This document shows positions 1 through 64,000 of a DNA stretch of 64,000 bases, in pieces. Position 1 is the stretch's first letter. Each line of letters begins with the position of its first letter. Made by a program: the position numbers and the translations under genes. The DNA is taken from positions 558,001-622,000 of the forward strand of contig NZ_CP081862.1 of the NCBI RefSeq assembly GCF_019797765.1, in the 5' to 3' direction. The notes under the pieces were generated by a model. That model searched no databases. It saw only the letters and a list, made by a program, of their open reading frames with translations, and was not told the DNA's origin. This DNA is from Cellulomonas sp. C5510 (GTDB taxonomy: Bacteria > Actinomycetota > Actinomycetes > Actinomycetales > Cellulomonadaceae).

Positions 1-369
1 GAGGTGGAGATCTGCCACTACCGCCTGCCCGCACCGGCGTACGACCCCGCGCTCACGTACAGCCAGACCTCCACCGCGGTGACCGGCAGCGCCTACGACG
101 CCTGCTTCAGCACGACCGTCCGCGTGACGGGGACGCCGCAGTTCTTCGCGGGCTGGCGCGCGGACGTGGACCTCGCACCGCTGCAGGCGTTCTTCGCGGC
201 GTCCGGGCGGTCGCTCGACACCTCGAGGATCCGCACGAGCACGGGCGAGCTGTCGGTGTCACCGCTCAGCGGGACCGTCTACCGCGTCACCGCCCGGCAG
301 GGCTGGAGCGCCCTCGGCATCCGGGACGACGTGCCCCAGACCTTCGGGATCTGCGCCGGCAGCCGCTGA
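1..369 (+). CDS. C-terminal part of an unrecognised protein (5' end off window)
   Basis: The frame is open from the first base of the window and ends at TGA 367-369, so this is probably the tail of a longer gene. A GTG at position 4 exists but has no visible upstream ribosome site inside the window. The roughly 120 residues are Thr/Ser/Ala-rich with aromatic residues and two cysteines (CHYRLP near the start, FGICAGS at the end), which suits an extracytoplasmic beta-rich domain. I do not recognise the family and assign no function. Codon use (G/C third positions) matches its neighbours. Confidence 0.6.
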   Translation, partial: EVEICHYRLPAPAYDPALTYSQTSTAVTGSAYDACFSTTVRVTGTPQFFAGWRADVDLAPLQAFFAASGRSLDTSRIRTSTGELSVSPLSGTVYRVTARQGWSALGIRDDVPQTFGICAGSR

Positions 370-488
370 CGTCGGGCGTCCCCCGAAGGGGTGGACCGTG
401 CCCGGGGGTGCTCACCGCCGCTCGCGGGCGGACGATGATCCTGTCAGGTCGACGGATCGACCGGGCAGGGTCCACGGAGGGGGCGCCC

Positions 489-902
489 ATGGCGCACGAG
501 CACGCCCGCGCACGTCGCGCGGCAGGGGTCACCCTGGCGTGGCTCGGGTGCGCCGGGCTGGCGGTCTCGATGGCGCGCGCGATGACCTGGGACGGCGGCG
601 AGGCGGCTCCCCCCGGTGCCTGCGTGGTGAGCCGGATCAGCGTGGGCTACGACGTGGGCTACGACGCGGCGATCGGCGGCTACGCGGTGACGCGGGCGTC
701 GCTGTCGGGCGTCCCGGACGGCTGCGAGGGCCGCGAGGTCGCGCTGACGCTCCGGGGGAGCGGGGACCAGGCGCTCGCCGAGGCGCGCGCCCCGGTGACG
801 CTCCCGAGCACCGTCGTCGCCCTCGACGGGGCGCCGGTGCCCGCCGAGGAGGTGTCGGGCGTCTCGCTCGCCCTCGTGACGGACGCCCCGGCGGCCGGCT
901 GA
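489..902 (+). CDS. Small hypothetical secreted or membrane-anchored protein
   Basis: 137 residues. I chose the ATG at 489 because GGAGG (476-480) lies 8 nt upstream; a longer frame opens at 408 without a ribosome site. The N-terminus has a basic stretch (HARARR) followed by a hydrophobic segment around residues 14-30, suggesting a signal peptide or signal anchor. The rest is a small domain with two cysteines (GACVVS and DGCEGR) that could form a disulfide outside the membrane. It follows the truncated gene at the window start by 119 nt in the same orientation, so the two may be related surface proteins. No family was recognised. Confidence 0.6.
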   Translation: MAHEHARARRAAGVTLAWLGCAGLAVSMARAMTWDGGEAAPPGACVVSRISVGYDVGYDAAIGGYAVTRASLSGVPDGCEGREVALTLRGSGDQALAEARAPVTLPSTVVALDGAPVPAEEVSGVSLALVTDAPAAG

Positions 903-918
903 GCCCGGCCGGGCCCGG

Positions 919-1785
919 TCAGAGCTCCGTCAGCGCAGGCAGCTTCGCGGTGCGGGCGTCGCCCGACGACCGGCCGCGGAGCCGGCGAGTCGCCCAGGGG
1001 TAGGCGTACATCCGCACCCACCGGGCGTCGAGCCGGGCCTGCTGCGCGCGCGGCAGACGCGGCAGCGGGGCCAGGGGCTCGTCCCACTCCGGGTCGTCCG
1101 GCGCGAGGCCCAGCGCGGCGAGCGCACCCTGGGCCACCCGGGCGTGCGACTCGGTGGTGAGGTGGATGCGGTCGGGCGCCCACATCCGCAGGTCGCGCAG
1201 GTGCCGCATGCCCCACAGGTCCAGCACGTGGGCGCCGTGCCGTCGGGCGATGGACCACAGGTGGGAGTTGAACACGCCCACGCGGGGTCTCGTCGTGGAG
1301 ACCAGCGGCGACCCCGACGAGTCGAAGCCGGTGGCGAGCAGCACGTCCGCCCCGGTGCTCCGGACGAGGACGACGGCCCGCTCCAGGTCCCGCGCCAGGC
1401 GGTCCGGGTCGGCGCCCGGGCGCAGGATGTCGTTCCCGCCGCCGACCAGGCTGACCAGGTCCGGGCCGAGCTCGAGGGCCCGCGGGAGCTGCTCGGCGAC
1501 GATCGGGCGCAGCAGCCGGCCCCGCACCGCGAGGTTGGCGTACCGCAGCGCGGGGAGCCCGGCCGCGCGGCGCCGGTCGGACATCAGGCCGGCCAGCACG
1601 TCGGCCCAGCCGCGCGCGGGACCGTCCTCGCCCTCCGGCGTGTCCCACAGGCCCTCGGTGAACGAGTCCCCGACCGCCACGTACCGCTCCCAGCGCGGCG
1701 GTGCGGCGTCGTGGACCGGGCCGGCGCCCGTCGCGGGCTGCGGGCCGGTGGTGCGTGCGGGTTCCCTGCTGTCGTGCGTCCTCAC
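919..1785 (-). CDS. SGNH/GDSL-family hydrolase
   Basis: 288 residues. The SGNH blocks are in order: GDSFTEG (catalytic Ser about residue 41), a block II Gly in NLAVRGR, GGGND (block III Asn about 118), and PDRIHLT, which supplies the catalytic Asp about 205 and His about 208. This family hydrolyses carboxylic esters such as lipids or acetylated sugars; the substrate cannot be deduced. No signal peptide is seen, so it is probably cytoplasmic. The first 30 residues are a low-complexity extension and a later start is possible. The GTG start is preceded by a CAGACT hexamer 6 nt upstream. It is convergent with the preceding hypothetical gene and co-directional with ung. Confidence 0.85.
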   Translation of the reverse strand: MRTHDSREPARTTGPQPATGAGPVHDAAPPRWERYVAVGDSFTEGLWDTPEGEDGPARGWADVLAGLMSDRRRAAGLPALRYANLAVRGRLLRPIVAEQLPRALELGPDLVSLVGGGNDILRPGADPDRLARDLERAVVLVRSTGADVLLATGFDSSGSPLVSTTRPRVGVFNSHLWSIARRHGAHVLDLWGMRHLRDLRMWAPDRIHLTTESHARVAQGALAALGLAPDDPEWDEPLAPLPRLPRAQQARLDARWVRMYAYPWATRRLRGRSSGDARTAKLPALTEL

Positions 1786-1858
1786 CCCCGCAGTCTGCCC
1801 CCGGCGCCGCGGGCGTGTCAGAGGTTCCGACGACGACCGTGGCAGCGGTCCGTCCGCC

Positions 1859-2539
1859 TCAGGGCAGCGACCAGTCGACGGGGTCCGCTCCCTGTTCGGC
1901 GAGCAGGGCGTTCACGCGCGAGAAGGGCCGGGAGCCGAAGAACCCGCGGCTCGCGGACAGCGGGCTCGGGTGCGCGCTGGCCACGACGGGCACGTCCCCG
2001 AGCGCGGGCCGCAGCGACTGGGCGTCGCGGCCCCACAGCACCGCGACCAGCGGGCCGCCCCGCTCGACCAGCGCCGCGATCGCGCGGTCGGTCACGGCCT
2101 CCCAGCCCTTGCCGCGGTGCGAGGCGGGCTCGCCGGGCCGGACGGTCAGCACGCGGTTGAGCATCATGACGCCCCGGTCCGCCCAGGGGGACAGGTCCCC
2201 GGTGCTGGGCGCGGCGACGCCGAGGTCGGCCTGGAGCTCGGTGACGATGTTCGCGAGCGACCGTGGCAGCGGCCGGACGTGCGGCTGCACGGAGAACGAC
2301 AGGCCCATCGGGTGACCCGGCGTGGGGTACGGGTCCTGGCCGACCACCAGCACCCGCACCTCCGCGAGCGGCCGGGTGAACGCGCGCAGCACGTCCGGGC
2401 CCGCGGGCAGGTAGCCCCGGCCGGCGGCGACCTCGGCCCGCAGGAACTCCCCGACGGCGTGCACGCGGTCCTCGACGGGGGCGAGCGCGGCGGCCCAGTC
2501 GGCGGCGACGAGCTCGGTCAGCGGTGCGGCGGGGCTCAC
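1859..2539 (-). CDS. ung: Uracil-DNA glycosylase, family 1
   Basis: 226 residues, the normal length for UNG. It removes uracil from DNA to start base-excision repair. The water-activating motif VVGQDPYP carries Asp 69; PYP rather than PYH is usual for actinobacterial UNG. The leucine-loop motif [11 protein letters not shown] carries the catalytic His at about 190. The frame stays open much further upstream, but similarity starts only here. I chose GTG 2539 because a TAGCGT -10-like hexamer (2548-2553, minus strand) lies 8 nt upstream with no Shine-Dalgarno, suggesting a leaderless transcript. It is divergent from the DUF3263 gene and shares an intergenic region holding a perfect 8-bp palindrome. 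Confidence 0.96.
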
Positions 2540-2580
2540 GGTCGTCCACGCTAGCGGACCACCGCCCGGCGTCCCGCGAC

Positions 2581-2600
2581 GAATGACAGCCGTGTCATTC
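2581..2600. promoter_or_regulatory. Perfect palindrome, candidate operator between ung and the DUF3263 gene
   Basis: GAATGACA-GCCG-TGTCATTC is an 8-bp perfect inverted repeat with a 4-nt spacer. It overlaps the probable -35 of the rightward promoter (ATGACA 2583-2588, 18-nt spacer, TACGAT 2607-2612) and lies upstream of the leftward ung promoter. A dimeric regulator bound here could block the DUF3263 promoter. The regulator is unknown. Confidence 0.5.
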
Positions 2601-2612
2601 CGGCCGTACGAT
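2583..2612 (+). promoter_or_regulatory. Probable housekeeping promoter of the DUF3263 gene
   Basis: A -35-like ATGACA at 2583-2588 is separated by 18 nt from a -10-like TACGAT at 2607-2612. This would start transcription near 2619 and leave a leader of about 48 nt carrying the GGGAGG ribosome site of the gene at 2667. Confidence 0.5.
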
Positions 2613-2666
2613 GGGCGGCGGACCGCAGGCGTGGCAGCACGCAGCAGCGAGCACGGGAGGGCACGG

Positions 2667-2996
2667 ATGGACGCGACGGCGGGGCTCGACCTCGGCACGG
2701 CGACCCGGCCCGCGCTCGTCGCCGTCGACGGCGGCGCGGACGACGGCGAGCTCACCGAGCGCGACCAGCAGGTGCTGGCGTTCGAGCGGCAGTGGTGGAA
2801 GTACGCCGGCGCCAAGGAGCAGGCCATCCGCGAGCTGTTCGACATGTCGGCCACCCGCTACTACCAGGTGCTCAACGCGCTGATCGACTCGCCCGCCGCG
2901 CTCGCGCACGACCCGATGCTCGTCAAGCGGCTGCGCCGCATGCGCTCGACCCGCCAGCGGGCGCGGTCCGCCCGCCGCCTGGGCGCCGACGCCTGA
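2667..2996 (+). CDS. DUF3263 family protein
   Basis: 109 residues. The conserved core runs from about residue 30, with [18 protein letters not shown] and [20 protein letters not shown], followed by a basic C-terminus rich in Arg. This is the signature of DUF3263, a short actinobacterial family. The Ser-Ala-Thr-Arg-Tyr-Tyr segment resembles the recognition helix of a helix-turn-helix, so a DNA-binding role is plausible but only inferred. Start ATG 2667 has GGGAGG at 2655-2660, 6 nt upstream. The promoter region contains a palindrome overlapping the -35. The next gene, encoding a LytR_C protein, commonly neighbours this family. Confidence 0.9.
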
Positions 2997-3049
2997 CCCG
3001 CGCGGCGTGCTGGACCGTCCGGCCAGGCTGAGCCGTTAGCCTGTCCGCC

Positions 3050-3664
3050 GTGACCAAGGCCAGCTCCCGCTTCCCGGAGGACGAGTTCGACGCCGGCCCG
3101 GCGATGGACGCGCCGATCGGTGTGCACCGTGCACCCCGGAGCTGGTGGAGCCGGTGGTGGCCGTTCGTCGCCGTGATCGTGGTCGTGCCGGCCCTGACCG
3201 TGTCCGCCGTGCTCTGGGCCGCGTCCTGGGACGGCACGCTGCCGGTCATCGGCCGGGGCGACGACACGAACGCCTCGGCGCCCCCGCCGTCCAGCCCCTC
3301 CGCCAGCCCGGACGACACGGGTGCGGCCCCGACGGAGGAGACCTCCGAGGAGCCCCCTGCGGACGAGGTGCCGCCCCCGGCCCCCGACCTGTCCGTGCCG
3401 GTCCGCGTGCTCAACGCGGCGAACATCAGCGGCCTCGCGGGCGGTGCCGCGGAGCAGCTCGAGGGCGCCGGGTTCACGGACGTCACCGCCGGGAACGGCA
3501 ACGCCGGCGGCAGCACCGCCTCCACGGTTTTCTACGCGAACGCCGACCTCGCGGTCACGGCGCAGCAGGTCGCGGCCACGCTCGGGCTGACGAACGTGGT
3601 CGAGTCGGCCGAGGTCGCGGACCAGGGTGTCGTGGTGCTCCTGCTGGCCGACTTCGCAGGCTGA
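3050..3664 (+). CDS. LytR C-terminal domain (LytR_C) membrane protein
   Basis: 204 residues. A short cytoplasmic N-terminus is followed by one membrane segment (about residues 38-58), an extracytoplasmic Pro/Ser/Glu-rich linker (about 70-118), and a LytR_C domain from [16 protein letters not shown] to the end, with the family's NxxxxxGLA start. LytR_C domains accompany cell-wall polymer ligases, and stand-alone forms are widespread in actinobacteria; the precise role is unknown. GTG 3050 lies 7 nt after TAGCCT (3037-3042) with no Shine-Dalgarno, so the mRNA is probably leaderless. Confidence 0.88.
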
Positions 3665-3791
3665 GGGTCCGCCCGCCTCTTCCGCCCGTGAGGGGGCGCG
3701 GCTACGCTCGGCGCGTCGCGGTGCCTGCCCGCCGGCCCGCCGGGGGACGGGGGCCGTCGTCGACCGGTCACGTCGTCATCAGGAGCACCGC

Positions 3792-3995
3792 ATGCCGCAG
3801 GGAACCGTCAAGTGGTTCAACGCCGAGAAGGGCTACGGGTTCATCACCCCGGCCGACGGCGGTCAGGACCTGTTCGTCCACTTCAGCGCCATCCAGACGA
3901 ACGGCTACCGGACCCTGGAAGAGGGTCAGTCGGTGGACTTCGAGGTCGGCCAGGGCACCAAGGGCCCGCAGGCCGAGCAGGTGCGCCCGCTCTGA
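3792..3995 (+). CDS. cspA: Cold-shock protein, CspA family
   Basis: 67 residues, exactly one cold-shock domain. It opens with [15 protein letters not shown] (RNP1 is KGYGFI) followed by LFVHFSAI (RNP2). Such proteins bind single-stranded RNA or DNA and melt mRNA structure, either constitutively or on cold shock. AGGAG at 3781-3785 precedes ATG 3792. The 127-nt gap upstream is long enough for a structured leader, but I cannot show one. The gene is convergent with the GH15-like gene only 25 nt away. The symbol is a family name; several paralogues are likely in the genome, and another cold-shock gene is at 23309. Confidence 0.95.
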
Positions 3996-3999
3996 GAGC

Positions 4000-4020
4000 C
4001 CCGGCCGTCGGCGCGCCGGG
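4000..4020. terminator. Weak hairpin between convergent cspA and GH15-like genes
   Basis: CCCGGC (4000-4005) can pair with GCCGGG (4015-4020) around a 9-nt loop, immediately after the cspA stop and abutting the stop of the opposing gene. There is no U-tract. It could act as a bidirectional terminator, but short G+C palindromes are common in this DNA. Confidence 0.3.
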
Positions 4021-5313
4021 TCAGCCGTCCAGCGCGTCGACGGCCAGCACCACGCACGCGGCGGTCCACGCCAGCGGCGCCACCGCCGCGGGCGAGCCGT
4101 CCGCGAGCACCTTCTCAGGCAGCGCGCCGAGCGGCGTCCGGTGGGCGTCGAGCCAGTCGAGCCGGGCCCGCGCGTCGTCCGGCCGGCCGTTCTCCGCGGC
4201 CACCAGGGCGTACAGCGCGGTCTGAGGCGTCCAGGAGATGCCGTCGCTCTTCCAGGCCGCACCGGGGGCCAGCCCGCCGGCCGGGCGCTCCATCGCCGCC
4301 GCCGAGGCCTGCCACGCGTCGAGCGCCCCGGCCAGCGGGCGCGGCTGGAGCGGCGGCAGGACGAACGCGCTCGCCGCGTCCGCGACGCTGCCGTCGGCGT
4401 ACCGGCCGTACGCGGTGTCGTCGCCGAACGCCCGCTCGACGGCGTCCCGGGTGCGCCCGGCGGCCTCCCGCGCGGCGGCCGCCGCCTCCTCCTCGTCGAG
4501 CAGCTCCAGGAGCGCCGGCGCGGACTCCAGGCCGGCGAGCAGCGGCGCGACCGTCCCGAGGGTCAGCTCGTCCTCCGCCACCTCCCAGTAGTCGGGGGAC
4601 GCGGGCGGCAGGCCGTCGCGGGCGGTCAGCGCGACCGCGCCGGCGGCCGACCGCGTCACGAGACCGCGGAGCCGCTCGGCGACCGGCTGCTGCCGGTCCG
4701 CGGGCTGCGCGGCGACCACCTCGCCGGCAGCCCACAGCGCCCAGCCCGTGCCGTCGGTCTGCGGCGCGCGGTCGTCCGGCGGCCCCGAGCCGTCGGGCAG
4801 GTAGCGCGCCTCGAACGACCCGTCGGGCGCCTGCACCCGCTCGAGGAACCCGAGCACGTCCAGGGCGTCGTCGCCGTGACCGGTCCGCGCGAGCGCGACC
4901 GCGACGAACGCCGCGTCGCGCGGCCACACGTAGCGCCACCGGTCGGTCCACGCGGCGACCGCCGCACCGTCGTCGAGCAGCAGGGTGCGCAGGTCCAGCA
5001 GCGCGTCGGCGACCATGTCCGCGTACGGCCCGTCCGCACCGCCGGGCAGGGATCCGGAGGCGAGCCACGCCCGCTGCTCCGCCGCGAGCACGTCGTCCGC
5101 CCGGCTCCCGGGGTCGTCGAGCACGCGTGTCCCCGCGTGCAGGGCCACCTCCGAGCCGACCGGGACGTCGACCACGGCCCCGTCGACGTCCAGGGCGACG
5201 CCGGCGGCGTACAGCGGCAGGGAGGCGTCGCGCGGGCCCGCCGAGCCCCACGCCACCAGCCCCGCGCCCAGCGCGGCCAGCAGCACGACGGCGGTGGCGC
5301 GGCGGGCGGGCAT
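4021..5313 (-). CDS. GH15-like (glucoamylase-type) membrane-associated glycosidase
   Basis: 430 residues. Residues about 5-25 form a hydrophobic signal sequence or signal anchor with no lipobox cysteine, so the protein is exported. The catalytic (alpha/alpha)6-type region is marked by WRYVWPRDAAF (about 123-133), the SPDYWE segment, and near the C-terminus GALPEKVLADGSP followed by PLAWTAA, all hallmarks of GH15 enzymes. GH15 members release glucose from alpha-glucans or trehalose; the substrate is not deducible. At 430 residues it is shorter than classical two-domain bacterial GH15 (about 600-650) because the N-terminal beta-domain is short. TAGCCT (5321-5326, minus strand) lies 7 nt from the ATG, suggesting a leaderless mRNA. 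Confidence 0.8.
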   Translation of the reverse strand: MPARRATAVVLLAALGAGLVAWGSAGPRDASLPLYAAGVALDVDGAVVDVPVGSEVALHAGTRVLDDPGSRADDVLAAEQRAWLASGSLPGGADGPYADMVADALLDLRTLLLDDGAAVAAWTDRWRYVWPRDAAFVAVALARTGHGDDALDVLGFLERVQAPDGSFEARYLPDGSGPPDDRAPQTDGTGWALWAAGEVVAAQPADRQQPVAERLRGLVTRSAAGAVALTARDGLPPASPDYWEVAEDELTLGTVAPLLAGLESAPALLELLDEEEAAAAAREAAGRTRDAVERAFGDDTAYGRYADGSVADAASAFVLPPLQPRPLAGALDAWQASAAAMERPAGGLAPGAAWKSDGISWTPQTALYALVAAENGRPDDARARLDWLDAHRTPLGALPEKVLADGSPAAVAPLAWTAACVVLAVDALDG

Positions 5314-5394
5314 GCGCGGCAGGCTACCGGCCCCGGAGGGGCGCGTCGTGCGGCTCGTGCGGGCGCCCGCCCACGTCCGCCGAGGGCGGAGCGC

Positions 5395-5421
5395 CTTGCA
5401 CTCACCAGGGTCGAGTGCTAA
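5395..5421 (+). promoter_or_regulatory. CIRCE operator 1 upstream of groEL
   Basis: CTTGCACTC-N9-GAGTGCTAA matches CIRCE (TTAGCACTC-N9-GAGTGCTAA), with a perfect right arm and 7 of 9 positions in the left arm. HrcA binds CIRCE to repress chaperone genes. TTGCAC within the left arm (5396-5401), 17 nt before TAACCA (5419-5424), could be the -35 and -10, so the operator would cover the promoter. Confidence 0.85.
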
Positions 5422-5430
5422 CCATTGGTG

Positions 5431-5457
5431 TTAGCACTCTCGGGTCGAGAGTGACAG
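5431..5457 (+). promoter_or_regulatory. CIRCE operator 2 upstream of groEL
   Basis: TTAGCACTC-N9-GAGTGACAG has a perfect left arm and 6 of 9 matches in the right arm. It starts 36 bp after the first operator, so the inner two arms also form an inverted GAGTGCTAA-N9-TTAGCACTC. Tandem operators would allow cooperative HrcA binding near or just downstream of the transcription start. Confidence 0.75.
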
Positions 5458-5570
5458 GATGACAACCCAGGCCGACCCGGTGAGGTCGCACCGCCCGACG
5501 GGACATGACCGGCGGGCCGGCGCGACCGTCCGTCGCGGGCACCGACCGGCCGAACCACGAGCCAGAGTGA

Positions 5571-7211
<1,641 letters not shown>

Positions 7212-7247
7212 GCCACGCCGCGCGCGGGCGCTGAGCGCTCGCACCGC

Positions 7248-7297
7248 ACACACGACGGGCCGGTCACCCCTCCGGGGGTGGCCGGCCCGTCGTGTGT
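7248..7297 (+). terminator. Strong hairpin terminator of groEL
   Basis: A 23-bp stem (7248-7270 with 7275-7297) contains a single G-U pair and closes on a TCCG tetraloop, 36 nt after the groEL stop. It has no U-tract, as is common in high-G+C actinobacteria. Its near-perfect symmetry could stop transcription from both directions. Confidence 0.85.
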
Positions 7298-7300
7298 CCA

Positions 7301-7380
7301 CCGGCCCCGCCCGGCCCCGCCCGGCCCCGCCCGGCCCCGCCCGGCCCCGCCCGGCCCCGCCCAGCCCCGCCCAGGCCCGT
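7301..7380. repeat. 10-bp tandem repeat CCGGCCCCGC, six perfect plus two degenerate units
   Basis: Positions 7301-7360 are six identical 10-bp units. Two decayed units (CCAGCCCCGC and CCAGGCCCGT) follow to 7380. The array lies directly after the groEL terminator in non-coding DNA. The copy number probably varies between strains through slippage. Confidence 0.9.
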
Positions 7381-7384
7381 CCGG

Positions 7385-7453
7385 CGAGTTCGGCAGTCCC
7401 AGTCGAGTTCGGCAGCTGGAGGTGCCGAACTCGCACGCGGAGTGCCGAACTCG
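7385..7453. repeat. Nested inverted repeats of an 11-bp unit, CGAGTTCGGCA
   Basis: The unit occurs forward at 7385-7395 and 7404-7414 and inverted (TGCCGAACTCG) at 7423-7433 and 7443-7453, all perfect. Forward and inverted copies can fold into a nested hairpin. No coding function is evident. It lies between groEL and the DUF4031 gene, pointing into the end of the latter. Confidence 0.85.
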
Positions 7454-7503
7454 CGGGGTGGGGTGGGGCGGGTGCGGGCGGGGGCGGGTGCGGGGTGGGT
7501 CGG

Positions 7504-7776
7504 TCAGGTCGGGCGGCGGTCGCGGGCGGGGACGCGCAGGCCCGACGCGCGCAGGCGGCGGATCAGCTCGCCGGCGGAGACCGGCTCGGCGCCCAGCGCC
7601 ACGAGGGCGGGGTGCCGGTCGTCGGGCACGTCGTAGTGGTCGAGGTCGAACGCGCGCCGGGGCAGGCCGGCGCGGGCGGCGAACGCGTGCAGCTCGTCCA
7701 GGGACGTGTCGCTCACGAGGTGCGACCAGGTGCGGCCGTGCCGCGGCCAGAGCGGCGGGTCGACGAGGACCGTCAC
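7504..7776 (-). CDS. DUF4031 domain protein
   Basis: 90 residues, the whole of a DUF4031 domain. It starts TVLVDPPLWPRHGRTWSHLV, continues DELHAFAARAGLPRRAFDLDHYDVP, and ends with SAGELIRRLRASGLR. The family is uncharacterised. Its GTG start overlaps the stop of the upstream HD-like gene as GTGA (7773-7776), so the two are translationally coupled in one operon. The frame extends further upstream in translation, but those residues lie antisense to nothing conserved and overlap the HD-like gene, so the short form is preferred. Confidence 0.88.
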   Translation of the reverse strand: MTVLVDPPLWPRHGRTWSHLVSDTSLDELHAFAARAGLPRRAFDLDHYDVPDDRHPALVALGAEPVSAGELIRRLRASGLRVPARDRRPT

Positions 7777-8564
7777 GCCCTCGGCCGCACCGGGTGCCGG
7801 TCGGCAGGCGTCGAGTCGGCCGGCGCGGCCGGGTCCGGACCGGCGGTGCCGGCCGCCGTCCCGTCGGAGCCGTCCTCGAGCTCGGTGAGCACCTTGTCGA
7901 GCTTGTGCAGCTCCGCGCCCAGGTTCTGCCGGGCGGGCTCCTCCCACGCGGCGCCCAGGGGGCTGACGAACAGGCTGGGCCGGGCGAGCAGCTTGCGGAC
8001 GATGCGCTGCCGGGCGCGGATGTAGTCCGCCATGGGGATGTCGGCGTACTCCTCGCGCACGTCGTGCAGGTACGCCTTGTAGCGCTGCGGCTCCGCGGCC
8101 AGCATCGCGAGGTCGGCGTCGCAGAGCACGGCGCAGTCGAAGTCCGCGGGGTCGGCGCTGTGCCGCACCAGGGCGGTCACCAGCTGGTGGACGCGCTCGA
8201 CCCGCTCGGCGGGGACGCCGAGCCCGGTGAGCTGCTCGCGGGCGAGGACACCCGAGGCGACCTCGTCCTCCCCGCCGCGGTTGGCGTACGCCGCGACGTG
8301 CGCCGCGTCGAAGACCGCGCCGTGGTACCAGGCCGCCAACCGGACCAGGTCGGGCTCGTGGGTCTCCTCGGCGAGCTCGTCGACGCGGGCGAGCACGTCG
8401 GTCAGGTGCCGCAGGTTGTGGTACGTCCGCCCGGGGCCGGTCCAGCGTCCGACGAGGTCCGCCCCGACCTCACGGACCTGCTCCGGCGGTGCGGTCGCCC
8501 CCGCACCCTGCGCGCTGCGGACGAACGCGGACAACAGCCACTGTGGCGCGTCGTAGACGCCCAT
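7773..8564 (-). CDS. HD-superfamily phosphohydrolase-like protein (COG4339 type) with altered HD motif
   Basis: 263 residues. YHNLRHLTDVLARVDEL (about 48-64) and LAAWYHGAVFD (about 79-89) align with the predicted metal-dependent HD hydrolases of COG4339, followed by VTALVRHS and a CDADLAMLA segment that supplies later metal ligands. In most relatives the second motif reads WFHDAVYD; here the His-Asp doublet has become His-Gly, so catalysis may be weakened or use another ligand. The last 35 residues are a Pro/Ala/Asp-rich tail. I chose ATG 8564, which has GAGG 7 nt upstream, over a TTG two codons earlier. A TACGAT -10 (8607-8612, minus strand) sits about 45 nt upstream. It is coupled to the DUF4031 gene. 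Confidence 0.8.
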   Translation of the reverse strand: MGVYDAPQWLLSAFVRSAQGAGATAPPEQVREVGADLVGRWTGPGRTYHNLRHLTDVLARVDELAEETHEPDLVRLAAWYHGAVFDAAHVAAYANRGGEDEVASGVLAREQLTGLGVPAERVERVHQLVTALVRHSADPADFDCAVLCDADLAMLAAEPQRYKAYLHDVREEYADIPMADYIRARQRIVRKLLARPSLFVSPLGAAWEEPARQNLGAELHKLDKVLTELEDGSDGTAAGTAGPDPAAPADSTPADRHPVRPRA

Positions 8565-8647
8565 GGACAAGCCTCACTGCACCAGACGACCCTGCTCGGA
8601 CGCGCCATCGTAGCCCCAAGCCCGGACGGTCGCGCACGGGCGCCCGC

Positions 8648-10285
8648 TCAGCCGCCCGGGTGATCCTCCGCCACGTGCGAGCGGCCGGGCTCGCCCACCG
8701 GGAGGGCCACCCGGACGGTCGCCCCGCCCCCCGGCGTGGCGGTGATCGCCACCTCACCGTCGTGCGCCGCGACGATCGCCGCGACGATCGCCATGCCGAG
8801 CCCCGCGCCGCCACCGGTGCCGTTGCCCTCGCGGGTGCGCGAGGCGTCGACCCGGTAGAACCGCTCGAACACCCGGTGGGAGTGCTCCGGGGCGATGCCG
8901 GGGCCGTGGTCGCGCACCTCCACGACGACCCGGTCCCCGAGGCGCCCGACCGACAGCTCCGCCGGTGAGCCTGCCGGGGTGTGGCGCGCGACGTTGCCGA
9001 CGAGGTTGGCGAGCACCTGCCGCAGCCGGGGCTCGTCGCCGACCACGACCGAGGACCCGCCGGTGGCGCCGTCGAGCGACCCGACGCGCACCTCCCGGGC
9101 GGGGTCGAGCGCGCGCAGGTCGTGGGCGGCGTCGGTCGCGAGGACGGCGAGGTCGACCGGGTCGGTGCGTCCGGGGCGGTTCGCGTCCAGCCGTGCCAGG
9201 GCGAGCAGGTCCTCGACCAGCCCGCCCATGCGGGTGGCCGACTGCTCGATGCGCCGCATGGTGTCGTCGACCTGGTCCTTCTCGGTGAGCGCGCCCATCC
9301 GGTACAGCTCGCCGTACCCGCGGATCGCCGCGAGCGGGGTCCGCAGCTCGTGCGAGGCGTCCGCCACGAACCGGCGCATCCGCTCCTCCGAGCGGGTCCG
9401 GTCGTCGAACGCCGCCTCGATCTGGCTGAGCATCGTGTTGAGCGCGGCGCCCAGCCGGCCGACCTCGGTGGACTCCGGAGCGGGCGGCACGCGCTCGGAC
9501 AGGTCCCCGGCGGCGATGCGCGCGGCGGTGGCCTCGATCTCCCGCAACCCGCGCAGCGACCGCCGCACCGCCCAGCCGCCGACGACGACGCCGATGACGA
9601 GGATCGACAGGGCGCTCGACCACAGCAGCAGGGCGGCGCGGCGGACGATGTCCTGCACCTCGCCGAGCGGCTGCGCGAGCATCACGTACCCGACGACCGT
9701 CGTCCCCTCCGCGCCGGAGGCGGTGATCGGCGACAGCGCGACCCGCCACGACGATCCGCGCGGGTCGCTGCCGACCGTGAAGAACGTGGTCGCGCTGGGC
9801 AGTCGGGTGGTGTCCACGGACGGCAGCCGGGGCGTGCCGAAGTCCTCGCGGGTGTCCTCCGTCGGTGTGAGGTCGCCGGCCTCCCCGAAGATCTCGGCGC
9901 GCAGCGCGTAGTCGATCGCGCCCCAACCGGTCTCGTCGTCCAGCACCGAGAGCGTGCCGTACTGCTGGTAGATCTGCGCGATCTGGCGGCCGTACAGGCG
10001 GTTGTTGGCGTCGAGCTTGGTGTCGACCTGCTTGACCAGGTAGTCCGACAGGAGCGTGGTCGTCACCGCGCCGGCGATCCCGAGCCCGGTCGCGAGCAGC
10101 ACGGTCGTGATCCCGACGAGGCGCGCGAGCAGGGGGGTGCGTGCCCAGGCGGCGCGCAGCGGCGCCACCAGCCGGTCGGTCGCGGCCGGCGCGGGTGCGG
10201 CGGGCCCCGGCTCGCCGGGTCGAGGCCCACCGGGCCGGACCGGATGGTCCCGTTCGGCGCGGTCCTGCTCGGGCGCGGCCGTCAC
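8648..10285 (-). CDS. OmpR-type sensor histidine kinase
   Basis: 545 residues. A 50-residue cytoplasmic N-terminus is followed by TM1 (about 52-75), an extracytoplasmic sensor region (about 80-210), TM2 (about 217-240), HAMP (about 241-295), and HisKA with FVADASHELRTPLAAIRGY (phospho-His about 312). The HATPase_c domain has NLVGNVARHTP, DHGPGI and a Gly-rich GGGAGLGMAIV box. It autophosphorylates and passes phosphate to the adjacent regulator. The GTG start overlaps the regulator stop as GTGA (10282-10285). The architecture resembles the TcrY/TrcS type of actinobacterial kinases. The signal is unknown. Confidence 0.94.
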   Translation of the reverse strand: MTAAPEQDRAERDHPVRPGGPRPGEPGPAAPAPAATDRLVAPLRAAWARTPLLARLVGITTVLLATGLGIAGAVTTTLLSDYLVKQVDTKLDANNRLYGRQIAQIYQQYGTLSVLDDETGWGAIDYALRAEIFGEAGDLTPTEDTREDFGTPRLPSVDTTRLPSATTFFTVGSDPRGSSWRVALSPITASGAEGTTVVGYVMLAQPLGEVQDIVRRAALLLWSSALSILVIGVVVGGWAVRRSLRGLREIEATAARIAAGDLSERVPPAPESTEVGRLGAALNTMLSQIEAAFDDRTRSEERMRRFVADASHELRTPLAAIRGYGELYRMGALTEKDQVDDTMRRIEQSATRMGGLVEDLLALARLDANRPGRTDPVDLAVLATDAAHDLRALDPAREVRVGSLDGATGGSSVVVGDEPRLRQVLANLVGNVARHTPAGSPAELSVGRLGDRVVVEVRDHGPGIAPEHSHRVFERFYRVDASRTREGNGTGGGAGLGMAIVAAIVAAHDGEVAITATPGGGATVRVALPVGEPGRSHVAEDHPGG

Positions 10286-11016
10286 GACCCGCTCGGCTTG
10301 CGCAGCATGTACCCCACGCCGCGCTTCGTCTGGATCAGGGGGGCGACCTTGGTGCCGTCGGGGAGCGTCACCTGGTCGACCTTGCGGCGCAGGTACGAGA
10401 TGTACGACTCCACGATGTTCGCGTCGCCGCCCCAGTCGTACTGCCAGACGTGGTCGAGGATCTGCGCCTTCGACAGCACGCGCCCCGGGTTGAGCAGCAG
10501 GTAGCGCAGCAGCTTGAACTCGGTGGGGGACAGGTCGACGACCTGGCCGGCGCGGCGGACCTCGTGGCTGTCCTCGTCGAGCTCCAGGTCCTCGTAGCTC
10601 AGCACGCTCGCGGCGACCACCTCGCCGACGGCGGTGCGGCGCAGCACGGCGCGGATGCGGGCCACGACCTCCTCGAGGCTGAACGGCTTGGTCACGTAGT
10701 CGTCGCCGCCGACGGTGAGCCCGGTGATCTTGTCGGCGGTGTCGTCGCGCGCGGTGAGGAACACGACGGGGACGTGCTGGCCCTTCTCCCGCAGGCGCCG
10801 GGTCACGGTGAAGCCGTCCATGTCCGGCAGCATCACGTCGAGCACCAGCAGGTCGGGCTGCACCTGCTTGGCGAGGCGCAGCGCGGTGCCGCCGTCGGCG
10901 GCGGCGTGCACCTCGAACCCCGCGAAGCGCAGGGAGGTGGCGAGCAGTTCGCGGATGTTGGGCTCGTCGTCCACGACGAGGAGCCGTGCCTCGGGGGTGT
11001 GCGGTGCGGCGGTCAC
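10282..11016 (-). CDS. OmpR-family response regulator
   Basis: 244 residues. The receiver domain (about 10-125) has the acidic pair VVDDEPN, the phospho-acceptor LLVLDVMLPD (Asp about 60), and Lys in VTKPFS. It is followed by a winged-helix trans_reg_C domain (about 150-240) with LSPTEFKLLRYLL, YISYLRRKVD and TKRGVGYML. It is the cognate partner of the downstream kinase with a 4-nt overlap. The GTG start has CACACT 6 nt upstream and no clear Shine-Dalgarno, so it may be leaderless. It is divergent from the glutamine amidotransferase-like gene 79 nt away. Regulated genes are not visible here. Confidence 0.95.
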   Translation of the reverse strand: MTAAPHTPEARLLVVDDEPNIRELLATSLRFAGFEVHAAADGGTALRLAKQVQPDLLVLDVMLPDMDGFTVTRRLREKGQHVPVVFLTARDDTADKITGLTVGGDDYVTKPFSLEEVVARIRAVLRRTAVGEVVAASVLSYEDLELDEDSHEVRRAGQVVDLSPTEFKLLRYLLLNPGRVLSKAQILDHVWQYDWGGDANIVESYISYLRRKVDQVTLPDGTKVAPLIQTKRGVGYMLRKPSGS

Positions 11017-11095
11017 CGCCCCAGTGTGCGCCCGGTCCCTGGACGCTTCCTGGGAGCGCGCTGGTCGTGACCGCGGCGCGGTACCGTGCTGCCTC

Positions 11096-11827
11096 GTGAG
11101 TGCCGACTCCCCCACGACCCCCGTCCTCACCGTCGTCCAGCTCGACGAGACCGCGCCGCTCGACCGGTTCGCCGACGCGCTGCCCGGGGTGCAGGTGCAC
11201 CTCGTGCGCGCGTACGCGGGCGAGGGCCCGTCCGGCGTGCGCGACGGCCTGCTGGTGCTCGGCGGGGAGGCGAACGCGTACGACGACGACCCGGCGGTGG
11301 CGGCCACCCGCGCGCTGCTGGCCGACGCGGTGGCCACGGGCGTGCCCGTGCTCGGCATCTGCCTCGGCGCGCAGCTGCTCGCGGTGGCCACGGGCGGCCG
11401 CGTGCACGTCGACGCCCCCCCGGGGCGCGAAGCCGGCGTGGTGGACGTGCGCTGGCGCCCGGAGGCGGCGGCGGACCCCCTGCTGGGGGCACTGGCCACC
11501 GAGGCCCGGCGGAGCACGCCGATGCCGACCATGCACGGCGACGCCATCGTCGACCTGCCCCGCGGTGCGACGTGGCTCGCGGCGTCCCGCACCTACCCGT
11601 ACCAGGCGTTCCGTGTCGGCGAGCGGGCGTGGGGGCTCCAGTTCCACCCGGAGGCCTCGCCCGCCACGATGCACCGCTGGGCGGAGCTGGCGGGTGACGC
11701 GGACGTCGCGGCGATCGACGCCGCCGTGTCGGCCGCCGACGACCGCGTGCTCGTGGACGGCCCGCGCATCGCGGAGGCGTTCGCGGGGCTCGTCGTGGCC
11801 AGGGCGTCGCAGCCCGCCGCCGCCTGA
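11096..11827 (+). CDS. Class I glutamine amidotransferase-like protein
   Basis: 243 residues. The nucleophile elbow VLGICLGAQLLA places Cys at about 89, and LQFHPEAS supplies His about 184 and Glu about 186, completing the triad. The family hydrolyses glutamine to ammonia for a partner synthase, but stand-alone GMP synthase-like members such as this often act on gamma-glutamyl compounds or have no known partner. No acceptor domain is encoded nearby. TACCGT (11082-11087) lies 8 nt before GTG 11096 and no ribosome site is seen, suggesting a leaderless transcript. A bidirectional terminator follows. Confidence 0.88.
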   Translation: MSADSPTTPVLTVVQLDETAPLDRFADALPGVQVHLVRAYAGEGPSGVRDGLLVLGGEANAYDDDPAVAATRALLADAVATGVPVLGICLGAQLLAVATGGRVHVDAPPGREAGVVDVRWRPEAAADPLLGALATEARRSTPMPTMHGDAIVDLPRGATWLAASRTYPYQAFRVGERAWGLQFHPEASPATMHRWAELAGDADVAAIDAAVSAADDRVLVDGPRIAEAFAGLVVARASQPAAA

Positions 11828-11840
11828 CGCCGCACGCACC

Positions 11841-11876
11841 ACGGCCCGGCCGCCCCTCGCGGGGCGACCGGGCCGT
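11841..11876. terminator. Bidirectional hairpin terminator between convergent genes
   Basis: ACGGCCCGG-C-CGCCCC (11841-11856) pairs with GGGGCG-A-CCGGGCCGT (11861-11876) across a TCGC loop, giving 15 base pairs with one internal mismatch. It lies between the amidotransferase-like gene and the end of pspA, which read toward each other. Confidence 0.8.
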
Positions 11877-11899
11877 CAGCGTCCGGGGTCGGACCCGGG

Positions 11900-12664
11900 T
11901 CAGGCCTCGATCTGCGGCGTGACCGGCGTCGTCCCGAGCTGCTGCGGCTGCCCGCCGGACTTCAGGGCGGCGAGGCGGGCCTCGATCTCGATCTCCTCGC
12001 CCGAGGCCTCGAGCTCGGCGAACTGCGCGTCGAGCGACGACGCCGCGATCTCCGCCTGGCCCATCGCGAGGGCCTCCTCGCGGCGCACCTTCTCCTCGAA
12101 GCGGGCGAGCTCGCTCGTCGGGTCGAGCACGTTGATCGACGAGATCGCCGTCTGCACGGTCTGCTGCGCCTGGGCCGACTTCTGCCGGGCGACCAGGGTG
12201 TCCCGGCGCTGCTTGAGCTGGCCCAACTTGTCCTTCATCTGCGCCAGGCCGGACTTGAGCTTCTCGACCGTCTCGCGCTGCGACGCGATGAGCGGCTCGG
12301 AGTCACGGACCTCGCCCTCGGCGGTGATCTGCTTGCCCAGTGCGACCTTGGCCAGGTTGTCGAACTTGTCGGCGTTCGCCGCGTCGCCCGCCTGGCGGTA
12401 CTGGTCGGCGCGCGACGACGCGGCCAGGGCCTTCGCGCCCCACTCTCGGGCGGCGGCGACGTCCTCGTTGTAGTCCTGCTCCGCCAGGCGCAGGTTGCCG
12501 ATCGTCTGCGCGATCGCCTTCTCGGCCTCCGCGATCGAGTTCGTGTAGTCCCGGACCAGCTGGTCCAGCATCTTCTGCGGGTCCTCGGCCTGGTCGATCA
12601 GGGCGTTGATGTTCGCCCGCGCGAGCTGGGTGATCCGCCCGAAGATGCTCTGCTTCTCGGTCAT
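11900..12664 (-). CDS. pspA: PspA/IM30 (phage-shock protein A) family membrane-stress protein
   Basis: 254 residues, nearly all predicted coiled coil. It begins SIFGRITQLARANINALID and has the PspA-typical AEDPQKMLDQLVRDY. PspA/Vipp1 proteins are ESCRT-III-like and assemble on stressed membranes to limit leakage. ATG 12664 has GAGAGG about 9 nt upstream. In-frame codons continue further upstream without a good ribosome site. It lies 41 nt downstream of the TPM-domain gene, so the two form an operon, a pairing seen in many actinobacteria and suggestive of a shared membrane-repair role. Confidence 0.93.
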   Translation of the reverse strand: MTEKQSIFGRITQLARANINALIDQAEDPQKMLDQLVRDYTNSIAEAEKAIAQTIGNLRLAEQDYNEDVAAAREWGAKALAASSRADQYRQAGDAANADKFDNLAKVALGKQITAEGEVRDSEPLIASQRETVEKLKSGLAQMKDKLGQLKQRRDTLVARQKSAQAQQTVQTAISSINVLDPTSELARFEEKVRREEALAMGQAEIAASSLDAQFAELEASGEEIEIEARLAALKSGGQPQQLGTTPVTPQIEA

Positions 12665-12705
12665 CGCCTGGTGCCTCTCTCGATTCTTGCGCCTGCCGAA
12701 CATGA

Positions 12706-14784
12706 TCAGAACCCGCCGCCCCGGCCACCACCGCCGAAGCCGCCGCCGCCGAACCCGCCCCCGTGGCCGCCGCCGCCGAACCCGCCTCCGCCGCCGTGCG
12801 CGCCGCCGCCGCCCCAGCCGCCGCCCCCGCCGCGCAGGATCGAGTCGATGATGATGCCGCCGAGCACCATCCCGCCGATGTCGCCGAGCCCGCCGCCGCC
12901 CCCGCCGCGCGGGCCGCCCCGGCGCTGGTCGTCGTACCAGTCGACGTCGCGCTGGGCGAGCGACTGCGCCTCGCGGACGAGCCGCTCGGCCTGCTGCGCG
13001 GCGACCAGGCCCTGCTCCGGGTCCGCCTCCCGCTGGTCGACCGCGGCGCGGAACAACCGGTGGGCCTCCGCGAGGCGGGTGCGGGCCTCCGGGCCGACGG
13101 CGCCGCGGCGGGTCTCCACGTAGTCGGTGGTGCCGCGCAGGGCGGAGTCGACGCGGCCGAGCGTCTGCTCGAGGATCTGCCGGGCGCGCGCCGCGCGGTC
13201 CTGCGCCTCGCGCATCGGCGCGAGCGCCCGGTCGATCGCCGCCTCGGCGTCCGTGATGGTCGCGAGCGCCGCCAGCGGGTCGCCCTGCCCGTCCCGGGCG
13301 GTGCGCGCGGTGGCGATCGCAGCCCGGGCGGCGTCCGCGCGGGCGGACACCTCGGGGTGCCGGGGCGCGAGCCGCGCGGCGTCGTCGAGGTCCGAGCCGA
13401 TGGAGGCGATCGCGGCGTCCAGCCGGGCCCCGATGGTGGCCAGGTCGGTGCCCGCGCGGTCGACGGCGTCGAGCAGCGTGGTGACCTGGCCGAGCGCCTC
13501 CTCCGCCGCCCGGGCGTACCGCACCGCGATGCCGCGGTCGCCCGCGGCGACGGCCTGACGGCCCTGCGCGACCGCGGAGCCCACCTCGTCGAGCAGCCGC
13601 AGCGCCTGGTCGGGGTTGCCGGTCACGGAGGCGAGCGAGGCGGCGGGGTAGGTCGCGGCGAGCGTGCCGAGCGTGCCGCGCGCGGCCTCGACGCGGGCGC
13701 GCAGGGCGGCGGCGACGCGCTCGTGCGCGTCCAGCGCCTCGCCCGCGCGCGACTCCACGTCCCGCAGGCGGTCGAACGCCTCCTTCTGCGCGTCGAGCGC
13801 GTCCGAGACCTGGTCGACGATCGCCAGGATGCGCCCGGCCGTCTGCCGCACCTGCGGCTCGGTGTCGGGGACGTCGTCGTCGAGCGTCTGGCGGAGCCGG
13901 AACGCCTCGGTGACCTGGGTCTTCGCCTGGGCCAGGACCTGCTCGAACTCGCGGGTCGCGTCCGGGCCGAACTGCGCCTGGGCGAAGCCGAGCTCCTGCT
14001 CGGAGGACCGCAGGGCGTCGTCCGCGCCCACGAGCGCCGACGACGAGCGGCGGTCGAGCTCCGCGGTCGGCAGCTCGGCGTACGGGTCGGCGGGGCGGCC
14101 CGGCACCTGGGCACCCCCGGCGCCGGCGGGCGTCGTGACGCGGGAGCGGCGGCGGGCGCTCGCCCAGCCGACCGCGGTGAGCACCGCGATCACCACGAGC
14201 CCGCCCACGAACAGCCAGCCCAGCGCCGATCCGCCGCCGCCCCCGGTCGCGGCCTCGCGGATGCCGTCGGCGGCGGTCACGGCCGCGCCCGACCAGTCGT
14301 CCTGGCGCAGCCGGTCCTCGACGTCCGTGGCCACGCGGTCGAGCGCGCTGCCCGACAGCCCGTCCACCGACTCCGGCGCCAGCACGTACGAGCGCTGGTC
14401 GACGGCGACGGCCAGCACCATGTCCTGCGAGCCCAGGCCGGTCTGCTGCGCCGTCTGCTGGACCCAGTCCTCCCGGTCGAGGTTGCCGAAGTCGTCGACG
14501 TACACGACGTACAGCTGGTACGGGGTGGCCTCCGCGAGCTCGTCCAGCGCGGCCTGCACCGTGGCCTCGTCGCCGCCGAGGACGCCGGCCTCGTCGGTGA
14601 TCTCCCCGGCGAGCGGCAGCGGGTCGGTCGCCGGCAGCACCGGCCCCGCGGGCGTGGACGCGGCGGCCACCGCCGGGGTCAGCGGGGCGGTCGCCGCCGG
14701 CGCGGCCCCCACCAGCAGCGGTGCCGCGAGCAGCACGGGGACGAGCGGGAGGGCGGCGGACCAGCCACGGGACGACGACGGCAC
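12706..14784 (-). CDS. TPM-domain (TPM_phosphatase) membrane protein with long coiled coil and Gly-rich tail
   Basis: 692 residues. A signal peptide (about 1-35) is followed by an extracytoplasmic TPM domain (about 55-178; ITDEAGVL, PYQLYVVYVDDFG, MVLAVAV), a transmembrane helix (about 186-208), a cytoplasmic Ala/Glu/Arg-rich region predicted as coiled coil (about 240-620), and a tail of about 70 residues made almost only of Gly with His, Phe and Trp. TPM proteins take part in photosystem repair in plants and membrane maintenance in bacteria. I chose GTG 14784 because GAAAGGA lies 7 nt upstream; an earlier in-frame start lacks a site. It is followed by pspA. Confidence 0.87.
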   Translation of the reverse strand: MPSSSRGWSAALPLVPVLLAAPLLVGAAPAATAPLTPAVAAASTPAGPVLPATDPLPLAGEITDEAGVLGGDEATVQAALDELAEATPYQLYVVYVDDFGNLDREDWVQQTAQQTGLGSQDMVLAVAVDQRSYVLAPESVDGLSGSALDRVATDVEDRLRQDDWSGAAVTAADGIREAATGGGGGSALGWLFVGGLVVIAVLTAVGWASARRRSRVTTPAGAGGAQVPGRPADPYAELPTAELDRRSSSALVGADDALRSSEQELGFAQAQFGPDATREFEQVLAQAKTQVTEAFRLRQTLDDDVPDTEPQVRQTAGRILAIVDQVSDALDAQKEAFDRLRDVESRAGEALDAHERVAAALRARVEAARGTLGTLAATYPAASLASVTGNPDQALRLLDEVGSAVAQGRQAVAAGDRGIAVRYARAAEEALGQVTTLLDAVDRAGTDLATIGARLDAAIASIGSDLDDAARLAPRHPEVSARADAARAAIATARTARDGQGDPLAALATITDAEAAIDRALAPMREAQDRAARARQILEQTLGRVDSALRGTTDYVETRRGAVGPEARTRLAEAHRLFRAAVDQREADPEQGLVAAQQAERLVREAQSLAQRDVDWYDDQRRGGPRGGGGGGLGDIGGMVLGGIIIDSILRGGGGGWGGGGAHGGGGGFGGGGHGGGFGGGGFGGGGRGGGF

Positions 14785-14922
14785 CCGACGATCCTTTCTC
14801 AGGGCGTGCACCCGTCGCAACGGAGGAACACGCGCCGGGGTTCCCGCGCCCGCGCCCGCGCCCGTCCCCGCGACAGCTCCCGCGCTCCCGGTCCGCTCCC
14901 GATCCGTCCGGGTACCCGCGCG

Positions 14923-14983
14923 CCGAGAGTCCAGGACACGCCCGGGGGCGCGGCCGATGTGCCGGCGTGTCCTGGACTCTCGG
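14923..14983. repeat. Dispersed palindromic element, copy A
   Basis: The arms CCGAGAGTCCAGGACACGCC (14923-14942) and its exact complement (14964-14983) form a 20-bp perfect stem with a 21-nt loop. A diverged copy with the same arm sequence lies at 61929-61987, so this is a repeated element rather than a gene-specific terminator. It may still act as a terminator for the leftward helicase operon. Confidence 0.85.
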
Positions 14984-14999
14984 TGAGCGCACGGAGGCT

Positions 15000-15082
15000 G
15001 GGTGCGCGGGGTGCGCGGGGTGCGCGGGGTGCGCGGGGTGCGCAGGGTGCGCGGGGTGCGCGAGGGGTGCGCGGGGTGCGCG
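15000..15082. repeat. 9-bp tandem repeat GGGTGCGCG, nine units
   Basis: Seven contiguous units run from 15000 to 15062 (the fifth ends in CA instead of CG). After an AG interruption two more units fill 15065-15082. It is non-coding, just beyond the 3' end of the helicase gene. Copy number is probably variable. Confidence 0.88.
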
Positions 15083-15108
15083 CTGGGAGCGCGCGTGCGC
15101 GGGGGACG

Positions 15109-16791
15109 TCAGGCCGGCTGCTCGAGGTCCTCCGCGTCGACGATGCGGTAGGCGTAGCCCTGCTCCGCGAGGAACCGCTGGCGGTGCGCCGCGAAGTCCT
15201 GGTCGACCGTGTCCCGGGCGACGACCGCGTAGAAGTGCGCCGTGCGGCCGTCGCCCTTCGGCCGCAGCAGCCGGCCGAGCCGCTGCGCCTCCTCCTGGCG
15301 GGAACCGAACGAGCCGGACACCTGGATCGCCACGGACGCCTCCGGCAGGTCGATCGAGAAGTTCGCCACCTTCGACACCACGAGCGTCGTGATCTCACCG
15401 GCCCGGAACGCGTCGAACAGCCGCTGCCGCTCGTTCACGGTGGTCGAGCCGGTGATCACGGGCGCGCCGATGTCGTCGGCGAGCTCCTCGAGCTGGTCGA
15501 TGTACTGGCCGATGACCAGCAGCGGCTCCCCGGCGTGCCGGGCCACGAGCTGCTTGACGACCTGCGTCTTGCCCGGGGCGCTGGCGGCGAGGCGGTACTT
15601 GTCCTCCGGCTCGGCCGTCGCGTAGAGCATGCGGTCCCGGTCGGGCAGGGTGAGGCGCACCTCGACGCAGTCGGCCGGCGCGATGTAGCCCTGCGCCTCG
15701 ATGTCCTTCCACGGCGCGTCGTACCGCTTGGGGCCGATGAGGCTGAACACCTCGTCCTCGCGGCCGTCCTCGCGCACCAGCGTCGCGGTGAGCCCGAGGC
15801 GCCGCCGCGCCTGGAGGTCGGCCGTCATCCGGAAGATCGGCGCCGGCAGCAGGTGGACCTCGTCGTAGACGATGAGGCCCCAGTCGCGGGCGTCGAGCAG
15901 CTCGAGGTGCGGGTAGACGCCCTTCCGCCTGAGCGTGAGCACCTGGTACGTCGCGATCGTGACGGGCCGGATCTCCTTGCGGGAGCCCGAGTACTCGCCG
16001 ATCTCGTCCGGGGTCAGCGACGTGCGCCGGATCAGCTCGTCCCGCCACTGCCGCGCGGAGACGGTGTTGGTGACGAGGATCAGCGTCGTGGTCTTCGAGC
16101 GGGCCATCGCCGCGGCGCCGACCAGCGTCTTGCCGGCGCCGCAGGGCAGCACGACGACGCCGGAGCCGCCGTGCCAGAACCCGTCCGCCGCCTCGGCCTG
16201 GTAGGGCCGCAGCTGCCACGGGCGCGGCGTGCCGTCAGCCGCGGGGTCGGATTCCCCCGAGGTGTCGAGGTCGATGGGGTGCGCCTCGCCGTCGACGTAG
16301 CCCGCGAGGTCCTCCGCCGGCCAGCCGAGCTTGAGCAGCGCCTGCTTGAGCGTGCCGCGCTCGGAGGCGTGCACGACGACGTCGGTCTCGTCGACCCGCT
16401 CGCCGACCAGGCCTGCGGTGCGCCTGGACCGCAGCACCTCCGCCAGCACGGCGGCGTCCAGCGCGTGCAGCACCAGGCCGTGCACCGGGTGCGCCACGAG
16501 CTGCAGCCGCCCGTACCGGGACATCGTCTCGGCGACGTCGACCAGCAGGGCGTGCGGCACCGGGTAGCGGGAGTACTCGAGCAGGGTGTCGACGACCTGC
16601 TCGGCGTCGTGTCCGGCGGCCCGGGCGTTCCACAGGCCCAGCGGCGTCAGCCGGTAGGTGTGCACGTGCTCGGGCGCGCGCTCCAGCTCGGCGAACGGGG
16701 CGATCGCGCGGCGGCAGGCCTCCGCCTGGTCGTGGTCGACCTCGAGCAGGAGGGTCTTGTCGCTCTGGACGATCAGGGGTCCGTCGGTCAT
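15109..16791 (-). CDS. XPB-type DNA repair helicase (superfamily 2)
   Basis: 560 residues. An N-terminal domain (about 1-185) is followed by two RecA-like lobes. The motifs are PCGAGKT (Walker A, Lys about 221), IVYDEVHLL (DEVH box), GLTATLVREDGRE (containing the RED motif typical of XPB), VSKVANFSIDLPEA, and SRQEEAQRLGRLLRPK (motif VI). Bacterial XPB unwinds DNA 3'-5' and is linked to nucleotide-excision repair. The ATG overlaps the stop of the helicase-associated gene as ATGA (16788-16791), so the two are coupled. The standard mycobacterial name would be ercc3; I leave the symbol empty because naming varies. Confidence 0.95.
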   Translation of the reverse strand: MTDGPLIVQSDKTLLLEVDHDQAEACRRAIAPFAELERAPEHVHTYRLTPLGLWNARAAGHDAEQVVDTLLEYSRYPVPHALLVDVAETMSRYGRLQLVAHPVHGLVLHALDAAVLAEVLRSRRTAGLVGERVDETDVVVHASERGTLKQALLKLGWPAEDLAGYVDGEAHPIDLDTSGESDPAADGTPRPWQLRPYQAEAADGFWHGGSGVVVLPCGAGKTLVGAAAMARSKTTTLILVTNTVSARQWRDELIRRTSLTPDEIGEYSGSRKEIRPVTIATYQVLTLRRKGVYPHLELLDARDWGLIVYDEVHLLPAPIFRMTADLQARRRLGLTATLVREDGREDEVFSLIGPKRYDAPWKDIEAQGYIAPADCVEVRLTLPDRDRMLYATAEPEDKYRLAASAPGKTQVVKQLVARHAGEPLLVIGQYIDQLEELADDIGAPVITGSTTVNERQRLFDAFRAGEITTLVVSKVANFSIDLPEASVAIQVSGSFGSRQEEAQRLGRLLRPKGDGRTAHFYAVVARDTVDQDFAAHRQRFLAEQGYAYRIVDAEDLEQPA

Positions 16792-19157
16792 GCGGTGTCC
16801 GTCCTCCACGGGTCGGGGGCGTGGTCGTCGACGTCGGGCACGGCGACCGGGGTGACCGCGGCCACGCGGTGCGCGGCGACGACGATCTCGGCGTCCCGGG
16901 TCGTGTCGACGACGCGCACGCGGCCGCCGTCCACCCGGACGGGACGCACGCGCCGCCGCTCCAGGGCGCCGCGCGAGCCGACCACGTCCAGCCACACCTC
17001 GGTGTGCCCGGCGGCCGCCTCGCGCAGCAGCCCCAACGCCTCGGCGACGTCGGCTGTTCCCCCCGCGCGGCCCGGGCCGCCGGCACCGGTGCCGGCGGTC
17101 GCGGACGCTGCCGGACCCGCCCCGGGTGTCGTCCCGGGGCGCGCCGCGGCGCGGGGCTCCGACCCCGCGCGGCGCAGCAGGCCGACCAGGGCCGCCGCCC
17201 GCTCGGCCTGCGGCACCCCGCCGCGTGCCGGCTCGTCGGCGCGCGTCCGGCCGGCGGTGACCCGGCGGACGGTCGGCGCCGCGTGCAGCACCTGCCCGTC
17301 GGGCGTCTCCGCCACCGGGGCGAGACCGTGCGCGCGCAGGGCCGCGAGCAGCTCGTGCACAGGCGCCTGGGCGGCGAGCACGGTGGGCGCGAGCCGCACG
17401 AGGCCCAGCGCGGCGTGGCGCGGGTCCTCGGCGAGGCCCGCGAGCAGGGCGGGGTCCTCGGCCCGGACGTACGACGAGGCGGCGCCGGCGCGCAGCCGCC
17501 CGTGCCGCCGGGCGGCGTCGCGGACCAGGTACTCCAGCGGCTGCGGGACCCGGCCCCGGGCGTGCGTGGCGAGCGCCCCGAGCAGGTCGTCCGCGGAGCG
17601 GCCCGCGTCGAGGGCCGAGCGGACCGACTCCGGCGTGAACCGCACGGTGACGGCGCCGCCGCGGGACTCGACACGGGCGCACGCGTCGACCAGCGCCTCC
17701 AGGGCGGCGCTCGGGCGCCCCGGGACGATGCCCGTGAGGTCGGCCTGCAGCAGCAGGTCGTCGACCGCGGGCGGCAGGGCGGCGTCCAGCCCGCGCGCCA
17801 GACCGGGCAGCGGGTCCTCGTCCCGCAGCGCGCGGCCGGCGGCGGGCAGCGCGCCCGCGCCGAGCACCCCGAGCCAGCCGGCCTCGCGCAGCACGGCCCC
17901 GACGGCGTCCGTCGGGGGCTGGGCCCGGGGCGTGCGCCACGCGAGGACGGCCCGCACCTGCTCCGGCCCGGGGGCGGCGCCCGGCGCCGCGTCCTCCAGC
18001 ACGTCGAGCACCTGCCGGCGCAGGCGCGGCGCCCACGGCCGGGCGCCGTCCGGGCCGAGCGCCGCGCGCACCCCGCCGCGGTCGTCGCGGGTGCCGACCA
18101 GCGCGGGCGTGCGCGTGGTCGCCGCCCACCACGCCGCCAGCCGGGCCCATCGGCCGGGGAGGTCCCGGGCGAGCCACTCGTCGGCGGCGGTCGTCGGGAC
18201 CCAGTGCGGCGACTCCTCGCCGTCGTCGCGCACCAGGCCGCCGGCGCCCGCGAGCTCGACGACGAACGCCGCCTCCGGCTCGGTGACCTCGAGCGCCGCG
18301 GCCGTGCGCCGCAGGTCCCGGACCCCCAGGCCGCCGGCCCGCAGCACCGGCGGGGGTGCCTGCTCCCACAGCCGGACGAGCCCCGCGACCAGGCGCACGA
18401 CCCGCTCGGCCGCCGCGGCGTGCTCGGCCTCGACCAGGGCGGCGTCGCGGTGCGGGAGGTCCGCGTCACCGGGCGGCGTGGCCGGTGCGCGGTGCGTCCG
18501 GCCGTCGCGCAGCACGAGGGCGACGGACCGGGGCAGCAGGACGTGCCGGTCGTCCGCGCGCACGAGCAGCCCGAGCCGCAGCAGCTCGGCCACGGCGTCG
18601 GCGGCCGGTCCGGCGGACGGGCGGACGCCCACCGGCGGCCCCCAGACGAGGGCGTCGAGCACCGTCCGGCCGGCGGCGGGCGCGGACGCGAGCGCCTCCC
18701 GCACGGCAGCCTCGTCCGGGTCGTCCCCGCGCGCGGCGGCGCGCCCGGCCGCCCCGGGGCCGAGCAGCTCGGCGACGCCGGGCGCCGGACGCAGCAGCGG
18801 GTCCGCGGTGCGCCCCCCCACGGGGTGCAGCAGCGCGAGGTCGGTCGCGTCGCGCAGGGCCTCGCGCACCGACGGGGCGGTCGCCCGGTCGCCGCCGACG
18901 GCCGCCACGACGTCGCGGGCCCGCACACCGGCGCCGGGGTCGGCGCGGTCCAGCAGCACGACGACGGACTCCACGGCCTGCAGCACCGCGGCGTCCACGC
19001 CCGCGAGCGCGCGCTCGAGGCTCGGCCGGCTCGTCGCGCGCGCGGCCAGCGAGGCCAGGGTCGCGGGCGACGGGTGCGCGAGGTCGGGCCGCCGCAGCAG
19101 CAGGCGCACGAGATCGTCGTCGGACCTGCCCCGCAGGTGCTCGCTGAACGTGGCCAT
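16788..19157 (-). CDS. Helicase-associated domain protein (XPB/Ssl2 partner)
   Basis: 789 residues. It begins TFSEHLRGRSDDDLVRLLLRRPDL, the conserved start of the actinobacterial helicase-associated family. It contains LLQADLTGIVPGRP (about 455), typical of the XPB/Ssl2-associated C-terminal domain. The C-terminal 150 residues have an Ala/Gly/Pro linker, then a WYL-like EVWLDVVGSRGALERRRVRPVRV segment. It probably binds or regulates the XPB helicase encoded directly downstream with a 4-nt overlap. TATCGT (19165-19170, minus strand) lies 7 nt upstream of the ATG with no ribosome site, so a leaderless transcript is likely. Confidence 0.87.
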   Translation of the reverse strand: MATFSEHLRGRSDDDLVRLLLRRPDLAHPSPATLASLAARATSRPSLERALAGVDAAVLQAVESVVVLLDRADPGAGVRARDVVAAVGGDRATAPSVREALRDATDLALLHPVGGRTADPLLRPAPGVAELLGPGAAGRAAARGDDPDEAAVREALASAPAAGRTVLDALVWGPPVGVRPSAGPAADAVAELLRLGLLVRADDRHVLLPRSVALVLRDGRTHRAPATPPGDADLPHRDAALVEAEHAAAAERVVRLVAGLVRLWEQAPPPVLRAGGLGVRDLRRTAAALEVTEPEAAFVVELAGAGGLVRDDGEESPHWVPTTAADEWLARDLPGRWARLAAWWAATTRTPALVGTRDDRGGVRAALGPDGARPWAPRLRRQVLDVLEDAAPGAAPGPEQVRAVLAWRTPRAQPPTDAVGAVLREAGWLGVLGAGALPAAGRALRDEDPLPGLARGLDAALPPAVDDLLLQADLTGIVPGRPSAALEALVDACARVESRGGAVTVRFTPESVRSALDAGRSADDLLGALATHARGRVPQPLEYLVRDAARRHGRLRAGAASSYVRAEDPALLAGLAEDPRHAALGLVRLAPTVLAAQAPVHELLAALRAHGLAPVAETPDGQVLHAAPTVRRVTAGRTRADEPARGGVPQAERAAALVGLLRRAGSEPRAAARPGTTPGAGPAASATAGTGAGGPGRAGGTADVAEALGLLREAAAGHTEVWLDVVGSRGALERRRVRPVRVDGGRVRVVDTTRDAEIVVAAHRVAAVTPVAVPDVDDHAPDPWRTDTA

Positions 19158-19220
19158 CCGCACCACGATACGGCGCGGGCCGCGGCTCCCGGCGCGTCGG
19201 CCGACGGCCGGGAACCGGCG

Positions 19221-19240
19221 GGTGCACGATGCGGTGCACC
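19221..19240. promoter_or_regulatory. Palindrome upstream of the MFS transporter gene
   Basis: GGTGCAC (19221-19227) and GTGCACC (19234-19240) form a perfect 7-bp inverted repeat with a 6-nt spacer. It lies 40 nt before the chosen GTG of the transporter, in the divergent region with the helicase operon. It is a candidate operator with no identified regulator. Confidence 0.35.
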
Positions 19241-19279
19241 GCGTGCCGACCCGGTGCGCCGGTGCGGCGGGAGGCAGCG

Positions 19280-20563
19280 GTGGCGGGTGTGCGCCGGACG
19301 CGCGTGGTGGTCGCGAGCACGGCGGGGATCTTCGTCGAGTCGCTGGACTGGACGATGTACGGCCTGCTGGCGCCGTACTTCGCCGGGCAGGTGTTCCCCG
19401 GGGACGACCCGGTGACGAAGGTGCTCGGCGCCTACGCGGTGTTCGCGATCGGGTTCGTGGCCCGGCCGGTCGGGTCGTACCTCATGGGGCGGGTCACGGA
19501 CACCCGCGGCCGGCGGACCGGTCTGCTGGTGTCCGTCTCGCTGATCGCGGTCGGCTCGGCGCTGATCGCCGCGGCACCGACCTACGCGGTCGCGGGGTGG
19601 TGGGCCGCGGTCGTCGTGGTCGCCGCCCGGGTGCTCCAGGGCGTCGCGATGGGCGGCGAGGTCGCGACCGCCGCGACGTACGTGGTCGAGGTCGCGCCCG
19701 CGGACCGGCGGCACCGGTACGGGGCGTTCGCGTACTCCGGGGACGCCCTCGGGACGCTCGGTGCGACGGTGGTGCTCGCGGTGCTGCTGGGTGTGCTCGG
19801 GGCCGACGCCGTGCGGGACGGGGGCTGGCGGGTCGCGTTCGTCGTCGCGGCGCTGTGCGGGCTGCTCGCGCTGTGGATCCGGCGCGGCGTTCCCGAGTCG
19901 GAGGTGTTCGAGCGGTCCCGCGCGGCCGGTCTGCAGGCGCCCGGCCCGCTGCTGCGCGCCCACGCCGGGCGGATGGCGCTCGCGTTCATGCTCACCATCG
20001 GCTCCACCGTCGGCGTCTACTTCGGGTCCGTGTACCTGCCCGAGTTCGCCGGCCACACCGGCCGCTACACCGAGGCCCAGGCCACGTCGCAGCACACCGT
20101 CGCGCTCGTCTGCCTGCTGGTCGCCATGATCGCCTCCGGGTTCCTCGCCGACCGGTTCGGGCCGCTCGCGCTGATCCGCACCGGGTTCACCGCCGCGGCG
20201 GTGCTCGTCGTGCCGCTCATGCTGGGGCTGGCGTCCGGGGTGCTGCCGTACGTGGTCGCCGCGCCGCTGCTGACGACCTGCGTCGGGCTCCAGCTCGGCG
20301 TCACCCCCGTCGCCGGCGCGCGGCTGTTCCCGGTGCCGATCCGCGCCGTGGGGCTGGGCGTGCCCGCCGGGGCCGCCATCGCCGTGTTCGGCGGTACGTT
20401 CCTGTTCGTGGCCGAGTGGTTGATCGCGCAGGACGCGCTGCGCCTCGTGCCCGTGTACGCCGCCGTCGGCCTCGCGGTCTCCGCCGTCGGGTCGTGGCTG
20501 GTGTCCGAGCGCCTCATGTACCCCGCCGACATCCCGGCGGAGCCCGCTGCCCTGGAGGTCTGA
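19280..20563 (+). CDS. MFS transporter, metabolite:H+ symporter (MHS) type
   Basis: 427 residues with about 12 hydrophobic segments. It begins STAGIFVESLDWTMYGLLAPYF, which is how MHS carriers (ProP, KgtP, ShiA type) start, and has RPVGSYLMGRVTDTRGRR in the loop 2-3 signature. MHS members import organic acids, betaines or similar solutes with protons. I chose GTG 19280 because GGGAGG (19269-19274) lies 5 nt upstream; an earlier in-frame start at 19229 runs into the palindrome region. The M20 amidohydrolase gene begins 3 nt after its stop, so transport and hydrolysis of one substrate class (for example N-acyl amino acids) may be linked; that is inference. Confidence 0.88.
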   Translation: MAGVRRTRVVVASTAGIFVESLDWTMYGLLAPYFAGQVFPGDDPVTKVLGAYAVFAIGFVARPVGSYLMGRVTDTRGRRTGLLVSVSLIAVGSALIAAAPTYAVAGWWAAVVVVAARVLQGVAMGGEVATAATYVVEVAPADRRHRYGAFAYSGDALGTLGATVVLAVLLGVLGADAVRDGGWRVAFVVAALCGLLALWIRRGVPESEVFERSRAAGLQAPGPLLRAHAGRMALAFMLTIGSTVGVYFGSVYLPEFAGHTGRYTEAQATSQHTVALVCLLVAMIASGFLADRFGPLALIRTGFTAAAVLVVPLMLGLASGVLPYVVAAPLLTTCVGLQLGVTPVAGARLFPVPIRAVGLGVPAGAAIAVFGGTFLFVAEWLIAQDALRLVPVYAAVGLAVSAVGSWLVSERLMYPADIPAEPAALEV

Positions 20564-20566
20564 ACC

Positions 20567-21781
20567 GTGCTCGACCCCGCCGTCCTGACCGCGCTGCGCG
20601 AGGAGGCCGCCGCCCAGCTCCCCGAGGTGGTCGCCCTGCGGCACGCGCTGCACCGCACCCCCGAGCTCGGCCTGCACCTGCCGCGCACGCAGGCGCTCGT
20701 GCTCGAGGCGCTCGCGCCGCTCGACCTGGAGGTCGTCACCGGCACGGGGCTGACGTCCGTCGTCGCGGTGCTGCGCGGCGGGCGCCCCGGCCCCGCGGTG
20801 CTGCTGCGCGGCGACATGGACGGGCTGCCGGTCACGGAGGACTCGGGCGAGCCGTTCACCTCGGAGAACCCCGGCGTCATGCACGCGTGCGGGCACGACC
20901 TGCACGTCGCGGGGCTCGTCGGTGCCGCGCGGCTGCTCGCCGCGCGCCGGGAGACGCTGCCGGGCTCGGTCGTGCTGATGTTCCAGCCCGGCGAGGAGGG
21001 CGACCACGGCGCCCGGCACATGATCGACGAGGGCGTGCTCGACGCGGCCGGCGAGCGGGTGGTCGCCGCCTACGGGCTGCACGTGCTGTCGGCCCTGCTG
21101 CCCGCCGGTCTCGTCACGTCCCGGCCCGGCACGATGCTCGCCGCCGCCGACACCGTGCACGTCACGGTCCACGGCCGGGGCGGCCACGGCTCCATGCCGC
21201 ACCTGGCGCAGGACCCCGTTCCCGTCGCGGCGGAGATCGTCCTCGCCCTGCAGGCCGCGGTCACCCGGCAGTTCGACGTCTTCGACCCGGTGGTCGTCAC
21301 CGTCGGGCGGATCGAGGCGGGCACCACCGACAACGTCATCCCCGCCGAGGCGCGCCTCGAGGCGACGGTGCGCACGTTCTCCGAGGCCACCCACGGCGTC
21401 GTGGCCGAGCGCCTGACGCGGGTGTGCGAGGGCGTCGCCGCCGCGCACGGGATGTCCGTCACCGTCGACTACCGGCCGGGGTACCCGGTCACGTCGAACA
21501 CCCCCGGCGAGGTCGGGCGTGCCGCGGACCTCACCCGCGCGCTGTTCGGCGAGTCGGCCTACTACCCGGCGCCGCAGCCGCTGCCGGGGGCGGAGGACTT
21601 CTCGTACGTCCTGCAGCAGGTGCCCGGCACGTACCTGGGCCTCGGTGCCACCCCCGCGGGGCACGACCCGGCGACGGCGGCGTACAACCACGCGGCCCAG
21701 GCCCGCTTCGCCGACGAGGCGCTCGCGGTCGGCCCGGCGGTGCTCGCCGCCCTCGCGCTCGACCGGCTGGCCGAGGGCTGA
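20567..21781 (+). CDS. M20-family amidohydrolase / carboxypeptidase
   Basis: 404 residues, normal for the family. The metal-site motifs are in order: LLRGDMDGLPV, VMHACGHDLHVAGL, MFQPGEEGDHGARHMIDEG, and GRGGHGSMPHLAQDPV of the lid domain. AEDFSYVLQQVPGTYLGLG closes the active site. Relatives hydrolyse N-acetyl or other N-acyl amino acids, hippurate, or IAA conjugates. It lies 3 nt downstream of the MFS gene and is almost certainly cotranscribed with it. There is no signal peptide, so it is cytoplasmic, consistent with substrate import by the neighbour. Confidence 0.92.
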   Translation: MLDPAVLTALREEAAAQLPEVVALRHALHRTPELGLHLPRTQALVLEALAPLDLEVVTGTGLTSVVAVLRGGRPGPAVLLRGDMDGLPVTEDSGEPFTSENPGVMHACGHDLHVAGLVGAARLLAARRETLPGSVVLMFQPGEEGDHGARHMIDEGVLDAAGERVVAAYGLHVLSALLPAGLVTSRPGTMLAAADTVHVTVHGRGGHGSMPHLAQDPVPVAAEIVLALQAAVTRQFDVFDPVVVTVGRIEAGTTDNVIPAEARLEATVRTFSEATHGVVAERLTRVCEGVAAAHGMSVTVDYRPGYPVTSNTPGEVGRAADLTRALFGESAYYPAPQPLPGAEDFSYVLQQVPGTYLGLGATPAGHDPATAAYNHAAQARFADEALAVGPAVLAALALDRLAEG

Positions 21782-21805
21782 GCAGCGGCGCCACCCGTCC
21801 GGGTG

Positions 21806-21831
21806 CTCAGGACGCGGGCGGTGGTGCCGAT
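21806..21831 (+). promoter_or_regulatory. Sigma-28 (FliA)-type promoter upstream of the EAL-HDOD gene
   Basis: CTCA (21806-21809), 16 nt, then GCCGAT (21826-21831). The same sequence and spacing precede flgB, fliM and cheA in the flagellar cluster. It lies 25 nt after the amidohydrolase stop and would give a leader of about 55 nt to ATG 21894. Confidence 0.75.
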
Positions 21832-21893
21832 CAGCAGGTGGTCAACGCCCTCGCGCGGCTTCAGGAGCGCGCGCGCCGACCGGAAGGGACCCC

Positions 21894-23177
21894 ATGGCCC
21901 CGATCACCGCCGGGCACCTGCCCGGGGCGACGCACGAGGTGTGCGTCGCGCGCCAGGGCATCTACGACGTCCTCAGCCGCCCGATCGGCCACGAGCTGCT
22001 GTTCCGCGCGAGCGCCGACGCCGTCGAGTCCGGTGTGCGCCCCGGCATCGACGACAACCGCGCGACGGCCACGGTGATCGTCGCGACGCTCACCGAGTTC
22101 GGCGTGGAGGACCTCGCGGGGAGCGGCGACCTGTTCGTCAACGTGCCCCGGTCCTTCATCGTGGACGAGCTGCCCGTGGCGCTCGACCCGCACCGCGTCG
22201 TCCTCGAGGTGCTCGAGCAGGTCCCCGCGGACGAGGAGGTCGTCGCCGGCGTCGAGCGGCTGCGCCGGCTCGGGTTCGGCATCGCGCTGGACGACTTCGT
22301 GCCCGGCGACGCGCGCTGGCCGCTGCTGCCGCTGTGCGACTACGTCAAGGTCGACATGTCCGACGTCGGGGACCGGCTCGCGGAGTTCGCCGCGCAGCTG
22401 CGCGAGGAGGCGCCGACGGCCGCCCTGGTCGCGGAGCACGTGGAGGACGAGGACGACTTCCTCGCTGCCCAGGACGCCGGGTTCGACCTCTTCCAGGGCT
22501 ACCACTTCCGGCGCCCGACGGTGCTGACCCGGCCCGCGCTCGCCCACCACGCGATGGTCGCCGGCCGGCTGCTCGTCCAGCTCGGCGACCCGCAGGTGTC
22601 CTACCGCCGGCTCGCGCGGCTCACCGCGGCCGACCCGGCGATCGCGCTCAAGGTGTTCCGGGTCGTCAACAGCGTCTCCGGCGCGGGCCGGACCGTCCGC
22701 AACCTGCACCAGGCCCTCGTGCTGCTGGGGCGGGAGCGGTTCCGGGCGATGCTCGTGCTGGAGGTGCTCGCCACCGCCGGCCACCACGACGACGAGATCC
22801 CGCTGATGGCGCTGGCCCGCACGCGCGCCGCCGAGATCCTCGCGCCGCAGGACCCGCTCGAGGCGTCGACCGAGGCGCTGGTGCGCATCGTCTCCGAGCT
22901 GCTCGACGTTCCCGTGGCGGACCTCGACCCGGAGCTGCACCGCTCGCAGCCGAGCGCCCGCGTGGTGGCGGCCTGCGACGTGCTCGACGCGTACCTCGAC
23001 GCCATCGCCGAGGAGCACTCGCCGAGCATCAGGTCCCCGTACTCCGCCCTGCACGTGTCGCTCGTGTACCTGACGGCCCTGCGCGAGGCGCGCGCCCTGC
23101 TCGCCACCGTGTACCAGCCGGTGCCGCGGCTGCAGGCCCTGGACGGCGAGCCGGACGACGGCGTGGCGTTCGGCTGA
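21894..23177 (+). CDS. EAL-HDOD signalling protein (COG3434/YuxH type)
   Basis: 427 residues. The EAL-like domain (about 1-210) is followed by HDOD (about 215-400; RLLVQLGDPQVSYRRLARLT, VFRVVNSVSG, VLLGRERF). The EAL part keeps many positions used by cyclic-di-GMP phosphodiesterases: GHELLFR (ELL for EAL), FVNVPRSFI, VLEVLEQV, GIALDDF, DYVKVDM, VAEHVED and FQGYHF. YuxH-type proteins usually bind rather than cleave, so activity is open. ATG 21894 has GGAAGGGA about 4 nt upstream. A sigma-28 type promoter precedes it, tying this gene, 7.6 kb outside the flagellar island, to the motility regulon. A second, more degenerate paralogue is at 29482-30726. Confidence 0.88.
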   Translation: MAPITAGHLPGATHEVCVARQGIYDVLSRPIGHELLFRASADAVESGVRPGIDDNRATATVIVATLTEFGVEDLAGSGDLFVNVPRSFIVDELPVALDPHRVVLEVLEQVPADEEVVAGVERLRRLGFGIALDDFVPGDARWPLLPLCDYVKVDMSDVGDRLAEFAAQLREEAPTAALVAEHVEDEDDFLAAQDAGFDLFQGYHFRRPTVLTRPALAHHAMVAGRLLVQLGDPQVSYRRLARLTAADPAIALKVFRVVNSVSGAGRTVRNLHQALVLLGRERFRAMLVLEVLATAGHHDDEIPLMALARTRAAEILAPQDPLEASTEALVRIVSELLDVPVADLDPELHRSQPSARVVAACDVLDAYLDAIAEEHSPSIRSPYSALHVSLVYLTALREARALLATVYQPVPRLQALDGEPDDGVAFG

Positions 23178-23251
23178 GGCCGGGGCGCTCCCACCGCCGC
23201 GCGGGGGCACCGCCCGCGGCGGAGCGGGCCGTGGGGACGCGGCGCGACCGG

Positions 23252-23257
23252 TAGCCT
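23252..23257 (+). promoter_or_regulatory. -10 element of the cspB promoter
   Basis: TAGCCT is the same hexamer seen upstream of the LytR_C and GH15-like genes. It would start transcription near 23264, leaving a 45-nt leader that carries the AGGGGA ribosome site of the cold-shock gene. A GTG at 23264 itself could allow leaderless translation of a form 15 residues longer. Confidence 0.45.
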
Positions 23258-23308
23258 GGTGACGTGCGGGCGGTCCGCGCGCTTCCGACGACACACCAGG
23301 GGATCGCA

Positions 23309-23692
23309 GTGCCCACCGGCAAGGTCAAGTGGTTCGACACCGATCGCGGCTTCGGCTTCATCGCCGCCGACGACGGCACCGAGGTGTTCCTGCACGCGTC
23401 CGCCCTGCCCGCCGGCATCGGCTCGCCCAAGCCCGGCACCCGCGTCGACTTCGGTGTGGCGGACGGCCGCCGCGGTCCGCAGGCGCTGTCCGTCAAGCTG
23501 CTCGACCCGGTGCCGTCGGTCGTGAAGGCCGCGCGCAAGCCCGCCGACGACATGGCGGTCATCGTCGAGGACCTCATCAAGGTGCTCGACCGCGTCGGCA
23601 ACGACCTGCGCCGCGGCCGCTACCCCGAGAAGTCCCGCGCCGGCCAGGTCTCCGCCCTGCTGCGCGCCGTCGCCGACGACCTCGAGGCCTGA
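23309..23692 (+). CDS. cspB: Cold-shock domain protein with C-terminal extension (CspB type)
   Basis: 127 residues. The N-terminal cold-shock domain (about 1-66) has GKVKWFDTDRGFGFI and VFLHASAL. The C-terminal extension of about 60 residues is mixed-charge and probably helical, ending VSALLRAVADDLEA. Mycobacterium tuberculosis CspB (Rv0871) has the same length and layout, and its locus carries the same DUF3027 neighbour. I chose GTG 23309 because AGGGGA (23298-23303) lies 5 nt upstream. Its stop is separated from the DUF3027 start by one nucleotide, so the two are cotranscribed. Confidence 0.9.
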   Translation: MPTGKVKWFDTDRGFGFIAADDGTEVFLHASALPAGIGSPKPGTRVDFGVADGRRGPQALSVKLLDPVPSVVKAARKPADDMAVIVEDLIKVLDRVGNDLRRGRYPEKSRAGQVSALLRAVADDLEA

Positions 23693-23693
23693 G

Positions 23694-24581
23694 ATGGCGA
23701 CGGCGACCCAGGACGCGGTGCTCGGCGGCGCCGTCGACCTCGCGCGCGCGGCGGCCCTCGATCTCGCGGAGCACCCCGAGGACGTCGGGGAGCACCTCGG
23801 GTACACCGTCGAGGCCGACCGCCTCGTCTCCCACCGCTTCGCCTGCACCGCGAAGGGCTACCGCGGCTGGGTGTGGACGGTCACGCTGTCGCGCGTGCCG
23901 CGTGCCCGCAAGGCCACCGTGTGCGAGGCGGTCCTGCTGCCCGGCGACGACGCCGTCCTGGCGCCCGCCTGGGTGCCGTGGGAGGAGCGCCTGCGTCCCG
24001 GCGACATCGGTGCCGGCGACGTGCTGCCGTTCCGCGCCGACGACCCGCGCCTGGAGCCCGGCTTCACGCCGACCGGCGACCCGGAGGTCGACGAGGTCGC
24101 GATCGGCGAGCTCGCGCTGGCCCGCAACCGGGTGCTGTCGCCCGTCGGCATCGCGGAGGCGGCCGAGCGCTGGTACCGCGGGCGGCAGGGCCCGGCGACC
24201 GCCGGATCCGTCGCGTCCGCCGAGCCCTGCATGACCTGCGGGTTCCTCGTGCCGCTGCAGGGACCGCTCGGCACCGTGTTCGGCGTGTGCGTCAACGAGT
24301 GGTCGCCCGACGACGGCAAGGTCGTCGCGCTCGAGCACGGCTGCGGCGCCCACTCGGAGACCGACGTCGAGCCGCGCCCGTCGGAGTGGCCGGACGTGCC
24401 GGTGACGCGCGACCTCGTGCTGGAGCCGACCTCGGGCACCGGCGAGGCGGGGGCCGCCGAGGCGGGGGCGACTGCTCAGGGAGCGGTCGATGCCGAGGTG
24501 GACGCGGCCGGGGACGACGTCACCGGAGCAACCCCGGACGCCGGGGCCGGAGAGGCCCCCGCCTCGCAGCCGGAGCCGTGA
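23694..24581 (+). CDS. DUF3027 family protein
   Basis: 295 residues. The conserved region spans about 20-245, with HRFACTAKGYRGWVWTVTLSR, LPGDDAVLAPAWVPWEERLRPGD and the cysteine-containing CMTCGFLVPL followed by FGVCVNEWSPDDG and HGCGAHSE. The Cys/His pattern suggests a bound metal. The C-terminal 50 residues are an acidic Ala/Gly tail. DUF3027 is an uncharacterised actinobacterial family (for example Rv0877). It sits in a conserved block with cspB upstream and a sacsin-like ATPase downstream, whose GTG overlaps its stop as GTGA (24578-24581). Confidence 0.9.
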   Translation: MATATQDAVLGGAVDLARAAALDLAEHPEDVGEHLGYTVEADRLVSHRFACTAKGYRGWVWTVTLSRVPRARKATVCEAVLLPGDDAVLAPAWVPWEERLRPGDIGAGDVLPFRADDPRLEPGFTPTGDPEVDEVAIGELALARNRVLSPVGIAEAAERWYRGRQGPATAGSVASAEPCMTCGFLVPLQGPLGTVFGVCVNEWSPDDGKVVALEHGCGAHSETDVEPRPSEWPDVPVTRDLVLEPTSGTGEAGAAEAGATAQGAVDAEVDAAGDDVTGATPDAGAGEAPASQPEP

Positions 24582-27500
24582 CCGCCGACGTCCTCGGCAC
24601 GCGCGCGCTGCGCGAGCGGGTGCTGAGGACGTGGCGCAGCGACCCCGCGCGCCTGCGCGAGGACGCGAACACCGAGGAGGACCACGCCCGCGGCTACTAC
24701 CGCGACCGCGTGGTGGTGGAGCTGGCGCAGAACGCCGCCGACGCGGCCGTCCGCGCCGGCGTGCCCGGGCGGCTGCTGCTGCGGCTGACCGCCGCGGGGT
24801 CGGACGGCGGCGGCGCGGACGGGGCCGGCACGGGCGGCGGCCCGACCGGGGTCGCGGACGGCGTACCGGTGCTGGTCGCCGCGAACACCGGTGCCCCGCT
24901 GGACGAGGCCGGCGTGGCGTCGCTCGCGTCGATGCGCGCGTCCTCCTCGCGGGACTGGGGCGGGCCGGCGTCGGGCGGCGGCCTGGTCGGGCGGTTCGGC
25001 GTCGGGTTCGCCGCGGTGCGCGCGGTGTCCGACGAGCTCGCGGTGCTCTCGACCTCGGGGTCCGTCCGGTTCTCGCTCGCGGAGACGCGCCAGGACCTCG
25101 CGCTCGCCGCGGCCGGTGAGCCCCGGCTCGCGGACGAGGTGGCCCGGCGGGAGGGGTCGCTGCCGGCGCTGCGGCTCCCGCGGGAGCACGCGGGACGACC
25201 GCCCGGCGGGTACGACACGGCGGTGGTCCTGGCGCTGCGCGACGAGGAGGCCGTCGACGCCGTGCGGCGGATGCTGGCGGAGGTCGGCGACCCGCTGCTG
25301 CTCGCCCTGCCGGCGCTCGCGGAGGTCGTCGTCGAGGACGACCTGGCCGGGACGCGGCGGCGCGTCGCCGACCTGGACCAGAGGTGGCGACGGCGCACCG
25401 CGGAGGGGGAGCTCGAACCGGCCCTGGTCGCGGACCGACCCGTCGAGGAGCGCGGCCGCCGCGGGTGGCGCGTCACCTGGGCGCTGCCGCGGGACGGGCG
25501 GGCGCCGGACACGTGGACGGGCGACGGGGGTCCGGGTGCCGTGCGGGCCCCGGCCGTGCTGCACGCGCCGACGCCGACCGACGACCCCCTGGACCTGCCG
25601 GCCCTGCTCGTCGCGACGCTGCCGCTCGACCCGACCCGCCGGCGTGCAGCGCGCGGCCGGGTGACGGACGCGCTGCTCGACGTCGCGGGCGACCTGTACG
25701 CGCTGCTGGCCGCGGACGTGGCGTCCGACGGCGGGGACGCCCTGCGGCTGGTCCCGCAGGGTCTGCCGGCGGGGGAGGTCGACGCGGCCCTGCGCCCGCG
25801 GCTGCTGGCCGCCCTGTCCCGCACCCCGCTCCTCCCGGTCGCGTCCGCGCCCCCCGGTCCCCCGGGGGATCCTGCGGGCGGTGCGGGCGGTGCGGGCGCG
25901 GGCAGCAGCGGGGACCCCGCGGCGCTGGTCGAGCCGCGGCGGGCCGTGGCGCTCGCGGGGCCGGCCGCGGCGGAGCTGACGCGGGCGCTGGCGCCGTGGT
26001 TCGGCGGGATGGTGGTGCTGGCCGAGGGAGACCTGCCGGCCGCGCGGGCGCTGGGCGTCGAGGTCCGGGAGGTCGCCGACGTCGTGGAGGAGCTGCCCGC
26101 GGCGGCGAACCTGCCGCAGGCACGCTGGCGTGCGCTGTACGAGGCCCTGGCGCCCGCGGTGGGGGACCCGCTGGTGCGGGAGGCGCTCGCCGGGCTGCCG
26201 GTCCCGCTGGCGGACGGGCGCGTGGTCCGCGGGGCGCGGGGGCTGCTGCTGCCGGCCGACGGCTCGGCGGCTGACCGGCCGGGCGACCCCGCGCAGCCGG
26301 GGGGCCTCGCCGCCGCCCTCGGCGTCCTGGGCCGCTGGGGCCTGCGGCTGGTGCACCCGGAGGCCGCGCACCCGGTGCTGGAGCGGCTCGGGGCCGCGCC
26401 CGCCGACCCCGCGGCGCTGCTGGGGCACCCGGGCGTCCGGCAGGCCGTGCTGGACCAGGCCGGCGAGGACGACCTCGACCTCGCCGAGCAGGTCACCGAC
26501 GCGGTGCTGACGCTGGTGCGCGCCACGCTCGCCGGGGGCCCGGACGCCGGCCTCGACCCCGGCACGCCCGTTCCGGCCGGCCGCGCGGTGCTGGGCCTGC
26601 TGACGCTGCGCGACGCCGACGGGGAGCCGGCGCCGGCGCACGGCCTGGTGCTCCCGGGGTCGCGGGCCGCGGCGCTGCTCGACGACCGGGTGCTGGCACC
26701 GGCCGACCCGGCGGCGGTGGACCGCTGGGGGCCTGCGGCGCTCGCGGCCGTGGGGGTGCGCGCCGACCTGGTGCTCCTGCGGCTCGCCGACGTCGCCACG
26801 TCCGGGCCGGACCTCGACGAGGACGCCGAGCTGGTGACCGACGGCCTCGACGGGTGGGACGACTACCTGGCGGAGGTCGCCCGGCTGCTCGGCGAGGGGG
26901 AGTCGCTGCCGGAGGTCGTCGCGGTCGCGGACCTCGACGCCGTCGACCCCGGGGCGTGGTCGCGGGTGCTCGCCCGGTTCGCGGAGCCCGGGCCGCTGCG
27001 CCGGGCGCTGCTCGAGCCGGTGCGGGCGGAGCAGGCCACGGGCACCGCCCCGTCGTACACGGCGTGGTGGCTGCGGCACCGCTCCGGCCTCGTGCCGGGC
27101 GGGCCGTTCGCCGTCGCGGGCGCCGAGCCGGCCGCCGCACGGCTGCTGCCCCCGGCTCCGGCGGACGTCGCCGGGCTGGACGACGCGGTGCTGGCCGCGC
27201 TCGGCGGGGTCGCGCGCGTCGCCGACGTGCCGGCCCCCGACTGGAACCGGCTGCTGCGCGCCGCGGCTCCGGTGGGCGCCCCCGTCGACCTCGCACTGGC
27301 CGCGGCGGTCTGGGCGGCCTGGGCGGGCCGCGCCCGGGCGTGGGCGGACGACGACGCCGGGCGGCCCGGGCTGGACGTGCTCCCCGCGCTCGTCGCCCCG
27401 GACCGGGTGGCGCTGGTGCACGCGGAGGACGCCGCGGTGGCGCCCGAGCCGATGTGGTGGCAGCGCACGGACGTGGCCGCGATGGTGCCGCCGGTGGGGC

Positions 27501-27898
27501 CCGCGGACCCGGACGACCTCGCGGAGGCGCTGGGGGTGCCGACCGCGGACGAGCTCGCCGACGGGGCGGTCGCGCAGGAGGACGGCGACGACGCCGGCGC
27601 CCTGACGGCCACGCCGCCCGCCGTGCGGACGCTGCTGCCGGGAGCCCCGTCCACCTGGGTGGAGCACGAGTCGCTGCGGGTGGACGGCGTCCCGGTGGAC
27701 TGGTGGGTCGAGGGGACGGGCCCGGCAGCCGTCGTGCACGCGACGCACCTCGCGGGACTGGCGCGCGGTCTCGTGCAGGCGGCCGGCGCGTGGCACCTGC
27801 GGCACGCGGTGGAGCTGGTGCTGCTCGAGCCGGAGCGGGTGGCGGAGCTCGCCGTGGAGCAGGCCGCCGACGGGCGGGGCATGATGTCGGGGCGATGA
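24578..27898 (+). CDS. Sacsin N-terminal-type ATP-binding (GHKL) protein
   Basis: 1106 residues. The N-terminal GHKL ATPase fold has VELAQNAADAA (N-box Asn about 52), VAANTGAPLD replacing the usual D-x-G box, SMRASSSR, and GRFGVGFAAV (Gly-rich lid, about 140). This layout matches the sacsin/HSP90-like N-terminal module. The remaining 850 residues are Ala/Leu/Pro-rich without a family I recognise. HSP90-like ATPases of this type act as chaperones or as recognition modules; a function is not established. It is translationally coupled both to DUF3027 (GTGA) and to the following MFS gene (ATGA), so the three work in one operon. Confidence 0.82.
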   Translation: MTADVLGTRALRERVLRTWRSDPARLREDANTEEDHARGYYRDRVVVELAQNAADAAVRAGVPGRLLLRLTAAGSDGGGADGAGTGGGPTGVADGVPVLVAANTGAPLDEAGVASLASMRASSSRDWGGPASGGGLVGRFGVGFAAVRAVSDELAVLSTSGSVRFSLAETRQDLALAAAGEPRLADEVARREGSLPALRLPREHAGRPPGGYDTAVVLALRDEEAVDAVRRMLAEVGDPLLLALPALAEVVVEDDLAGTRRRVADLDQRWRRRTAEGELEPALVADRPVEERGRRGWRVTWALPRDGRAPDTWTGDGGPGAVRAPAVLHAPTPTDDPLDLPALLVATLPLDPTRRRAARGRVTDALLDVAGDLYALLAADVASDGGDALRLVPQGLPAGEVDAALRPRLLAALSRTPLLPVASAPPGPPGDPAGGAGGAGAGSSGDPAALVEPRRAVALAGPAAAELTRALAPWFGGMVVLAEGDLPAARALGVEVREVADVVEELPAAANLPQARWRALYEALAPAVGDPLVREALAGLPVPLADGRVVRGARGLLLPADGSAADRPGDPAQPGGLAAALGVLGRWGLRLVHPEAAHPVLERLGAAPADPAALLGHPGVRQAVLDQAGEDDLDLAEQVTDAVLTLVRATLAGGPDAGLDPGTPVPAGRAVLGLLTLRDADGEPAPAHGLVLPGSRAAALLDDRVLAPADPAAVDRWGPAALAAVGVRADLVLLRLADVATSGPDLDEDAELVTDGLDGWDDYLAEVARLLGEGESLPEVVAVADLDAVDPGAWSRVLARFAEPGPLRRALLEPVRAEQATGTAPSYTAWWLRHRSGLVPGGPFAVAGAEPAAARLLPPAPADVAGLDDAVLAALGGVARVADVPAPDWNRLLRAAAPVGAPVDLALAAAVWAAWAGRARAWADDDAGRPGLDVLPALVAPDRVALVHAEDAAVAPEPMWWQRTDVAAMVPPVGPADPDDLAEALGVPTADELADGAVAQEDGDDAGALTATPPAVRTLLPGAPSTWVEHESLRVDGVPVDWWVEGTGPAAVVHATHLAGLARGLVQAAGAWHLRHAVELVLLEPERVAELAVEQAADGRGMMSGR

Positions 27899-29127
27899 CC
27901 CGCTCCCTCCTGACCTCCGCCTACCTGCCCGCCCTGCTCTACGAGACGGGGCTCGGCGCCGTCACCCCGGTGGTCGCGCTGGTCGCAGCGGAGCTCGGTG
28001 CGGGCCTCGACCGGGCCGCGCTCGTGGTGGCGCTCGTCGGCGTCGGCCAGATCCTCGGGGACGTCCCGGCCGGGGCGCTCGCCGCCCGCGTGGGCGACCG
28101 GCGCGCGATGATCGTGGCGGCGGGCGTCGCCTGCGTCGCGCTGGCGACCTGCGCGCTCGCGCCCACGCTCCCGGTGCTCGGCGCGGGGGTGCTGGTCATG
28201 GGGGCCGCCTCCGCGGTGTTCCACCTCGCCCGGCAGGCGTACCTCACGGAGGCCGTGCCGGTCGTGAACCGGGCCCGTGCGCTGTCGACGCTGGGCGGGG
28301 TCGCGCGGATCGGCGTGTTCCTCGGGCCGTTCCTCGGGGCGGGGGTGCTGCACCTCGGCGGCCTGCGGTCCGTGTTCTGGCTCGCTGTCGGCACGAGCGT
28401 CGCGGCCGCGCTCGTCGTCGGCCTCGCGGGAGACCCGGACGACCCGCACGGCGCCCCGCGCCCCCGGTCGGCCGTGTCGACGGCGGCGCTGGTCCGGCGG
28501 CACGCGCGGCTGCTGGCGACGCTCGGCGTGGCGGTCGTGCTGGTCGGCGCGGTGCGCTCCACGCGCCAGGTCGTCCTGCCGCTGTGGTCGGAGCACCTGG
28601 GCCTGTCGCCGGCGACCACCAGCCTCGTGTTCGGGATCTCGGGCGCGGTCGACATGCTGCTGTTCTACCCGGCGGGCAAGGTCATGGACCGCCGCGGCCG
28701 GCTGTGGGTGGCGGTGCCGTCGATGCTGGTGCTCGGCGGGGCGATCGCGGCGCTGCCGCTGACGGGCTCCCTGGCGGGGCTGACGGTGGTGGCGATGGTC
28801 ATGGGGTTCGGCAACGGCATCGGCTCGGGCATCCTCATGACGCTCGGCGCGGACGTCGCACCGCCGGACGCCAGGGCGAGGTTCCTCGGGGTGTGGCGGG
28901 TGTTCCAGGACTCCGGCGCGGCGGCCGGACCGCTGGTCGTGTCCGCGGTGGCGGCAGCCGGGAGCCTGGCCGCGGGCATCGTGACGATGGGGGCTGCGGG
29001 CGTGCTGTCCGCGGCCGCGCTCGCGGCGTTCGTGCCCCGGTGGTCGGAGCACGCGACGGGCCGGACGCGGGCGCGGGCCGCGGAGGCGCGCGCCGCGCGC
29101 GAGGTCGCCCGGACGGACGACGCCTGA
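27895..29127 (+). CDS. MFS transporter
   Basis: 410 residues with about 12 hydrophobic segments. GALAARVGDRRAMIVAA in the loop 2-3 region is the MFS signature, with a second copy GKVMDRRGRLWVA in the C-terminal half. It is drug-efflux-like in general character, but the substrate is unknown. The start overlaps the stop of the sacsin-like gene as ATGA. Mycobacteria have an MFS gene (Rv0876c) next to the DUF3027 gene and DUF2530 nearby, so this is a long-conserved neighbourhood. The C-terminal 25 residues are charged and cytoplasmic. Confidence 0.88.
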   Translation: MTRSLLTSAYLPALLYETGLGAVTPVVALVAAELGAGLDRAALVVALVGVGQILGDVPAGALAARVGDRRAMIVAAGVACVALATCALAPTLPVLGAGVLVMGAASAVFHLARQAYLTEAVPVVNRARALSTLGGVARIGVFLGPFLGAGVLHLGGLRSVFWLAVGTSVAAALVVGLAGDPDDPHGAPRPRSAVSTAALVRRHARLLATLGVAVVLVGAVRSTRQVVLPLWSEHLGLSPATTSLVFGISGAVDMLLFYPAGKVMDRRGRLWVAVPSMLVLGGAIAALPLTGSLAGLTVVAMVMGFGNGIGSGILMTLGADVAPPDARARFLGVWRVFQDSGAAAGPLVVSAVAAAGSLAAGIVTMGAAGVLSAAALAAFVPRWSEHATGRTRARAAEARAAREVARTDDA

Positions 29128-29141
29128 CGGTGCGCGCCCGC

Positions 29142-29182
29142 GCCGTGCCCGGCGGGCCGAGCGCGCCGTGCCCGGCGGGCCG
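29142..29182. repeat. Short direct repeat downstream of the MFS gene
   Basis: GCCGTGCCCGGCGGGCCG occurs at 29142-29159 and again at 29165-29182, 23 bp apart. It fills most of the gap between the MFS and DUF2530 stops. Each unit contains the small palindrome CCCGGCGGG and might help termination. Otherwise no function is visible. Confidence 0.6.
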
Positions 29183-29425
29183 TCAGCGCCCGGGCCGGCG
29201 GCGGCTCCAGCCGAGGCCCAGGACCCCCAGCGCCGCGCCCACGGCGCAGGTCCACACGCCGAGCGGCCCGGCGGCGCCCGTGAGCCACAGCACCAGCGCG
29301 ACGACCAGCGCCGTCAGCCAGACCGCGATGCCGACGAGGAACACCGGCCGCAGGCTCACGGGCACCGGGTCGGGCGCGGGCTTGCGCTGCTCGGGGCGCA
29401 GGGCGAGGCGGATGAACGACGGCAC
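29183..29425 (-). CDS. DUF2530 small membrane protein
   Basis: 80 residues. A polar N-terminus with KPAPDPVPVSLRPV is followed by two transmembrane segments (about 28-50 and 54-72) and a basic end (WSRRRPGR), as in the DUF2530 family of actinobacteria (for example Rv0879c). The function is unknown. The start is GTG 29425; TAGGGT (29432-29437, minus strand) lies 6 nt upstream without a ribosome site, suggesting a leaderless mRNA. It is convergent with the MFS gene of the cspB block. Confidence 0.85.
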   Translation of the reverse strand: MPSFIRLALRPEQRKPAPDPVPVSLRPVFLVGIAVWLTALVVALVLWLTGAAGPLGVWTCAVGAALGVLGLGWSRRRPGR

Positions 29426-29481
29426 GGCACCACCCTAGGCCGTGCGGGACGGCGCCCGGTGCGGGTCGCAGGCCCCTGCGG

Positions 29482-30726
29482 TCAGTCGCCGAACGCCAGC
29501 GCCGTGGCCGTGCCGAGCGCCTGCGGCACGGCCGCCAGGTACGCGTGCGCGACGTCCCACGGCTCCAGCCCGGTGGCCTGCACGGCCTCGGTGTCGTTCT
29601 CCTCGTGCGCCAGGACCGCGGCGAGCACCTTCCCGAGCCGGCCGTCGTGCCGCAGCAGCGCCCCCGCGAGCGCGTCGGAGACCCCCGTGCGCTCGACGAG
29701 CTCGACGAGGTCGATGGACTGCTGCGCCGCCACCGCGGACAGCAGACCGACGGTGTACCCGGCGTCGTCGCCGGCGAGGGTGTGGCACGCGGTGGCGCGC
29801 GTGAGGACCGACCACAGCGACGCCACGGACGTCGGCCGGGCCTGGATGAGCGACGCGATGGCCAGGGCGTGCAGCTGCCGCGGCCCGACGAGCACGACGG
29901 CCTGCTGCACGGAGTCGATCTCCCGGCGCAGGCCGAACGCCGAGGAGTTGACCAGGTGCAGCACGCGCATCGACAGCTCGGGGTCGGCGGCGACGGTCCG
30001 CACGACGGCGTGCTGGTCGACAGGGTCCTGCCCGAGCACGCGCACGAGCTCCAGGCACTGCAGCTCGCCCGCGGAGAACGTCCGGCGCACCGGCGGGGTG
30101 TCGCGCTGGAACATCGGGCCCTGCATCAGGTCGGCGCCGAGGGACAGCGCCAGTGCGACCCGCTCGGCGTCGTCCGCGTGCTCGCCGACCACCGTGGCGC
30201 CGGCGGCGTGCGCGCGGGAGACGAGGTCGGCCAGCTGGTCGGGCCCCCGTCGCAGGTCGACCTTGACCAGCGACGCCCGCGGGAGCAGGCGGTCCTGGGG
30301 CAGGGAGCCGTCGTAGTCGGCCAGCGCGACGCGCGAGCCGCGGGCCGTGGTGGCGGCGACGAGCGCATCGGCCTCGGGGTGCCGCGTCAGGGCGGGCGTG
30401 ACCTCGAGCACCAGGCGCGCGGCGTCGTACCAGACGGCCACGGAGCCGGAGAGCAGCCCGGTGGTCGCGCGCAGCAGCACGGGCCGGTCGTCCGCGAGGC
30501 CCGTGAGGTCCAGGCGCCGGTACGCGGTCTCGACGGCGGGCTCGGTGACCTCCTCCGGCAGCGGGACGCCGGACGGGCCGCCGACGCGCACGCGCACGGC
30601 GTAGCCGAACACGCTCCGGTCGGGGTGGACGACCGGCTGGCGCAGCACGGTGGTCTCACCGCCGCCGATGGGCCCGGCGGGGCGGGGAGCCGCCGGCGCG
30701 ACGTCGTCGCCGAGGGGGGTGGTCAT
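29482..30726 (-). CDS. Degenerate EAL-HDOD protein at the end of the flgN-flgK-flgL-fliW operon
   Basis: 414 residues. It has the two-domain order of the protein at 21894: an EAL-like region (about 30-210) and HDOD (about 215-400; ELVRVLGQDPVDQHAVVRTVA, VLHLVNSSAFG, QAVVLVGPRQL). The EAL active-site residues are largely lost: GYAVRV replaces the GYELL/EAL box, LLRATTG replaces the Asn motif, and LADYDG replaces DDFG, while VKVDL and MQGPMF persist. It is therefore probably a binding or scaffold protein, not a phosphodiesterase. AGGAG precedes ATG 30726. It lies 25 nt downstream of fliW, so it is coexpressed with hook-filament genes. Confidence 0.85.
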   Translation of the reverse strand: MTTPLGDDVAPAAPRPAGPIGGGETTVLRQPVVHPDRSVFGYAVRVRVGGPSGVPLPEEVTEPAVETAYRRLDLTGLADDRPVLLRATTGLLSGSVAVWYDAARLVLEVTPALTRHPEADALVAATTARGSRVALADYDGSLPQDRLLPRASLVKVDLRRGPDQLADLVSRAHAAGATVVGEHADDAERVALALSLGADLMQGPMFQRDTPPVRRTFSAGELQCLELVRVLGQDPVDQHAVVRTVAADPELSMRVLHLVNSSAFGLRREIDSVQQAVVLVGPRQLHALAIASLIQARPTSVASLWSVLTRATACHTLAGDDAGYTVGLLSAVAAQQSIDLVELVERTGVSDALAGALLRHDGRLGKVLAAVLAHEENDTEAVQATGLEPWDVAHAYLAAVPQALGTATALAFGD

Positions 30727-30751
30727 GGCGGGCTCCTGCGGGAGGGGACGG

Positions 30752-31177
30752 TCAGGCGGCCGGGGCGAGCGGCGCGCGCAGCGGCCAGTCCTCCGTGAGG
30801 ACGGTCTGCACGGCCGTCCCGCTCACGGGGTCCAGGACCAGGGGCGCGAGGAGGTTCGCGGTCGGCGGCTCGCCTCCGTCCGCGGGGCGGACCACGACGA
30901 GCCGCACCGCGTGGGCGCGGTCGGTGCCGAGGGCCGCGAGCACGTCCGCGTCGAGGGCGGGCGCGTACTCCGGGAAGAACACGGCCGGGTCGACGACGAA
31001 GAGCCGCACCGGGCGGGCACCCTCGGGCTCGGAGCGCAGCGCGTAGAGCACGCCGGCGTCGTCCAGCGGGGTGAGCGTGAAGTCCTCGTAGCCCGCGAGC
31101 CCCGGCATGGGGGACTGCAGGTGGAGGTGCTCGGGCAGGTGGGTGCGACGCGCGGCGTCGACGAGGTCAGCGGTCAT
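30752..31177 (-). CDS. fliW: Flagellar assembly factor FliW
   Basis: 141 residues. The family pattern MPGLAGYEDFTLTPL near the start and PTANLLAPLVLDP near residue 107 identifies FliW. FliW binds flagellin in the cytoplasm and, when freed by flagellin export, binds CsrA and relieves its block on flagellin translation. csrA is encoded at 61644, and the fliC leader has CsrA-type sites, so the circuit is complete in this window. The ATG overlaps the flgL stop as ATGA (31174-31177). Confidence 0.93.
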   Translation of the reverse strand: MTADLVDAARRTHLPEHLHLQSPMPGLAGYEDFTLTPLDDAGVLYALRSEPEGARPVRLFVVDPAVFFPEYAPALDADVLAALGTDRAHAVRLVVVRPADGGEPPTANLLAPLVLDPVSGTAVQTVLTEDWPLRAPLAPAA

Positions 31178-32076
31178 CGCAGGAAGTCCAGGAGGGTCGG
31201 CTGAAGCACCTTGGCGGCGGCGCCCAGGGCGCCCTGGTACGCGACCTCCTGCGACTGGATGTCGAGGATGATCTGCGCGAGGTCGACGTCCTGGATGGCT
31301 CCGAGGCGCGTCTTGGCGGTGATCTGGTTGGCGGAGATGAGGTCCTGCGCCGAGTCGACCTGGTTCTGGCGGGCACCGTTGGACGACAGCTCCGTGAGCA
31401 TGTTGTCGAGGTGGCCGTCGATCTCGTCGAGGAACGCGGAGGGGGCGAAGTCCGTGGTCGTGTCGTTCAGCGCGGCCGTGATGCGGTCGAGCACGGCGAA
31501 CACCGAGTCGGTGCCCTCGCCGAAGACGGCCGAGCCGGTGCTGTCGACGCGCACCGTGGTGTCGCTCGCGACCGTGCGCTCGACGCGTCCGGTGGCGACG
31601 CCGTTGAAGACGTAGCCGCCCGCGGCGTCGCTGAACGCCTCCCCGGAGACGGTGCCCGCGAAGACGGACCGCCCCAGGTACGTGGTGTTCGCCTGGGCCA
31701 GCAGCGACTCGCGGATGCCCTCGATCTCCTGGGCGAGCGCCGCCCGGGAGGTGGTGCCGAGCGCACCGCTGCCGCCCTGGACGGTGAGGTTGCGGGCCTT
31801 GCGGAGCGAGGCGAGCGACGTGGTGAGCGCGCTGTCGACCGTGAGCAGCCAGGCCTCGCCGTCGGCGGCGTTCCGGCTGTACTGGTCGAGCAGCCGCTGG
31901 TCGCCCTGGATGCGCAGCACGTCGGCGGTGCCGGCGGGGTCGTCGGAGGCGACGTTGATCTTCGTGCCCGACGACATCTGCGCCTGCAGCTCGGACATCT
32001 TGTGCAGGTTGGTCTGCAGGTTGCCCAGCGTCGAGGCCCGCACCGTGAAGTGCGTGACGCGCCCGATGGTGCTCAT
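31174..32076 (-). CDS. flgL: Flagellar hook-filament junction protein FlgL (HAP3)
   Basis: 300 residues. The flagellin-like N-terminal helix is RVTHFTVRASTLGNLQTNLH followed by LQAQMSSGTKINVASDDPAG. The C-terminal helix begins DLAQIILDIQSQEVAYQGAL and ends LQPTLLDFLR. It forms the second junction layer between the hook and the filament and is exported by the flagellar type III system. It overlaps flgK upstream (ATGA 32073-32076) and fliW downstream. Confidence 0.95.
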   Translation of the reverse strand: MSTIGRVTHFTVRASTLGNLQTNLHKMSELQAQMSSGTKINVASDDPAGTADVLRIQGDQRLLDQYSRNAADGEAWLLTVDSALTTSLASLRKARNLTVQGGSGALGTTSRAALAQEIEGIRESLLAQANTTYLGRSVFAGTVSGEAFSDAAGGYVFNGVATGRVERTVASDTTVRVDSTGSAVFGEGTDSVFAVLDRITAALNDTTTDFAPSAFLDEIDGHLDNMLTELSSNGARQNQVDSAQDLISANQITAKTRLGAIQDVDLAQIILDIQSQEVAYQGALGAAAKVLQPTLLDFLR

Positions 32077-33491
32077 CGGCCCACCACCCCCGTCCGGTTG
32101 ATCAGCGTGTCGAGCATCTCGTCCACCGCGGTCAGCACGCGGGCCGCCCCCTCGTACGCCCGCTGGAACGCGAGCATGTTGACGGTCTCCTCGTCGGTGT
32201 CGACGGAGGTCTGCGCGAGCTGGGCGGTCGCGGCGGTGGCGCGTGCGGCCTCGGCGACCGTGGCGCGGGAGGACGCGCTCGCGGACTTCACACCGAGGTC
32301 GACGACGAACGCGGACCACAGGGAGTCGGGCCCGCCGGCGGTCTTCGCGAGCCCGGCGATCTTCTCCCCGACGGTGCCGTCGAACGCCTCCGCGGCGTTG
32401 GCGGACACCGCGATGTCGTCGGGGTCCGTGATCGCGACCGCGAGGCTCTTGGCCGGGCTGCCGGAGTCGTAGGTGAAGAAGTCGATGCCGGTGCGCCCGT
32501 CGACGGTGTAGCCGTCCTGGTGGATCGCGTTGACCTGCTCGGCGATCTGCGTGGCGAGCCCGTCGAGCTGCGCGGCCGCCCCGGTGAGGACGCCGCCGCT
32601 GCCCGCGGGGGCGAGGACGGTGAGCAGGCCGGCGACCGTGCCGCCGTCGATGCCGGAGGCGTGGCCGGTCTTCGCCCACCGGATGGTGACCGCGTCCCCG
32701 GCGACGGCGCCCTGGAACGACACCGGGCTGGTGGGGGCGACCTCGAGCGCGTTGGCGCTGCCCCCGGAGACCAGGGCGTTGCCGGCGACCATCACGTCGA
32801 GCGTGCCGTCCGCGTTCGCGCGGGTGGACGCGCCGACGAGGGACGACAGCTGCGTGACGAGCAGGTCGCGCTGGTCCATGAGCTCGTTGGCCGACCCGCC
32901 CGCGTTGGTGATCGCGAGGATGCGGGTGTTGAGGTCGGCGACGTTCGCGGCGGTGGTGTTCACCTGCGTGACGAGCGACGTGGTGGTCGTCAGCGCCTGC
33001 TGCCACTGGGTGTCGATGTCGCGGTACATCGTGCCGATCCGGTCGGCGACGGCCTTGCCGCGCTCGAGCAGCACGGAGCGGTTGGCGACGGTCCCGGACG
33101 AGTTGGCGACGTCCGACCAGGACGTCCAGAACGCGGTGAGGTCCTTCGAGAACCCGGTCGCGGACGGCTCGCCGATGGTGGTCTCGAGCGTCTTGTACTC
33201 GGTCGCCACGGCGGACAGCCGGGAGGCGCCGGAGGTCTCGTTGCGGACCCGGGCGTCGAGGAACACGTCGCCGAGCCGCTCGATGCCGGTCACCGCTGTG
33301 CCGATGCCGACGCCGTCCGTCGTGGAGAACATCGACGGCACGGTGGCGGCGGGCAGGGAGCTCATCGCGGCGCGCTGCCGCGTGTAGCCGACCGTGTTGG
33401 CGTTGGCCACGTTCTGGCCCGACACCTCGAGCGCCTGGCGCTGCGCGATCAGGGAGCTGAGGGCGGTGCCCAGTCCGGAGAAGGTGCTCAA
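32073..33491 (-). CDS. flgK: Flagellar hook-associated protein FlgK (HAP1), TTG start
   Basis: 472 residues. The N-terminus STFSGLGTALSSLIAQRQAL with SGQNVANANTVGYTRQ is the conserved rod/hook-type start, and the C-terminus has EETVNMLAFQRAYEGAARVL. It builds the first hook-filament junction zone. The only start that fits the conserved N-terminus is TTG 33491, with GAGG 5 nt upstream; ATG and GTG are absent there. TTG may lower its translation relative to flgL. It follows flgN, its predicted export chaperone, by 13 nt. Confidence 0.95.
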   Translation of the reverse strand: MSTFSGLGTALSSLIAQRQALEVSGQNVANANTVGYTRQRAAMSSLPAATVPSMFSTTDGVGIGTAVTGIERLGDVFLDARVRNETSGASRLSAVATEYKTLETTIGEPSATGFSKDLTAFWTSWSDVANSSGTVANRSVLLERGKAVADRIGTMYRDIDTQWQQALTTTTSLVTQVNTTAANVADLNTRILAITNAGGSANELMDQRDLLVTQLSSLVGASTRANADGTLDVMVAGNALVSGGSANALEVAPTSPVSFQGAVAGDAVTIRWAKTGHASGIDGGTVAGLLTVLAPAGSGGVLTGAAAQLDGLATQIAEQVNAIHQDGYTVDGRTGIDFFTYDSGSPAKSLAVAITDPDDIAVSANAAEAFDGTVGEKIAGLAKTAGGPDSLWSAFVVDLGVKSASASSRATVAEAARATAATAQLAQTSVDTDEETVNMLAFQRAYEGAARVLTAVDEMLDTLINRTGVVGR

Positions 33492-33504
33492 CGGGTCCTC
33501 TTCC

Positions 33505-33990
33505 TCAGAACGAGCGGTCCAGCAGCTGCGCGCTGCGGTCGGCTCCGGCGGTCGTGTGGCCCGTCGGGTCGTAGGTCTGCACCGACTCCTGCAGGGACAT
33601 CAGGGTCTCCTGCGTGGCCCGGTGCGACAGGGCCAGCAGCTCGCGGTTGCCGTCGGCGAGCTGCGCGATCTCGGTGGTGAGCTGGACGAACGCGTCACGG
33701 TGCGCCTGCAGGAGGTCGTCCCAGGGAGCCGGCGCGTGCTGGGCCAGCGTCTGGAGCGTGGCGCCGGGCTCGAGGCCCAGCTCGAGCGCGACGGCGTCGG
33801 CCTCCACGGACCGGCCGAGCTCGGCGTCGCGGATCTCGTCGAGGACGGTCTCGACCTCACGGGTGGCGTGCGCGAGCCAGCGCGTGCGTCCGCTGGTGAG
33901 CACCAGCTGCTCCTCCTCGAGCTTGAACAGCAGCAGCTCGAGCAGGCGGCGCTCGGTCCACAGGACGTCGGACAGCTCGCTCAGGGCCAT
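33505..33990 (-). CDS. flgN: FlgN-type export chaperone for FlgK/FlgL
   Basis: 161 residues, almost wholly helical. It begins ALSELSDVLWTERRLLELLLFKLEEEQLVL, the FlgN_/YvyG pattern, and ends in a polar tail. FlgN holds the junction proteins unfolded and pilots them to the export gate. It is the first gene of the leftward operon, preceded by AAGGGGGG and, farther out, by a sigma-28-type promoter (34068-34093). Confidence 0.88.
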   Translation of the reverse strand: MALSELSDVLWTERRLLELLLFKLEEEQLVLTSGRTRWLAHATREVETVLDEIRDAELGRSVEADAVALELGLEPGATLQTLAQHAPAPWDDLLQAHRDAFVQLTTEIAQLADGNRELLALSHRATQETLMSLQESVQTYDPTGHTTAGADRSAQLLDRSF

Positions 33991-34067
33991 GGCCGTGAGC
34001 CCCCCTTTCCGTGTGGTGGTGCGTCGCTGGGCCGGTCGCGGCGGTCGCCGGGCGGCACGTCCCTCCT

Positions 34068-34093
34068 ATCGGGCCGGCGGGGGAGGTCCTGAG
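34068..34093 (-). promoter_or_regulatory. Sigma-28-type promoter of the flgN operon
   Basis: On the minus strand CTCA (34093-34090), 16 nt, then CCCGAT (34073-34068). Transcription would start near 34061, leaving about a 70-nt leader to flgN. Confidence 0.75.
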
Positions 34094-34193
34094 CGAAATC
34101 GGACAGGTGGGTGACGGGCCGCGTGGCCTCCCAGGTCAGGGCCGCCGGAACCTGCGTCATGCAGGTTGCCGGCGTCGCCGAGCACCCACCGGA

Positions 34194-34209
34194 TGTGATC
34201 TGCCTCACA
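34194..34209. promoter_or_regulatory. Crp/GlxR-type operator upstream of fliA
   Basis: TGTGA-TCTGCC-TCACA is a perfect match to the Crp consensus shared by E. coli Crp and actinobacterial Crp/GlxR regulators. It lies about 100 bp upstream of the probable fliA transcription start and also about 130 bp upstream of the flgN start in the other direction. It predicts cAMP-dependent control of the flagellar sigma factor. Confidence 0.7.
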
Positions 34210-34289
34210 CCTGGGACCAACGTCGCGGAGCTATGGGGGTCCATGTCCGTTTTGTCGGTCCGGAACGTCCGAAATGGCCGTCCAAGTCG

Positions 34290-34295
34290 GATAAT
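34290..34295 (+). promoter_or_regulatory. Candidate -10 element for fliA
   Basis: GATAAT lies within the A/T-rich part of the control region. No good -35 is found at 17-18 nt, consistent with a promoter that needs an activator such as Crp bound upstream. A second hexamer, GATACT (34299-34304), is an alternative. Confidence 0.4.
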
Positions 34296-34360
34296 TCGGA
34301 TACTCAGGAACTTTATGGGAATCGCTCAAGCCCGGATTCCCCGGGGTCGAGAACCGGTCC

Positions 34361-35236
34361 GTGAACAGCTCCGCAGCCGCCCCCGCCGTCGCCGACGACC
34401 TCGTCGTCGCGCACATGCCGATCGTCGGCTACCACGTCAGCGAGGTCCTGGCCCGGGTCCCCGCCACGGTCAGCCGCGAGGACCTCGTGTCCGCCGGCCA
34501 CCTCGCCCTCGTGCTCGCCGCCCGCGCGTACGACCCGGAGACCGGCGTGCCGTTCGCCCGCTACGCCGCGCTGCGCATCCGCGGTGCCCTGATCGACGAG
34601 CTGCGCTCGATGGACTGGGCGTCGCGCGGCGCCCGGCACCGTGCCCGCGAGCTGTCCGCGGCCAGCGACCGGCTCACCGCCGCGCTCGGCCGCACGCCGT
34701 CGCGCGAGGAGCTCGCGTCGGCGCTCGGCACGGACCTCGCCGCGGTCGACCAGGCCCGCCAGGACGCCGAGCGGCGCGTGCTGTCCATCGACGCGACCGT
34801 GCACCCCGTGGCGGAGCTGGTCCGCGACGAGACGCCCGGCCCGGAGGAGAACGTGCTCACCGGCGAGCGCCTGCGCTACCTGCGCGCCGCCGTCGAGACG
34901 CTGCCCGAGCGGCTGCGCACCGTCATCGAGGGCCTGTTCCTGCAGGACCGGTCCGTCGCGGAGCTCGCCGACGAGCTCGGGGTGACGCAGTCGCGCATCA
35001 GCCAGCTCCGCACCGAGGGCCTCGCGCTCATGCGGGACGGCCTCAACGCGAGCCTCGACCCCGACCTGGTGCCCGCCGCCGAGCGTCCCGACGGCGTGGC
35101 GGAGCGCCGCCGCCGCACGTACTTCGCCGCCGTCGCGTCCCGCGCCGCGATGACCGCCGCCAGCCACCAGGCCGACGTCGCCCGGGCCGTCCCCACGCCG
35201 TACGAGGACGACGCCCGCCGGGCCGCGGCGGTCTGA
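34361..35236 (+). CDS. fliA: RNA polymerase sigma-28 factor for flagellar genes (FliA/WhiG family)
   Basis: 291 residues. Region 2 (about 18-90) has DLVSAGHLALVLAARAYDPE and FARYAALRIRGALIDELRSMD, diagnostic of the FliA/SigD/WhiG group. Region 3 is about 96-160. Region 4 (about 178-228) has LPERLRTVIEGLFLQ and a helix-turn-helix VAELADELGVTQSRISQLR. About 60 extra residues follow. Start GTG 34361 lacks a strong ribosome site. It directs transcription of late flagellar and chemotaxis genes; seven matching promoters occur in the window. No anti-sigma factor flgM is visible in the window. A perfect hairpin terminator follows. Confidence 0.93.
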   Translation: MNSSAAAPAVADDLVVAHMPIVGYHVSEVLARVPATVSREDLVSAGHLALVLAARAYDPETGVPFARYAALRIRGALIDELRSMDWASRGARHRARELSAASDRLTAALGRTPSREELASALGTDLAAVDQARQDAERRVLSIDATVHPVAELVRDETPGPEENVLTGERLRYLRAAVETLPERLRTVIEGLFLQDRSVAELADELGVTQSRISQLRTEGLALMRDGLNASLDPDLVPAAERPDGVAERRRRTYFAAVASRAAMTAASHQADVARAVPTPYEDDARRAAAV

Positions 35237-35256
35237 GGCGCACCGGAGCAGCTCAC

Positions 35257-35308
35257 GCACGGCGCAGGGCGCCGGCCGCACACCCGCGGCCGGCGCCCTG
35301 CGCCGTGC
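35257..35308 (+). terminator. Hairpin terminator of fliA
   Basis: A perfect 23-bp stem (35257-35279 with 35286-35308) closes on the loop ACACCC, 20 nt after the fliA stop, and is followed by GGGGGGTG. There is no U-tract. It separates fliA from the fliC promoter. Confidence 0.88.
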
Positions 35309-35371
35309 GGGGGGGTGCCCGCGGGGCGCGGCGGCCGTGCCCCACCCGGACGGGTGAACCGGCGCGAAACC

Positions 35372-35397
35372 CTCAGGCCTCCCGGCGCCCGGTCGAA
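35372..35397 (+). promoter_or_regulatory. Sigma-28-type promoter of fliC
   Basis: CTCA (35372-35375), 16 nt, then GTCGAA (35392-35397). Transcription would start near 35404, giving a leader of about 52 nt. Confidence 0.72.
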
Positions 35398-35409
35398 GGT
35401 CAGGGGTGA

Positions 35410-35447
35410 GCCCACGGATGGGCCACCTCGACCCGAATCAAGGAGGA
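35410..35447 (+). promoter_or_regulatory. CsrA-type binding sites in the flagellin mRNA leader
   Basis: GCCC (35410-35413) and GGGC (35420-35423) form a 4-bp stem presenting the hexaloop ACGGAT, the preferred ANGGA-in-a-loop CsrA target. A second GGA lies in the Shine-Dalgarno AAGGAGGA (35440-35447), 26 nt downstream. This matches the two-site layout of the Bacillus subtilis hag leader, where CsrA blocks ribosome binding. Confidence 0.65.
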
Positions 35448-35455
35448 AGAGAACC

Positions 35456-36649
35456 ATGGGTCTCTCCGTCAACACCAACATCGCGGCGCTGAACGCGTAC
35501 CGCAACCTGTCCAGCACCCAGAACGACCTCAGCAAGTCCCTCGAGAAGCTCTCGAGCGGCCTGCGCATCAACCGGGCTGCGGACGACGCTGCTGGTCTGG
35601 CGATCTCCGAGGGTCTGCGCGCCCAGATCGGCGGCACCACCCAGGCCGTGCGCAACGCCCAGGACGGCATCTCGGTCGTCCAGACCGCTGAAGGCGCGCT
35701 CACCGAGACGCACTCGATCCTGCAGCGCATGCGGACCCTGTCCGTGCAGGCGTCCAACGACGGTGGTCTGTCCTCCACCGCCAAGGGCAACATCCAGGAC
35801 GAGATCGGCGAGCTCAAGAAGGAGCTCACCCGCATCTCGGACACCACGCAGTTCAACGGCAAGACGCTGCTGAACGGCTCCTACGAGGGCGTGTTCCAGG
35901 TCGGCGCCAACACCTCGAGCGCCGACTCGATCACGGTCGACCTGACCGCGAAGTCCATGAGCGCGGCCGGCCTCGGCGTCGACAACATCGACGTCACCTC
36001 CGGTGGCTCGACCTGGACCTTCGGCCCGGGCACGATGGACTACGCGGGTGCGGCCCCGGCCGCCGACCTGTCCTTCGCGTTCGGCGGCAACACCTACACG
36101 GTCGACGCCGCGTCGATCACCTGGGCCGGCGGCGGTACCGCCAACGCCAGCCAGGCGGAGGCCAACCGCAACGCGCTGCAGTCCGCCGTCGACTCCGCGC
36201 TGTCGGGCTCCGGCCTGTCGGTGAAGTTCGGCGCCTACGGCGACGTCACGGTCCAGGGCCCGGAGAAGACCGCCGCGGGTGCGGCCGTCGTCACCGGTGA
36301 CCTGGTCGCGGACGTGGACGGCGCCGCCGGTGCCGACACCGCCACCTTCGCGAACGTCGCGTCCAACGCGGGTGCGACCTCGGCGATCGACGCCATCGAC
36401 GCGGCCATCCAGTCCGTGTCGAAGGTCCGCTCGCAGCTCGGTGCGGTCCAGAACCGCTTCGACCACACCATCAACAACCTGAACGTCGCGGTGGAGAACC
36501 TCTCCGCGTCGGACAGCCGGATCCGCGACACGGACATGGCCTCGGAGATGGTGTCGTACACGCGGGCGTCGATCCTGTCGCAGGCCGGCACCGCGATGCT
36601 CGCCCAGGCCAAGTCGCTGCCGCAGAGCGTGCTCCAGCTCCTGCAGTGA
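35456..36649 (+). CDS. fliC: Flagellin
   Basis: 397 residues. The conserved N-terminal D0/D1 region (about 1-145) has LSVNTNIAALNAYRNL, LEKLSSGLRINRAADDAAG and AQDGISVVQTAEGAL. The C-terminal D1/D0 (about 305-397) has SQLGAVQNRFDHTINNL, RIRDTDMASEMVSYTR and ends PQSVLQLLQ. The middle (about 150-300) is the variable, surface-exposed Ala/Thr/Gly-rich part. It is the filament subunit, exported by the flagellar type III system with FliS as chaperone. AGGAGG (35441-35446) is the strongest ribosome site in the window. The leader carries CsrA-type sites and the gene ends in a 20-bp hairpin. Confidence 0.97.
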   Translation: MGLSVNTNIAALNAYRNLSSTQNDLSKSLEKLSSGLRINRAADDAAGLAISEGLRAQIGGTTQAVRNAQDGISVVQTAEGALTETHSILQRMRTLSVQASNDGGLSSTAKGNIQDEIGELKKELTRISDTTQFNGKTLLNGSYEGVFQVGANTSSADSITVDLTAKSMSAAGLGVDNIDVTSGGSTWTFGPGTMDYAGAAPAADLSFAFGGNTYTVDAASITWAGGGTANASQAEANRNALQSAVDSALSGSGLSVKFGAYGDVTVQGPEKTAAGAAVVTGDLVADVDGAAGADTATFANVASNAGATSAIDAIDAAIQSVSKVRSQLGAVQNRFDHTINNLNVAVENLSASDSRIRDTDMASEMVSYTRASILSQAGTAMLAQAKSLPQSVLQLLQ

Positions 36650-36692
36650 CCTGACCGCCGCCCGGCCTCGTGACGGGCGGCACCGCACGACC

Positions 36693-36734
36693 GGCCAGGC
36701 GGTGGGTGGACGACCGTCCGCCCACCGCCTGGCC
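36693..36734 (+). terminator. Hairpin terminator between fliC and fliD
   Basis: GGCCAGGCGGTGGGTGGACG (36693-36712) pairs with the nearly exact complement at 36715-36734 (one G-U pair), 43 nt after the fliC stop. It should end most fliC transcripts and limit fliD expression to read-through or a weak promoter in the 44 nt before fliD. Confidence 0.82.
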
Positions 36735-36778
36735 GCATCACCACCACCGCCGACCAGCACAGCGAGGGACTGCAGACG

Positions 36779-38134
36779 ATGGCGAGCAGCATCGGGATCG
36801 ACGGCCTGAGCTCCGGCCTGGACACCACCGCGATCATCGACAAGCTGATGGCGGTCGAGGCGAACCAGCAGAAGCTGCTGGCGAGCAAGAAGTCCGGGCT
36901 GCAGTCCGTGGTCTCCGCGCTCCAGTCGCTGAACACCAAGGTGTCCTCGCTCGGCACGGCCGCCGGCGCCGCCGCGAAGGCGGAGTCCTGGCAGGCGGCG
37001 AAGGCGACCTCCTCGTCGACCGCGGTCACCGCCGTCACCTCGGCCGGCGCGCAGCCGTCGTCGCTCGCGTTCACCGTCGACGCGGTCGCGGCCTCGCAGT
37101 CCACGCTCTACACGCTGCCCGCGCAGTACACGGACCTGCAGCCGTCGTTCACGCTGACGCGCGGCGGGGAGACCACCACCATCAAGGCCCTGAGCTCGAA
37201 CATCGGGGACGTCGTCGCCGCCTTCAACGCGGAGGGCACCGGCGTCACCGCGACCGCGGTCAACGTGGGCACCGCGGCCGCCCCCGTCTACACGCTGCAG
37301 CTCACGGGCACCGAGACCGGCGCCGCCAACGGGTTCACGGTCGCCGTCGGGAACCCGGCTGCGGGCCAGACCCTCACGTCGCAGCAGCTCCGCGCGGCGT
37401 CGGACGCGTCGATCACGCTCTGGCCCGACACCGCCGGCGCGACGACGGTCACCTCCGCGAGCAACACGTTCGAGGGGCTGCTCACCGGCGTCGACGTCAC
37501 CGTCTCGGCCACCACCGAGGAGCCGGTCACGCTCACGGTGACCCGGGACGCCAAGGCGATGAGCACGCTGGCGCAGAACCTCGTGACCAACCTCAACCTG
37601 GTGCTCAGCGAGATCACCAGCCGCACCACCCCGGGCACCGGCACCGCCGCCGACGGCAGCTCGATCATCACCGCGGGCCTGCTGTCCGGCGACACCACCA
37701 TCCGGCTCCTGCAGCAGCAGCTGCTCGCCGCGGGCTCGACGGCGGCCGACGGCACCGACGTGGCCAGCACCGGCATCGTGCTCGGCAAGGACGGCACGTT
37801 CAGCTTCGACGCGGAGAAGTTCGCCGCGGCGTACGCCGCCGACCCCACGGCGGTGCAGGACGTCGTCCAGAAGATCGCCGCCTCGCTCGAGACCGCCGCG
37901 AAGGACGCCTCCGACGCGACCGACGGCACGCTGACGACCTCGATCAAGGTCCGCGAGGACGAGGTGAAGGACCTCACCGACCGGATCGCGAGCTGGGACG
38001 ACCGGCTGGCCACGCGCCGCGCCGCGCTGGTCAAGACGTACGCCGCCATGGAGGTCGCCATGTCGCAGATGCAGTCGACCTCGAACTTCCTCACCCAGCA
38101 GCTCGCCCAGCTCAACGCGAACAACGCGAGCTGA
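36779..38134 (+). CDS. fliD: Flagellar filament cap protein FliD (HAP2)
   Basis: 451 residues. The N-terminal signature is IGIDGLSSGLDTTAIIDKLM followed by an AVEANQQKLLASKKS helix. The central part is Thr/Ala-rich, and the C-terminal helical region (about 380-451; VKDLTDRIASWDDRLATRRAAL) ends in a coiled coil typical of FliD_C. It caps the growing filament and folds flagellin. The start ATG 36779 has GAGGG 10 nt upstream. It is separated from fliC by a terminator and followed by fliS after 28 nt. Confidence 0.95.
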   Translation: MASSIGIDGLSSGLDTTAIIDKLMAVEANQQKLLASKKSGLQSVVSALQSLNTKVSSLGTAAGAAAKAESWQAAKATSSSTAVTAVTSAGAQPSSLAFTVDAVAASQSTLYTLPAQYTDLQPSFTLTRGGETTTIKALSSNIGDVVAAFNAEGTGVTATAVNVGTAAAPVYTLQLTGTETGAANGFTVAVGNPAAGQTLTSQQLRAASDASITLWPDTAGATTVTSASNTFEGLLTGVDVTVSATTEEPVTLTVTRDAKAMSTLAQNLVTNLNLVLSEITSRTTPGTGTAADGSSIITAGLLSGDTTIRLLQQQLLAAGSTAADGTDVASTGIVLGKDGTFSFDAEKFAAAYAADPTAVQDVVQKIAASLETAAKDASDATDGTLTTSIKVREDEVKDLTDRIASWDDRLATRRAALVKTYAAMEVAMSQMQSTSNFLTQQLAQLNANNAS

Positions 38135-38162
38135 GCCGCCCGATCCCGAACGGAGGGCCGTC

Positions 38163-38615
38163 GTGTACGACGTCCGGACCCGGTACCTCGCCGACGCGGT
38201 CGCCACCGCGGGCCCCGCGAAGCTCCTCACCATGCTCTACGACCGGCTGCTGCTCGACCTGGACCGCGCCGAGGTGCGGCTGCGCGCCGGCGACCGGGTG
38301 GGCGGCACGTCCCAGCTCGGCCACGCGCAGGAGATCGTCGCGGAGCTCATGGCCAACCTCGACGTCGACGCGTGGGACGGCGCGGAGCGGCTGCTGTCGG
38401 TCTACACGTTCCTGCTGTCCGAGCTGATCGGTGCCGGCACCTCGGGCGACGCGGACCGGGTCGCGGCCTGCCGCGGCGTCGTCGCGCCGCTCGCCGAGAC
38501 GTGGCGCGAGGCCGCCGCTGTCGTGGCGCAGGACGTGCCGGCCCCGCGGCCGGCGTCGGCGTTCGAGACCGCCTCGGGCGCCGCGGGCGGCACCGGGGTG
38601 CTCGGTGTCGGCTGA
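38163..38615 (+). CDS. fliS: Flagellin export chaperone FliS
   Basis: 150 residues. It begins YDVRTRYLADAVATAGPAKLLTMLYDRLLLDL, the FliS pattern with conserved Tyr and MLYDRL, and the four-helix core reaches about residue 125, followed by an Ala/Gly-rich tail. It binds the flagellin C-terminus and keeps it unfolded for export. GGAGGG lies 5 nt before GTG 38163. The 3' end overlaps the following ORF by 11 nt. Confidence 0.93.
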   Translation: MYDVRTRYLADAVATAGPAKLLTMLYDRLLLDLDRAEVRLRAGDRVGGTSQLGHAQEIVAELMANLDVDAWDGAERLLSVYTFLLSELIGAGTSGDADRVAACRGVVAPLAETWREAAAVVAQDVPAPRPASAFETASGAAGGTGVLGVG

Positions 38616-39045
38616 GGCGCCCGCGGTCGGCGCCGTGACGGCGCCGGCCGAGGGCCCGGCGGTCGACGGCTACGCCGACCCCGGCACGGGCACCCGCGGC
38701 GGCGACGCCCGCGGGCGGGACGAGCGGGAGTCGGCCTGGGCGCGCGCGCTGGCCGAGATGGAGTCGGTCGCGGACCGGGCCGAGGCGCTGCTGCGCGCCG
38801 CCCGGTCGCCCGAGGTCGCGGCCGGTCCGGACGTCGCGGTGACGGAGCCGTGGCGCACCCCCCGCGGGCTCGGCCCCCTGCCGCTGGACCTCGCGCCCCG
38901 CGCCGCCGCCCTGGTGGAGCGGCAGCGCGACCTGGTGCGCCGCACCGCCGAGCAGCTCGGCGAGCACCGCCGCAGCCTGCGCCTCGCGGACTCCATGCGG
39001 ACCCGGCCCGCCGCGGTCCCCGTCTACCTCGACGCGGAGGCCTGA
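38605..39045 (+). CDS. Hypothetical flagellar protein, possible FliT-like chaperone
   Basis: 146 residues, unrecognised family. The first 45 residues are Ala/Pro/Gly-rich. The rest is helical with an acidic stretch (ALAEMESVADRAEALL) and a basic stretch (AALVERQRDLVRRTAEQLGEHRRSLRL). It overlaps fliS by 11 nt and is the last gene before the flgB promoter, the position where many bacteria carry fliT, the FliD chaperone. Size and helical character suit that, but no FliT motif is seen. Confidence 0.6.
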   Translation: MSAEAPAVGAVTAPAEGPAVDGYADPGTGTRGGDARGRDERESAWARALAEMESVADRAEALLRAARSPEVAAGPDVAVTEPWRTPRGLGPLPLDLAPRAAALVERQRDLVRRTAEQLGEHRRSLRLADSMRTRPAAVPVYLDAEA

Positions 39046-39172
39046 CCCCGGTCGGGCGACCCTGCGAACGCCCCGCACCCCGCGCGGCTGGGGACGGGAG
39101 CGGGCGAAGCGGACAGACCGCGCGTATCCCCTCCCTCGCGCGGGTGACGCGGCAAGAAGTCCGCCCTGGACC

Positions 39173-39198
39173 CTCAGTGCGGTCCCGTCGCCGCCGAT
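39173..39198 (+). promoter_or_regulatory. Sigma-28-type promoter of the flgB operon
   Basis: CTCA (39173-39176), 16 nt, then GCCGAT (39193-39198), an exact match to the copies upstream of fliM, cheA and the EAL-HDOD gene at 21894. It lies about 80 nt before flgB. Confidence 0.78.
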
Positions 39199-39279
39199 GG
39201 GGGCAGTGAGCAGGGATCGCTCGCGCAGCAGGCCACGGACAGGCCGATCAGGACCAACCTCGGTGAGGGTGACCCTGCC

Positions 39280-39627
39280 ATGGGCATGTTCGACTCCGTG
39301 AGCTACGTCGCGCTGAACAGCGCGCTGGACGGGCTGGCCCTGCGCCAGCGCGTGATCGCCGAGAACGTCGCGAACATCCAGACGCCCGGCTACCAGGCCA
39401 AGAAGGTCCAGTTCGAGGACGCGCTGGCCCGCGCGGTCGACGGCGGCACCGGCGCGACCTCCGCCACCGTCGCCCGGTCGCTCGAGCCCACCCGCACCGA
39501 CGGCAACAACGTCAACCTCGACGAGGAGACGCTGCTCAACGTCGACACGAACCTGCGGTACCAGCTCGCGACCCAGGCCGTCGACGGCACGTTCTCCGGC
39601 GTGCGCATCGCGATGCGGACCTCCTGA
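39280..39627 (+). CDS. flgB: Flagellar proximal rod protein FlgB
   Basis: 115 residues. It begins FDSVSYVALNSALDGLALRQ with the rod-protein core VIAENVANIQTPGYQAKKVQFE. The C-terminal half has NVNLDEETLLNVDTNLRYQL, typical of FlgB. It forms the rod base with FlgC and FliE. The ATG at 39286 is an alternative start two codons downstream. It is the first gene of the long basal-body and export operon. It is coupled to flgC (TGATG, 39625-39629). Confidence 0.95.
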   Translation: MGMFDSVSYVALNSALDGLALRQRVIAENVANIQTPGYQAKKVQFEDALARAVDGGTGATSATVARSLEPTRTDGNNVNLDEETLLNVDTNLRYQLATQAVDGTFSGVRIAMRTS

Positions 39628-40031
39628 TGACGACCTTCGGGGCGATCGGCGTCGCCAGCACCGGCATGACCGTGTACCGCAAGTGGATCGACGCGGTCAG
39701 CGACAACCTCGCGAACATGAACAACGCGACCTCCACCACGGAGGCCGCGTACCAGGCCAAGTACGTCGTGGCGAGCGAGATCCCCACCGAGAACGGTGGC
39801 GGGGCGCAGGTGTCCGGCATCGCGCTGGGGTCCGCCGAGGGCCGCGTCGTCTACGAGCCCACCAACCCGCTGGCCGACGAGGAGGGGTACGTGCGCTACC
39901 CCGACGTCGACATGGCCAGCCAGATGACCCAGCTCATCATGGCGCAGCGCGGCTACCAGGCGAACGCGGCGGTCGTGGACCGCGCGCGGGCGTCCTACGA
40001 GGCCGCGCTGCAGATCGGACGGACCTCGTGA
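39627..40031 (+). CDS. flgC: Flagellar proximal rod protein FlgC
   Basis: 134 residues. The N-terminus GAIGVASTGMTVYRKWIDAVSDNLANMNN has the rod signature with a slightly unusual VSDNLANMNN, and the C-terminus has GYVRYPDVDMASQMTQLIMAQRGYQAN. It is a rod component exported through the flagellar type III apparatus. It shares one base with the flgB stop and overlaps fliE as GTGA (40028-40031). Confidence 0.95.
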   Translation: MTTFGAIGVASTGMTVYRKWIDAVSDNLANMNNATSTTEAAYQAKYVVASEIPTENGGGAQVSGIALGSAEGRVVYEPTNPLADEEGYVRYPDVDMASQMTQLIMAQRGYQANAAVVDRARASYEAALQIGRTS

Positions 40032-40369
40032 GCATCCAGCCCGTCGGCGGCGTCTCCGGCGTCAGCCCCACCACGTACCTGTCGGCGCTGTCCGACCTGG
40101 CGGGCGCCTCCGCCACGTCGGGTGCGTCCGCCACCGGCGTCGCCGGGCTCGACGGCGGGTTCGCCGCGGCCCTCGGTGCCGTCGACCACGTCCAGCAGCT
40201 GCAGTCCACCAGCCAGGCGCTGGCGGTCCAGGCCGTCACCGGCGACCTCGACGACGTCCACGACTACACGGTGGCGTCGTCCGAGGCGAAGCTCGCGCTC
40301 GAGCTCACCGCCGCCGTGCGCAACAAGGCCGTCGACGCGTTCACCGAGATCATGAGGATGCAGGCCTGA
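40028..40369 (+). CDS. fliE: Flagellar hook-basal body protein FliE
   Basis: 113 residues. The conserved C-terminal half DVHDYTVASSEAKLALELTAAVRNKAVDAFTEIMRMQ (quoted here only to locate residues about 74-112) is the FliE helix pair with its end motif AFTEIMRMQ. FliE joins the MS ring to the rod and gates early export. GTG 40028 overlaps the flgC stop, and the stop overlaps fliF as TGATG. Confidence 0.93.
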   Translation: MSIQPVGGVSGVSPTTYLSALSDLAGASATSGASATGVAGLDGGFAAALGAVDHVQQLQSTSQALAVQAVTGDLDDVHDYTVASSEAKLALELTAAVRNKAVDAFTEIMRMQA

Positions 40370-41964
40370 TGCCCGCCCAGGTGAAGTCCCTGTTCGGCCG
40401 CATGAGCGGGGCCGTCAAGCAGTTCTCGCTGCCCCAGAAGACGTTCGCGGTCATCGCGGTCGCCGCGATCCTGCTCGGCGGGTTCGCGGTGTACTCGTGG
40501 GCCAGCAAGCCGACGCTCGCGCCGCTGTTCTCCGGTCTGTCCGCCACCGACGCCTCGGCGGTGGTCGACCAGCTCTCCGCGCAGGGCGTGTCCTACGAGC
40601 TCACCGACGGCGGCGGCACCGTCATGGTCCCGCAGGACAAGCTGTACGCGATGCGGCTCAAGCTCGCCGCGGCCGGGCTGCCGGCGAACGCCGAGGGCGA
40701 CGGCTACTCGCTGCTCGACGGCATGTCCATGACGTCCAGCGAGTTCCAGCAGCAGACCACCTACCAGCGCGCGCTGGAGGGCGAGCTCGCCAAGACGGTC
40801 GGCGCGATGTCCGGCGTCGAGGCGGCGTCCGTCAAGCTCGCGCTGCCGCAGGAGACCGTGTTCGTCTCCGAGAAGCAGGACCCGACGGCGTCGGTGTTCG
40901 TGCGCACCCGCACCGGCACCGAGCTGACCACCGACCAGGTCGAGGCGATCGTCCACCTGGTCTCCGCCGGCATCGAGGGCATGAAGGCCACGGACGTCGC
41001 GGTCGTGGACTCCACGGGCAAGGTGCTCTCCGAGGTCGGCACCGGCATCACCGCCGGCTCCGGGGACGAGGCGACGTCGGCCTACGAGCAGCGCGTGACC
41101 GGTGCGGTGCAGGCGCTGCTCGACCAGGTGGTCGGCGCCGGCAAGTCGGCCGTGACCGTCACGGCCGAGCTGAACCAGGACCAGACGCAGCGCACCTCGG
41201 AGGAGTTCTCGACCGCGGAGGACGTGCCGCCGCTGGTGTCCTCCACCACGGAGGAGACCTACACGGGCGCCGGGACGGGCACCGCCGCGGGCGTGCTCGG
41301 CCCGGACAACATCGCGGTGCCGAGCGGGACCGACGGCACGGGCGAGTACGCGAAGACCACCGAGGACGTCAGCAACGCGGTGAACAAGGTCACCGAGGTG
41401 ACGACCGTCGCGCCCGGCACGGTCCAGCGGCAGTCCCTCGCGGTGCTCGTGGACCAGACGGCCGCCGCGGGGATCGACCTCAACCAGCTCACCGCGACCC
41501 TGACCGCCGCCGCGGGCATCGACACCGGCCGTGGCGACACGATCGCGGTGCAGGCCATGGCCTTCGACACGACCAGTGCGGACGCCGCCGCCGACGCGCT
41601 GGCCGCCGCCGACGCCCAGGCCGCGGCCGACCAGCGGGCGGACCTGCTGCGGCAGGCCGTCATCGCCGGAGCCCTGCTGCTGGTGGTGGTCGTGGTGGCG
41701 ATCGTGCTGGCCCGCCGGTCGCGGCGCAGCCGTCGCGAGGCGCTCGACATCGGCGAGCTGCCGCTCGTCGACGGCCCGTCCGAGGCCGCCGAGCTGGAGG
41801 CGCCGGCGGACATCCCCCCGGCGCTGCCCGGCCCGGCCGAGGTGGACCCGGTGGCCGCCTCGCTCGCGGTCAAGCGCGCCGAGATCGCCGCGCTCGCGGA
41901 CGAGCAGCCCGACGAGGTCGCGGACCTCCTGCGCGGCTGGCTGACTCCGGCCGGACGGCGCTGA
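40369..41964 (+). CDS. fliF: Flagellar MS-ring protein FliF
   Basis: 531 residues. TM1 (about 26-43) is followed by the ring-building YscJ/FliF domain (PTLAPLFSGLSATDASAVVDQL; SLLDGMSMTSSEFQQQTTYQRALEGEL located at about 100-140), the beta-collar region, TM2 (about 430-447), and a cytoplasmic C-terminal tail ending DEVADLLRGWL that binds FliG. It forms the membrane MS ring that nucleates the basal body and houses the export gate. It is coupled on both sides by TGATG overlaps with fliE and fliG. Confidence 0.97.
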   Translation: MPAQVKSLFGRMSGAVKQFSLPQKTFAVIAVAAILLGGFAVYSWASKPTLAPLFSGLSATDASAVVDQLSAQGVSYELTDGGGTVMVPQDKLYAMRLKLAAAGLPANAEGDGYSLLDGMSMTSSEFQQQTTYQRALEGELAKTVGAMSGVEAASVKLALPQETVFVSEKQDPTASVFVRTRTGTELTTDQVEAIVHLVSAGIEGMKATDVAVVDSTGKVLSEVGTGITAGSGDEATSAYEQRVTGAVQALLDQVVGAGKSAVTVTAELNQDQTQRTSEEFSTAEDVPPLVSSTTEETYTGAGTGTAAGVLGPDNIAVPSGTDGTGEYAKTTEDVSNAVNKVTEVTTVAPGTVQRQSLAVLVDQTAAAGIDLNQLTATLTAAAGIDTGRGDTIAVQAMAFDTTSADAAADALAAADAQAAADQRADLLRQAVIAGALLLVVVVVAIVLARRSRRSRREALDIGELPLVDGPSEAAELEAPADIPPALPGPAEVDPVAASLAVKRAEIAALADEQPDEVADLLRGWLTPAGRR

Positions 41965-42971
41965 TGGCCACCACGACGCTCACCGGCACGCAGAAGGCCG
42001 CCATGCTGCTGCTGCAGCTCGGTCGCGAGCGCGCCGCCCGGGTGATGGCGCAGCTCGACGTCGCCGAGATCGAGGAGCTCACGGCCGAGATCATGCGGTT
42101 GGAGCGCGTCGACCAGACGATGGCCGACGAGGTCGTCGAGGAGTTCTACTCCGCGTCGATGATCGGGCCCGGCGTCAACGGCGGGCTCGGGCTGGCCACC
42201 CAGCTCCTCGAGGGCGCGCTCGGGCGCGACCAGGCGGCCGGCGTCATCGAGCGGCTCCAGACCTCGATGGCGGGGCAGCCGTTCGAGTTCCTGCAGAACG
42301 CGGACGCGCGACAGGTGCTGTCGCTGCTGAACGGCGAGCACCCGCAGGCCGTGGCGCTCGTGCTCGCGCACCTGCGCCCCGAGCACGCCTCCGCGATCAT
42401 GGCGGGCCTGCCGCCGGAGCAGCAGTCCGAGGTCGCGCACCGCATCGCGCTCATGGAGCGGGCCTCGCCGGACGTCGTGCAGGTCATCGCCGAGTCGATG
42501 CAGCGCAAGGCCTCGACCGTTCTGACGCCGAACGAGCTGTCGGCCGTGGGCGGCGTGCAGCCGCTCGTCGAGATCATCAACCGGGCCGACCCGACCACGG
42601 AGAAGCTCATCCTCGAGGGCCTGCAGAGCCGCGACGAGGCGCTCGCCGACGAGGTGCGCAGCCGGATGTTCGTGTTCGGCGACATCGTGCTGCTCGAGGA
42701 CCGCGCGATGCAGCTCGTGCTGCGCCAGGTCGAGACCAACGAGCTGTCCGTGGCCCTCAAGGGCGCGACGCCGGAGGTCCGCGACAAGACGCTGCGCAAC
42801 CTGTCCGAGCGCGCCCGGGAGAACCTCGAGGAGGAGATCGAGCTGCTCGGCCCGGTCCGCCTCTCGCAGGTCGAGGAGGCGCGCGCCGGCATCGTCCAGG
42901 TGATCCGCCGCCTCGAGGAGTCGGGCCAGATCGTCATCCGGCGCGAGGGGGAGGACGAGTATGTCTCCTGA
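41964..42971 (+). CDS. fliG: Flagellar motor switch protein FliG
   Basis: 335 residues, typical. The N-domain begins TGTQKAAMLLLQLGRERAARV, the middle domain has NEHPQ-type NGEHPQAVALVLAHLRPEHA and the EHPQ motif, and the C-domain has MFVFGDIVLLEDRAMQLVL and charged torque helix residues. It links FliF to FliM/FliN and receives force from MotA. It overlaps fliF by TGATG and fliH by 11 nt. Confidence 0.97.
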   Translation: MATTTLTGTQKAAMLLLQLGRERAARVMAQLDVAEIEELTAEIMRLERVDQTMADEVVEEFYSASMIGPGVNGGLGLATQLLEGALGRDQAAGVIERLQTSMAGQPFEFLQNADARQVLSLLNGEHPQAVALVLAHLRPEHASAIMAGLPPEQQSEVAHRIALMERASPDVVQVIAESMQRKASTVLTPNELSAVGGVQPLVEIINRADPTTEKLILEGLQSRDEALADEVRSRMFVFGDIVLLEDRAMQLVLRQVETNELSVALKGATPEVRDKTLRNLSERARENLEEEIELLGPVRLSQVEEARAGIVQVIRRLEESGQIVIRREGEDEYVS

Positions 42972-43617
42972 GCCCCGGTTCACCCAGGTGTTCGGTGCCA
43001 CGAGCGTGGCGGAGCCGTCGTCCCGCGCGGAGGGCTATGCCGCGGGGTACGCGGCCGGCTACGCCGCGGGCGCCCGCGAGGCCGCCCGCGCCGCGGAGGC
43101 CGAGGCCGCCCGCGTGCAGCGCGAGCGCGCCGAGGCCGACGCCCGCCGCGCTGCCGAGCACGCCGACGCCCTCGCCGTGCTCACGGCCGCCGCCCGGGCC
43201 GCCGCCGAGCGGAGCGCGCCCGTGCTGGCGGCGTCCGAGGCCGTGCTGCACGGCGCGGCGCTCGAGCTCGCGGCCGTCGTCCTCGGTCAGGAGCTCTCCG
43301 ACGCGCCCACGGCGGCGAGCGCGGCGCTGCGCCGGGTGCGCGCGCAGGACCCGCGCCGCGAGGTGCACACCGTGCGGCTGCACCCGCGCGACCTCGCGGT
43401 CGTCCGGGCGGTGCTGTCCGCGCCCGCCACCTCGGGCGACGTGCTCGCCGGCCTGCCGGACCTGACCGGCGTCGAGCTCGTCGCCGACCCCGCGCTCGAG
43501 CCCGGCGACGCCGTCGGCGAGCTCCCGGACGGGTACCTCGACGCGCGCATCGGCGCGGCGCTGGACCGTGCGCGGGCGGCGCTCGCCGAGTCCGCGCAGG
43601 CGGGCGGTGCGCTGTGA
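42961..43617 (+). CDS. fliH: Flagellar export apparatus protein FliH
   Basis: 218 residues. A Gly-repeat helix (EGYAAGYAAGYAAGAREAA, about 23-41) and a long Ala/Glu/Arg coiled coil are hallmarks of FliH. The C-terminal domain (about 95-210) has HTVRLHPRDLAVVR and VELVADPALEPGDAVGEL. FliH dimers regulate the FliI ATPase and deliver substrates. It overlaps fliG by 11 nt and fliI by GTGA. Confidence 0.9.
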   Translation: MSPEPRFTQVFGATSVAEPSSRAEGYAAGYAAGYAAGAREAARAAEAEAARVQRERAEADARRAAEHADALAVLTAAARAAAERSAPVLAASEAVLHGAALELAAVVLGQELSDAPTAASAALRRVRAQDPRREVHTVRLHPRDLAVVRAVLSAPATSGDVLAGLPDLTGVELVADPALEPGDAVGELPDGYLDARIGAALDRARAALAESAQAGGAL

Positions 43618-45011
43618 CCACGACGGCGGGCGTGCTGCCGACGCCGCGCACGGGAGCCGTGGGCGGCGCTGGGGCGGCCGGGACTGCCGGGGCGCACCCC
43701 GGCGGGCCGGCGTGGGCCGCGGCCCTGAGCGCCGCCCGCCCGGAGCGGGTCGGCTCGGTGCGCGGCGTCGTCGGTCTGACGGTCGAGGTCGCGGGCACGG
43801 GCGCCGCCGTGGGCGAGCTCGTCACCATCGAGACCGCCGACGGCCTGGTCCCCGCCGAGGTGGTCGCCACCGGGCAGGGGTCGGCCCACGCCATGCCGCT
43901 CGGCCCGACGCACGGCCTGCGCGCCGGGATGCGGGTGCGGCCGCGGGGCTCCGCGCTGACAGCCCCCGTGGGCCCCGGGCTGCTCGGCCGCGTGCTCGAC
44001 GGCCTCGGCCGTCCCATCGACGGTCGCGGCCCCCTCACCGGCGTCGGCCGCGTCGAGGTGACCGGCCAGGCCCCGCACCCCCTGGCCCGCGCGCGCGTCG
44101 AGCGGCCGCTGGACCTCGGCGTCCGGGTGCTCGACACGCTCGTCACCGCCGGCCGCGGTCAGCGCCTCGGCCTGTTCGCCGGGTCGGGCGTCGGCAAGTC
44201 GAGCCTGCTGTCGATGATCGCGCGCGGCACGGACGCGCAGGTCTCCGTCATCGCCCTCGTCGGGGAACGGGGCCGCGAGGTCCGGGAGTTCCTCGAGGAC
44301 GACCTCGGGCCGGAGGGTCTCGCGCGGTCCGTCGTCGTGGTCGCGACCTCCGACGAGCCGCCGCTGGTGCGCCTGCGCTCCGCGTTCGTCGCCACCCGCA
44401 TCGCCGAGTGGTTCCGCGACCGCGGCGACGACGTCGTGCTCATGATGGACTCGCTCACACGCGTCGCGATGGCGCAGCGCGAGATCGGGCTGTCCGTCGG
44501 CGAGCCGCCCGCCACGCGCGGCTACCCGCCGAGCACGTTCGCGCTGCTGGCCCAGCTGCTCGAGCGTGCCGGCACCGGCGCGAGCGGCTCCGTCACCGGC
44601 CTGTACACCGTGCTGGTGGACGGCGACGACCACAACGAGCCGGTCGCCGACGCCGCGCGGTCGATCCTCGACGGGCACGTGGTGCTGGACCGCAAGCTCG
44701 CCGTGGCCGGCCACTTCCCGTCGGTCGACGCGCTCGGGTCCATCTCCCGCGTCGCGTCGCGCGTCCTGCGACCCGAGCAGAAGGACCTCGCCACCCGGCT
44801 GCGCCGCGTCATGGCGGCGCGGCGCCAGGCGCAGGACCTGCTCGACGTGGGCGCCTACGTCACGGGGTCGAACCCGCTGGTCGACGCCGCCGTCACGCAC
44901 GGCGCGGCCATCGACTCCTTCCTGCGTCAGGGCATGGACGAGCGCGCGCCCGCCGCCGACTCCTGGGGGCGGCTCGCCGCGCTCGTCGCCGCGATGGGGG
45001 ACCTGCCGTGA
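43614..45011 (+). CDS. fliI: Flagellum-specific ATPase FliI
   Basis: 465 residues. After a 35-residue Ala/Gly-rich start, the F1-beta-like ATPase has Walker A GSGVGKSS (about 190-197), ALVGERGREVREFLEDDL, Walker B VVLMMDSLTRVA, and the family block PPATRGYPPSTFALL. The C-terminal helical domain is complete. It energises and unlocks substrates for flagellar type III export. GTG 43614 overlaps the fliH stop; the 3' end overlaps fliJ as GTGA. Confidence 0.96.
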   Translation: MTTTAGVLPTPRTGAVGGAGAAGTAGAHPGGPAWAAALSAARPERVGSVRGVVGLTVEVAGTGAAVGELVTIETADGLVPAEVVATGQGSAHAMPLGPTHGLRAGMRVRPRGSALTAPVGPGLLGRVLDGLGRPIDGRGPLTGVGRVEVTGQAPHPLARARVERPLDLGVRVLDTLVTAGRGQRLGLFAGSGVGKSSLLSMIARGTDAQVSVIALVGERGREVREFLEDDLGPEGLARSVVVVATSDEPPLVRLRSAFVATRIAEWFRDRGDDVVLMMDSLTRVAMAQREIGLSVGEPPATRGYPPSTFALLAQLLERAGTGASGSVTGLYTVLVDGDDHNEPVADAARSILDGHVVLDRKLAVAGHFPSVDALGSISRVASRVLRPEQKDLATRLRRVMAARRQAQDLLDVGAYVTGSNPLVDAAVTHGAAIDSFLRQGMDERAPAADSWGRLAALVAAMGDLP

Positions 45012-45445
45012 GCCGCGCCTTCCGCCTGGCCGGGCTGCTGCGGCTGCGCACCCTCGCCGAGGAGCAGGCCGCCGCCCGCCTCGGCGACGCCACCCGCAGC
45101 CGTGACGCGGCCGCCGCGCGCCGCGACGCCACCCAGGCCGCGCTCGGGGACGCCCGGTTCCCGTCCGGCACGGACGCGCTCGGCATGCGCGCGGTCGTCG
45201 CCAGCCGGATGGCGCTGTCCGCGCTGCTGGTCGACCAGCGCGCCGCGGCCACCGCCGCGCAGGACGTCGTCGAGGCCGCGGACACCGCCTGGTCGCAGGC
45301 CCGCACCCGCACCCGCACGCTCGAGAAGCTCCAGGAGAAGCACGAGGAGACGGTGCGGGTCGAGGACCAGCGCGCCGAGCAGGTCGTGCTGGACGAGGTC
45401 GCGGGGCGCCGCAGCGTCGCGCCGTCGCCGGGGGAGCTCCGGTGA
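45008..45445 (+). CDS. fliJ: Flagellar export protein FliJ
   Basis: 145 residues. Two long helices form an antiparallel coiled coil (FRLAGLLRLRTLAEEQAA at the N-terminus; LEKLQEKHEETVRVEDQRAEQ near the C-terminus), matching FliJ in length, position and the basic N-terminal start. FliJ links the ATPase ring to FlhA and recycles chaperones. Sequence identity within this family is low, so position carries much of the weight. GTGA overlaps at both ends. Confidence 0.85.
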   Translation: MSRAFRLAGLLRLRTLAEEQAAARLGDATRSRDAAAARRDATQAALGDARFPSGTDALGMRAVVASRMALSALLVDQRAAATAAQDVVEAADTAWSQARTRTRTLEKLQEKHEETVRVEDQRAEQVVLDEVAGRRSVAPSPGELR

Positions 45446-46215
45446 CCGGCGCGGTGACCGGAGCGGTGGCCGCCGTGCAGGCGCGCATCGCCCAGATCCA
45501 GCAGTCCGTCGCGCCCGCGGCCGTCGTCACGACGCCCGTGGTGGGCGGCGTCGACGGGCCCGGAGCCGCCGCGAGCGGTGCGTCCGGGACCTCGCTCGCG
45601 TCGTCGTCCACGACCGGCGCGGCCTTCGCCGCCGCGCTCGCGGAGCTCACCGGCACCGGGTCCGCCGTCGCAGGCTCCGACGTGGCTGCGGCGGGGGCGG
45701 GGAACGGGACCGCCGGGACCGCGACCGGGCAGGACCTCGTCGCCGCCGCCCGGCGGTACCTCGGCGTGCCGTACGTGTGGGGCGGGGAGTCCCTCGACGA
45801 GGGCGGCCTCGACTGCTCCGGGCTGGTGCTGCGCTCGCTCGCCGACCTCGGCGTCACGGGCGTCCCGCGGGTCGCCCGCGACCAGGCGACGCTCGGCACG
45901 GAGGTCCCGTCGCTCGACCAGGCGCTCCCGGGCGACCTCGTCGTGCTGTCCGGCGGCTCGCACATCGGCATCTACGTCGGTGACGGGAGGATGATCGACG
46001 CCCCGAAGCCCGGCGCCAGCGTGACCGTGCGCGACGTCTACGCCGAGCCGACCACCATCCGGCGGGTGCTGCCGCAGTCCGGGGCATCCTCCGCCGCGAC
46101 CGCGCTCACCGGCGCGCTCGCCTCCTCCAGCGCCGGGCGCACCGCCCTCGCGCTGCTCGCGGGCTCCGGCTCGACCTCGACCCTGACCTCGTCCCTGTGG
46201 GGGGCTGCCTCGTGA
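45442..46215 (+). CDS. NlpC/P60 peptidoglycan hydrolase inside the flagellar operon
   Basis: 257 residues. The N-terminal 95 residues are a low-complexity Ala/Ser/Gly region with a helical start. The NlpC/P60 domain (about 97-205) has YLGVPYVWGG, GGLDCSGLVL (nucleophile Cys about 125) and GGSHIGIYVGDGRMID (His about 174). A Ser/Ala-rich tail follows. Such enzymes cut gamma-D-glutamyl-diaminopimelate bonds. Between fliJ and fliK it occupies the place of FlgJ-type muramidases in other bacteria and may open the wall for the rod. There is no Sec signal peptide, so it may leave through the flagellar exporter. GTGA overlaps link it to fliJ and fliK. Confidence 0.85.
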   Translation: MTGAVTGAVAAVQARIAQIQQSVAPAAVVTTPVVGGVDGPGAAASGASGTSLASSSTTGAAFAAALAELTGTGSAVAGSDVAAAGAGNGTAGTATGQDLVAAARRYLGVPYVWGGESLDEGGLDCSGLVLRSLADLGVTGVPRVARDQATLGTEVPSLDQALPGDLVVLSGGSHIGIYVGDGRMIDAPKPGASVTVRDVYAEPTTIRRVLPQSGASSAATALTGALASSSAGRTALALLAGSGSTSTLTSSLWGAAS

Positions 46216-47737
46216 CCACGACCACCCTGACCGCCCTGCCCGCGCGCGCCGCGGCAGCCACCGCCGGCGGCACCGGCACGGGCACCCGGACCGCCGCGAG
46301 CGGGTTCGACGCCGTGCTCGCCGGTGCGATCGCGGAGTCGCCGCAGGAGCGCGCCACCGGTCGGACGGCCGAGCGGGCCGCCGACCGGGCCGCGGCCGCG
46401 CGCGCCGACGACCGCGGGCGTGCGGACGCCCGCGCGGCCGACCGGGCCGCCGACCGGGTGCGCGCCGACCGTGCGCGGGCCGACCGCCGCGACCGTGCCG
46501 CGGGGCGGACCGTCCCTCCCGCACCGACCGCTCCGACAGCACCGACCGCACCGACCGTGCCGCCGGGGCGCAGCCGCGCGATCGCGCCGACGCCGTCCCC
46601 GGCGCGGACGGCCCCGACGCGACGCCCGCCACGCAGGCGCCCGCGGACGCGCCCGCCGCGACGACGACCGACCCGGCGGCGACCACCGACCCCGCGGCGA
46701 CGCCGGCACCCGCCACGCCCGCGCCGACCGCGACCGCTGCGGCGGGAGCCGCGGCCCCGGCCGTCGCGGTCCCGGGCACCCCGGCCCCGGGCGCCTCGTC
46801 CGCGGACCCCGCCGTGGTCGCCGCCGACGCCGCCGCGCCGACCGCGAGCGCCCCGGCCCCGGCCGCCGCCGGCGGGCCGGCCGCTGCCGCCCCCTCGTCG
46901 TCGGCGCAGGACGCCCCGGCCGCCGGGGAGGTCGCCACCACGCCCGCCCCCGCGGGTGCCGGCGCCGTCCCCGCCGGGACGACGGCTCCCGCGTCCGCCG
47001 CCGCGCCGGCCGGCCCGGCCGGACCGCAGCCCGCCGCCGCGTCCGTCGCGCTGGACCCCGCCGGCCCGGGTGCCGCGCCCACCGCCGCCACGGCCGCCGC
47101 CGGCGGGGCTGCTCCCGCACCGACCGCGCTCGCGGGCGCGGCGCAGCCGTCCGCCGGCTCCGCGGCGTCGGGCTCCGCCGCCGCGTCCACCGACCCGGCG
47201 GGCGACGCGCCGGCCCCCGCGCCGGCACCGACCGCTCCCGCCGCGCTGCAGGTCGGCACCGTGCAGCACCGCGCCCCCGTCGCCGCCGCGCCGGCCGCAG
47301 GGGTGCCGCTGTCCGACCAGATCGCCGCGAAGCTCGGCGAGCAGCTGCCGGCCCTGCGGTCGCTCGGCGGAGGCTCCCACGTGCTCACGCTCCGGGTGGA
47401 CCCGGAGCACTTCGGGCCGGTCACCGTCGTCGCGCACATCTCGCCGGAGGCCGTCCGGGTCGAGCTCGTCGGCGCGACCGACTCCGCGCGCGACGCGCTG
47501 CGGCAGTCCCTGCCCGACCTGCGGCGCGACCTCGCCGCCACCGGGCTGTCGTCCGACGTCAGCCTCGGCTCCGGTGACGCCTCGGGCGCCACAGGCGGCG
47601 ACACCCGGCGCGACTCCCTCGCGGCGGCCCGGCCCCTGGGCGCCGCGCCCGCCGGCACCGCACCCGCCGGGCCGGCCACCGACCTGCCCGCCGCCCGTCC
47701 GTCGACCGCCTCCGGTGGTCTCGACCTGCTCGTCTGA
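46212..47737 (+). CDS. fliK: Flagellar hook-length control protein FliK, apparent one-base frameshift
   Basis: Translation should start at GTG 46212, which overlaps the NlpC stop as GTGA like its neighbours. The first roughly 95 residues (TTTTLTALPARAA, ASGFDAVLAGAIAE, then Asp/Arg/Ala repeats) are in one frame. The Ala/Pro linker and the C-terminal Flg_hook domain (HVLTLRVDPEHFGPVTVVAH, LPDLRRDLAATG) are in the frame one base back. The switch fits best at the GGGG of 46502-46505; one extra G there would give a single 508-residue protein. The reading frame of the C-terminal part is open well upstream of its first possible start (46814), so the linker codes in that frame. It could be a sequencing error, a real lesion or a programmed shift. 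FliK measures hook length and switches export specificity. Confidence 0.75.
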
Positions 47738-47747
47738 GGAGACCCGC

Positions 47748-48188
47748 GTGTCCATCGACGTCTCGTACATCACCAACCAGAGCGCCGCCGCGGCCGAGAG
47801 CACCTCCACGCCGAGCAAGACCCTCGACAAGGACACGTTCCTCAAGCTGCTCGTGGCCCAGCTGTCCAACCAGGACCCGAGCAGCCCCATGGACACCAGC
47901 GACATGATGGCGCAGACCACGCAGCTGTCGATGATGGAGTCCCTCTCCGAGATCCAGGCGTCCGCCCGCGAGCAGTTCGCCCTGCAGATGCGCATGGCCT
48001 CCGCGGACCTCGTCGGCAAGCAGGTCACCTGGACCGACGCCGACGGCGCGACGCAGACCGGCGTGGTCGGCTCGGTCGACTACTCCGCCACCGTCCCCGT
48101 GCTCCAGGTGGGCGAGACGGAGATCCCGCTCGACGCCGTCGCGGGCATCAGCACCGTGCCCGCCACCACCCCCACGACCACCGCCTGA
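47748..48188 (+). CDS. flgD: Flagellar hook assembly scaffold protein FlgD
   Basis: 146 residues. The core TLDKDTFLKLLVAQLSNQDP followed by SSPMDTSDMMAQTTQLSMME is the FlgD N-terminal signature. The C-terminal part (VGKQVTWTDADGATQTGVVGSV) is the start of the FlgD tudor-like domain, but the Ig-like domain found in longer FlgD proteins is absent. It caps the hook during assembly. GTG 47748 has GAGGAG 7 nt upstream. The fliK stop is 10 nt before. Confidence 0.93.
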   Translation: MSIDVSYITNQSAAAAESTSTPSKTLDKDTFLKLLVAQLSNQDPSSPMDTSDMMAQTTQLSMMESLSEIQASAREQFALQMRMASADLVGKQVTWTDADGATQTGVVGSVDYSATVPVLQVGETEIPLDAVAGISTVPATTPTTTA

Positions 48189-48224
48189 CCGCGGTCCGGC
48201 TCCACCACACCGAAGGGATCCACC

Positions 48225-49403
48225 ATGCTCCGCTCCCTCTTCTCCGGCATCAGCGGTCTGCGCAGCCACCAGACGATGCTCGACGTCACGGGCAACAACA
48301 TCGCCAACGTCAACACCACCGGCTTCAAGGCGTCCCAGATCCAGTTCCAGGACACGCTCAGCCAGATGCTGAACGCCGCCTCGGGCGCCCAGGACGGCGT
48401 CGGCGGCCAGAACCCCGCCCAGGTGGGTCTCGGCGTGCAGGTCGCCGGCATCACGACCAACTTCAAGCAGGGCGCGTCGCAGCTCACGGGCCGCAGCACC
48501 GACATGATGATCTCCGGCGACGGGTTCTTCGTCGTCCGCCAGGGGACCCAGCAGTTCTACACGCGCGCCGGGTCGTTCGACTTCGACTCGACCGGCCAGA
48601 TGGTGCTGCCGGGCGCGGGCGCCATGGTCCAGGGCTGGGCGGCCGTGAACGGCGTCATCGACACCACCGAGCCGGTCGGCGACATCAAGGTCGCCGTGGG
48701 CACCGTGATGCCGGCGAAGGCCACCCAGAACGCCCCGTTCGCCGGCAACCTCAAGGCCGACGCCGCCGACGGCACCGTCCAGACCGTCACGACCAAGGCG
48801 TACGACGCGCTCGGCAACGCGCGGGAGATCTCGCTGACGTTCACGAAGTCCGCCACCGGCTGGACGATGGCGGCCTCGGACGGCACCAGCACCGTGGCGG
48901 CGGCGCCGCTGACGTTCGACGGGTCGGGCAACCTCACGGGCGCCGGCGCGTTCACGCTCGGCGGCGTCAACGTCGACATCTCCGGCCTGACCAGCATGGC
49001 CGGCGTCGACACCGTCGCGGCGGGCAAGCAGGACGGCTACGCGGCCGGCATCCTGGAGTCCTTCACGCTCGGGTCGGACGGCACGATCAACGGCGCGTTC
49101 TCGAACGGCCTCAAGCAGGACCTCGGGCGCATCGCCATGGCGTCGTTCACGAACCCCGCGGGCCTGTCGAAGGCCGGTGGCTCGCTCTTCACGACGACCG
49201 TGAACTCCGGCGACGCGCAGATCGGCGCCGCGGGCGTCGGCGGCCGCGGGACGCTGTCCTCCGGCTCGCTCGAGATGAGCAACGTGGACCTGTCCACGGA
49301 GTTCACGCAGCTGATCATCGCGCAGCGCGGGTTCCAGGCGAACTCCCGCGTGATCACGACGTCGGACGAGGTCCTCCAGGAGCTGGTCAACCTCAAGCGC
49401 TGA
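48225..49403 (+). CDS. flgE: Flagellar hook protein FlgE
   Basis: 392 residues. The N-terminus LRSLFSGISGLRSHQTMLDV and VTGNNIANVNTTGFKASQ, the sequence SGDGFFVVRQG, and the C-terminus NVDLSTEFTQLIIAQRGFQAN with VLQELVNLKR are classic for hook/rod proteins of FlgE type. The central part is Thr/Ala/Gly-rich. It forms the universal joint between rod and filament. AAGGGA lies 7 nt before ATG 48225. It is the last gene of the flgB operon, closed by a 20-bp terminator. Confidence 0.96.
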   Translation: MLRSLFSGISGLRSHQTMLDVTGNNIANVNTTGFKASQIQFQDTLSQMLNAASGAQDGVGGQNPAQVGLGVQVAGITTNFKQGASQLTGRSTDMMISGDGFFVVRQGTQQFYTRAGSFDFDSTGQMVLPGAGAMVQGWAAVNGVIDTTEPVGDIKVAVGTVMPAKATQNAPFAGNLKADAADGTVQTVTTKAYDALGNAREISLTFTKSATGWTMAASDGTSTVAAAPLTFDGSGNLTGAGAFTLGGVNVDISGLTSMAGVDTVAAGKQDGYAAGILESFTLGSDGTINGAFSNGLKQDLGRIAMASFTNPAGLSKAGGSLFTTTVNSGDAQIGAAGVGGRGTLSSGSLEMSNVDLSTEFTQLIIAQRGFQANSRVITTSDEVLQELVNLKR

Positions 49404-49414
49404 CCCACGCCGGT

Positions 49415-49472
49415 CGAGAGGCCGGCACCCGGGCACCCGTCCCCACCGGGACGCCCGGGTGCCGGCCTCTCG
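49415..49472 (+). terminator. Hairpin terminator of the flgB-flgE operon
   Basis: A perfect 20-bp stem, 49415-49434 with 49453-49472 (arm CGAGAGGCCGGCACCCGGGC), with an 18-nt loop, 11 nt after the flgE stop. There is no U-tract. Confidence 0.88.
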
Positions 49473-49616
49473 TGCACGCCCGGAGGCTGCGGGTGGGTGG
49501 CCGGGCGGGCGGGCCGGTCTGTGCGCGGGGCAGGGGCGGGGAGCGCGCGTTCGTCGTCGACCAGGGCCCAGCGGCCGGCGCAGCGGCAAGGCGACCGGGC
49601 GAAGTCCCGCAAACGC

Positions 49617-49642
49617 CTCAGCCCCTCCGGGCCCCGTCCGAT
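49617..49642 (+). promoter_or_regulatory. Sigma-28-type promoter of flbD-motA-motB-fliL
   Basis: CTCA (49617-49620), 16 nt, then TCCGAT (49637-49642). It differs from the commonest copy only in the first base of the -10 and lies about 78 nt before GTG 49721. Confidence 0.72.
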
Positions 49643-49720
49643 GGGCTGGGGTGAGCGGCACACGGACGGGCCGCCGCGGCGCACTCCGCCGCAGACGCAC
49701 CACCAGGGACGGGAACCGCT

Positions 49721-50044
49721 GTGATCATCGTGACGCGCCTGAACGGGGCCCAGTTCGGGGTCAACCCGGACCTGCTCCAGCGCGTCGACAGCGCTCCCGA
49801 CACCATCCTGACCCTCATCGACGGGACGAAGTACATCGTCCGGGAGTCGATGGCCGAGGTCATCGCGCGGGTCAACGAGCACCGCGCGCAGCTCCTGGCG
49901 CGCGCCCAGGAGATCCAGGCCGCGCCGTCGCCGGCGGTCGAGCTGGTCCGGGACGCCGACGAGGCGCCGGCCGGTGACGACCCGGGTGACGAGGGCGACG
50001 GCCCGCTCGCCGACCCTGTCCCCCTGAGACCCAGGAGCCGCTGA
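49721..50044 (+). CDS. flbD: FlbD-family flagellar protein
   Basis: 107 residues. It begins IIVTRLNGAQFGVNPDLLQRV and continues LTLIDGTKYIVRESMAEVI, the whole of the small FlbD domain found next to motA in many Gram-positive flagellar clusters. Family members are often called SwrD and raise motor power in Bacillus. The C-terminal 45 residues are an acidic Pro/Asp-rich tail. This is not the Caulobacter NtrC-type FlbD. Its stop overlaps motA as TGATG. Confidence 0.9.
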   Translation: MIIVTRLNGAQFGVNPDLLQRVDSAPDTILTLIDGTKYIVRESMAEVIARVNEHRAQLLARAQEIQAAPSPAVELVRDADEAPAGDDPGDEGDGPLADPVPLRPRSR

Positions 50045-50811
50045 TGGATCCCGCCGGCTTCATCGGGCTGGTCGTCGCCTTCGGTGCGATCTTCGGCGCC
50101 CTCATCATGGAGGGCGCCGACCCGATGTCGATCTTCCTGCCCGCGCCGCTGCTGCTGGTGTGGGTCGGCACGATCGGCGTCGGCATCGCCGGGCACACGG
50201 TCAAGGACGTCATCGAGTCGTACAAGGCGGTGCCCCGCGCGCTGATGAGCAAGGTCCCGGACCCGACGACGACGGTCGACACGCTGGTGGAGCTGGCGGA
50301 CCGGGCGCGGCGCGAGGGCCTGCTGGCGTTGGAGGACGCCGCGAAGGACATCGACGACCCGTTCCTGCGGGGCGGCCTGCAGGCGGCGATCGACGGCACC
50401 GACCCGGACGACCTGCGGATGATCCTCGAGGACAAGATCGCGACGAAGCGGACCCGCGAGAAGACGCACGCGAAGTACTTCCAGGACATGGGCGGCTACG
50501 CCCCGACCATCGGCATCATCGGCACGGTCATCTCCCTGGTGCACGTGCTGGAGAACCTGTCCGACCCGTCGTCGCTGGGCCACTCCATCGCCGCCGCGTT
50601 CGTCGCGACGCTGTGGGGCATCCTGTCCGCGAACGTCGTCTGGCTGCCGCTGGGCACCCGCATCAAGCGGTTCTCCGACCTGGAGTGCGCGCAGATGGAG
50701 GTGACCCTCGAGGGCCTGCTGGCCGTGCAGGCCGGCGCCAACCCGCGCCTGGTCGGCGAGCGCCTGCGCAGCCTGCTGCCGGACACGCCCGCCGCGAAGG
50801 AGGCGGCGTGA
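50044..50811 (+). CDS. motA: Flagellar motor stator protein MotA
   Basis: 255 residues with four predicted membrane segments. It starts PAGFIGLVVAFGAIFGALIM, has a large cytoplasmic loop with Arg/Glu-rich stretches (ADRARREGLLALEDAAKDID) that contacts FliG, and ends with TM3 YAPTIGIIGTVISLVHVLENL and TM4 near residues 190-210. With MotB it forms the proton-driven stator. It overlaps flbD (TGATG) and motB (GTGA). Confidence 0.96.
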   Translation: MDPAGFIGLVVAFGAIFGALIMEGADPMSIFLPAPLLLVWVGTIGVGIAGHTVKDVIESYKAVPRALMSKVPDPTTTVDTLVELADRARREGLLALEDAAKDIDDPFLRGGLQAAIDGTDPDDLRMILEDKIATKRTREKTHAKYFQDMGGYAPTIGIIGTVISLVHVLENLSDPSSLGHSIAAAFVATLWGILSANVVWLPLGTRIKRFSDLECAQMEVTLEGLLAVQAGANPRLVGERLRSLLPDTPAAKEAA

Positions 50812-51731
50812 GCGGCCACGGCGGGCGCGGTCGGAGCCGGCGCGGCGGGGGGCACGACGAGGAGCACGTGAACCACGAGCGCTGGCTCGTGTCGTACTCC
50901 GACATGATCACCGTGCTCATGGCGCTGTTCATCGTGCTGTTCGCGATCAGCCAGGTGGACCAGCAGAAGTACGTGCAGCTGCGGGCGTCCCTCGCGGCGG
51001 GGTTCGGCGACGGCACCGTGAACCAGTCGGTGCTGGACGGCAGCGACGGCACGATGGACGGCCTGACGCCCGGTGCGGAGCAGCAGCCGGACTCGGGCAC
51101 GGCCGGCATCGTGAGCGCCGACGAGGGCCTCGGCCTGCAGGCGTCCGACCCGTCCCCGGAGGAGGTCAAGGACCCCGCGCAGGTGGACGCGTCCACGCTG
51201 GCGGCGGCGCGGGCGGAGGCTGCGCACCTCGACGAGGTGAAGCAGCACATCCTCGCCGCACTCGGGTCGGCGGGCCTGCAGGACGCCGTGCGGTTCCGGA
51301 TGGACGAGCGCGGGCTGGTGCTGGGCCTGGTCGCCGACGACGTGTTCTTCGCGCAGGGGTCGGCGCAGCTCACCCCGACCGCGATGCAGGTGCTGGACCT
51401 CGCGGCCCCGACCCTCGTGGGTCTGCAGGAGCAGATCTCCGTCGAGGGGCACGCGAACACCGTGCCGATCTCCGGCCGGTACGCGACCAACTGGGAGCTG
51501 TCCTCGGACCGCGCCACCCAGGTGCTGCGGCACCTCGTGGAGGGCGACGGCATGCCGGGCAACCGCATCCAGGCGGTCGGCTACGGCGACACCCGCCCCC
51601 TGGTGCAGGGGAGCGGCGACGACGCGATGACCGCCAACCGGCGGGTCGACATGGTGATCCTGAGCGCGGCCCCTGAGGCGGTCCGTGCCCTGCTGCCCGC
51701 GGTGGCAGCCGGAAGTGCGACGGGAGGGTGA
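50808..51731 (+). CDS. motB: Flagellar motor stator protein MotB
   Basis: 307 residues. A basic N-terminus is followed by one membrane helix with the proton-carrying Asp in WLVSYSDMITVLMALF (Asp 32), a plug and linker, and a C-terminal OmpA-like peptidoglycan-binding domain (about 160-290; ISVEGHANTVPISG, NWELSSDRATQVLRHL, NRRVDMVIL). It anchors the stator to the wall. GTG 50808 overlaps the motA stop. Confidence 0.96.
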   Translation: MSGHGGRGRSRRGGGHDEEHVNHERWLVSYSDMITVLMALFIVLFAISQVDQQKYVQLRASLAAGFGDGTVNQSVLDGSDGTMDGLTPGAEQQPDSGTAGIVSADEGLGLQASDPSPEEVKDPAQVDASTLAAARAEAAHLDEVKQHILAALGSAGLQDAVRFRMDERGLVLGLVADDVFFAQGSAQLTPTAMQVLDLAAPTLVGLQEQISVEGHANTVPISGRYATNWELSSDRATQVLRHLVEGDGMPGNRIQAVGYGDTRPLVQGSGDDAMTANRRVDMVILSAAPEAVRALLPAVAAGSATGG

Positions 51732-51738
51732 GGACGAG

Positions 51739-52254
51739 GTGCCCATCGAGCAGCGTGTGGTCGGCGGCGGCCAGAAGATCGGCGGCGGCCAGAAGATCGG
51801 CGGGTCCAAGGACGCCCCGGCGCCCGAGCCGGAGGAGCCGAAGAAGAAGAGCAAGAAGATGCTGGTCGTGATCATCGCCCTCCTGCTGGTGGTCGGCGGC
51901 GGCGCGGCGTACGTCTTCCTGTTCGCGAAGGGCGGCGACGCCGAGCCGGCGGCGGAGCCGGAGCCCGTGCCCGGGGCCGTCGTCGCGGTCGAGCCGATCA
52001 GCCTGAACCTGGCCGACGGGCACTACCTGCGGCTCGGCTTCGACCTGCAGCTGACCGAGGAGGTCGGCGAGGAGGCTCCCGACACGGGCAAGGCGGTGGA
52101 CGCCGCGATCGCGCTGTTCTCCGGCCGGTCCGTGTCGGAGGTCAGCGACCCGGAGAAGCGCGAGGAGCTCAAGACCGAGCTCCTGCACCAGGTCGAGGAG
52201 CTCTACGAGGGGGAGGTGATGGACCTCTACCTGACGAACTACGTCACGCAGTGA
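51739..52254 (+). CDS. fliL: Flagellar basal body-associated protein FliL
   Basis: 171 residues. The cytoplasmic start has a duplicated GGGQKI unit and a basic patch (KKKSKK), then one membrane helix (about 41-60), and an extracytoplasmic FliL domain with PISLNLADGHYLRLGFDLQL and LYLTNYVTQ at the end. FliL supports the stator around the rotor. I chose GTG 51739, which has GAGG close upstream and starts 7 nt after motB, over a longer frame overlapping motB. Confidence 0.92.
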   Translation: MPIEQRVVGGGQKIGGGQKIGGSKDAPAPEPEEPKKKSKKMLVVIIALLLVVGGGAAYVFLFAKGGDAEPAAEPEPVPGAVVAVEPISLNLADGHYLRLGFDLQLTEEVGEEAPDTGKAVDAAIALFSGRSVSEVSDPEKREELKTELLHQVEELYEGEVMDLYLTNYVTQ

Positions 52255-52406
52255 GGGGGAGCGCGGCGACGCGCCTCCCTCCGGCCGGGACCCGGGCCAG
52301 CAGCGTCCGGGGCCGGTGAACCACGGCGCCACGGAGGGCGCCACATCGCTCCGCAGCACGCCGGCCCACGACGGGCCGAGGGCGGAGGAAGTTCCGGGCA
52401 CGACCC

Positions 52407-52432
52407 CTCACATCACCTGTTCGCGCGCCGAT
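52407..52432 (+). promoter_or_regulatory. Sigma-28-type promoter of the fliM export operon
   Basis: CTCA (52407-52410), 16 nt, then GCCGAT (52427-52432). It rules out the in-frame ATG at 52431, which lies inside the -10, as the fliM start and favours GTG 52497. Confidence 0.78.
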
Positions 52433-52496
52433 GAGGGTGGGCGTGACGGTCCACACCCAGGGTCAGCCCCCTGCGCGCTCGCGGCGGCGGACGCAC

Positions 52497-53378
52497 GTGC
52501 CCGAGCCCTACGACTTCCGGCGCCCCATGACGATGGCGCGTGAGCACGCCCGCGTCCTCGAGATGGCGTTCGAGACCTTCGCCCGGCAGTGGGGCAACCA
52601 GCTCACCGCCCGGCTCCGCGCGATGGCGCAGGTCACCCTCGACGGGCTGAGCCTCACGTCCTACGACGAGTACGTCCGCACCCTGCCCGGCACCACGGCG
52701 ATGATGCTGTGCACAATCGAGCAGACCCGGCAGACCGCCGTCGTGCAGGTGCCGGTGAGCACCACGATGGTGTGGATCGACTTCCTGCTCGGCGGCCCCG
52801 GCAGCGGTGACCCCCGCGAGGACCGCGAGCTCACCGAGATCGAGCTGACCCTGCTGCGCGGCGTCATGCAGGCCGCGCTCGGCGACCTCGGCTACGCGTT
52901 CTCCGCGCTCGCCCCGCTGGACGTCACGTTCCGCGCCGTCCAGTACAACCCGCAGTTCGTGCAGGCGGTGCCGGCCTCCGACGCGGTGCTCGTCGCGACG
53001 TTCCAGATGCGCGTCGGGGAGCGCGAGGACCTCGCGACCGTGATGTTCCCCGCCGAGCTGCTGCTCGGGGCGGTCCGCCAGGCCGACGGGACGAACGGGC
53101 GGTCGCTGGAGGACCAGCGCGCCCACGAGGTCGCCCTGGCCGACCTGGAGACCGCCGTCGAGGACGTCCCCGTCGAGGTCGCCGTGCGGTTCGCCCCGGT
53201 CGTCGTCCGCCCCCGCGACGTCGTCGGCCTCGCGGTCGGCGACGTCGTGCCCCTGTCCCACCCGTCGTCCCAGCCGCTCGACGTGGTGGTGGACGGCGTC
53301 GTGCTCGCCCGAGCCGCCGCCGGGAACAACGGCTCCCGCCTGGCCTGCATGGTCGTCACCGTCGAGGAGAAGCCCTGA
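52497..53378 (+). CDS. fliM: Flagellar motor switch protein FliM
   Basis: 293 residues. PEPYDFRRPMTMAREHARVLEMAFETFARQW is the FliM N-terminal core (residues about 2-32); the middle CheC-like domain has LLGGPGSGDPREDRELTEIE; the C-terminal SpoA domain has DVVPLSHPSSQPLDVVVDGV. FliM is the main C-ring protein and CheY-P target. The usual N-terminal CheY-binding peptide is short or absent with the GTG 52497 start; GTG 52443 would add 18 residues but gives no LSQxEID-like motif. It is coupled to fliN (TGATG). Confidence 0.94.
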   Translation: MPEPYDFRRPMTMAREHARVLEMAFETFARQWGNQLTARLRAMAQVTLDGLSLTSYDEYVRTLPGTTAMMLCTIEQTRQTAVVQVPVSTTMVWIDFLLGGPGSGDPREDRELTEIELTLLRGVMQAALGDLGYAFSALAPLDVTFRAVQYNPQFVQAVPASDAVLVATFQMRVGEREDLATVMFPAELLLGAVRQADGTNGRSLEDQRAHEVALADLETAVEDVPVEVAVRFAPVVVRPRDVVGLAVGDVVPLSHPSSQPLDVVVDGVVLARAAAGNNGSRLACMVVTVEEKP

Positions 53379-54091
53379 TGAACGCCCCCACCGCCGAGAC
53401 CACGGACGCCGCCGTCGCGCTCGCCGCGGCCACCGCCGCCGCCCGGCTGCTGCCCGCCGCCGCACCGCTCGTGCCCGCGCCCGCCCCGGCCGGCGCCCGC
53501 CCCGACCCCGGCGCCCTCGCGGTCGTGGCGTCGTTCGTCGGACCGAACAGCGCGGACGTCGTGCTGGTCGCCGACGCGGCCGTCAGCGAGGCGCTCGCCG
53601 CCGGTGCGCCGGACGGCAGCCCGCTGGACCTCGCCGCCGCCCTGCGCCCGGCGCTGGAGGCCGCTGTCGCCGAGCTCGGCGCCGGCGTGCTCGAGGCCGC
53701 CCGCACCGAGCCGGTCGCGACCGCGCTGCCCGCGGACGCCCACCTGGTGGCGCTCACCACGGACGACGGCGTGCAGGCGTGGTTCGCGCTGCGGCTGCGC
53801 ACCGAGCCGACGCCCCGCACGCCCGGCGTCCCGACGCAGCGCGCCAGCCTGCAGGTGCTCTACGACGTGGAGATGACCCTGACCGCCGAGCTCGGCCGCA
53901 CCAAGCTGCCGGTGCGCCAGGTGCTGGAGCTGACCCCGGGCGCCGTCCTCGAGCTGGACCGCGCCGCCGGCAGCCCCGCCGACGTCATGGTCAACGGCCG
54001 CCTCATCGCCCGTGGCGAGGTCGTCGTGATCGACGAGGAGTTCGGCATCCGCATCACCGAGATCGCCCGGGGCGAGGACGGCGCCCTCTGA
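53378..54091 (+). CDS. fliN: Flagellar motor switch protein FliN with long N-terminal extension
   Basis: 237 residues. The C-terminal SpoA domain (about 160-237) has VLYDVEMTLTAELGRTKLPVRQVLEL and RGEVVVIDEEFGIRITEI, the FliN core. The N-terminal 155 residues are an extra domain, with an Ala/Pro start and then a segment resembling part of the CheC/FliY fold (LDLAAALRPALEAAVAELGAGVLEAAR), so the protein is FliY-like in layout. It completes the C-ring. TGATG overlaps at both ends. Confidence 0.92.
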   Translation: MNAPTAETTDAAVALAAATAAARLLPAAAPLVPAPAPAGARPDPGALAVVASFVGPNSADVVLVADAAVSEALAAGAPDGSPLDLAAALRPALEAAVAELGAGVLEAARTEPVATALPADAHLVALTTDDGVQAWFALRLRTEPTPRTPGVPTQRASLQVLYDVEMTLTAELGRTKLPVRQVLELTPGAVLELDRAAGSPADVMVNGRLIARGEVVVIDEEFGIRITEIARGEDGAL

Positions 54092-54918
54092 TGGACTCCG
54101 TCGTCCTGGGGCTGCGCGTCCTCCTGGCGCTGGCGTGCGTGATCGGGCTCATCTGGGTCCTCGCGCGCCGCGCCGGGTGGGGTGCGCGCCGCCGTCCCGC
54201 GGGTCCGGCGGTCGAGGTGGTGGGGCGCCAGGCGCTCGGCCGCCACGCCGGCGTCGCGGTGGTGGCCGTCGGCAACCGCCGGCTGCTCCTCGGGTACGGC
54301 GAGCAGAACGTCACGATGCTGACCGAGCTGGCGCCCGCGCCTGCCGAGGCTCCCGCCTCCCCGGCGGCGGGGACCGCGCAGCCCGCCGCGGACCGCGCGC
54401 CGGTCACGCTCGGCTCGCTCGCCGCCGCCGTGCTGCCGACGCCCCGGCGCGCACGGGCCGCTCGGCCCGCTGCCGCGGCCGCCGCGCCCGAGGTGCCGGC
54501 CGCCTCTGCGTCCGCCGCCGGCCCGCGGGTGCCGTCCGCTCCGCCCGCCACCGGGTCCGCCGCGCAGCGTGAGCGCGTGTTCGCCCAGGCCCTGGCCACC
54601 GCGAGCAGCGCCCCCGCACCGGCCGCCCCGACCACCCCCGGCCCCGGTGCCGCCGGCCCCGCGCGTGACGCCGCCGCTGCCTCCGCCGCGTCGGCCGCCG
54701 CCGCCCTCGCCGCCGCCGCGGCGATCCCCGTCGAGCCCGTCGGCAGCGAGCCCGTGCCCGGCCTGGCAGGCCTCGAGGTCGCCGAGGTCGACGCCGCCCG
54801 CCTGGAGCTCGCCGCCCACCCGGCGGAGGCCACCGGTGCCCTGCACGGCTCCGTGCTGGCGCCCTCCACGTGGAAGCAGGCCGTCGCGGCGCTGCGTGAG
54901 CGGACGGTGCGCCGGTGA
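54091..54918 (+). CDS. fliO: Flagellar biosynthesis protein FliO
   Basis: 275 residues. One membrane helix (about 5-25, VVLGLRVLLALACVIGLIWVL) is followed by a FliO core VEVVGRQALGRHAGVAVVAVGNRRLLLGY (residues about 42-70). The remaining 200 residues are a long Ala/Pro-rich cytoplasmic tail, so it is about twice the usual length. FliO assists assembly of the FliP pore. Its stop is overlapped by a GTG (54915) that is the expected fliP start. Confidence 0.88.
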   Translation: MDSVVLGLRVLLALACVIGLIWVLARRAGWGARRRPAGPAVEVVGRQALGRHAGVAVVAVGNRRLLLGYGEQNVTMLTELAPAPAEAPASPAAGTAQPAADRAPVTLGSLAAAVLPTPRRARAARPAAAAAAPEVPAASASAAGPRVPSAPPATGSAAQRERVFAQALATASSAPAPAAPTTPGPGAAGPARDAAAASAASAAAALAAAAAIPVEPVGSEPVPGLAGLEVAEVDAARLELAAHPAEATGALHGSVLAPSTWKQAVAALRERTVRR

Positions 54919-55825
54919 CCACCGACCTGCGCGTGCGTCCCGCGGCCGTGCGGCCGGCCGGGGCCACCGCGACCGCCGCCGCGGCCCCGACGGCCCCCGC
55001 GCCGCCCGCCCCACCTGGCCGCTCGTGCTGGCCGCCGTGCTGGCGCTCGCCGTCGTCCTCGTCGTGCTCGGCTCGGGCGTCGCGCACGCCGCGCCGGTCC
55101 CGCCGGACGGTCCCGCCGCGCCGACCGGCCCGGCCGACCCCGCGGGCGGCGGCGAGGTGTCCGTCGCGATCAACGGCGTCAACGGCTCGCCGAGCAGTTC
55201 GATCGTCGTGCTCATCGGCATCACGCTGCTGTCCGTCGCACCGGCGCTGCTGCTGATGATGACGGGCTTCACGAAGATCTTCGTGGTGCTGTCCCTGACC
55301 CGGAACGCCCTGGGCCTGACGACGGTGCCGCCGAACCAGGTCATCGCGGGCCTCGCCCTGTTCCTCAGCCTGTTCGTCATGGCGCCGGTGCTGTCGGACG
55401 TCAACCAGGCCGCGGTGCAGCCGTACCTGGACGGCAGCATGGACTTCCAGACGGCCCTCGACGCCGGCTCGGCGCCGCTGCGCGACTACATGCTGGGACA
55501 CACCCGGGAGGCCGACCTCGCCCTGCTGACGCGGGCCGCGGACCAGCCGAACCCCGAGGACCCGGCGTCCGTGCCGATGCTCACGCTCATCCCGGCGTTC
55601 ATGCTGTCGGAGCTGCGCTCGGCGTTCATCATCGGGTTCGTCATCTTCGTGCCGTTCCTCGTCATCGACCTGGTCGTGTCCTCGGTCCTGATGAGCATGG
55701 GCATGATGATGCTGCCGCCGGTCATGGTGTCCCTGCCGTTCAAGCTGCTGCTGTTCGTGCTGGTGGACGGCTGGGGCCTCATCGTCACCGCCCTCGTGGG
55801 CGCGGCGTCGGCGGGGGGCGGCTGA
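54915..55825 (+). CDS. fliP: Flagellar export gate protein FliP, apparent one-base frameshift near the 5' end
   Basis: The conserved FliP body is unmistakable: SIVVLIGITLLSVAPALLLMMTGFTK, VVLSLTRNALGL, PPNQVIAGLALFLSLFVMAP, MLTLIPAFMLSELRSAF and the last two membrane segments. A signal-peptide-like helix precedes it. The expected start, GTG 54915, overlaps the fliO stop as GTGA but is in the frame one base ahead. The shift maps to the CCCC at 55009-55012; one extra C gives a 303-residue protein with a basic N-region and the helix LVLAAVLALAVVLVVLG. An in-frame alternative without a shift is GTG 54896 inside fliO, but its Arg-rich leader and codon use are poor. FliP forms the pentameric export pore with FliQ and FliR. 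Confidence 0.85.
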
Positions 55826-56097
55826 TGGACACCGCGGCCGTCCTCGACATCGGGCTCGACGCCCTGATCCTCACCGCGAAGCTCGCGGCACCGGTGCTCG
55901 TCACCGCGCTCGTCGTCGGGTTCGCCGTGTCCCTCGTGCAGTCCGTGACCCAGATCCAGGAGGTCACGCTGTCGTTCGTCCCCAAGGCGATCGCGGCGGC
56001 CGTGGCGCTGCTGGTGTGCGGGAACTGGATGATCTCGGAGCTCGTGTCCTTCACGCAGGAGCTCTTCGAGCGCATCCCCAGCCTGCTCGGGGGCTGA
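55825..56097 (+). CDS. fliQ: Flagellar export gate protein FliQ
   Basis: 90 residues with two membrane helices. DALILTAKLAAPVLVTALVVGFAVSLVQSVTQIQEVTLSFVPK (residues about 12-54) contains the family's QxxTQIQE.TL motif. It is a component of the FliPQR pore. TGATG couples it to fliP; fliR follows after 6 nt. Confidence 0.96.
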   Translation: MDTAAVLDIGLDALILTAKLAAPVLVTALVVGFAVSLVQSVTQIQEVTLSFVPKAIAAAVALLVCGNWMISELVSFTQELFERIPSLLGG

Positions 56098-56103
56098 CCC
56101 CGG

Positions 56104-56862
56104 ATGGACGTCACCCTCTCCCTGGCGGCCGTGCAGACCGCGATGCTCGCCGGCGTCCGGTTCGCGGCGTTCTTCGTGGTCGCGCCGCCGTTCGCGCACC
56201 GCGGCATCCCGGGGGCGGTCAAGGCGATGCTGTCGGTCGGCCTCGCGCTGGCCGTGCTGCCGCGGCTCGACCTGGTCGCCACCACGTCCACGGGGGAGTT
56301 CGTCGGGGCCCTGGTGCTGGAGGCCGTCGTCGGCGCCGCGCTCGGGTTCCTAGTGTCGCTGGTGTTCGCGGCCGTGCAGGCGGCGGGCAACCTCATCGAC
56401 CTGTTCGGCGGGTTCCAGCTCGCGCAGGCGTTCGACCCGCAGAACATGACGTCCGGCGCCCAGTTCGCCCGCCTGTACAACTGGACGTGCCTGGTGCTGC
56501 TGTTCGTCTCGGGCGCCTACCAGGTGCTCATCGGCGGGCTGGCCCGGTCGTTCGACGCCGTGCCGCCGGGTGCCGGGCTGGACCTCGCGGCCCTGGCGTC
56601 GGTGGCGACCACCGGGCTCACGCAGATGTTCCTGGCGGCGCTGCAGATCGGCGGGCCGCTGCTCGTCGTGCTGTTCCTCACCGACGTCGGCCTGGGACTG
56701 CTCACCCGGGTGTCGCCCGCGCTGAACGCCTTCGCGATGGGCTTCCCGCTGAAGATCCTCATGACCGTGACGTTCGCGGGCTTCGCGTACCTCGCCATGC
56801 CGGGCGTCATCGACGACCTGGCGGGCCGCGCGCTCGAGGCGATGCTGGGGGTCGCGTCGTGA
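56104..56862 (+). CDS. fliR: Flagellar export gate protein FliR
   Basis: 252 residues with about six membrane segments. Family motifs include RFAAFFVVAPPFAHRGIPGAVK, GAALGFLVSLVFAAVQAAGNLID, FGGFQLAQAFDPQ and NAFAMGFPLKILMT. FliR closes the FliPQR pore and contacts FlhB. Its stop overlaps the flhB start as GTGA. Confidence 0.95.
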   Translation: MDVTLSLAAVQTAMLAGVRFAAFFVVAPPFAHRGIPGAVKAMLSVGLALAVLPRLDLVATTSTGEFVGALVLEAVVGAALGFLVSLVFAAVQAAGNLIDLFGGFQLAQAFDPQNMTSGAQFARLYNWTCLVLLFVSGAYQVLIGGLARSFDAVPPGAGLDLAALASVATTGLTQMFLAALQIGGPLLVVLFLTDVGLGLLTRVSPALNAFAMGFPLKILMTVTFAGFAYLAMPGVIDDLAGRALEAMLGVAS

Positions 56863-58016
56863 GCGGCGGCGGGGACGGCGGGGAGAAGACCGAGAAGGCC
56901 ACAGCCCAGCGGATGAAGCAGGTCCACCGGGACGGGAAGCTCTCCCGGTCCCAGGACCTCACCGCGTGGGTCGGGCTGGCCGCGGCGGCGGTCATGCTGC
57001 CCGGCACCGCGAGCCGGGCGGCCGACGCGGCGTACGAGCAGCTCGGGGCCGTGCGCGAGGCCATCGCGTCGCCCGACGCCGGCACCGTCACGCAGCTGCT
57101 CGGCGACGGCCTGTGGTCGGTCGTCGGCACGATCGGCCCGATGCTGGCCGTCGTCGCGGGCGTCGTCGTGGCGGTCGCGGTCGCGCAGGGCGGTGTGCAC
57201 GTGAAGAAGTTCAAGCCGCAGGTGCAGCAGTTCAACCCGGTGTCGGGCGTGAAGCGGCTGTTCGGTGCGCACGCGTGGTGGGAGGCGGCCAAGACGCTGC
57301 TCAAGACCGCCGTCGTGGGCGCCGTGCTGTACCTCGCGGTGCAGGCCCTCGTGCCGCAGCTCATGGGCACCGGCCGCATCCCGCTCGCGCACATGCTCGG
57401 CGTCGCCGGGTCGGGCGTGAAGCAGCTCCTGGTGTGGGGTGTCGCCGCGGGCGTGCTGCTCGCGGCGGTCGACCTGCTCGTCGTCATCCGGCGCAACCGG
57501 AAGCAGACGCGCATGTCCCGCCAGGAGATCAAGGAGGAGAACAAGCGCACCGAGGGCGACCCGCTGGTCAAGGGGCAGATCCGGTCCAAGCAGATGGCGA
57601 TGAGCCGCAACCGCATGATGGCGGCCGTCGCCGACGCGGACGTGGTGATCGTCAACCCCACGCACGTGGCCGTCGCCCTGACGTACGTGCCCGGTTCCGG
57701 GGCGCCCCGCCTCGTCGCGAAGGGCGCCGGCGCCGTCGCGGCCCGCATCCGCGCGCAGGCGACCGAGCACCGTGTCCCGATGGTCGAGGACGTCCCCCTG
57801 GCGCGGGCGCTGCACGCGGCCTGCGCCGTCGACCAGGAGATCCCCGCGTACCTGTTCACCGCGGTGGCGCGCGTGCTGGCGTTCGTCATGCAGCTCAAGC
57901 GCCGCGGGGCCGCGATGGGCCGCCACACCATGCCCGGCGGGTCCGTCGCCCCGGACGACGTCCCCACCACCGTCGTCGCCGCCCGCCGGCGGATGCGTGC
58001 GGAGAAGGCCGCATGA
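56859..58016 (+). CDS. flhB: Flagellar export specificity switch protein FlhB
   Basis: 385 residues. EKTEKATAQRMKQVHRDGKL opens the protein, followed by four membrane segments and a cytoplasmic autocleavage domain. The cleavage site NPTH (about 266-269, in VVIVNPTHVAVAL) is intact. Cleavage between Asn and Pro lets export change from rod/hook to filament proteins, triggered by FliK. GTG 56859 overlaps fliR. The stop overlaps a 35-codon ORF that runs exactly to flhA. Confidence 0.96.
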   Translation: MSGGGDGGEKTEKATAQRMKQVHRDGKLSRSQDLTAWVGLAAAAVMLPGTASRAADAAYEQLGAVREAIASPDAGTVTQLLGDGLWSVVGTIGPMLAVVAGVVVAVAVAQGGVHVKKFKPQVQQFNPVSGVKRLFGAHAWWEAAKTLLKTAVVGAVLYLAVQALVPQLMGTGRIPLAHMLGVAGSGVKQLLVWGVAAGVLLAAVDLLVVIRRNRKQTRMSRQEIKEENKRTEGDPLVKGQIRSKQMAMSRNRMMAAVADADVVIVNPTHVAVALTYVPGSGAPRLVAKGAGAVAARIRAQATEHRVPMVEDVPLARALHAACAVDQEIPAYLFTAVARVLAFVMQLKRRGAAMGRHTMPGGSVAPDDVPTTVVAARRRMRAEKAA

Positions 58017-58120
58017 CCGGGCCCCGCCTGCCGATGACCAAGGGAGGGGACCGCCGTGCGCCGTGCCCTGCAGATCGCGTCCGCCCCGCCGACCGACCCG
58101 ACACCTCCGAGGACCTGTGA
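58013..58120 (+). CDS. Candidate 35-residue small ORF bridging flhB and flhA
   Basis: ATG 58013 overlaps the flhB stop as ATGA, and its TGA (58118-58120) overlaps the flhA ATG as TGATG. The junctions therefore copy those of the surrounding genes exactly. The peptide is polar and basic/acidic (MTGPRLPMTKGGDRRAPC at the start, PDTSEDL at the end) with no membrane segment. It may be a real small protein or serve only to carry ribosomes to flhA. flhA also has its own GAGGA site (58109-58113). Confidence 0.4.
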   Translation: MTGPRLPMTKGGDRRAPCPADRVRPADRPDTSEDL

Positions 58121-60183
58121 TGAAGAACCGGCAGATCTCGCAGCTCGCCGTCCCGGTCGGCGTCGTCGGCATCGTCCTGCTGCTCGTCGTGCCGCTGCCC
58201 GCGGCGATGCTCGACGTGCTGATCGCCGTCAACATCACGGCGTCGCTCGTCATCCTGCTCACCAGCATGTACGTGCAGCGGCCGCTGGACTTCAGCGTCT
58301 TCCCGTCGCTGATCCTCGTGTTCACGCTGTTCCGGCTGGGGCTCAACGTCGCGTCCACCCGCCTGGTGCTGCGCGACGGCTACGCGGGCGCCGTCATCGA
58401 CGCGTTCGGGCACTTCGTGGTCGGCGGCTCGCTGGTCATCGGGCTCGTGATCTTCCTGATCCTCGTGGTCATCCAGTTCGTCGTCATCACGAACGGTGCC
58501 GGGCGCGTCGCGGAGGTCGGGGCGCGGTTCACCCTCGACGCGATGCCGGGCAAGCAGATGGCGATCGACGCGGACCTCAACTCCGGCCTCATCGACGAGG
58601 ACACGGCCCGCAAGCGCCGCGCCGACGTGGCGGCCGAGGCGGACTTCTACGGCGCGATGGACGGCGGCTCGAAGTTCGTCAAGGGCGACGCCATCGCCGG
58701 CATCATCATCACGCTCATCAACCTCATCGGCGGGTTCGTCATCGGCATGGTCCAGATGGGCCTGTCCATGCCGGAGGCGCTCGAGCGGTTCAGCCTGCTG
58801 ACCATCGGCGACGGCCTCGTCACCCAGATCCCCGCCCTGCTGCTGTCGGTGTCGACCGGCATCGTCGTGACCCGCGCCACCGCCGAGGGCGACATGGGCA
58901 CCGCGGCGTCCAAGCAGCTGCTGCAGTCCCGCACCGCGCTGATGATCGCCGGCTCCGGCGCCCTCGCGCTCGCCCTGCTGCCCGGCATGCCGAAGCTGCC
59001 GTTCGTCCTGGTCGGCGCCGGCCTGCTGGTGGTCGGGCAGCGCGTCAAGGCCACGCAGGCCCGGGAGGCCGCTGCCGCTGAGCTGGCCGCCGCCTCCACC
59101 GCGACCGCCGCACCCACCAGCAACGACACCCCCGAGGCGCTCATCGAGCAGATGCGCGTGCACACCCTGGAGATCCTGCTGGCGCCCGACCTGGTCGACA
59201 TGGTCGGCAACGGCCCGGACCAGGACCTGCTGCAGCGCGTCCGGGGCCTGCGCCGCAAGATCGCGATGGAGCTCGGCATCGTCGTGCCGCCGGTCCGCAC
59301 GCGCGACTCCGTCGACCTGCCGCGGTCCACCTACGTCGTGCGGATCGCCGGCGTGGAGGTCGGCCGGGGCGAGGTCCCGCCCGGGCGCATCCTGGCGCTC
59401 GGGGACGACCTGGCCGCCCTGCCCGGGCAGGCCGTCGTCGAGCCCGTGTTCGGGCTGCCGGGCAAGTGGGTGGCCGCCGAGCTGCGGCACGCCGCCGAGA
59501 TGGCGGGGGCCACCGTCGTCGACCGGGTGTCCGTGCTCATCACGCACCTCGGCGCGATCATCACCGCGAACGCCCCGCGCCTGCTGGGGCGCGAGGACGT
59601 CCGCGTGCTCACCGAGGGCGTCAAGCAGGTCAACCCGTCCGTGGTCGAGGAGCTCGTGCCCGGGCTGCTGTCGCTCGGCGAGGTGCAGCGCGTGCTCCAG
59701 GGGCTGCTCGCGGAGGAGGTGCCGATCCGCGACCTCGGCCGGATCTACGAGGCGCTGACGCTGCGCGCGAAGGTCAGCACGGACCCCGAGGGGCTCGTCG
59801 AGGCCGCCCGCGGTGCGCTCGGCCCGGCGCTGTGCGCGCAGCACGTGCAGGACGGCGTGCTCCGCGTGCTCACGCTCGACCCGGTGTTCGAGCAGTCGCT
59901 CGTCGAGTCCCTGCGGCCCTCGGACAGCGGCACGCAGGTGGTCACCGACCCGAACCGGCTGGAGGCCATGCTCGAGCGGCTGCGCGTCGCCGTCGCGGAC
60001 GCGGAGGCGACCGGCCGGTCCGTGGTGCTGGTCTGCGCGCCCGCGCTGCGGCCCGCCCTGCGCAAGGTGGTCGTGCTGGGCCTGGAGCGGCTCCCGGTGC
60101 TGTCCTACGCCGAGGTCACCGGCGGCGGGGTGCGCATCGAGACCGTCGGGGTGGTGAGCGGTGCCCACGCGATTGCTGCTTGA
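58120..60183 (+). CDS. flhA: Flagellar export gate protein FlhA
   Basis: 687 residues. Eight membrane segments lie in the N-terminal half. The FHIPEP signature region contains FTLFRLGLNVASTRLVL and NGAGRVAEVGARFTLDAMPGKQMAID. The cytoplasmic half (about 330-687) has the substrate-docking domains (VVPPVRTRDSVDLPRSTYVVRI; LTHLGAIITANAPRLLGRE-like segment with NAPRLLGREDV). It docks chaperone-substrate complexes and uses the proton gradient. I chose ATG 58120, 6 nt after GAGGA, over GTG 58117. The 3' end overlaps the flhF-like gene by 23 nt. Confidence 0.97.
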   Translation: MKNRQISQLAVPVGVVGIVLLLVVPLPAAMLDVLIAVNITASLVILLTSMYVQRPLDFSVFPSLILVFTLFRLGLNVASTRLVLRDGYAGAVIDAFGHFVVGGSLVIGLVIFLILVVIQFVVITNGAGRVAEVGARFTLDAMPGKQMAIDADLNSGLIDEDTARKRRADVAAEADFYGAMDGGSKFVKGDAIAGIIITLINLIGGFVIGMVQMGLSMPEALERFSLLTIGDGLVTQIPALLLSVSTGIVVTRATAEGDMGTAASKQLLQSRTALMIAGSGALALALLPGMPKLPFVLVGAGLLVVGQRVKATQAREAAAAELAAASTATAAPTSNDTPEALIEQMRVHTLEILLAPDLVDMVGNGPDQDLLQRVRGLRRKIAMELGIVVPPVRTRDSVDLPRSTYVVRIAGVEVGRGEVPPGRILALGDDLAALPGQAVVEPVFGLPGKWVAAELRHAAEMAGATVVDRVSVLITHLGAIITANAPRLLGREDVRVLTEGVKQVNPSVVEELVPGLLSLGEVQRVLQGLLAEEVPIRDLGRIYEALTLRAKVSTDPEGLVEAARGALGPALCAQHVQDGVLRVLTLDPVFEQSLVESLRPSDSGTQVVTDPNRLEAMLERLRVAVADAEATGRSVVLVCAPALRPALRKVVVLGLERLPVLSYAEVTGGGVRIETVGVVSGAHAIAA

Positions 60184-61450
60184 GGGCGCCGACCTCGCCG
60201 AGCTGATGGTGCACGTGCGGGAGGAGTTCGGCCCCACCGCGCGCATCGTCCGTGCCGAACGGGTGCGCAGCGGCGGCATCGCGGGGTTCTTCGCGCGCGA
60301 GCGGTACGAGCTGACGATCGACGTGCCCGACGCTGCGCCCGCGCCCACCGCCGGGCTGCCGCGGCGCCGCGGGGCCGGCCAGGTGGTGGCCGCCGGGGGC
60401 ATCGACGCGCTGCTCGCGGCCGCGGACGCGGGGGACGCCGCGCCGGACGGCACGCTGGTCCCGCCGCCCGCGGCGACCTCCGCGCTGCCCGAGCAGCGGA
60501 CGCCGCGCGTCTCGACCGGTGAGCAGGCGTTCGCCTCCGTGCTCGAGCAGATGCGGGCCATGACGGGCCTGCCGCCGGAGCACCACCTGGAGGTCGCCCC
60601 CGAGCCGGTGCCCGCCGCCGAGCGGACGTTCGAACCGCTGGGCGTGCCTGGCCCGTCCCAGAGCGCACCGGCGGGGCCGACGGGGGCGGTCGCGTCGGCC
60701 GCGCCGTCGCGGGCGGAGCCGTCCGGGGGAGCGTCGACCGGGGGAGCGTCGACCGGGGCCGGGTCGGGCGGGGTCGGGGCCGCGGCGGACGCGGCGGCTC
60801 CCGCGGCGTCCGGCGTGTCTCGCACGGTGCTCGCCGAGCTCGGCGTCCCGGCCGAGTTGCTCGACGGCGACGGTCCTGTCGGGCTGTCCAGCCTGCTCGC
60901 CGCGGTGCCGTCCGCCCCGCCGCTCCCGCGTGCCCCCGGGACCGTGGTGGTCGTGGCGGGGCCCCCTGCGGACGCCACCCGCGTCGCGGACCTGCTCGCC
61001 CTGCGCACCGGTGGGACGACCGTGGTCGCGGCCGGCGACGCCGAGCCCGTCGGCGGCGGACGCCGGCTGACGACCGTGACCGCCGCGCAGCGCTGGCGGG
61101 CCGAGCACCACGACGCCGCCGGCGTGACCGTCGTCGCGCTCGGCGTCCGCCCGGGACGCGCGCGCGAGGAGGCGGCGGCGGAGCTGCTCGCGGCCCTCGC
61201 GCCCGACCAGGCGTGGGGCGTCGTCGACGCGCGCAGCAAGCGCCGCGACTGCGCGCGCTGGATCGCGGCCGTCGGCGGGCGGCGGCCTCTCGACGCGCTC
61301 GCGGTCGGCGGGCTGTTCGACACGAGCGAGCCCGGCACCGTGCTGGGGCTCGGCGTCCCGGTGGCGTGGATCGACGGGGTCCCGGCATCGCGCGTCGCGT
61401 GGGCGGCCGCCCTCGCGGAGCACCTGCCCGAGGGGACGGCCTGGGGCTGA
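60161..61450 (+). CDS. FlhF-like protein lacking the GTP-binding P-loop
   Basis: 429 residues. The N-terminal domain (about 1-55; LMVHVREEFGPTARIVRAERV, then GGIAGFFARERYELTIDV) matches the FlhF N-terminus. A long Ala/Pro/Gly linker (about 56-215) is followed by an NG-like domain. The expected P-loop reads VVVVAGPPADATRV (about 262-275) instead of GPTGxGKTT, so Lys and Thr of G1 are missing. The end (LDALAVGGLFDTSEPGTVLGLGVPVAWI) keeps the FlhF pattern of the last G motif. It sits directly after flhA, the usual flhF position. It probably keeps a structural or placement role without GTP hydrolysis. The GTG start lies inside the flhA end. Confidence 0.8.
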   Translation: MPTRLLLEGADLAELMVHVREEFGPTARIVRAERVRSGGIAGFFARERYELTIDVPDAAPAPTAGLPRRRGAGQVVAAGGIDALLAAADAGDAAPDGTLVPPPAATSALPEQRTPRVSTGEQAFASVLEQMRAMTGLPPEHHLEVAPEPVPAAERTFEPLGVPGPSQSAPAGPTGAVASAAPSRAEPSGGASTGGASTGAGSGGVGAAADAAAPAASGVSRTVLAELGVPAELLDGDGPVGLSSLLAAVPSAPPLPRAPGTVVVVAGPPADATRVADLLALRTGGTTVVAAGDAEPVGGGRRLTTVTAAQRWRAEHHDAAGVTVVALGVRPGRAREEAAAELLAALAPDQAWGVVDARSKRRDCARWIAAVGGRRPLDALAVGGLFDTSEPGTVLGLGVPVAWIDGVPASRVAWAAALAEHLPEGTAWG

Positions 61451-61481
61451 CCTCGACGTCCGCGCCCGGCCGGGGTCGAGG
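61451..61481 (+). terminator. Possible terminator hairpin after the flhF-like gene
   Basis: CCTCGAC (61451-61457) and GTCGAGG (61475-61481) form a perfect 7-bp stem directly after the stop. The loop contains a second palindrome, CCCGGCCGGG. Moderate strength; there is no U-tract. Confidence 0.5.
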
Positions 61482-61630
61482 CCGACGGGGCCGCCGCGTG
61501 GATGCCGGCGCGGAGGCGCGGCGGGGGTGGTCGGTGGGCCGGCGCGCGCGGGGCGGGCGTCGCCGAGACCGCCGTGCGGTCGTCGTGGACGTGCCCCGCG
61601 CGCGGGTGCCGGCCGCTTGCGTGCGGCGGG

Positions 61631-61636
61631 TAGGGT
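61631..61636 (+). promoter_or_regulatory. -10 element of a probably leaderless csrA promoter
   Basis: TAGGGT lies 7 nt before the csrA ATG with no Shine-Dalgarno between. The same hexamer-to-start spacing recurs at several genes in the window. Confidence 0.5.
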
Positions 61637-61643
61637 CGGCGCC

Positions 61644-61907
61644 ATGCTGGTGCTGAGCAGGCGGGTCGGGGAGCGACTCGTGATCGGGGACGACATCGTC
61701 GTGACCGTGATCGAGGTGCGCAGCGACGGAGTCCGCCTGGGCATCGACGCCCCGCGCTCCGTGTCCGTGCACCGCGCGGAGGTCCTCGAGGCCGTCACCG
61801 CCGCCAACGTCGCCGCGACCGACGCCGGCGACGACGCCGTCGAGTCGCTCCGCGGCCTCATCCCGCCCACCCCGGAGGACCCGGAGGGCGGCCCCCGCCC
61901 CCGCTGA
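61644..61907 (+). CDS. csrA: Translational regulator CsrA
   Basis: 87 residues. MLVLSRRVGERLVIGDDIVV and VRLGIDAPRSVSVHRAEVLEAV are the conserved RNA-binding core (the Arg of VHRAEV contacts GGA). The last 30 residues are an acidic Pro-rich tail beyond the usual 60-75 residues. CsrA dimers bind GGA sites near ribosome sites; in Bacillus the target is flagellin mRNA and FliW is the antagonist. Both fliW (30752) and a fliC leader with matching sites are present here. Translation is probably leaderless. Confidence 0.96.
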   Translation: MLVLSRRVGERLVIGDDIVVTVIEVRSDGVRLGIDAPRSVSVHRAEVLEAVTAANVAATDAGDDAVESLRGLIPPTPEDPEGGPRPR

Positions 61908-61928
61908 CCCGCGCCCGGCCGCCTGCAT

Positions 61929-61987
61929 CGAGACGCCAGGACACGCCGGCGCTGGGCCCGGATCCCGGGCGTGTCGTGGACTCTCGG
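61929..61987. repeat. Dispersed palindromic element, copy B
   Basis: CGAGACGCCAGGACACGCC (61929-61947) and GGCGTGTCGTGGACTCTCGG (61968-61987) form an imperfect stem (16 of 20 positions) around a 20-nt loop. The arms match those of copy A at 14923-14983. It lies between csrA and the cheA promoter and may terminate csrA transcription. Confidence 0.75.
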
Positions 61988-62053
61988 CGGGCCGCGGCGA
62001 GGCGGGTGGGGGCGAGTTCACCCCGTTGGCGGGTGGTCGCGCGGGCCGAATGC

Positions 62054-62079
62054 CTCACGCAGCGGTGCTCGCCGCCGAT
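62054..62079 (+). promoter_or_regulatory. Sigma-28-type promoter of cheA
   Basis: CTCA (62054-62057), 16 nt, then GCCGAT (62074-62079), exact. It lies about 30 nt before the GAGGAGG ribosome site of cheA. Confidence 0.78.
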
Positions 62080-62115
62080 CCTCACGTCAGACGGTGCACC
62101 CGCGAGGAGGCTGCA

Positions 62116-64000
62116 GTGGAGGACATGGACGACATCGTCCGCGAGTTCCTGGTCGAGAGCCACGAGAACCTCGACCAGCTCGACCAGGACCTGGTCGCGC
62201 TCGAGAGCGAACCGGGATCCCGGTCGCTCATCGCGAGCGTCTTCCGGACGATCCACACGATCAAGGGGACCAGCGGGTTCCTCGCGTTCTCCCACCTGGA
62301 GCGTGTGGCGCACGCCGGTGAGAACCTGCTCGTGGAGCTGCGCGACGGCCGCCGCTCAATGGACCAGGCGACGACGGACGTGCTGCTGCGGCTCGTCGAC
62401 ACGATCCGCGAGATCCTGCGCGCGATCGAGGCCGAGGGCGGAGAGGGCGCGGTGGAGATCGACGCGGTGATCGCGGCGATCGACGCCATCCAGGCGGCCG
62501 ACCCGTCCGCCGCCTCGGCGCCCGCACGCGACGCCGAGGCCCCCGCGCCGGCACCCGCTGCGTCGGCATCCCCGCCTGCCCCGTCCGCACCCGAGCCGGC
62601 ACCCGCCGCCGGGTCGGCCGAGCCGGCAGCGGCGGCGGAGCCCGTGCAGCCCCTGCCCGCCGCCGCGGCACCCGCTGCGGCGGAGTCCGCGCCCGTCGCG
62701 CAGCCCGCGCCCGTCGCGCAGCCCGCCCCCGCGATCGCGGCACGCGCCATCGGCGAGCCCCCGGCCGCCGCGACCGCGTCGCCCGCGTCGCCCGCAGCCC
62801 CCGCCGCTGCTGCGGCCCCGGCCGCCGAGGAGGTCGGCACCCTCCGCGGGGGTGCCGCCGACGCGTCGATCCGCGTGGACGTCGACCTGCTCGACGCCCT
62901 CATGCGCCAGGTCGGCGAGCTCGTGCTGGCCCGCAACCAGATCAGCCGCCTGGCCACCGGGACGGACGACGTCGACCTGGCCCGCTCCGCGCAGCGCCTG
63001 AACCTCATCGCCGGCGAGCTGCAGGAGGGGGTCATGAAGACCCGCATGCAGCCCATCGAGCACCTGTGGTCGAAGATGCCGCGGATGGTGCGCGACGTCG
63101 CTGCGGCGTGCCACCGCGAGGTGCAGCTGGAGCTCTCCGGTGGCGACACCGAGCTGGACCGCAGCCTGCTGGAGGCCGTGAAGGACCCGCTGACGCACCT
63201 GGTGCGCAACGCCGTGGACCACGGCATCGAGTCGGCCGCGGACCGTGCGGCCGCCGGCAAGCCCACCAAGGGCGTCCTGGCGCTGCGTGCGTACCACGCG
63301 AGCGGTCAGGTCGTCGTGGAGGTCGCGGACGACGGCCGCGGCATCGACCCGGACAAGATCGGCGCGAAGGCGGTCCAGAAGGGTCTGCGCACCGCGGACC
63401 AGGTCGCCGCCATGAGCGCGGCGGACCTGCTGCAGCTGCTGTTCCTGCCGGGGTTCTCGACGGCGGAGGTCGTCTCGAACGTCTCCGGCCGCGGCGTCGG
63501 CATGGACGTCGTGCGGACCAAGATCGAGTCGATCGGCGGGGCGGTGGACGTGGAGTCCGTCGTCGGCCGCGGCACGACGTGGCGGCTGCGCATCCCGCTG
63601 ACGCTGGCGATCATGCCGGCGCTGACGGTGGAGTGCTCCGGGGACCTGTACGCGATCCCGCAGGTGAACCTGCTGGAGCTCGTGGCCCTGGACTCGCAGC
63701 GCTCGGAGTCCGGCATCGAGCACATCCACGAGGCGCCGGTGTACCGGCTGCGCGGGGAGCTGCTGCCGCTGGTGTCGCTGTCCTCCGTGCTGGAGGCCGG
63801 CGGGGAGCGCCCGGACAACGCGGTCATCGCGGTCGTGCAGTCCGACCACCAGCGGTTCGGGCTGCTGGTCGACCGGGTGCTGAACACCGAGGAGATCGTG
63901 GTCAAGCCGCTGTCGGCCCGCCTCAAGGCGATCGGCGCGTACGCCGGCGCCACGGTGCTGGGTGACGGGCACGTGGCCCTGATCCTCGACGTGCAGGCGA
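62116..64000 (+). CDS. cheA: Chemotaxis histidine kinase CheA (3' end off window)
   Basis: The window contains 628 codons and the frame is still open. The HPt domain (about 1-105) has FRTIHTIKGTSGFL with phospho-His about 47. A long Ala/Pro linker replaces any obvious P2 (CheY-binding) domain. The dimerisation helices (SIRVDVDLLDALMRQVGELVLARNQI), the ATP-binding N-box HLVRNAVDHGIE, DGRGIDPDKIG, and GRGVGMDVVRTKIESIGG follow, then the CheW-like P5 domain (MPALTVECSGDLYAIPQVNLLEL onward). GTG 62116 follows GAGGAGG by 5 nt. It phosphorylates CheY to control motor switching. A sigma-28 promoter precedes it. Confidence 0.95.
   Translation, partial: MEDMDDIVREFLVESHENLDQLDQDLVALESEPGSRSLIASVFRTIHTIKGTSGFLAFSHLERVAHAGENLLVELRDGRRSMDQATTDVLLRLVDTIREILRAIEAEGGEGAVEIDAVIAAIDAIQAADPSAASAPARDAEAPAPAPAASASPPAPSAPEPAPAAGSAEPAAAAEPVQPLPAAAAPAAAESAPVAQPAPVAQPAPAIAARAIGEPPAAATASPASPAAPAAAAAPAAEEVGTLRGGAADASIRVDVDLLDALMRQVGELVLARNQISRLATGTDDVDLARSAQRLNLIAGELQEGVMKTRMQPIEHLWSKMPRMVRDVAAACHREVQLELSGGDTELDRSLLEAVKDPLTHLVRNAVDHGIESAADRAAAGKPTKGVLALRAYHASGQVVVEVADDGRGIDPDKIGAKAVQKGLRTADQVAAMSAADLLQLLFLPGFSTAEVVSNVSGRGVGMDVVRTKIESIGGAVDVESVVGRGTTWRLRIPLTLAIMPALTVECSGDLYAIPQVNLLELVALDSQRSESGIEHIHEAPVYRLRGELLPLVSLSSVLEAGGERPDNAVIAVVQSDHQRFGLLVDRVLNTEEIVVKPLSARLKAIGAYAGATVLGDGHVALILDVQA

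What the first reader, a model, noticed from the sequence alone, without database searches (positions are those of the whole stretch)
35404..35456. Flagellin leader carries a two-site CsrA target; with FliW and CsrA present the circuit is complete in an actinobacterium
The predicted leader has a GCCC-ACGGAT-GGGC hairpin with GGA in a hexaloop (35410-35423) and a second GGA inside the Shine-Dalgarno (35442-35444), 26 nt apart. This is the geometry of CsrA bridging in the Bacillus hag leader. fliW and csrA are both encoded in the window. The FliW-CsrA-flagellin switch is best known from Bacillus and Campylobacter.
Basis: partly seen in the sequence, partly recalled or inferred. Interest (0 to 1): 0.75.

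Follow-up and report, generated by a model that had tools for sequence, protein, structure and literature searches.

The report
CsrA switch on two flagellar mRNAs
Just before its flagellin gene this bacterium carries a small RNA hairpin that looks like the docking site of the protein CsrA; nearly all flagellated relatives examined have it too, and a similar hairpin sits before the motor genes in many of them, which suggests that one protein switch sets the output of both filament and motor.

Summary
It is not chance: 140 of 143 distinct flagellin leaders from this order and related Actinomycetota carry an A-N-GGA-N hexaloop hairpin, against 109 of 8379 random windows; all four stem pairs covary. 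csrA tracks flagellin in 258 genomes of the order: 75 both, 4 flagellin only, 2 csrA only, 177 neither. CsrA control of an actinobacterial flagellin was proposed in 2008 for Kineococcus from the Shine-Dalgarno site alone (PMC2587704 passages), so for flagellin this is a new member of a known kind, now with strong comparative support. Not found in my paper searches: the same promoter-hairpin-GGA leader before flbD/swrD-motA, here at 49615-49720 and passing the rule in 52 of 79 flagellated genomes, against a mean of 0.49 for 63 control trinucleotides. fliW and csrA are mostly far apart in this order, unlike B. subtilis. CsrA binding, repression and FliW relief are inferred; nothing was tested at the bench.

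The parts
35370..35398 (+). sigma-28-like promoter of fliC: CTCA (35372-35375), then TCGA (35393-35396)
   Evidence: the CTCA...CCGA pattern is shared by leaders of the order (alignment A2, whose non-window rows were picked by a promoter regex); the regex hits 56 of 74 fliC and 76 of 79 flbD leaders against 33 of 600 control windows. That this is the sigma-28 consensus is recalled, not tested
35405..35427 (+). fliC leader hairpin with outer stem GGTG/CACC and a bulged A; core 35410-35423, loop ACGGAT 35414-35419, GGA 35416-35418: proposed high-affinity CsrA site
   Evidence: conserved and covarying; best match of model R1 in the genome, E 6e-13, next 0.19 among the 150 of 1722 candidates that were scored
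35440..35447 (+). Shine-Dalgarno AAGGAGGA with two GGA: proposed second CsrA site
35456..36649 (+). fliC, flagellin (397 aa)
   Evidence: Pfam Flagellin_N and Flagellin_C
34361..35236 (+). FliA/WhiG-family sigma factor gene just upstream of fliC
   Evidence: Pfam sigma-70 regions; best NCBIfam match TIGR02479 FliA_WhiG, 169 bits, below its cut-off of 189.6
30752..31177 (-). fliW, last of a minus-strand run flgN, flgK, flgL-like, fliW
   Evidence: Pfam FliW, FlgK, FlgN and, for the flgL-like ORF, Flagellin_N only; phmmer to Geobacillus FliW 5dmb E 2e-5
61644..61907 (+). csrA (87 aa), only csrA match in the genome
   Evidence: aligns through residue 69 to CsrA of the FliW-CsrA complex 5dmb
49615..49644 (+). 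sigma-28-like promoter of flbD: CTCA (49617-49620), then CCGA (49638-49641)
   Evidence: model R2 hit 49615-49719 (this leader is itself a row of R2)
49655..49674 (+). flbD leader hairpin GCGGCAC-ACGGAC-GGGCCGC (one A.G mismatch), loop 49662-49667: proposed CsrA site
   Evidence: 52 of 79 orthologous leaders pass the hairpin rule; R1 alone scores this stretch only 5.6 bits
49706..49714 (+). flbD Shine-Dalgarno region GGGACGGGA with two GGA
   Evidence: GGA-Y-GG in 50 of 52 hairpin-bearing flbD leaders and 12 of 27 others
49721..50044 (+). flbD (swrD)
   Evidence: Pfam FlbD
50044..50811 (+). motA, directly downstream of flbD
   Evidence: Pfam MotA_ExbB and MotA_N

Best explanation
The 35370-35455 leader is a CsrA-repressed translational operator for flagellin. 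SHOWN by comparison: a sigma-28-like promoter places a covarying hairpin with a conserved A-N-GGA-N loop close to the predicted RNA 5' end, a median of 30 nt before the first GGA of the Shine-Dalgarno, and in this order csrA is found almost only where flagellin is found. INFERRED from Bacillus and Campylobacter: a CsrA dimer grips the loop GGA with one pocket and the Shine-Dalgarno GGA with the other and blocks the ribosome; FliW takes CsrA off; free flagellin occupies FliW when export stalls, so repression returns. The same leader design before flbD-motA (49615-49720) suggests that the switch also sets the motor operon. Rough odds: CsrA binds the fliC leader 0.93; represses fliC 0.88; FliW relieves it 0.75; flbD-motA is a second direct target 0.8.
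For: Hairpin in 93 of 94 leaders of the order and 52 of 54 GTDB actinobacterial loci, together 140 of 143 distinct leaders, against 109 of 8379 and 7 of 767 in controls. GGA beats the other 63 trinucleotides 78 to a mean of 0.95. RNAalifold, given no structure, finds just these four pairs, all with compensatory changes; covariation score 0.284 against 0.054 shuffled, 0 of 500. Stems taken without selecting on pairing: 253 of 280 (fliC) and 239 of 285 (flbD) cells pair, shuffles at most 204 each. All 29 fetched leaders of the 9 genomes with more than one fetched flagellin leader pass. csrA-flagellin 2x2 table 75/4/2/177, p 2e-57. In G000, R1 gives fliC E 6e-13, next 0.19; R2 gives fliC 8e-9, flbD 1.3e-6, next 4.5e-4; only 150 of 1722 and of 12748 first-look candidates were scored, but with filters off over the whole window R1 gives fliC 1e-14 and next 0.098. 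The loop fits the ANGGAN hexaloop of RsmE-RNA structures (PMC7652899, passages). Best E in three relatives without flagellin and csrA matches: R1 0.048-0.7; R2 0.06 in one, none up to 0.3 in two.
Against: No binding, expression or mutant data. The Shine-Dalgarno GGA is generic. FliW here is divergent (below the cut-offs of the NCBIfam FliW models that matched), and no FliW was matched in one relative, G557, that keeps csrA and both hairpins. In the phylum sample outside the order only 26 of 58 leaders pass, although csrA is found in 54 of 56 genomes there; some have a stem without GGA. No flagellated genome shown to lack csrA was available: the 4 without a csrA match in the order are fragmented or incomplete. 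A1 and A2 rows had passed the hairpin rule, which inflates their pairing; in A2 one of five measures is no better than shuffles. MFE folding supports the flbD hairpin in only 38 of 79.
Confidence: 0.86

Rival explanations
1. The hairpin is a 5' stabiliser or a structure that keeps the Shine-Dalgarno open; CsrA is not involved.
For: It lies close to the predicted 5' end: median 20 nt (fliC, 72 leaders) and 22 nt (flbD, 50) from the -10-like element to the loop GGA. In some distant families a stem persists without GGA.
Against: A stabiliser needs a stem, not a conserved A-N-GGA loop: within the order GGA gives 78 of 94 while the next best trinucleotide gives 8. csrA presence tracks flagellin.
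Confidence: 0.07
2. The conserved block is a DNA element downstream of the promoter, read by RNA polymerase or a transcription factor.
For: Its distance from the -10-like element is nearly fixed: 66 of 72 fliC values lie between 16 and 24 nt.
Against: Compensatory changes in the arms imply pairing; some distances are 31-53 nt; in families f2, f5 and f86 0 of 15 flbD leaders have the hairpin, although at most 3 of all 79 flbD leaders lack a promoter match.
Confidence: 0.04
3. CsrA binds, but mainly for mRNA decay or as a CsrA sponge rather than for translational repression.
For: C. jejuni flaA mRNA also titrates CsrA (PMC4894983, passages); CsrA restricts hag transcript in B. subtilis (PMC6529632, passages).
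Against: The second GGA lies in the ribosome-binding site, and blocked translation is described in both model systems. These roles are not exclusive.
Confidence: 0.12
4. The flbD-motA hairpin is a relic or chance resemblance and only flagellin is regulated.
For: The window's own flbD stem has a mismatch and R1 scores it at 5.6 bits; 27 of 79 fail the rule and 41 of 79 fail MFE folding.
Against: 52 of 79 against a mean of 0.49 for other trinucleotides and 0.86 in shuffles; without fixing the first loop A, 53 against a mean of 3.02, best other 12; GGA-Y-GG at the Shine-Dalgarno in 50 of the 52.
Confidence: 0.15

Closest known systems
Bacillus subtilis Hag-FliW-CsrA homeostasis switch (hag leader)
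   Same: Two CsrA sites, one over the Shine-Dalgarno, about 25 nt apart (PMC8523840 passages); fliW and csrA present; flagellin target.
   Different: There fliW and csrA are adjacent and translationally coupled (PMC6529632, passages); here fliW follows a flgL-like gene and csrA lies 30.5 kb away on the other strand. A second leader precedes flbD-motA here.
Campylobacter jejuni CsrA-FliW / flaA leader
   Same: Short leader with ANGGA in a hairpin loop and at the ribosome-binding site; structure supported by compensatory changes in other Campylobacter species (PMC4894983, passages).
   Different: Two stem-loops there; here only the first site is a conserved hairpin. motA was among co-purified mRNAs there (10.3-fold in one of four tabulated values, 0.8 to 1.8 in the others), so a motor target has a weak precedent.
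Kineococcus radiotolerans csrA/fliC proposal (2008)
   Same: Actinobacterium; CsrA proposed to regulate flagellin as in B. subtilis (PMC2587704, passages).
   Different: The passage reports a Shine-Dalgarno match to BS2 (9 of 12 bases) in one genome; the hairpin, its conservation and the flbD leader are not in the passages seen.
Clostridioides difficile FliC-FliW-CsrA
   Same: Predicted BS1 and BS2 in the fliC leader (PMC8523840, passages).
   Different: Different phylum; no second operon in the passages seen.

Membership tests
CsrA-FliW-flagellin homeostasis switch | csrA encoded | tested here: met
CsrA-FliW-flagellin homeostasis switch | fliW encoded | tested here: met
   Pfam cut-off passed; below the cut-offs of the five NCBIfam FliW models that matched, so divergent
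CsrA-FliW-flagellin homeostasis switch | A-N-GGA hairpin plus GGA in the Shine-Dalgarno of the flagellin leader | tested here: met
CsrA-FliW-flagellin homeostasis switch | CsrA binds and represses the leader | not testable with these tools
   needs gel shift and reporters
CsrA-FliW-flagellin homeostasis switch | FliW binds CsrA, and flagellin binds FliW | not testable with these tools
   CsrA aligns through residue 69, beyond the 53-position Pfam core, to CsrA of complex 5dmb; suggestive only
CsrA-FliW-flagellin homeostasis switch | fliW and csrA adjacent (B. subtilis form; not needed for membership) | tested here: not met
   30.5 kb apart on opposite strands here; of 74 genomes of the order with both, adjacent on one strand in 15, otherwise on one contig in 45, on different contigs in 14
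Any described Rfam family | leader matches an Rfam 15 model | tested here: not met
   no match at gathering threshold in the window and 13 loci; none up to E 1 for 35300-35560

The most novel reading that the evidence does not exclude
In the flagellated members of this order CsrA is not a global carbon regulator but a dedicated two-operon switch: one RNA design (sigma-28-like promoter, 5' hairpin with A-N-GGA, GGA in the ribosome-binding site) makes both the filament (fliC) and the motor operon (flbD/swrD-motA) obey the FliW-CsrA checkpoint, so that filament growth and torque genes are turned up and down together. Families f2, f5 and f86 have lost or never had the motor arm. (I lowered this from 0.55 to 0.5 on re-reading: the genome-wide scans scored only the best 150 first-look candidates per genome, so further targets are not excluded.)
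Probability: 0.5. Interest if true: 0.7.

Novelty: new variant of a known kind. Interest (0 to 1): 0.58.

Why it matters
CsrA is best known as a global regulator with many targets. Here it tracks flagellin almost one to one, and in the window's genome the fliC and flbD leaders stand out among the candidates scored, which supports the view that flagellin control is an old core role. A second leader on the motor operon would join filament assembly to motor output in one post-transcriptional checkpoint, testable with two leaders, one protein and one deletion.

Tried and rejected
Rfam for a known leader family: none. A flagellated csrA-less clade as negative control: none found; the order genomes with flagellin but no csrA match (G423, G514, G548, G570) are fragmented or incomplete. 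Further R2 hits in the window were read and not accepted: 409-488 has a GGA but no clear hairpin around it; 39171-39249 before flgB has a promoter-like sequence and a possible GGCC-ACGGACA-GGCC stem, left as a lead. R1 hits before a response-regulator-like gene in G464 and G505 were read, not followed further. Two R1 hits in G000 (L243, L244) were read and showed nothing convincing. Regions before csrA in eight genomes (L322-L329) and one region of G437 (L241) were fetched but not analysed. In G557 no FliW-family match was found; the ORF after flgL was not searched.

Rows dropped, and overlaps. The GTDB loci are the best 80 of 498 by similarity to the window's flagellin, not a random sample; 54 are actinobacterial. 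Three of their leaders are identical to leaders of the order set, and the order set's 94 leaders are 92 distinct; the union is 143 distinct leaders, 140 passing. Of the 54, 52 passed the hairpin rule (not L038, L052), 51 of these were 75 nt or shorter, and A1 took 50 of them (L022 left out by hand for length) plus the window. A2 took 72 of 97 listed leaders, the rest left out by hand mostly as near-duplicates, plus two from the window. Of the 79 flagellin-positive order genomes, 5 (G451, G533, G542, G570, G610) had no full flagellin hit and gave no fliC leader, so 74 are counted. In the phylum set some extra flagellin copies were not fetched. The flbD rule allowed 18-90 nt before the start, the fliC rule 18-80. 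A first extraction of leaders used unoriented loci and was redone.

Full report
THE OBSERVATION. The RNAfold MFE structure of 35404-35456 contains the hairpin (-17.5 kcal/mol). The flagellin, the genome's only csrA match at 61644-61907 and fliW at 30752-31177 on the minus strand are in the window. fliW is divergent: well over the Pfam cut-off but under the cut-offs of all five NCBIfam FliW models that matched.

CONSERVATION OF THE FLAGELLIN HAIRPIN. I collected flagellin leaders from GTDB genomes (the best 80 of 498 loci by similarity, 54 of them actinobacterial and 26 Bacillota) and from the assembly collection: 94 leaders from 74 genomes of the order including the window, and 58 leaders from 48 genomes elsewhere in the phylum. 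The rule was an A-N-GGA-N hexaloop 18-80 nt before the start with a stem score of at least 7, one mismatch allowed. It is passed by 93 of 94 (order), 52 of 54 (GTDB Actinomycetota), 20 of 26 (Bacillota) and 26 of 58 (rest of the phylum). The first two sets overlap by three identical leaders; together they are 143 distinct leaders, 140 passing. Controls under the same rule: 109 of 8379 random windows from actinobacterial loci, 36 of 2038 from Bacillota loci, and 7 of 767 other SD-plus-start windows. With a strict stem of four or more Watson-Crick pairs and no demand on the first loop base, GGA gives 78 of 94 and 27 of 58; the mean over the other 63 trinucleotides is 0.95 and 0.94. With MFE folding instead, 68 of 74 genomes of the order pass, against 15 of 600 control windows.

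COVARIATION. RNAalifold on 51 leaders, given no structure, returns just the four stem pairs, each with sequences in which both sides changed. Pair counting on 49 distinct rows: 96.9% of cells paired (shuffles 84.7), 15 cells with a change on both sides (shuffles 1.1), covariation score 0.284 (shuffles 0.054, slid partners at most 0.054), 0 of 500 shuffles reaching the observed value on any of the five measures. These rows had passed the hairpin rule, which inflates pairing. Taking instead the first A-N-GGA-N after a promoter match, without looking at the stem, 253 of 280 fliC cells (56 of 74 leaders) and 239 of 285 flbD cells (57 of 79) pair, with a maximum of 204 in 500 arm shuffles for each. 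On the joint alignment A2 one of five measures, the number of pairs with a change on both sides, is not above shuffles (3 against a mean of 2.5); the other four are.

CO-OCCURRENCE. Of 258 genomes of the order, 79 have flagellin-domain matches and 77 have csrA: 75 both, 4 flagellin only, 2 csrA only, 177 neither (Fisher p 2e-57). fliW is found in 77 of the 79. Of 56 further flagellin-positive genomes in the phylum sample 54 have csrA. So in these bacteria csrA looks like a flagellar gene. This also means that no good csrA-less control exists here.

GENOME-WIDE SPECIFICITY AND THE SECOND LEADER. A covariance model of the fliC leader (R1) run on 16 genomes has fliC as its one strong hit in the window's genome (E 6e-13, next 0.19). 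Weaker hits in four other flagellar clusters (G505, G557, G605, G464) all sit directly before a small gene followed by a motA-like gene; the small gene is flbD/swrD (Pfam FlbD matches at those places). The window has the same arrangement at 49615-49720: a CTCA...CCGA promoter-like sequence, GCGGCAC-ACGGAC-GGGCCGC with one mismatch, and GGGACGGGA before the GTG of flbD, then motA. In 79 orthologous leaders, one per genome (77 distinct), 52 pass the hairpin rule (here 18-90 nt before the start); the mean over the other 63 trinucleotides is 0.49 and over shuffles 0.86, maximum 3; without fixing the first loop A it is 53 against a mean of 3.02, best other 12. By family it is 9 of 10 in f1, 12 of 12 in f81, 12 of 12 in f87, 6 of 13 in f88, 4 of 5 in f82, all of the small families f3, f77, f79, f83, f90 (9 of 9), but 0 of 7 in f2, 0 of 4 in f5, 0 of 4 in f86 and 0 of 3 in f4. 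MFE folding finds it in 2 of the 3 f4 genomes and in 38 of 79 overall, a weaker figure. The Shine-Dalgarno of hairpin-bearing flbD leaders reads GGA-Y-GG in 50 of 52, against 12 of 27 of the rest. A joint model with promoter (R2) gives fliC 8e-9, flbD 1.3e-6, next 4.5e-4 in the window's genome, and no hit better than 0.06 in three relatives without flagellin and csrA matches. Limits: R1 and R2 were built from such leaders, the window's included, so hits on those are expected by construction, and in whole genomes only the 150 best first-look candidates were scored (of 1722 for R1 and 12748 for R2 in the window's genome). Over the window itself with filters off, R1 gives fliC 1e-14, next 0.098, and R2 gives fliC 1e-10, flbD 2e-8, then 409-488 at 7e-6 and 39171-39249 at 6e-5.

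GEOMETRY. From the end of the -10-like element to the loop GGA the median is 20 nt for fliC (72 leaders) and 22 nt for flbD (50), so the hairpin should lie close to the 5' end; loop GGA to the first Shine-Dalgarno GGA has a median of 30 (fliC, 92 leaders, range 15-64) and 25 (flbD, 52, range 16-50). B. subtilis BS1 A51-A55 and BS2 C75-G82 (PMC8523840, passages) are spaced alike. In the nine genomes with more than one fetched flagellin leader all 29 carry the hairpin.

MECHANISM. Shown: presence, conservation, covariation, co-occurrence. Inferred: CsrA binding and bridging, block of the ribosome, relief by FliW, capture of FliW by unexported flagellin. These follow from B. subtilis (PMC6529632, passages; PMC7652899, passages) and C. 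jejuni (PMC4894983, passages).

WHAT IS KNOWN. The 2008 Kineococcus genome paper noted csrA in the motility island and a BS2-like Shine-Dalgarno in its flagellin transcript, and proposed regulation as in B. subtilis (PMC2587704, passages). PMC4682653 lists Actinobacteria among groups that may use FliW (passages). PMC10746217 counts CsrA and FliW among the flagellar proteins it searched for (passages). PMC9019756 deduces a swrD-motA-ompA-fliL operon in an actinomycete, with no CsrA site in the passages seen. Searches for CsrA with SwrD, with FlbD and motA, with Actinoplanes, and with FliW, motAB and stator (listings only, apart from the papers named here) showed no report of CsrA control of flbD-motA; the library holds open-licence papers only. 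C. jejuni motA mRNA was 10.3-fold enriched with CsrA in one of four tabulated values, a weak precedent.

ARRANGEMENT. Of 74 genomes of the order with both genes, fliW and csrA are adjacent on one strand in 15, otherwise on one contig in 45 (43 of them 27-93 kb apart; one, G538, 125 nt apart on opposite strands; one, G316, 3 kb) and on different contigs in 14. In B. subtilis they are translationally coupled near 1:1 (PMC6529632, passages). How stoichiometry is kept when they are apart is an open question.

VERDICT. Observation confirmed; interpretation supported for flagellin. As a finding about flagellin it is a new member of a known switch; with the flbD-motA leader and the uncoupled genes it is a new variant.

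Noticed in passing
window 39171-39249 (+), before flgB-like ORF at 39280: CTCA...CCGA promoter-like sequence with a possible GGCC-ACGGACA-GGCC stem-loop downstream; R2 hit of 30.3 bits. Possibly a third leader of this kind, or just a shared promoter.
   Followed up: partly
window 409-488 (+): R2 hit (34.8 bits) with a promoter-like sequence just before an ORF starting at 489; GGA present but no clear hairpin around it.
   Followed up: partly
window 35256-35309: Perfect 24-bp inverted repeat (6-nt loop) between the sigma-factor gene and the fliC promoter; probably a terminator.
   Followed up: partly
L239 and L242 (genomes G464, G505): A response-regulator-like gene has a leader with GGCCACGGACGGCC and CAGGGAAGAGG before its start in both genomes: possible lineage-specific CsrA target.
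   Followed up: partly
genome G557 (L240, L097, L236): No FliW-family match although csrA and both hairpins are kept; FliW scores of the ten family f1 genomes are low.
   Followed up: partly
L214, L218, L221 (family f17): Flagellin leaders keep a GC-rich stem in the same place but without GGA in the loop, although csrA is present (by eye).
   Followed up: no
L053, L055-L057, L061-L070, L072-L083: Bacillota loci: 20 of 26 flagellin leaders have an A-N-GGA hexaloop hairpin with quite different stems, against 36 of 2038 control windows; several loci come from one genome.
   Followed up: partly
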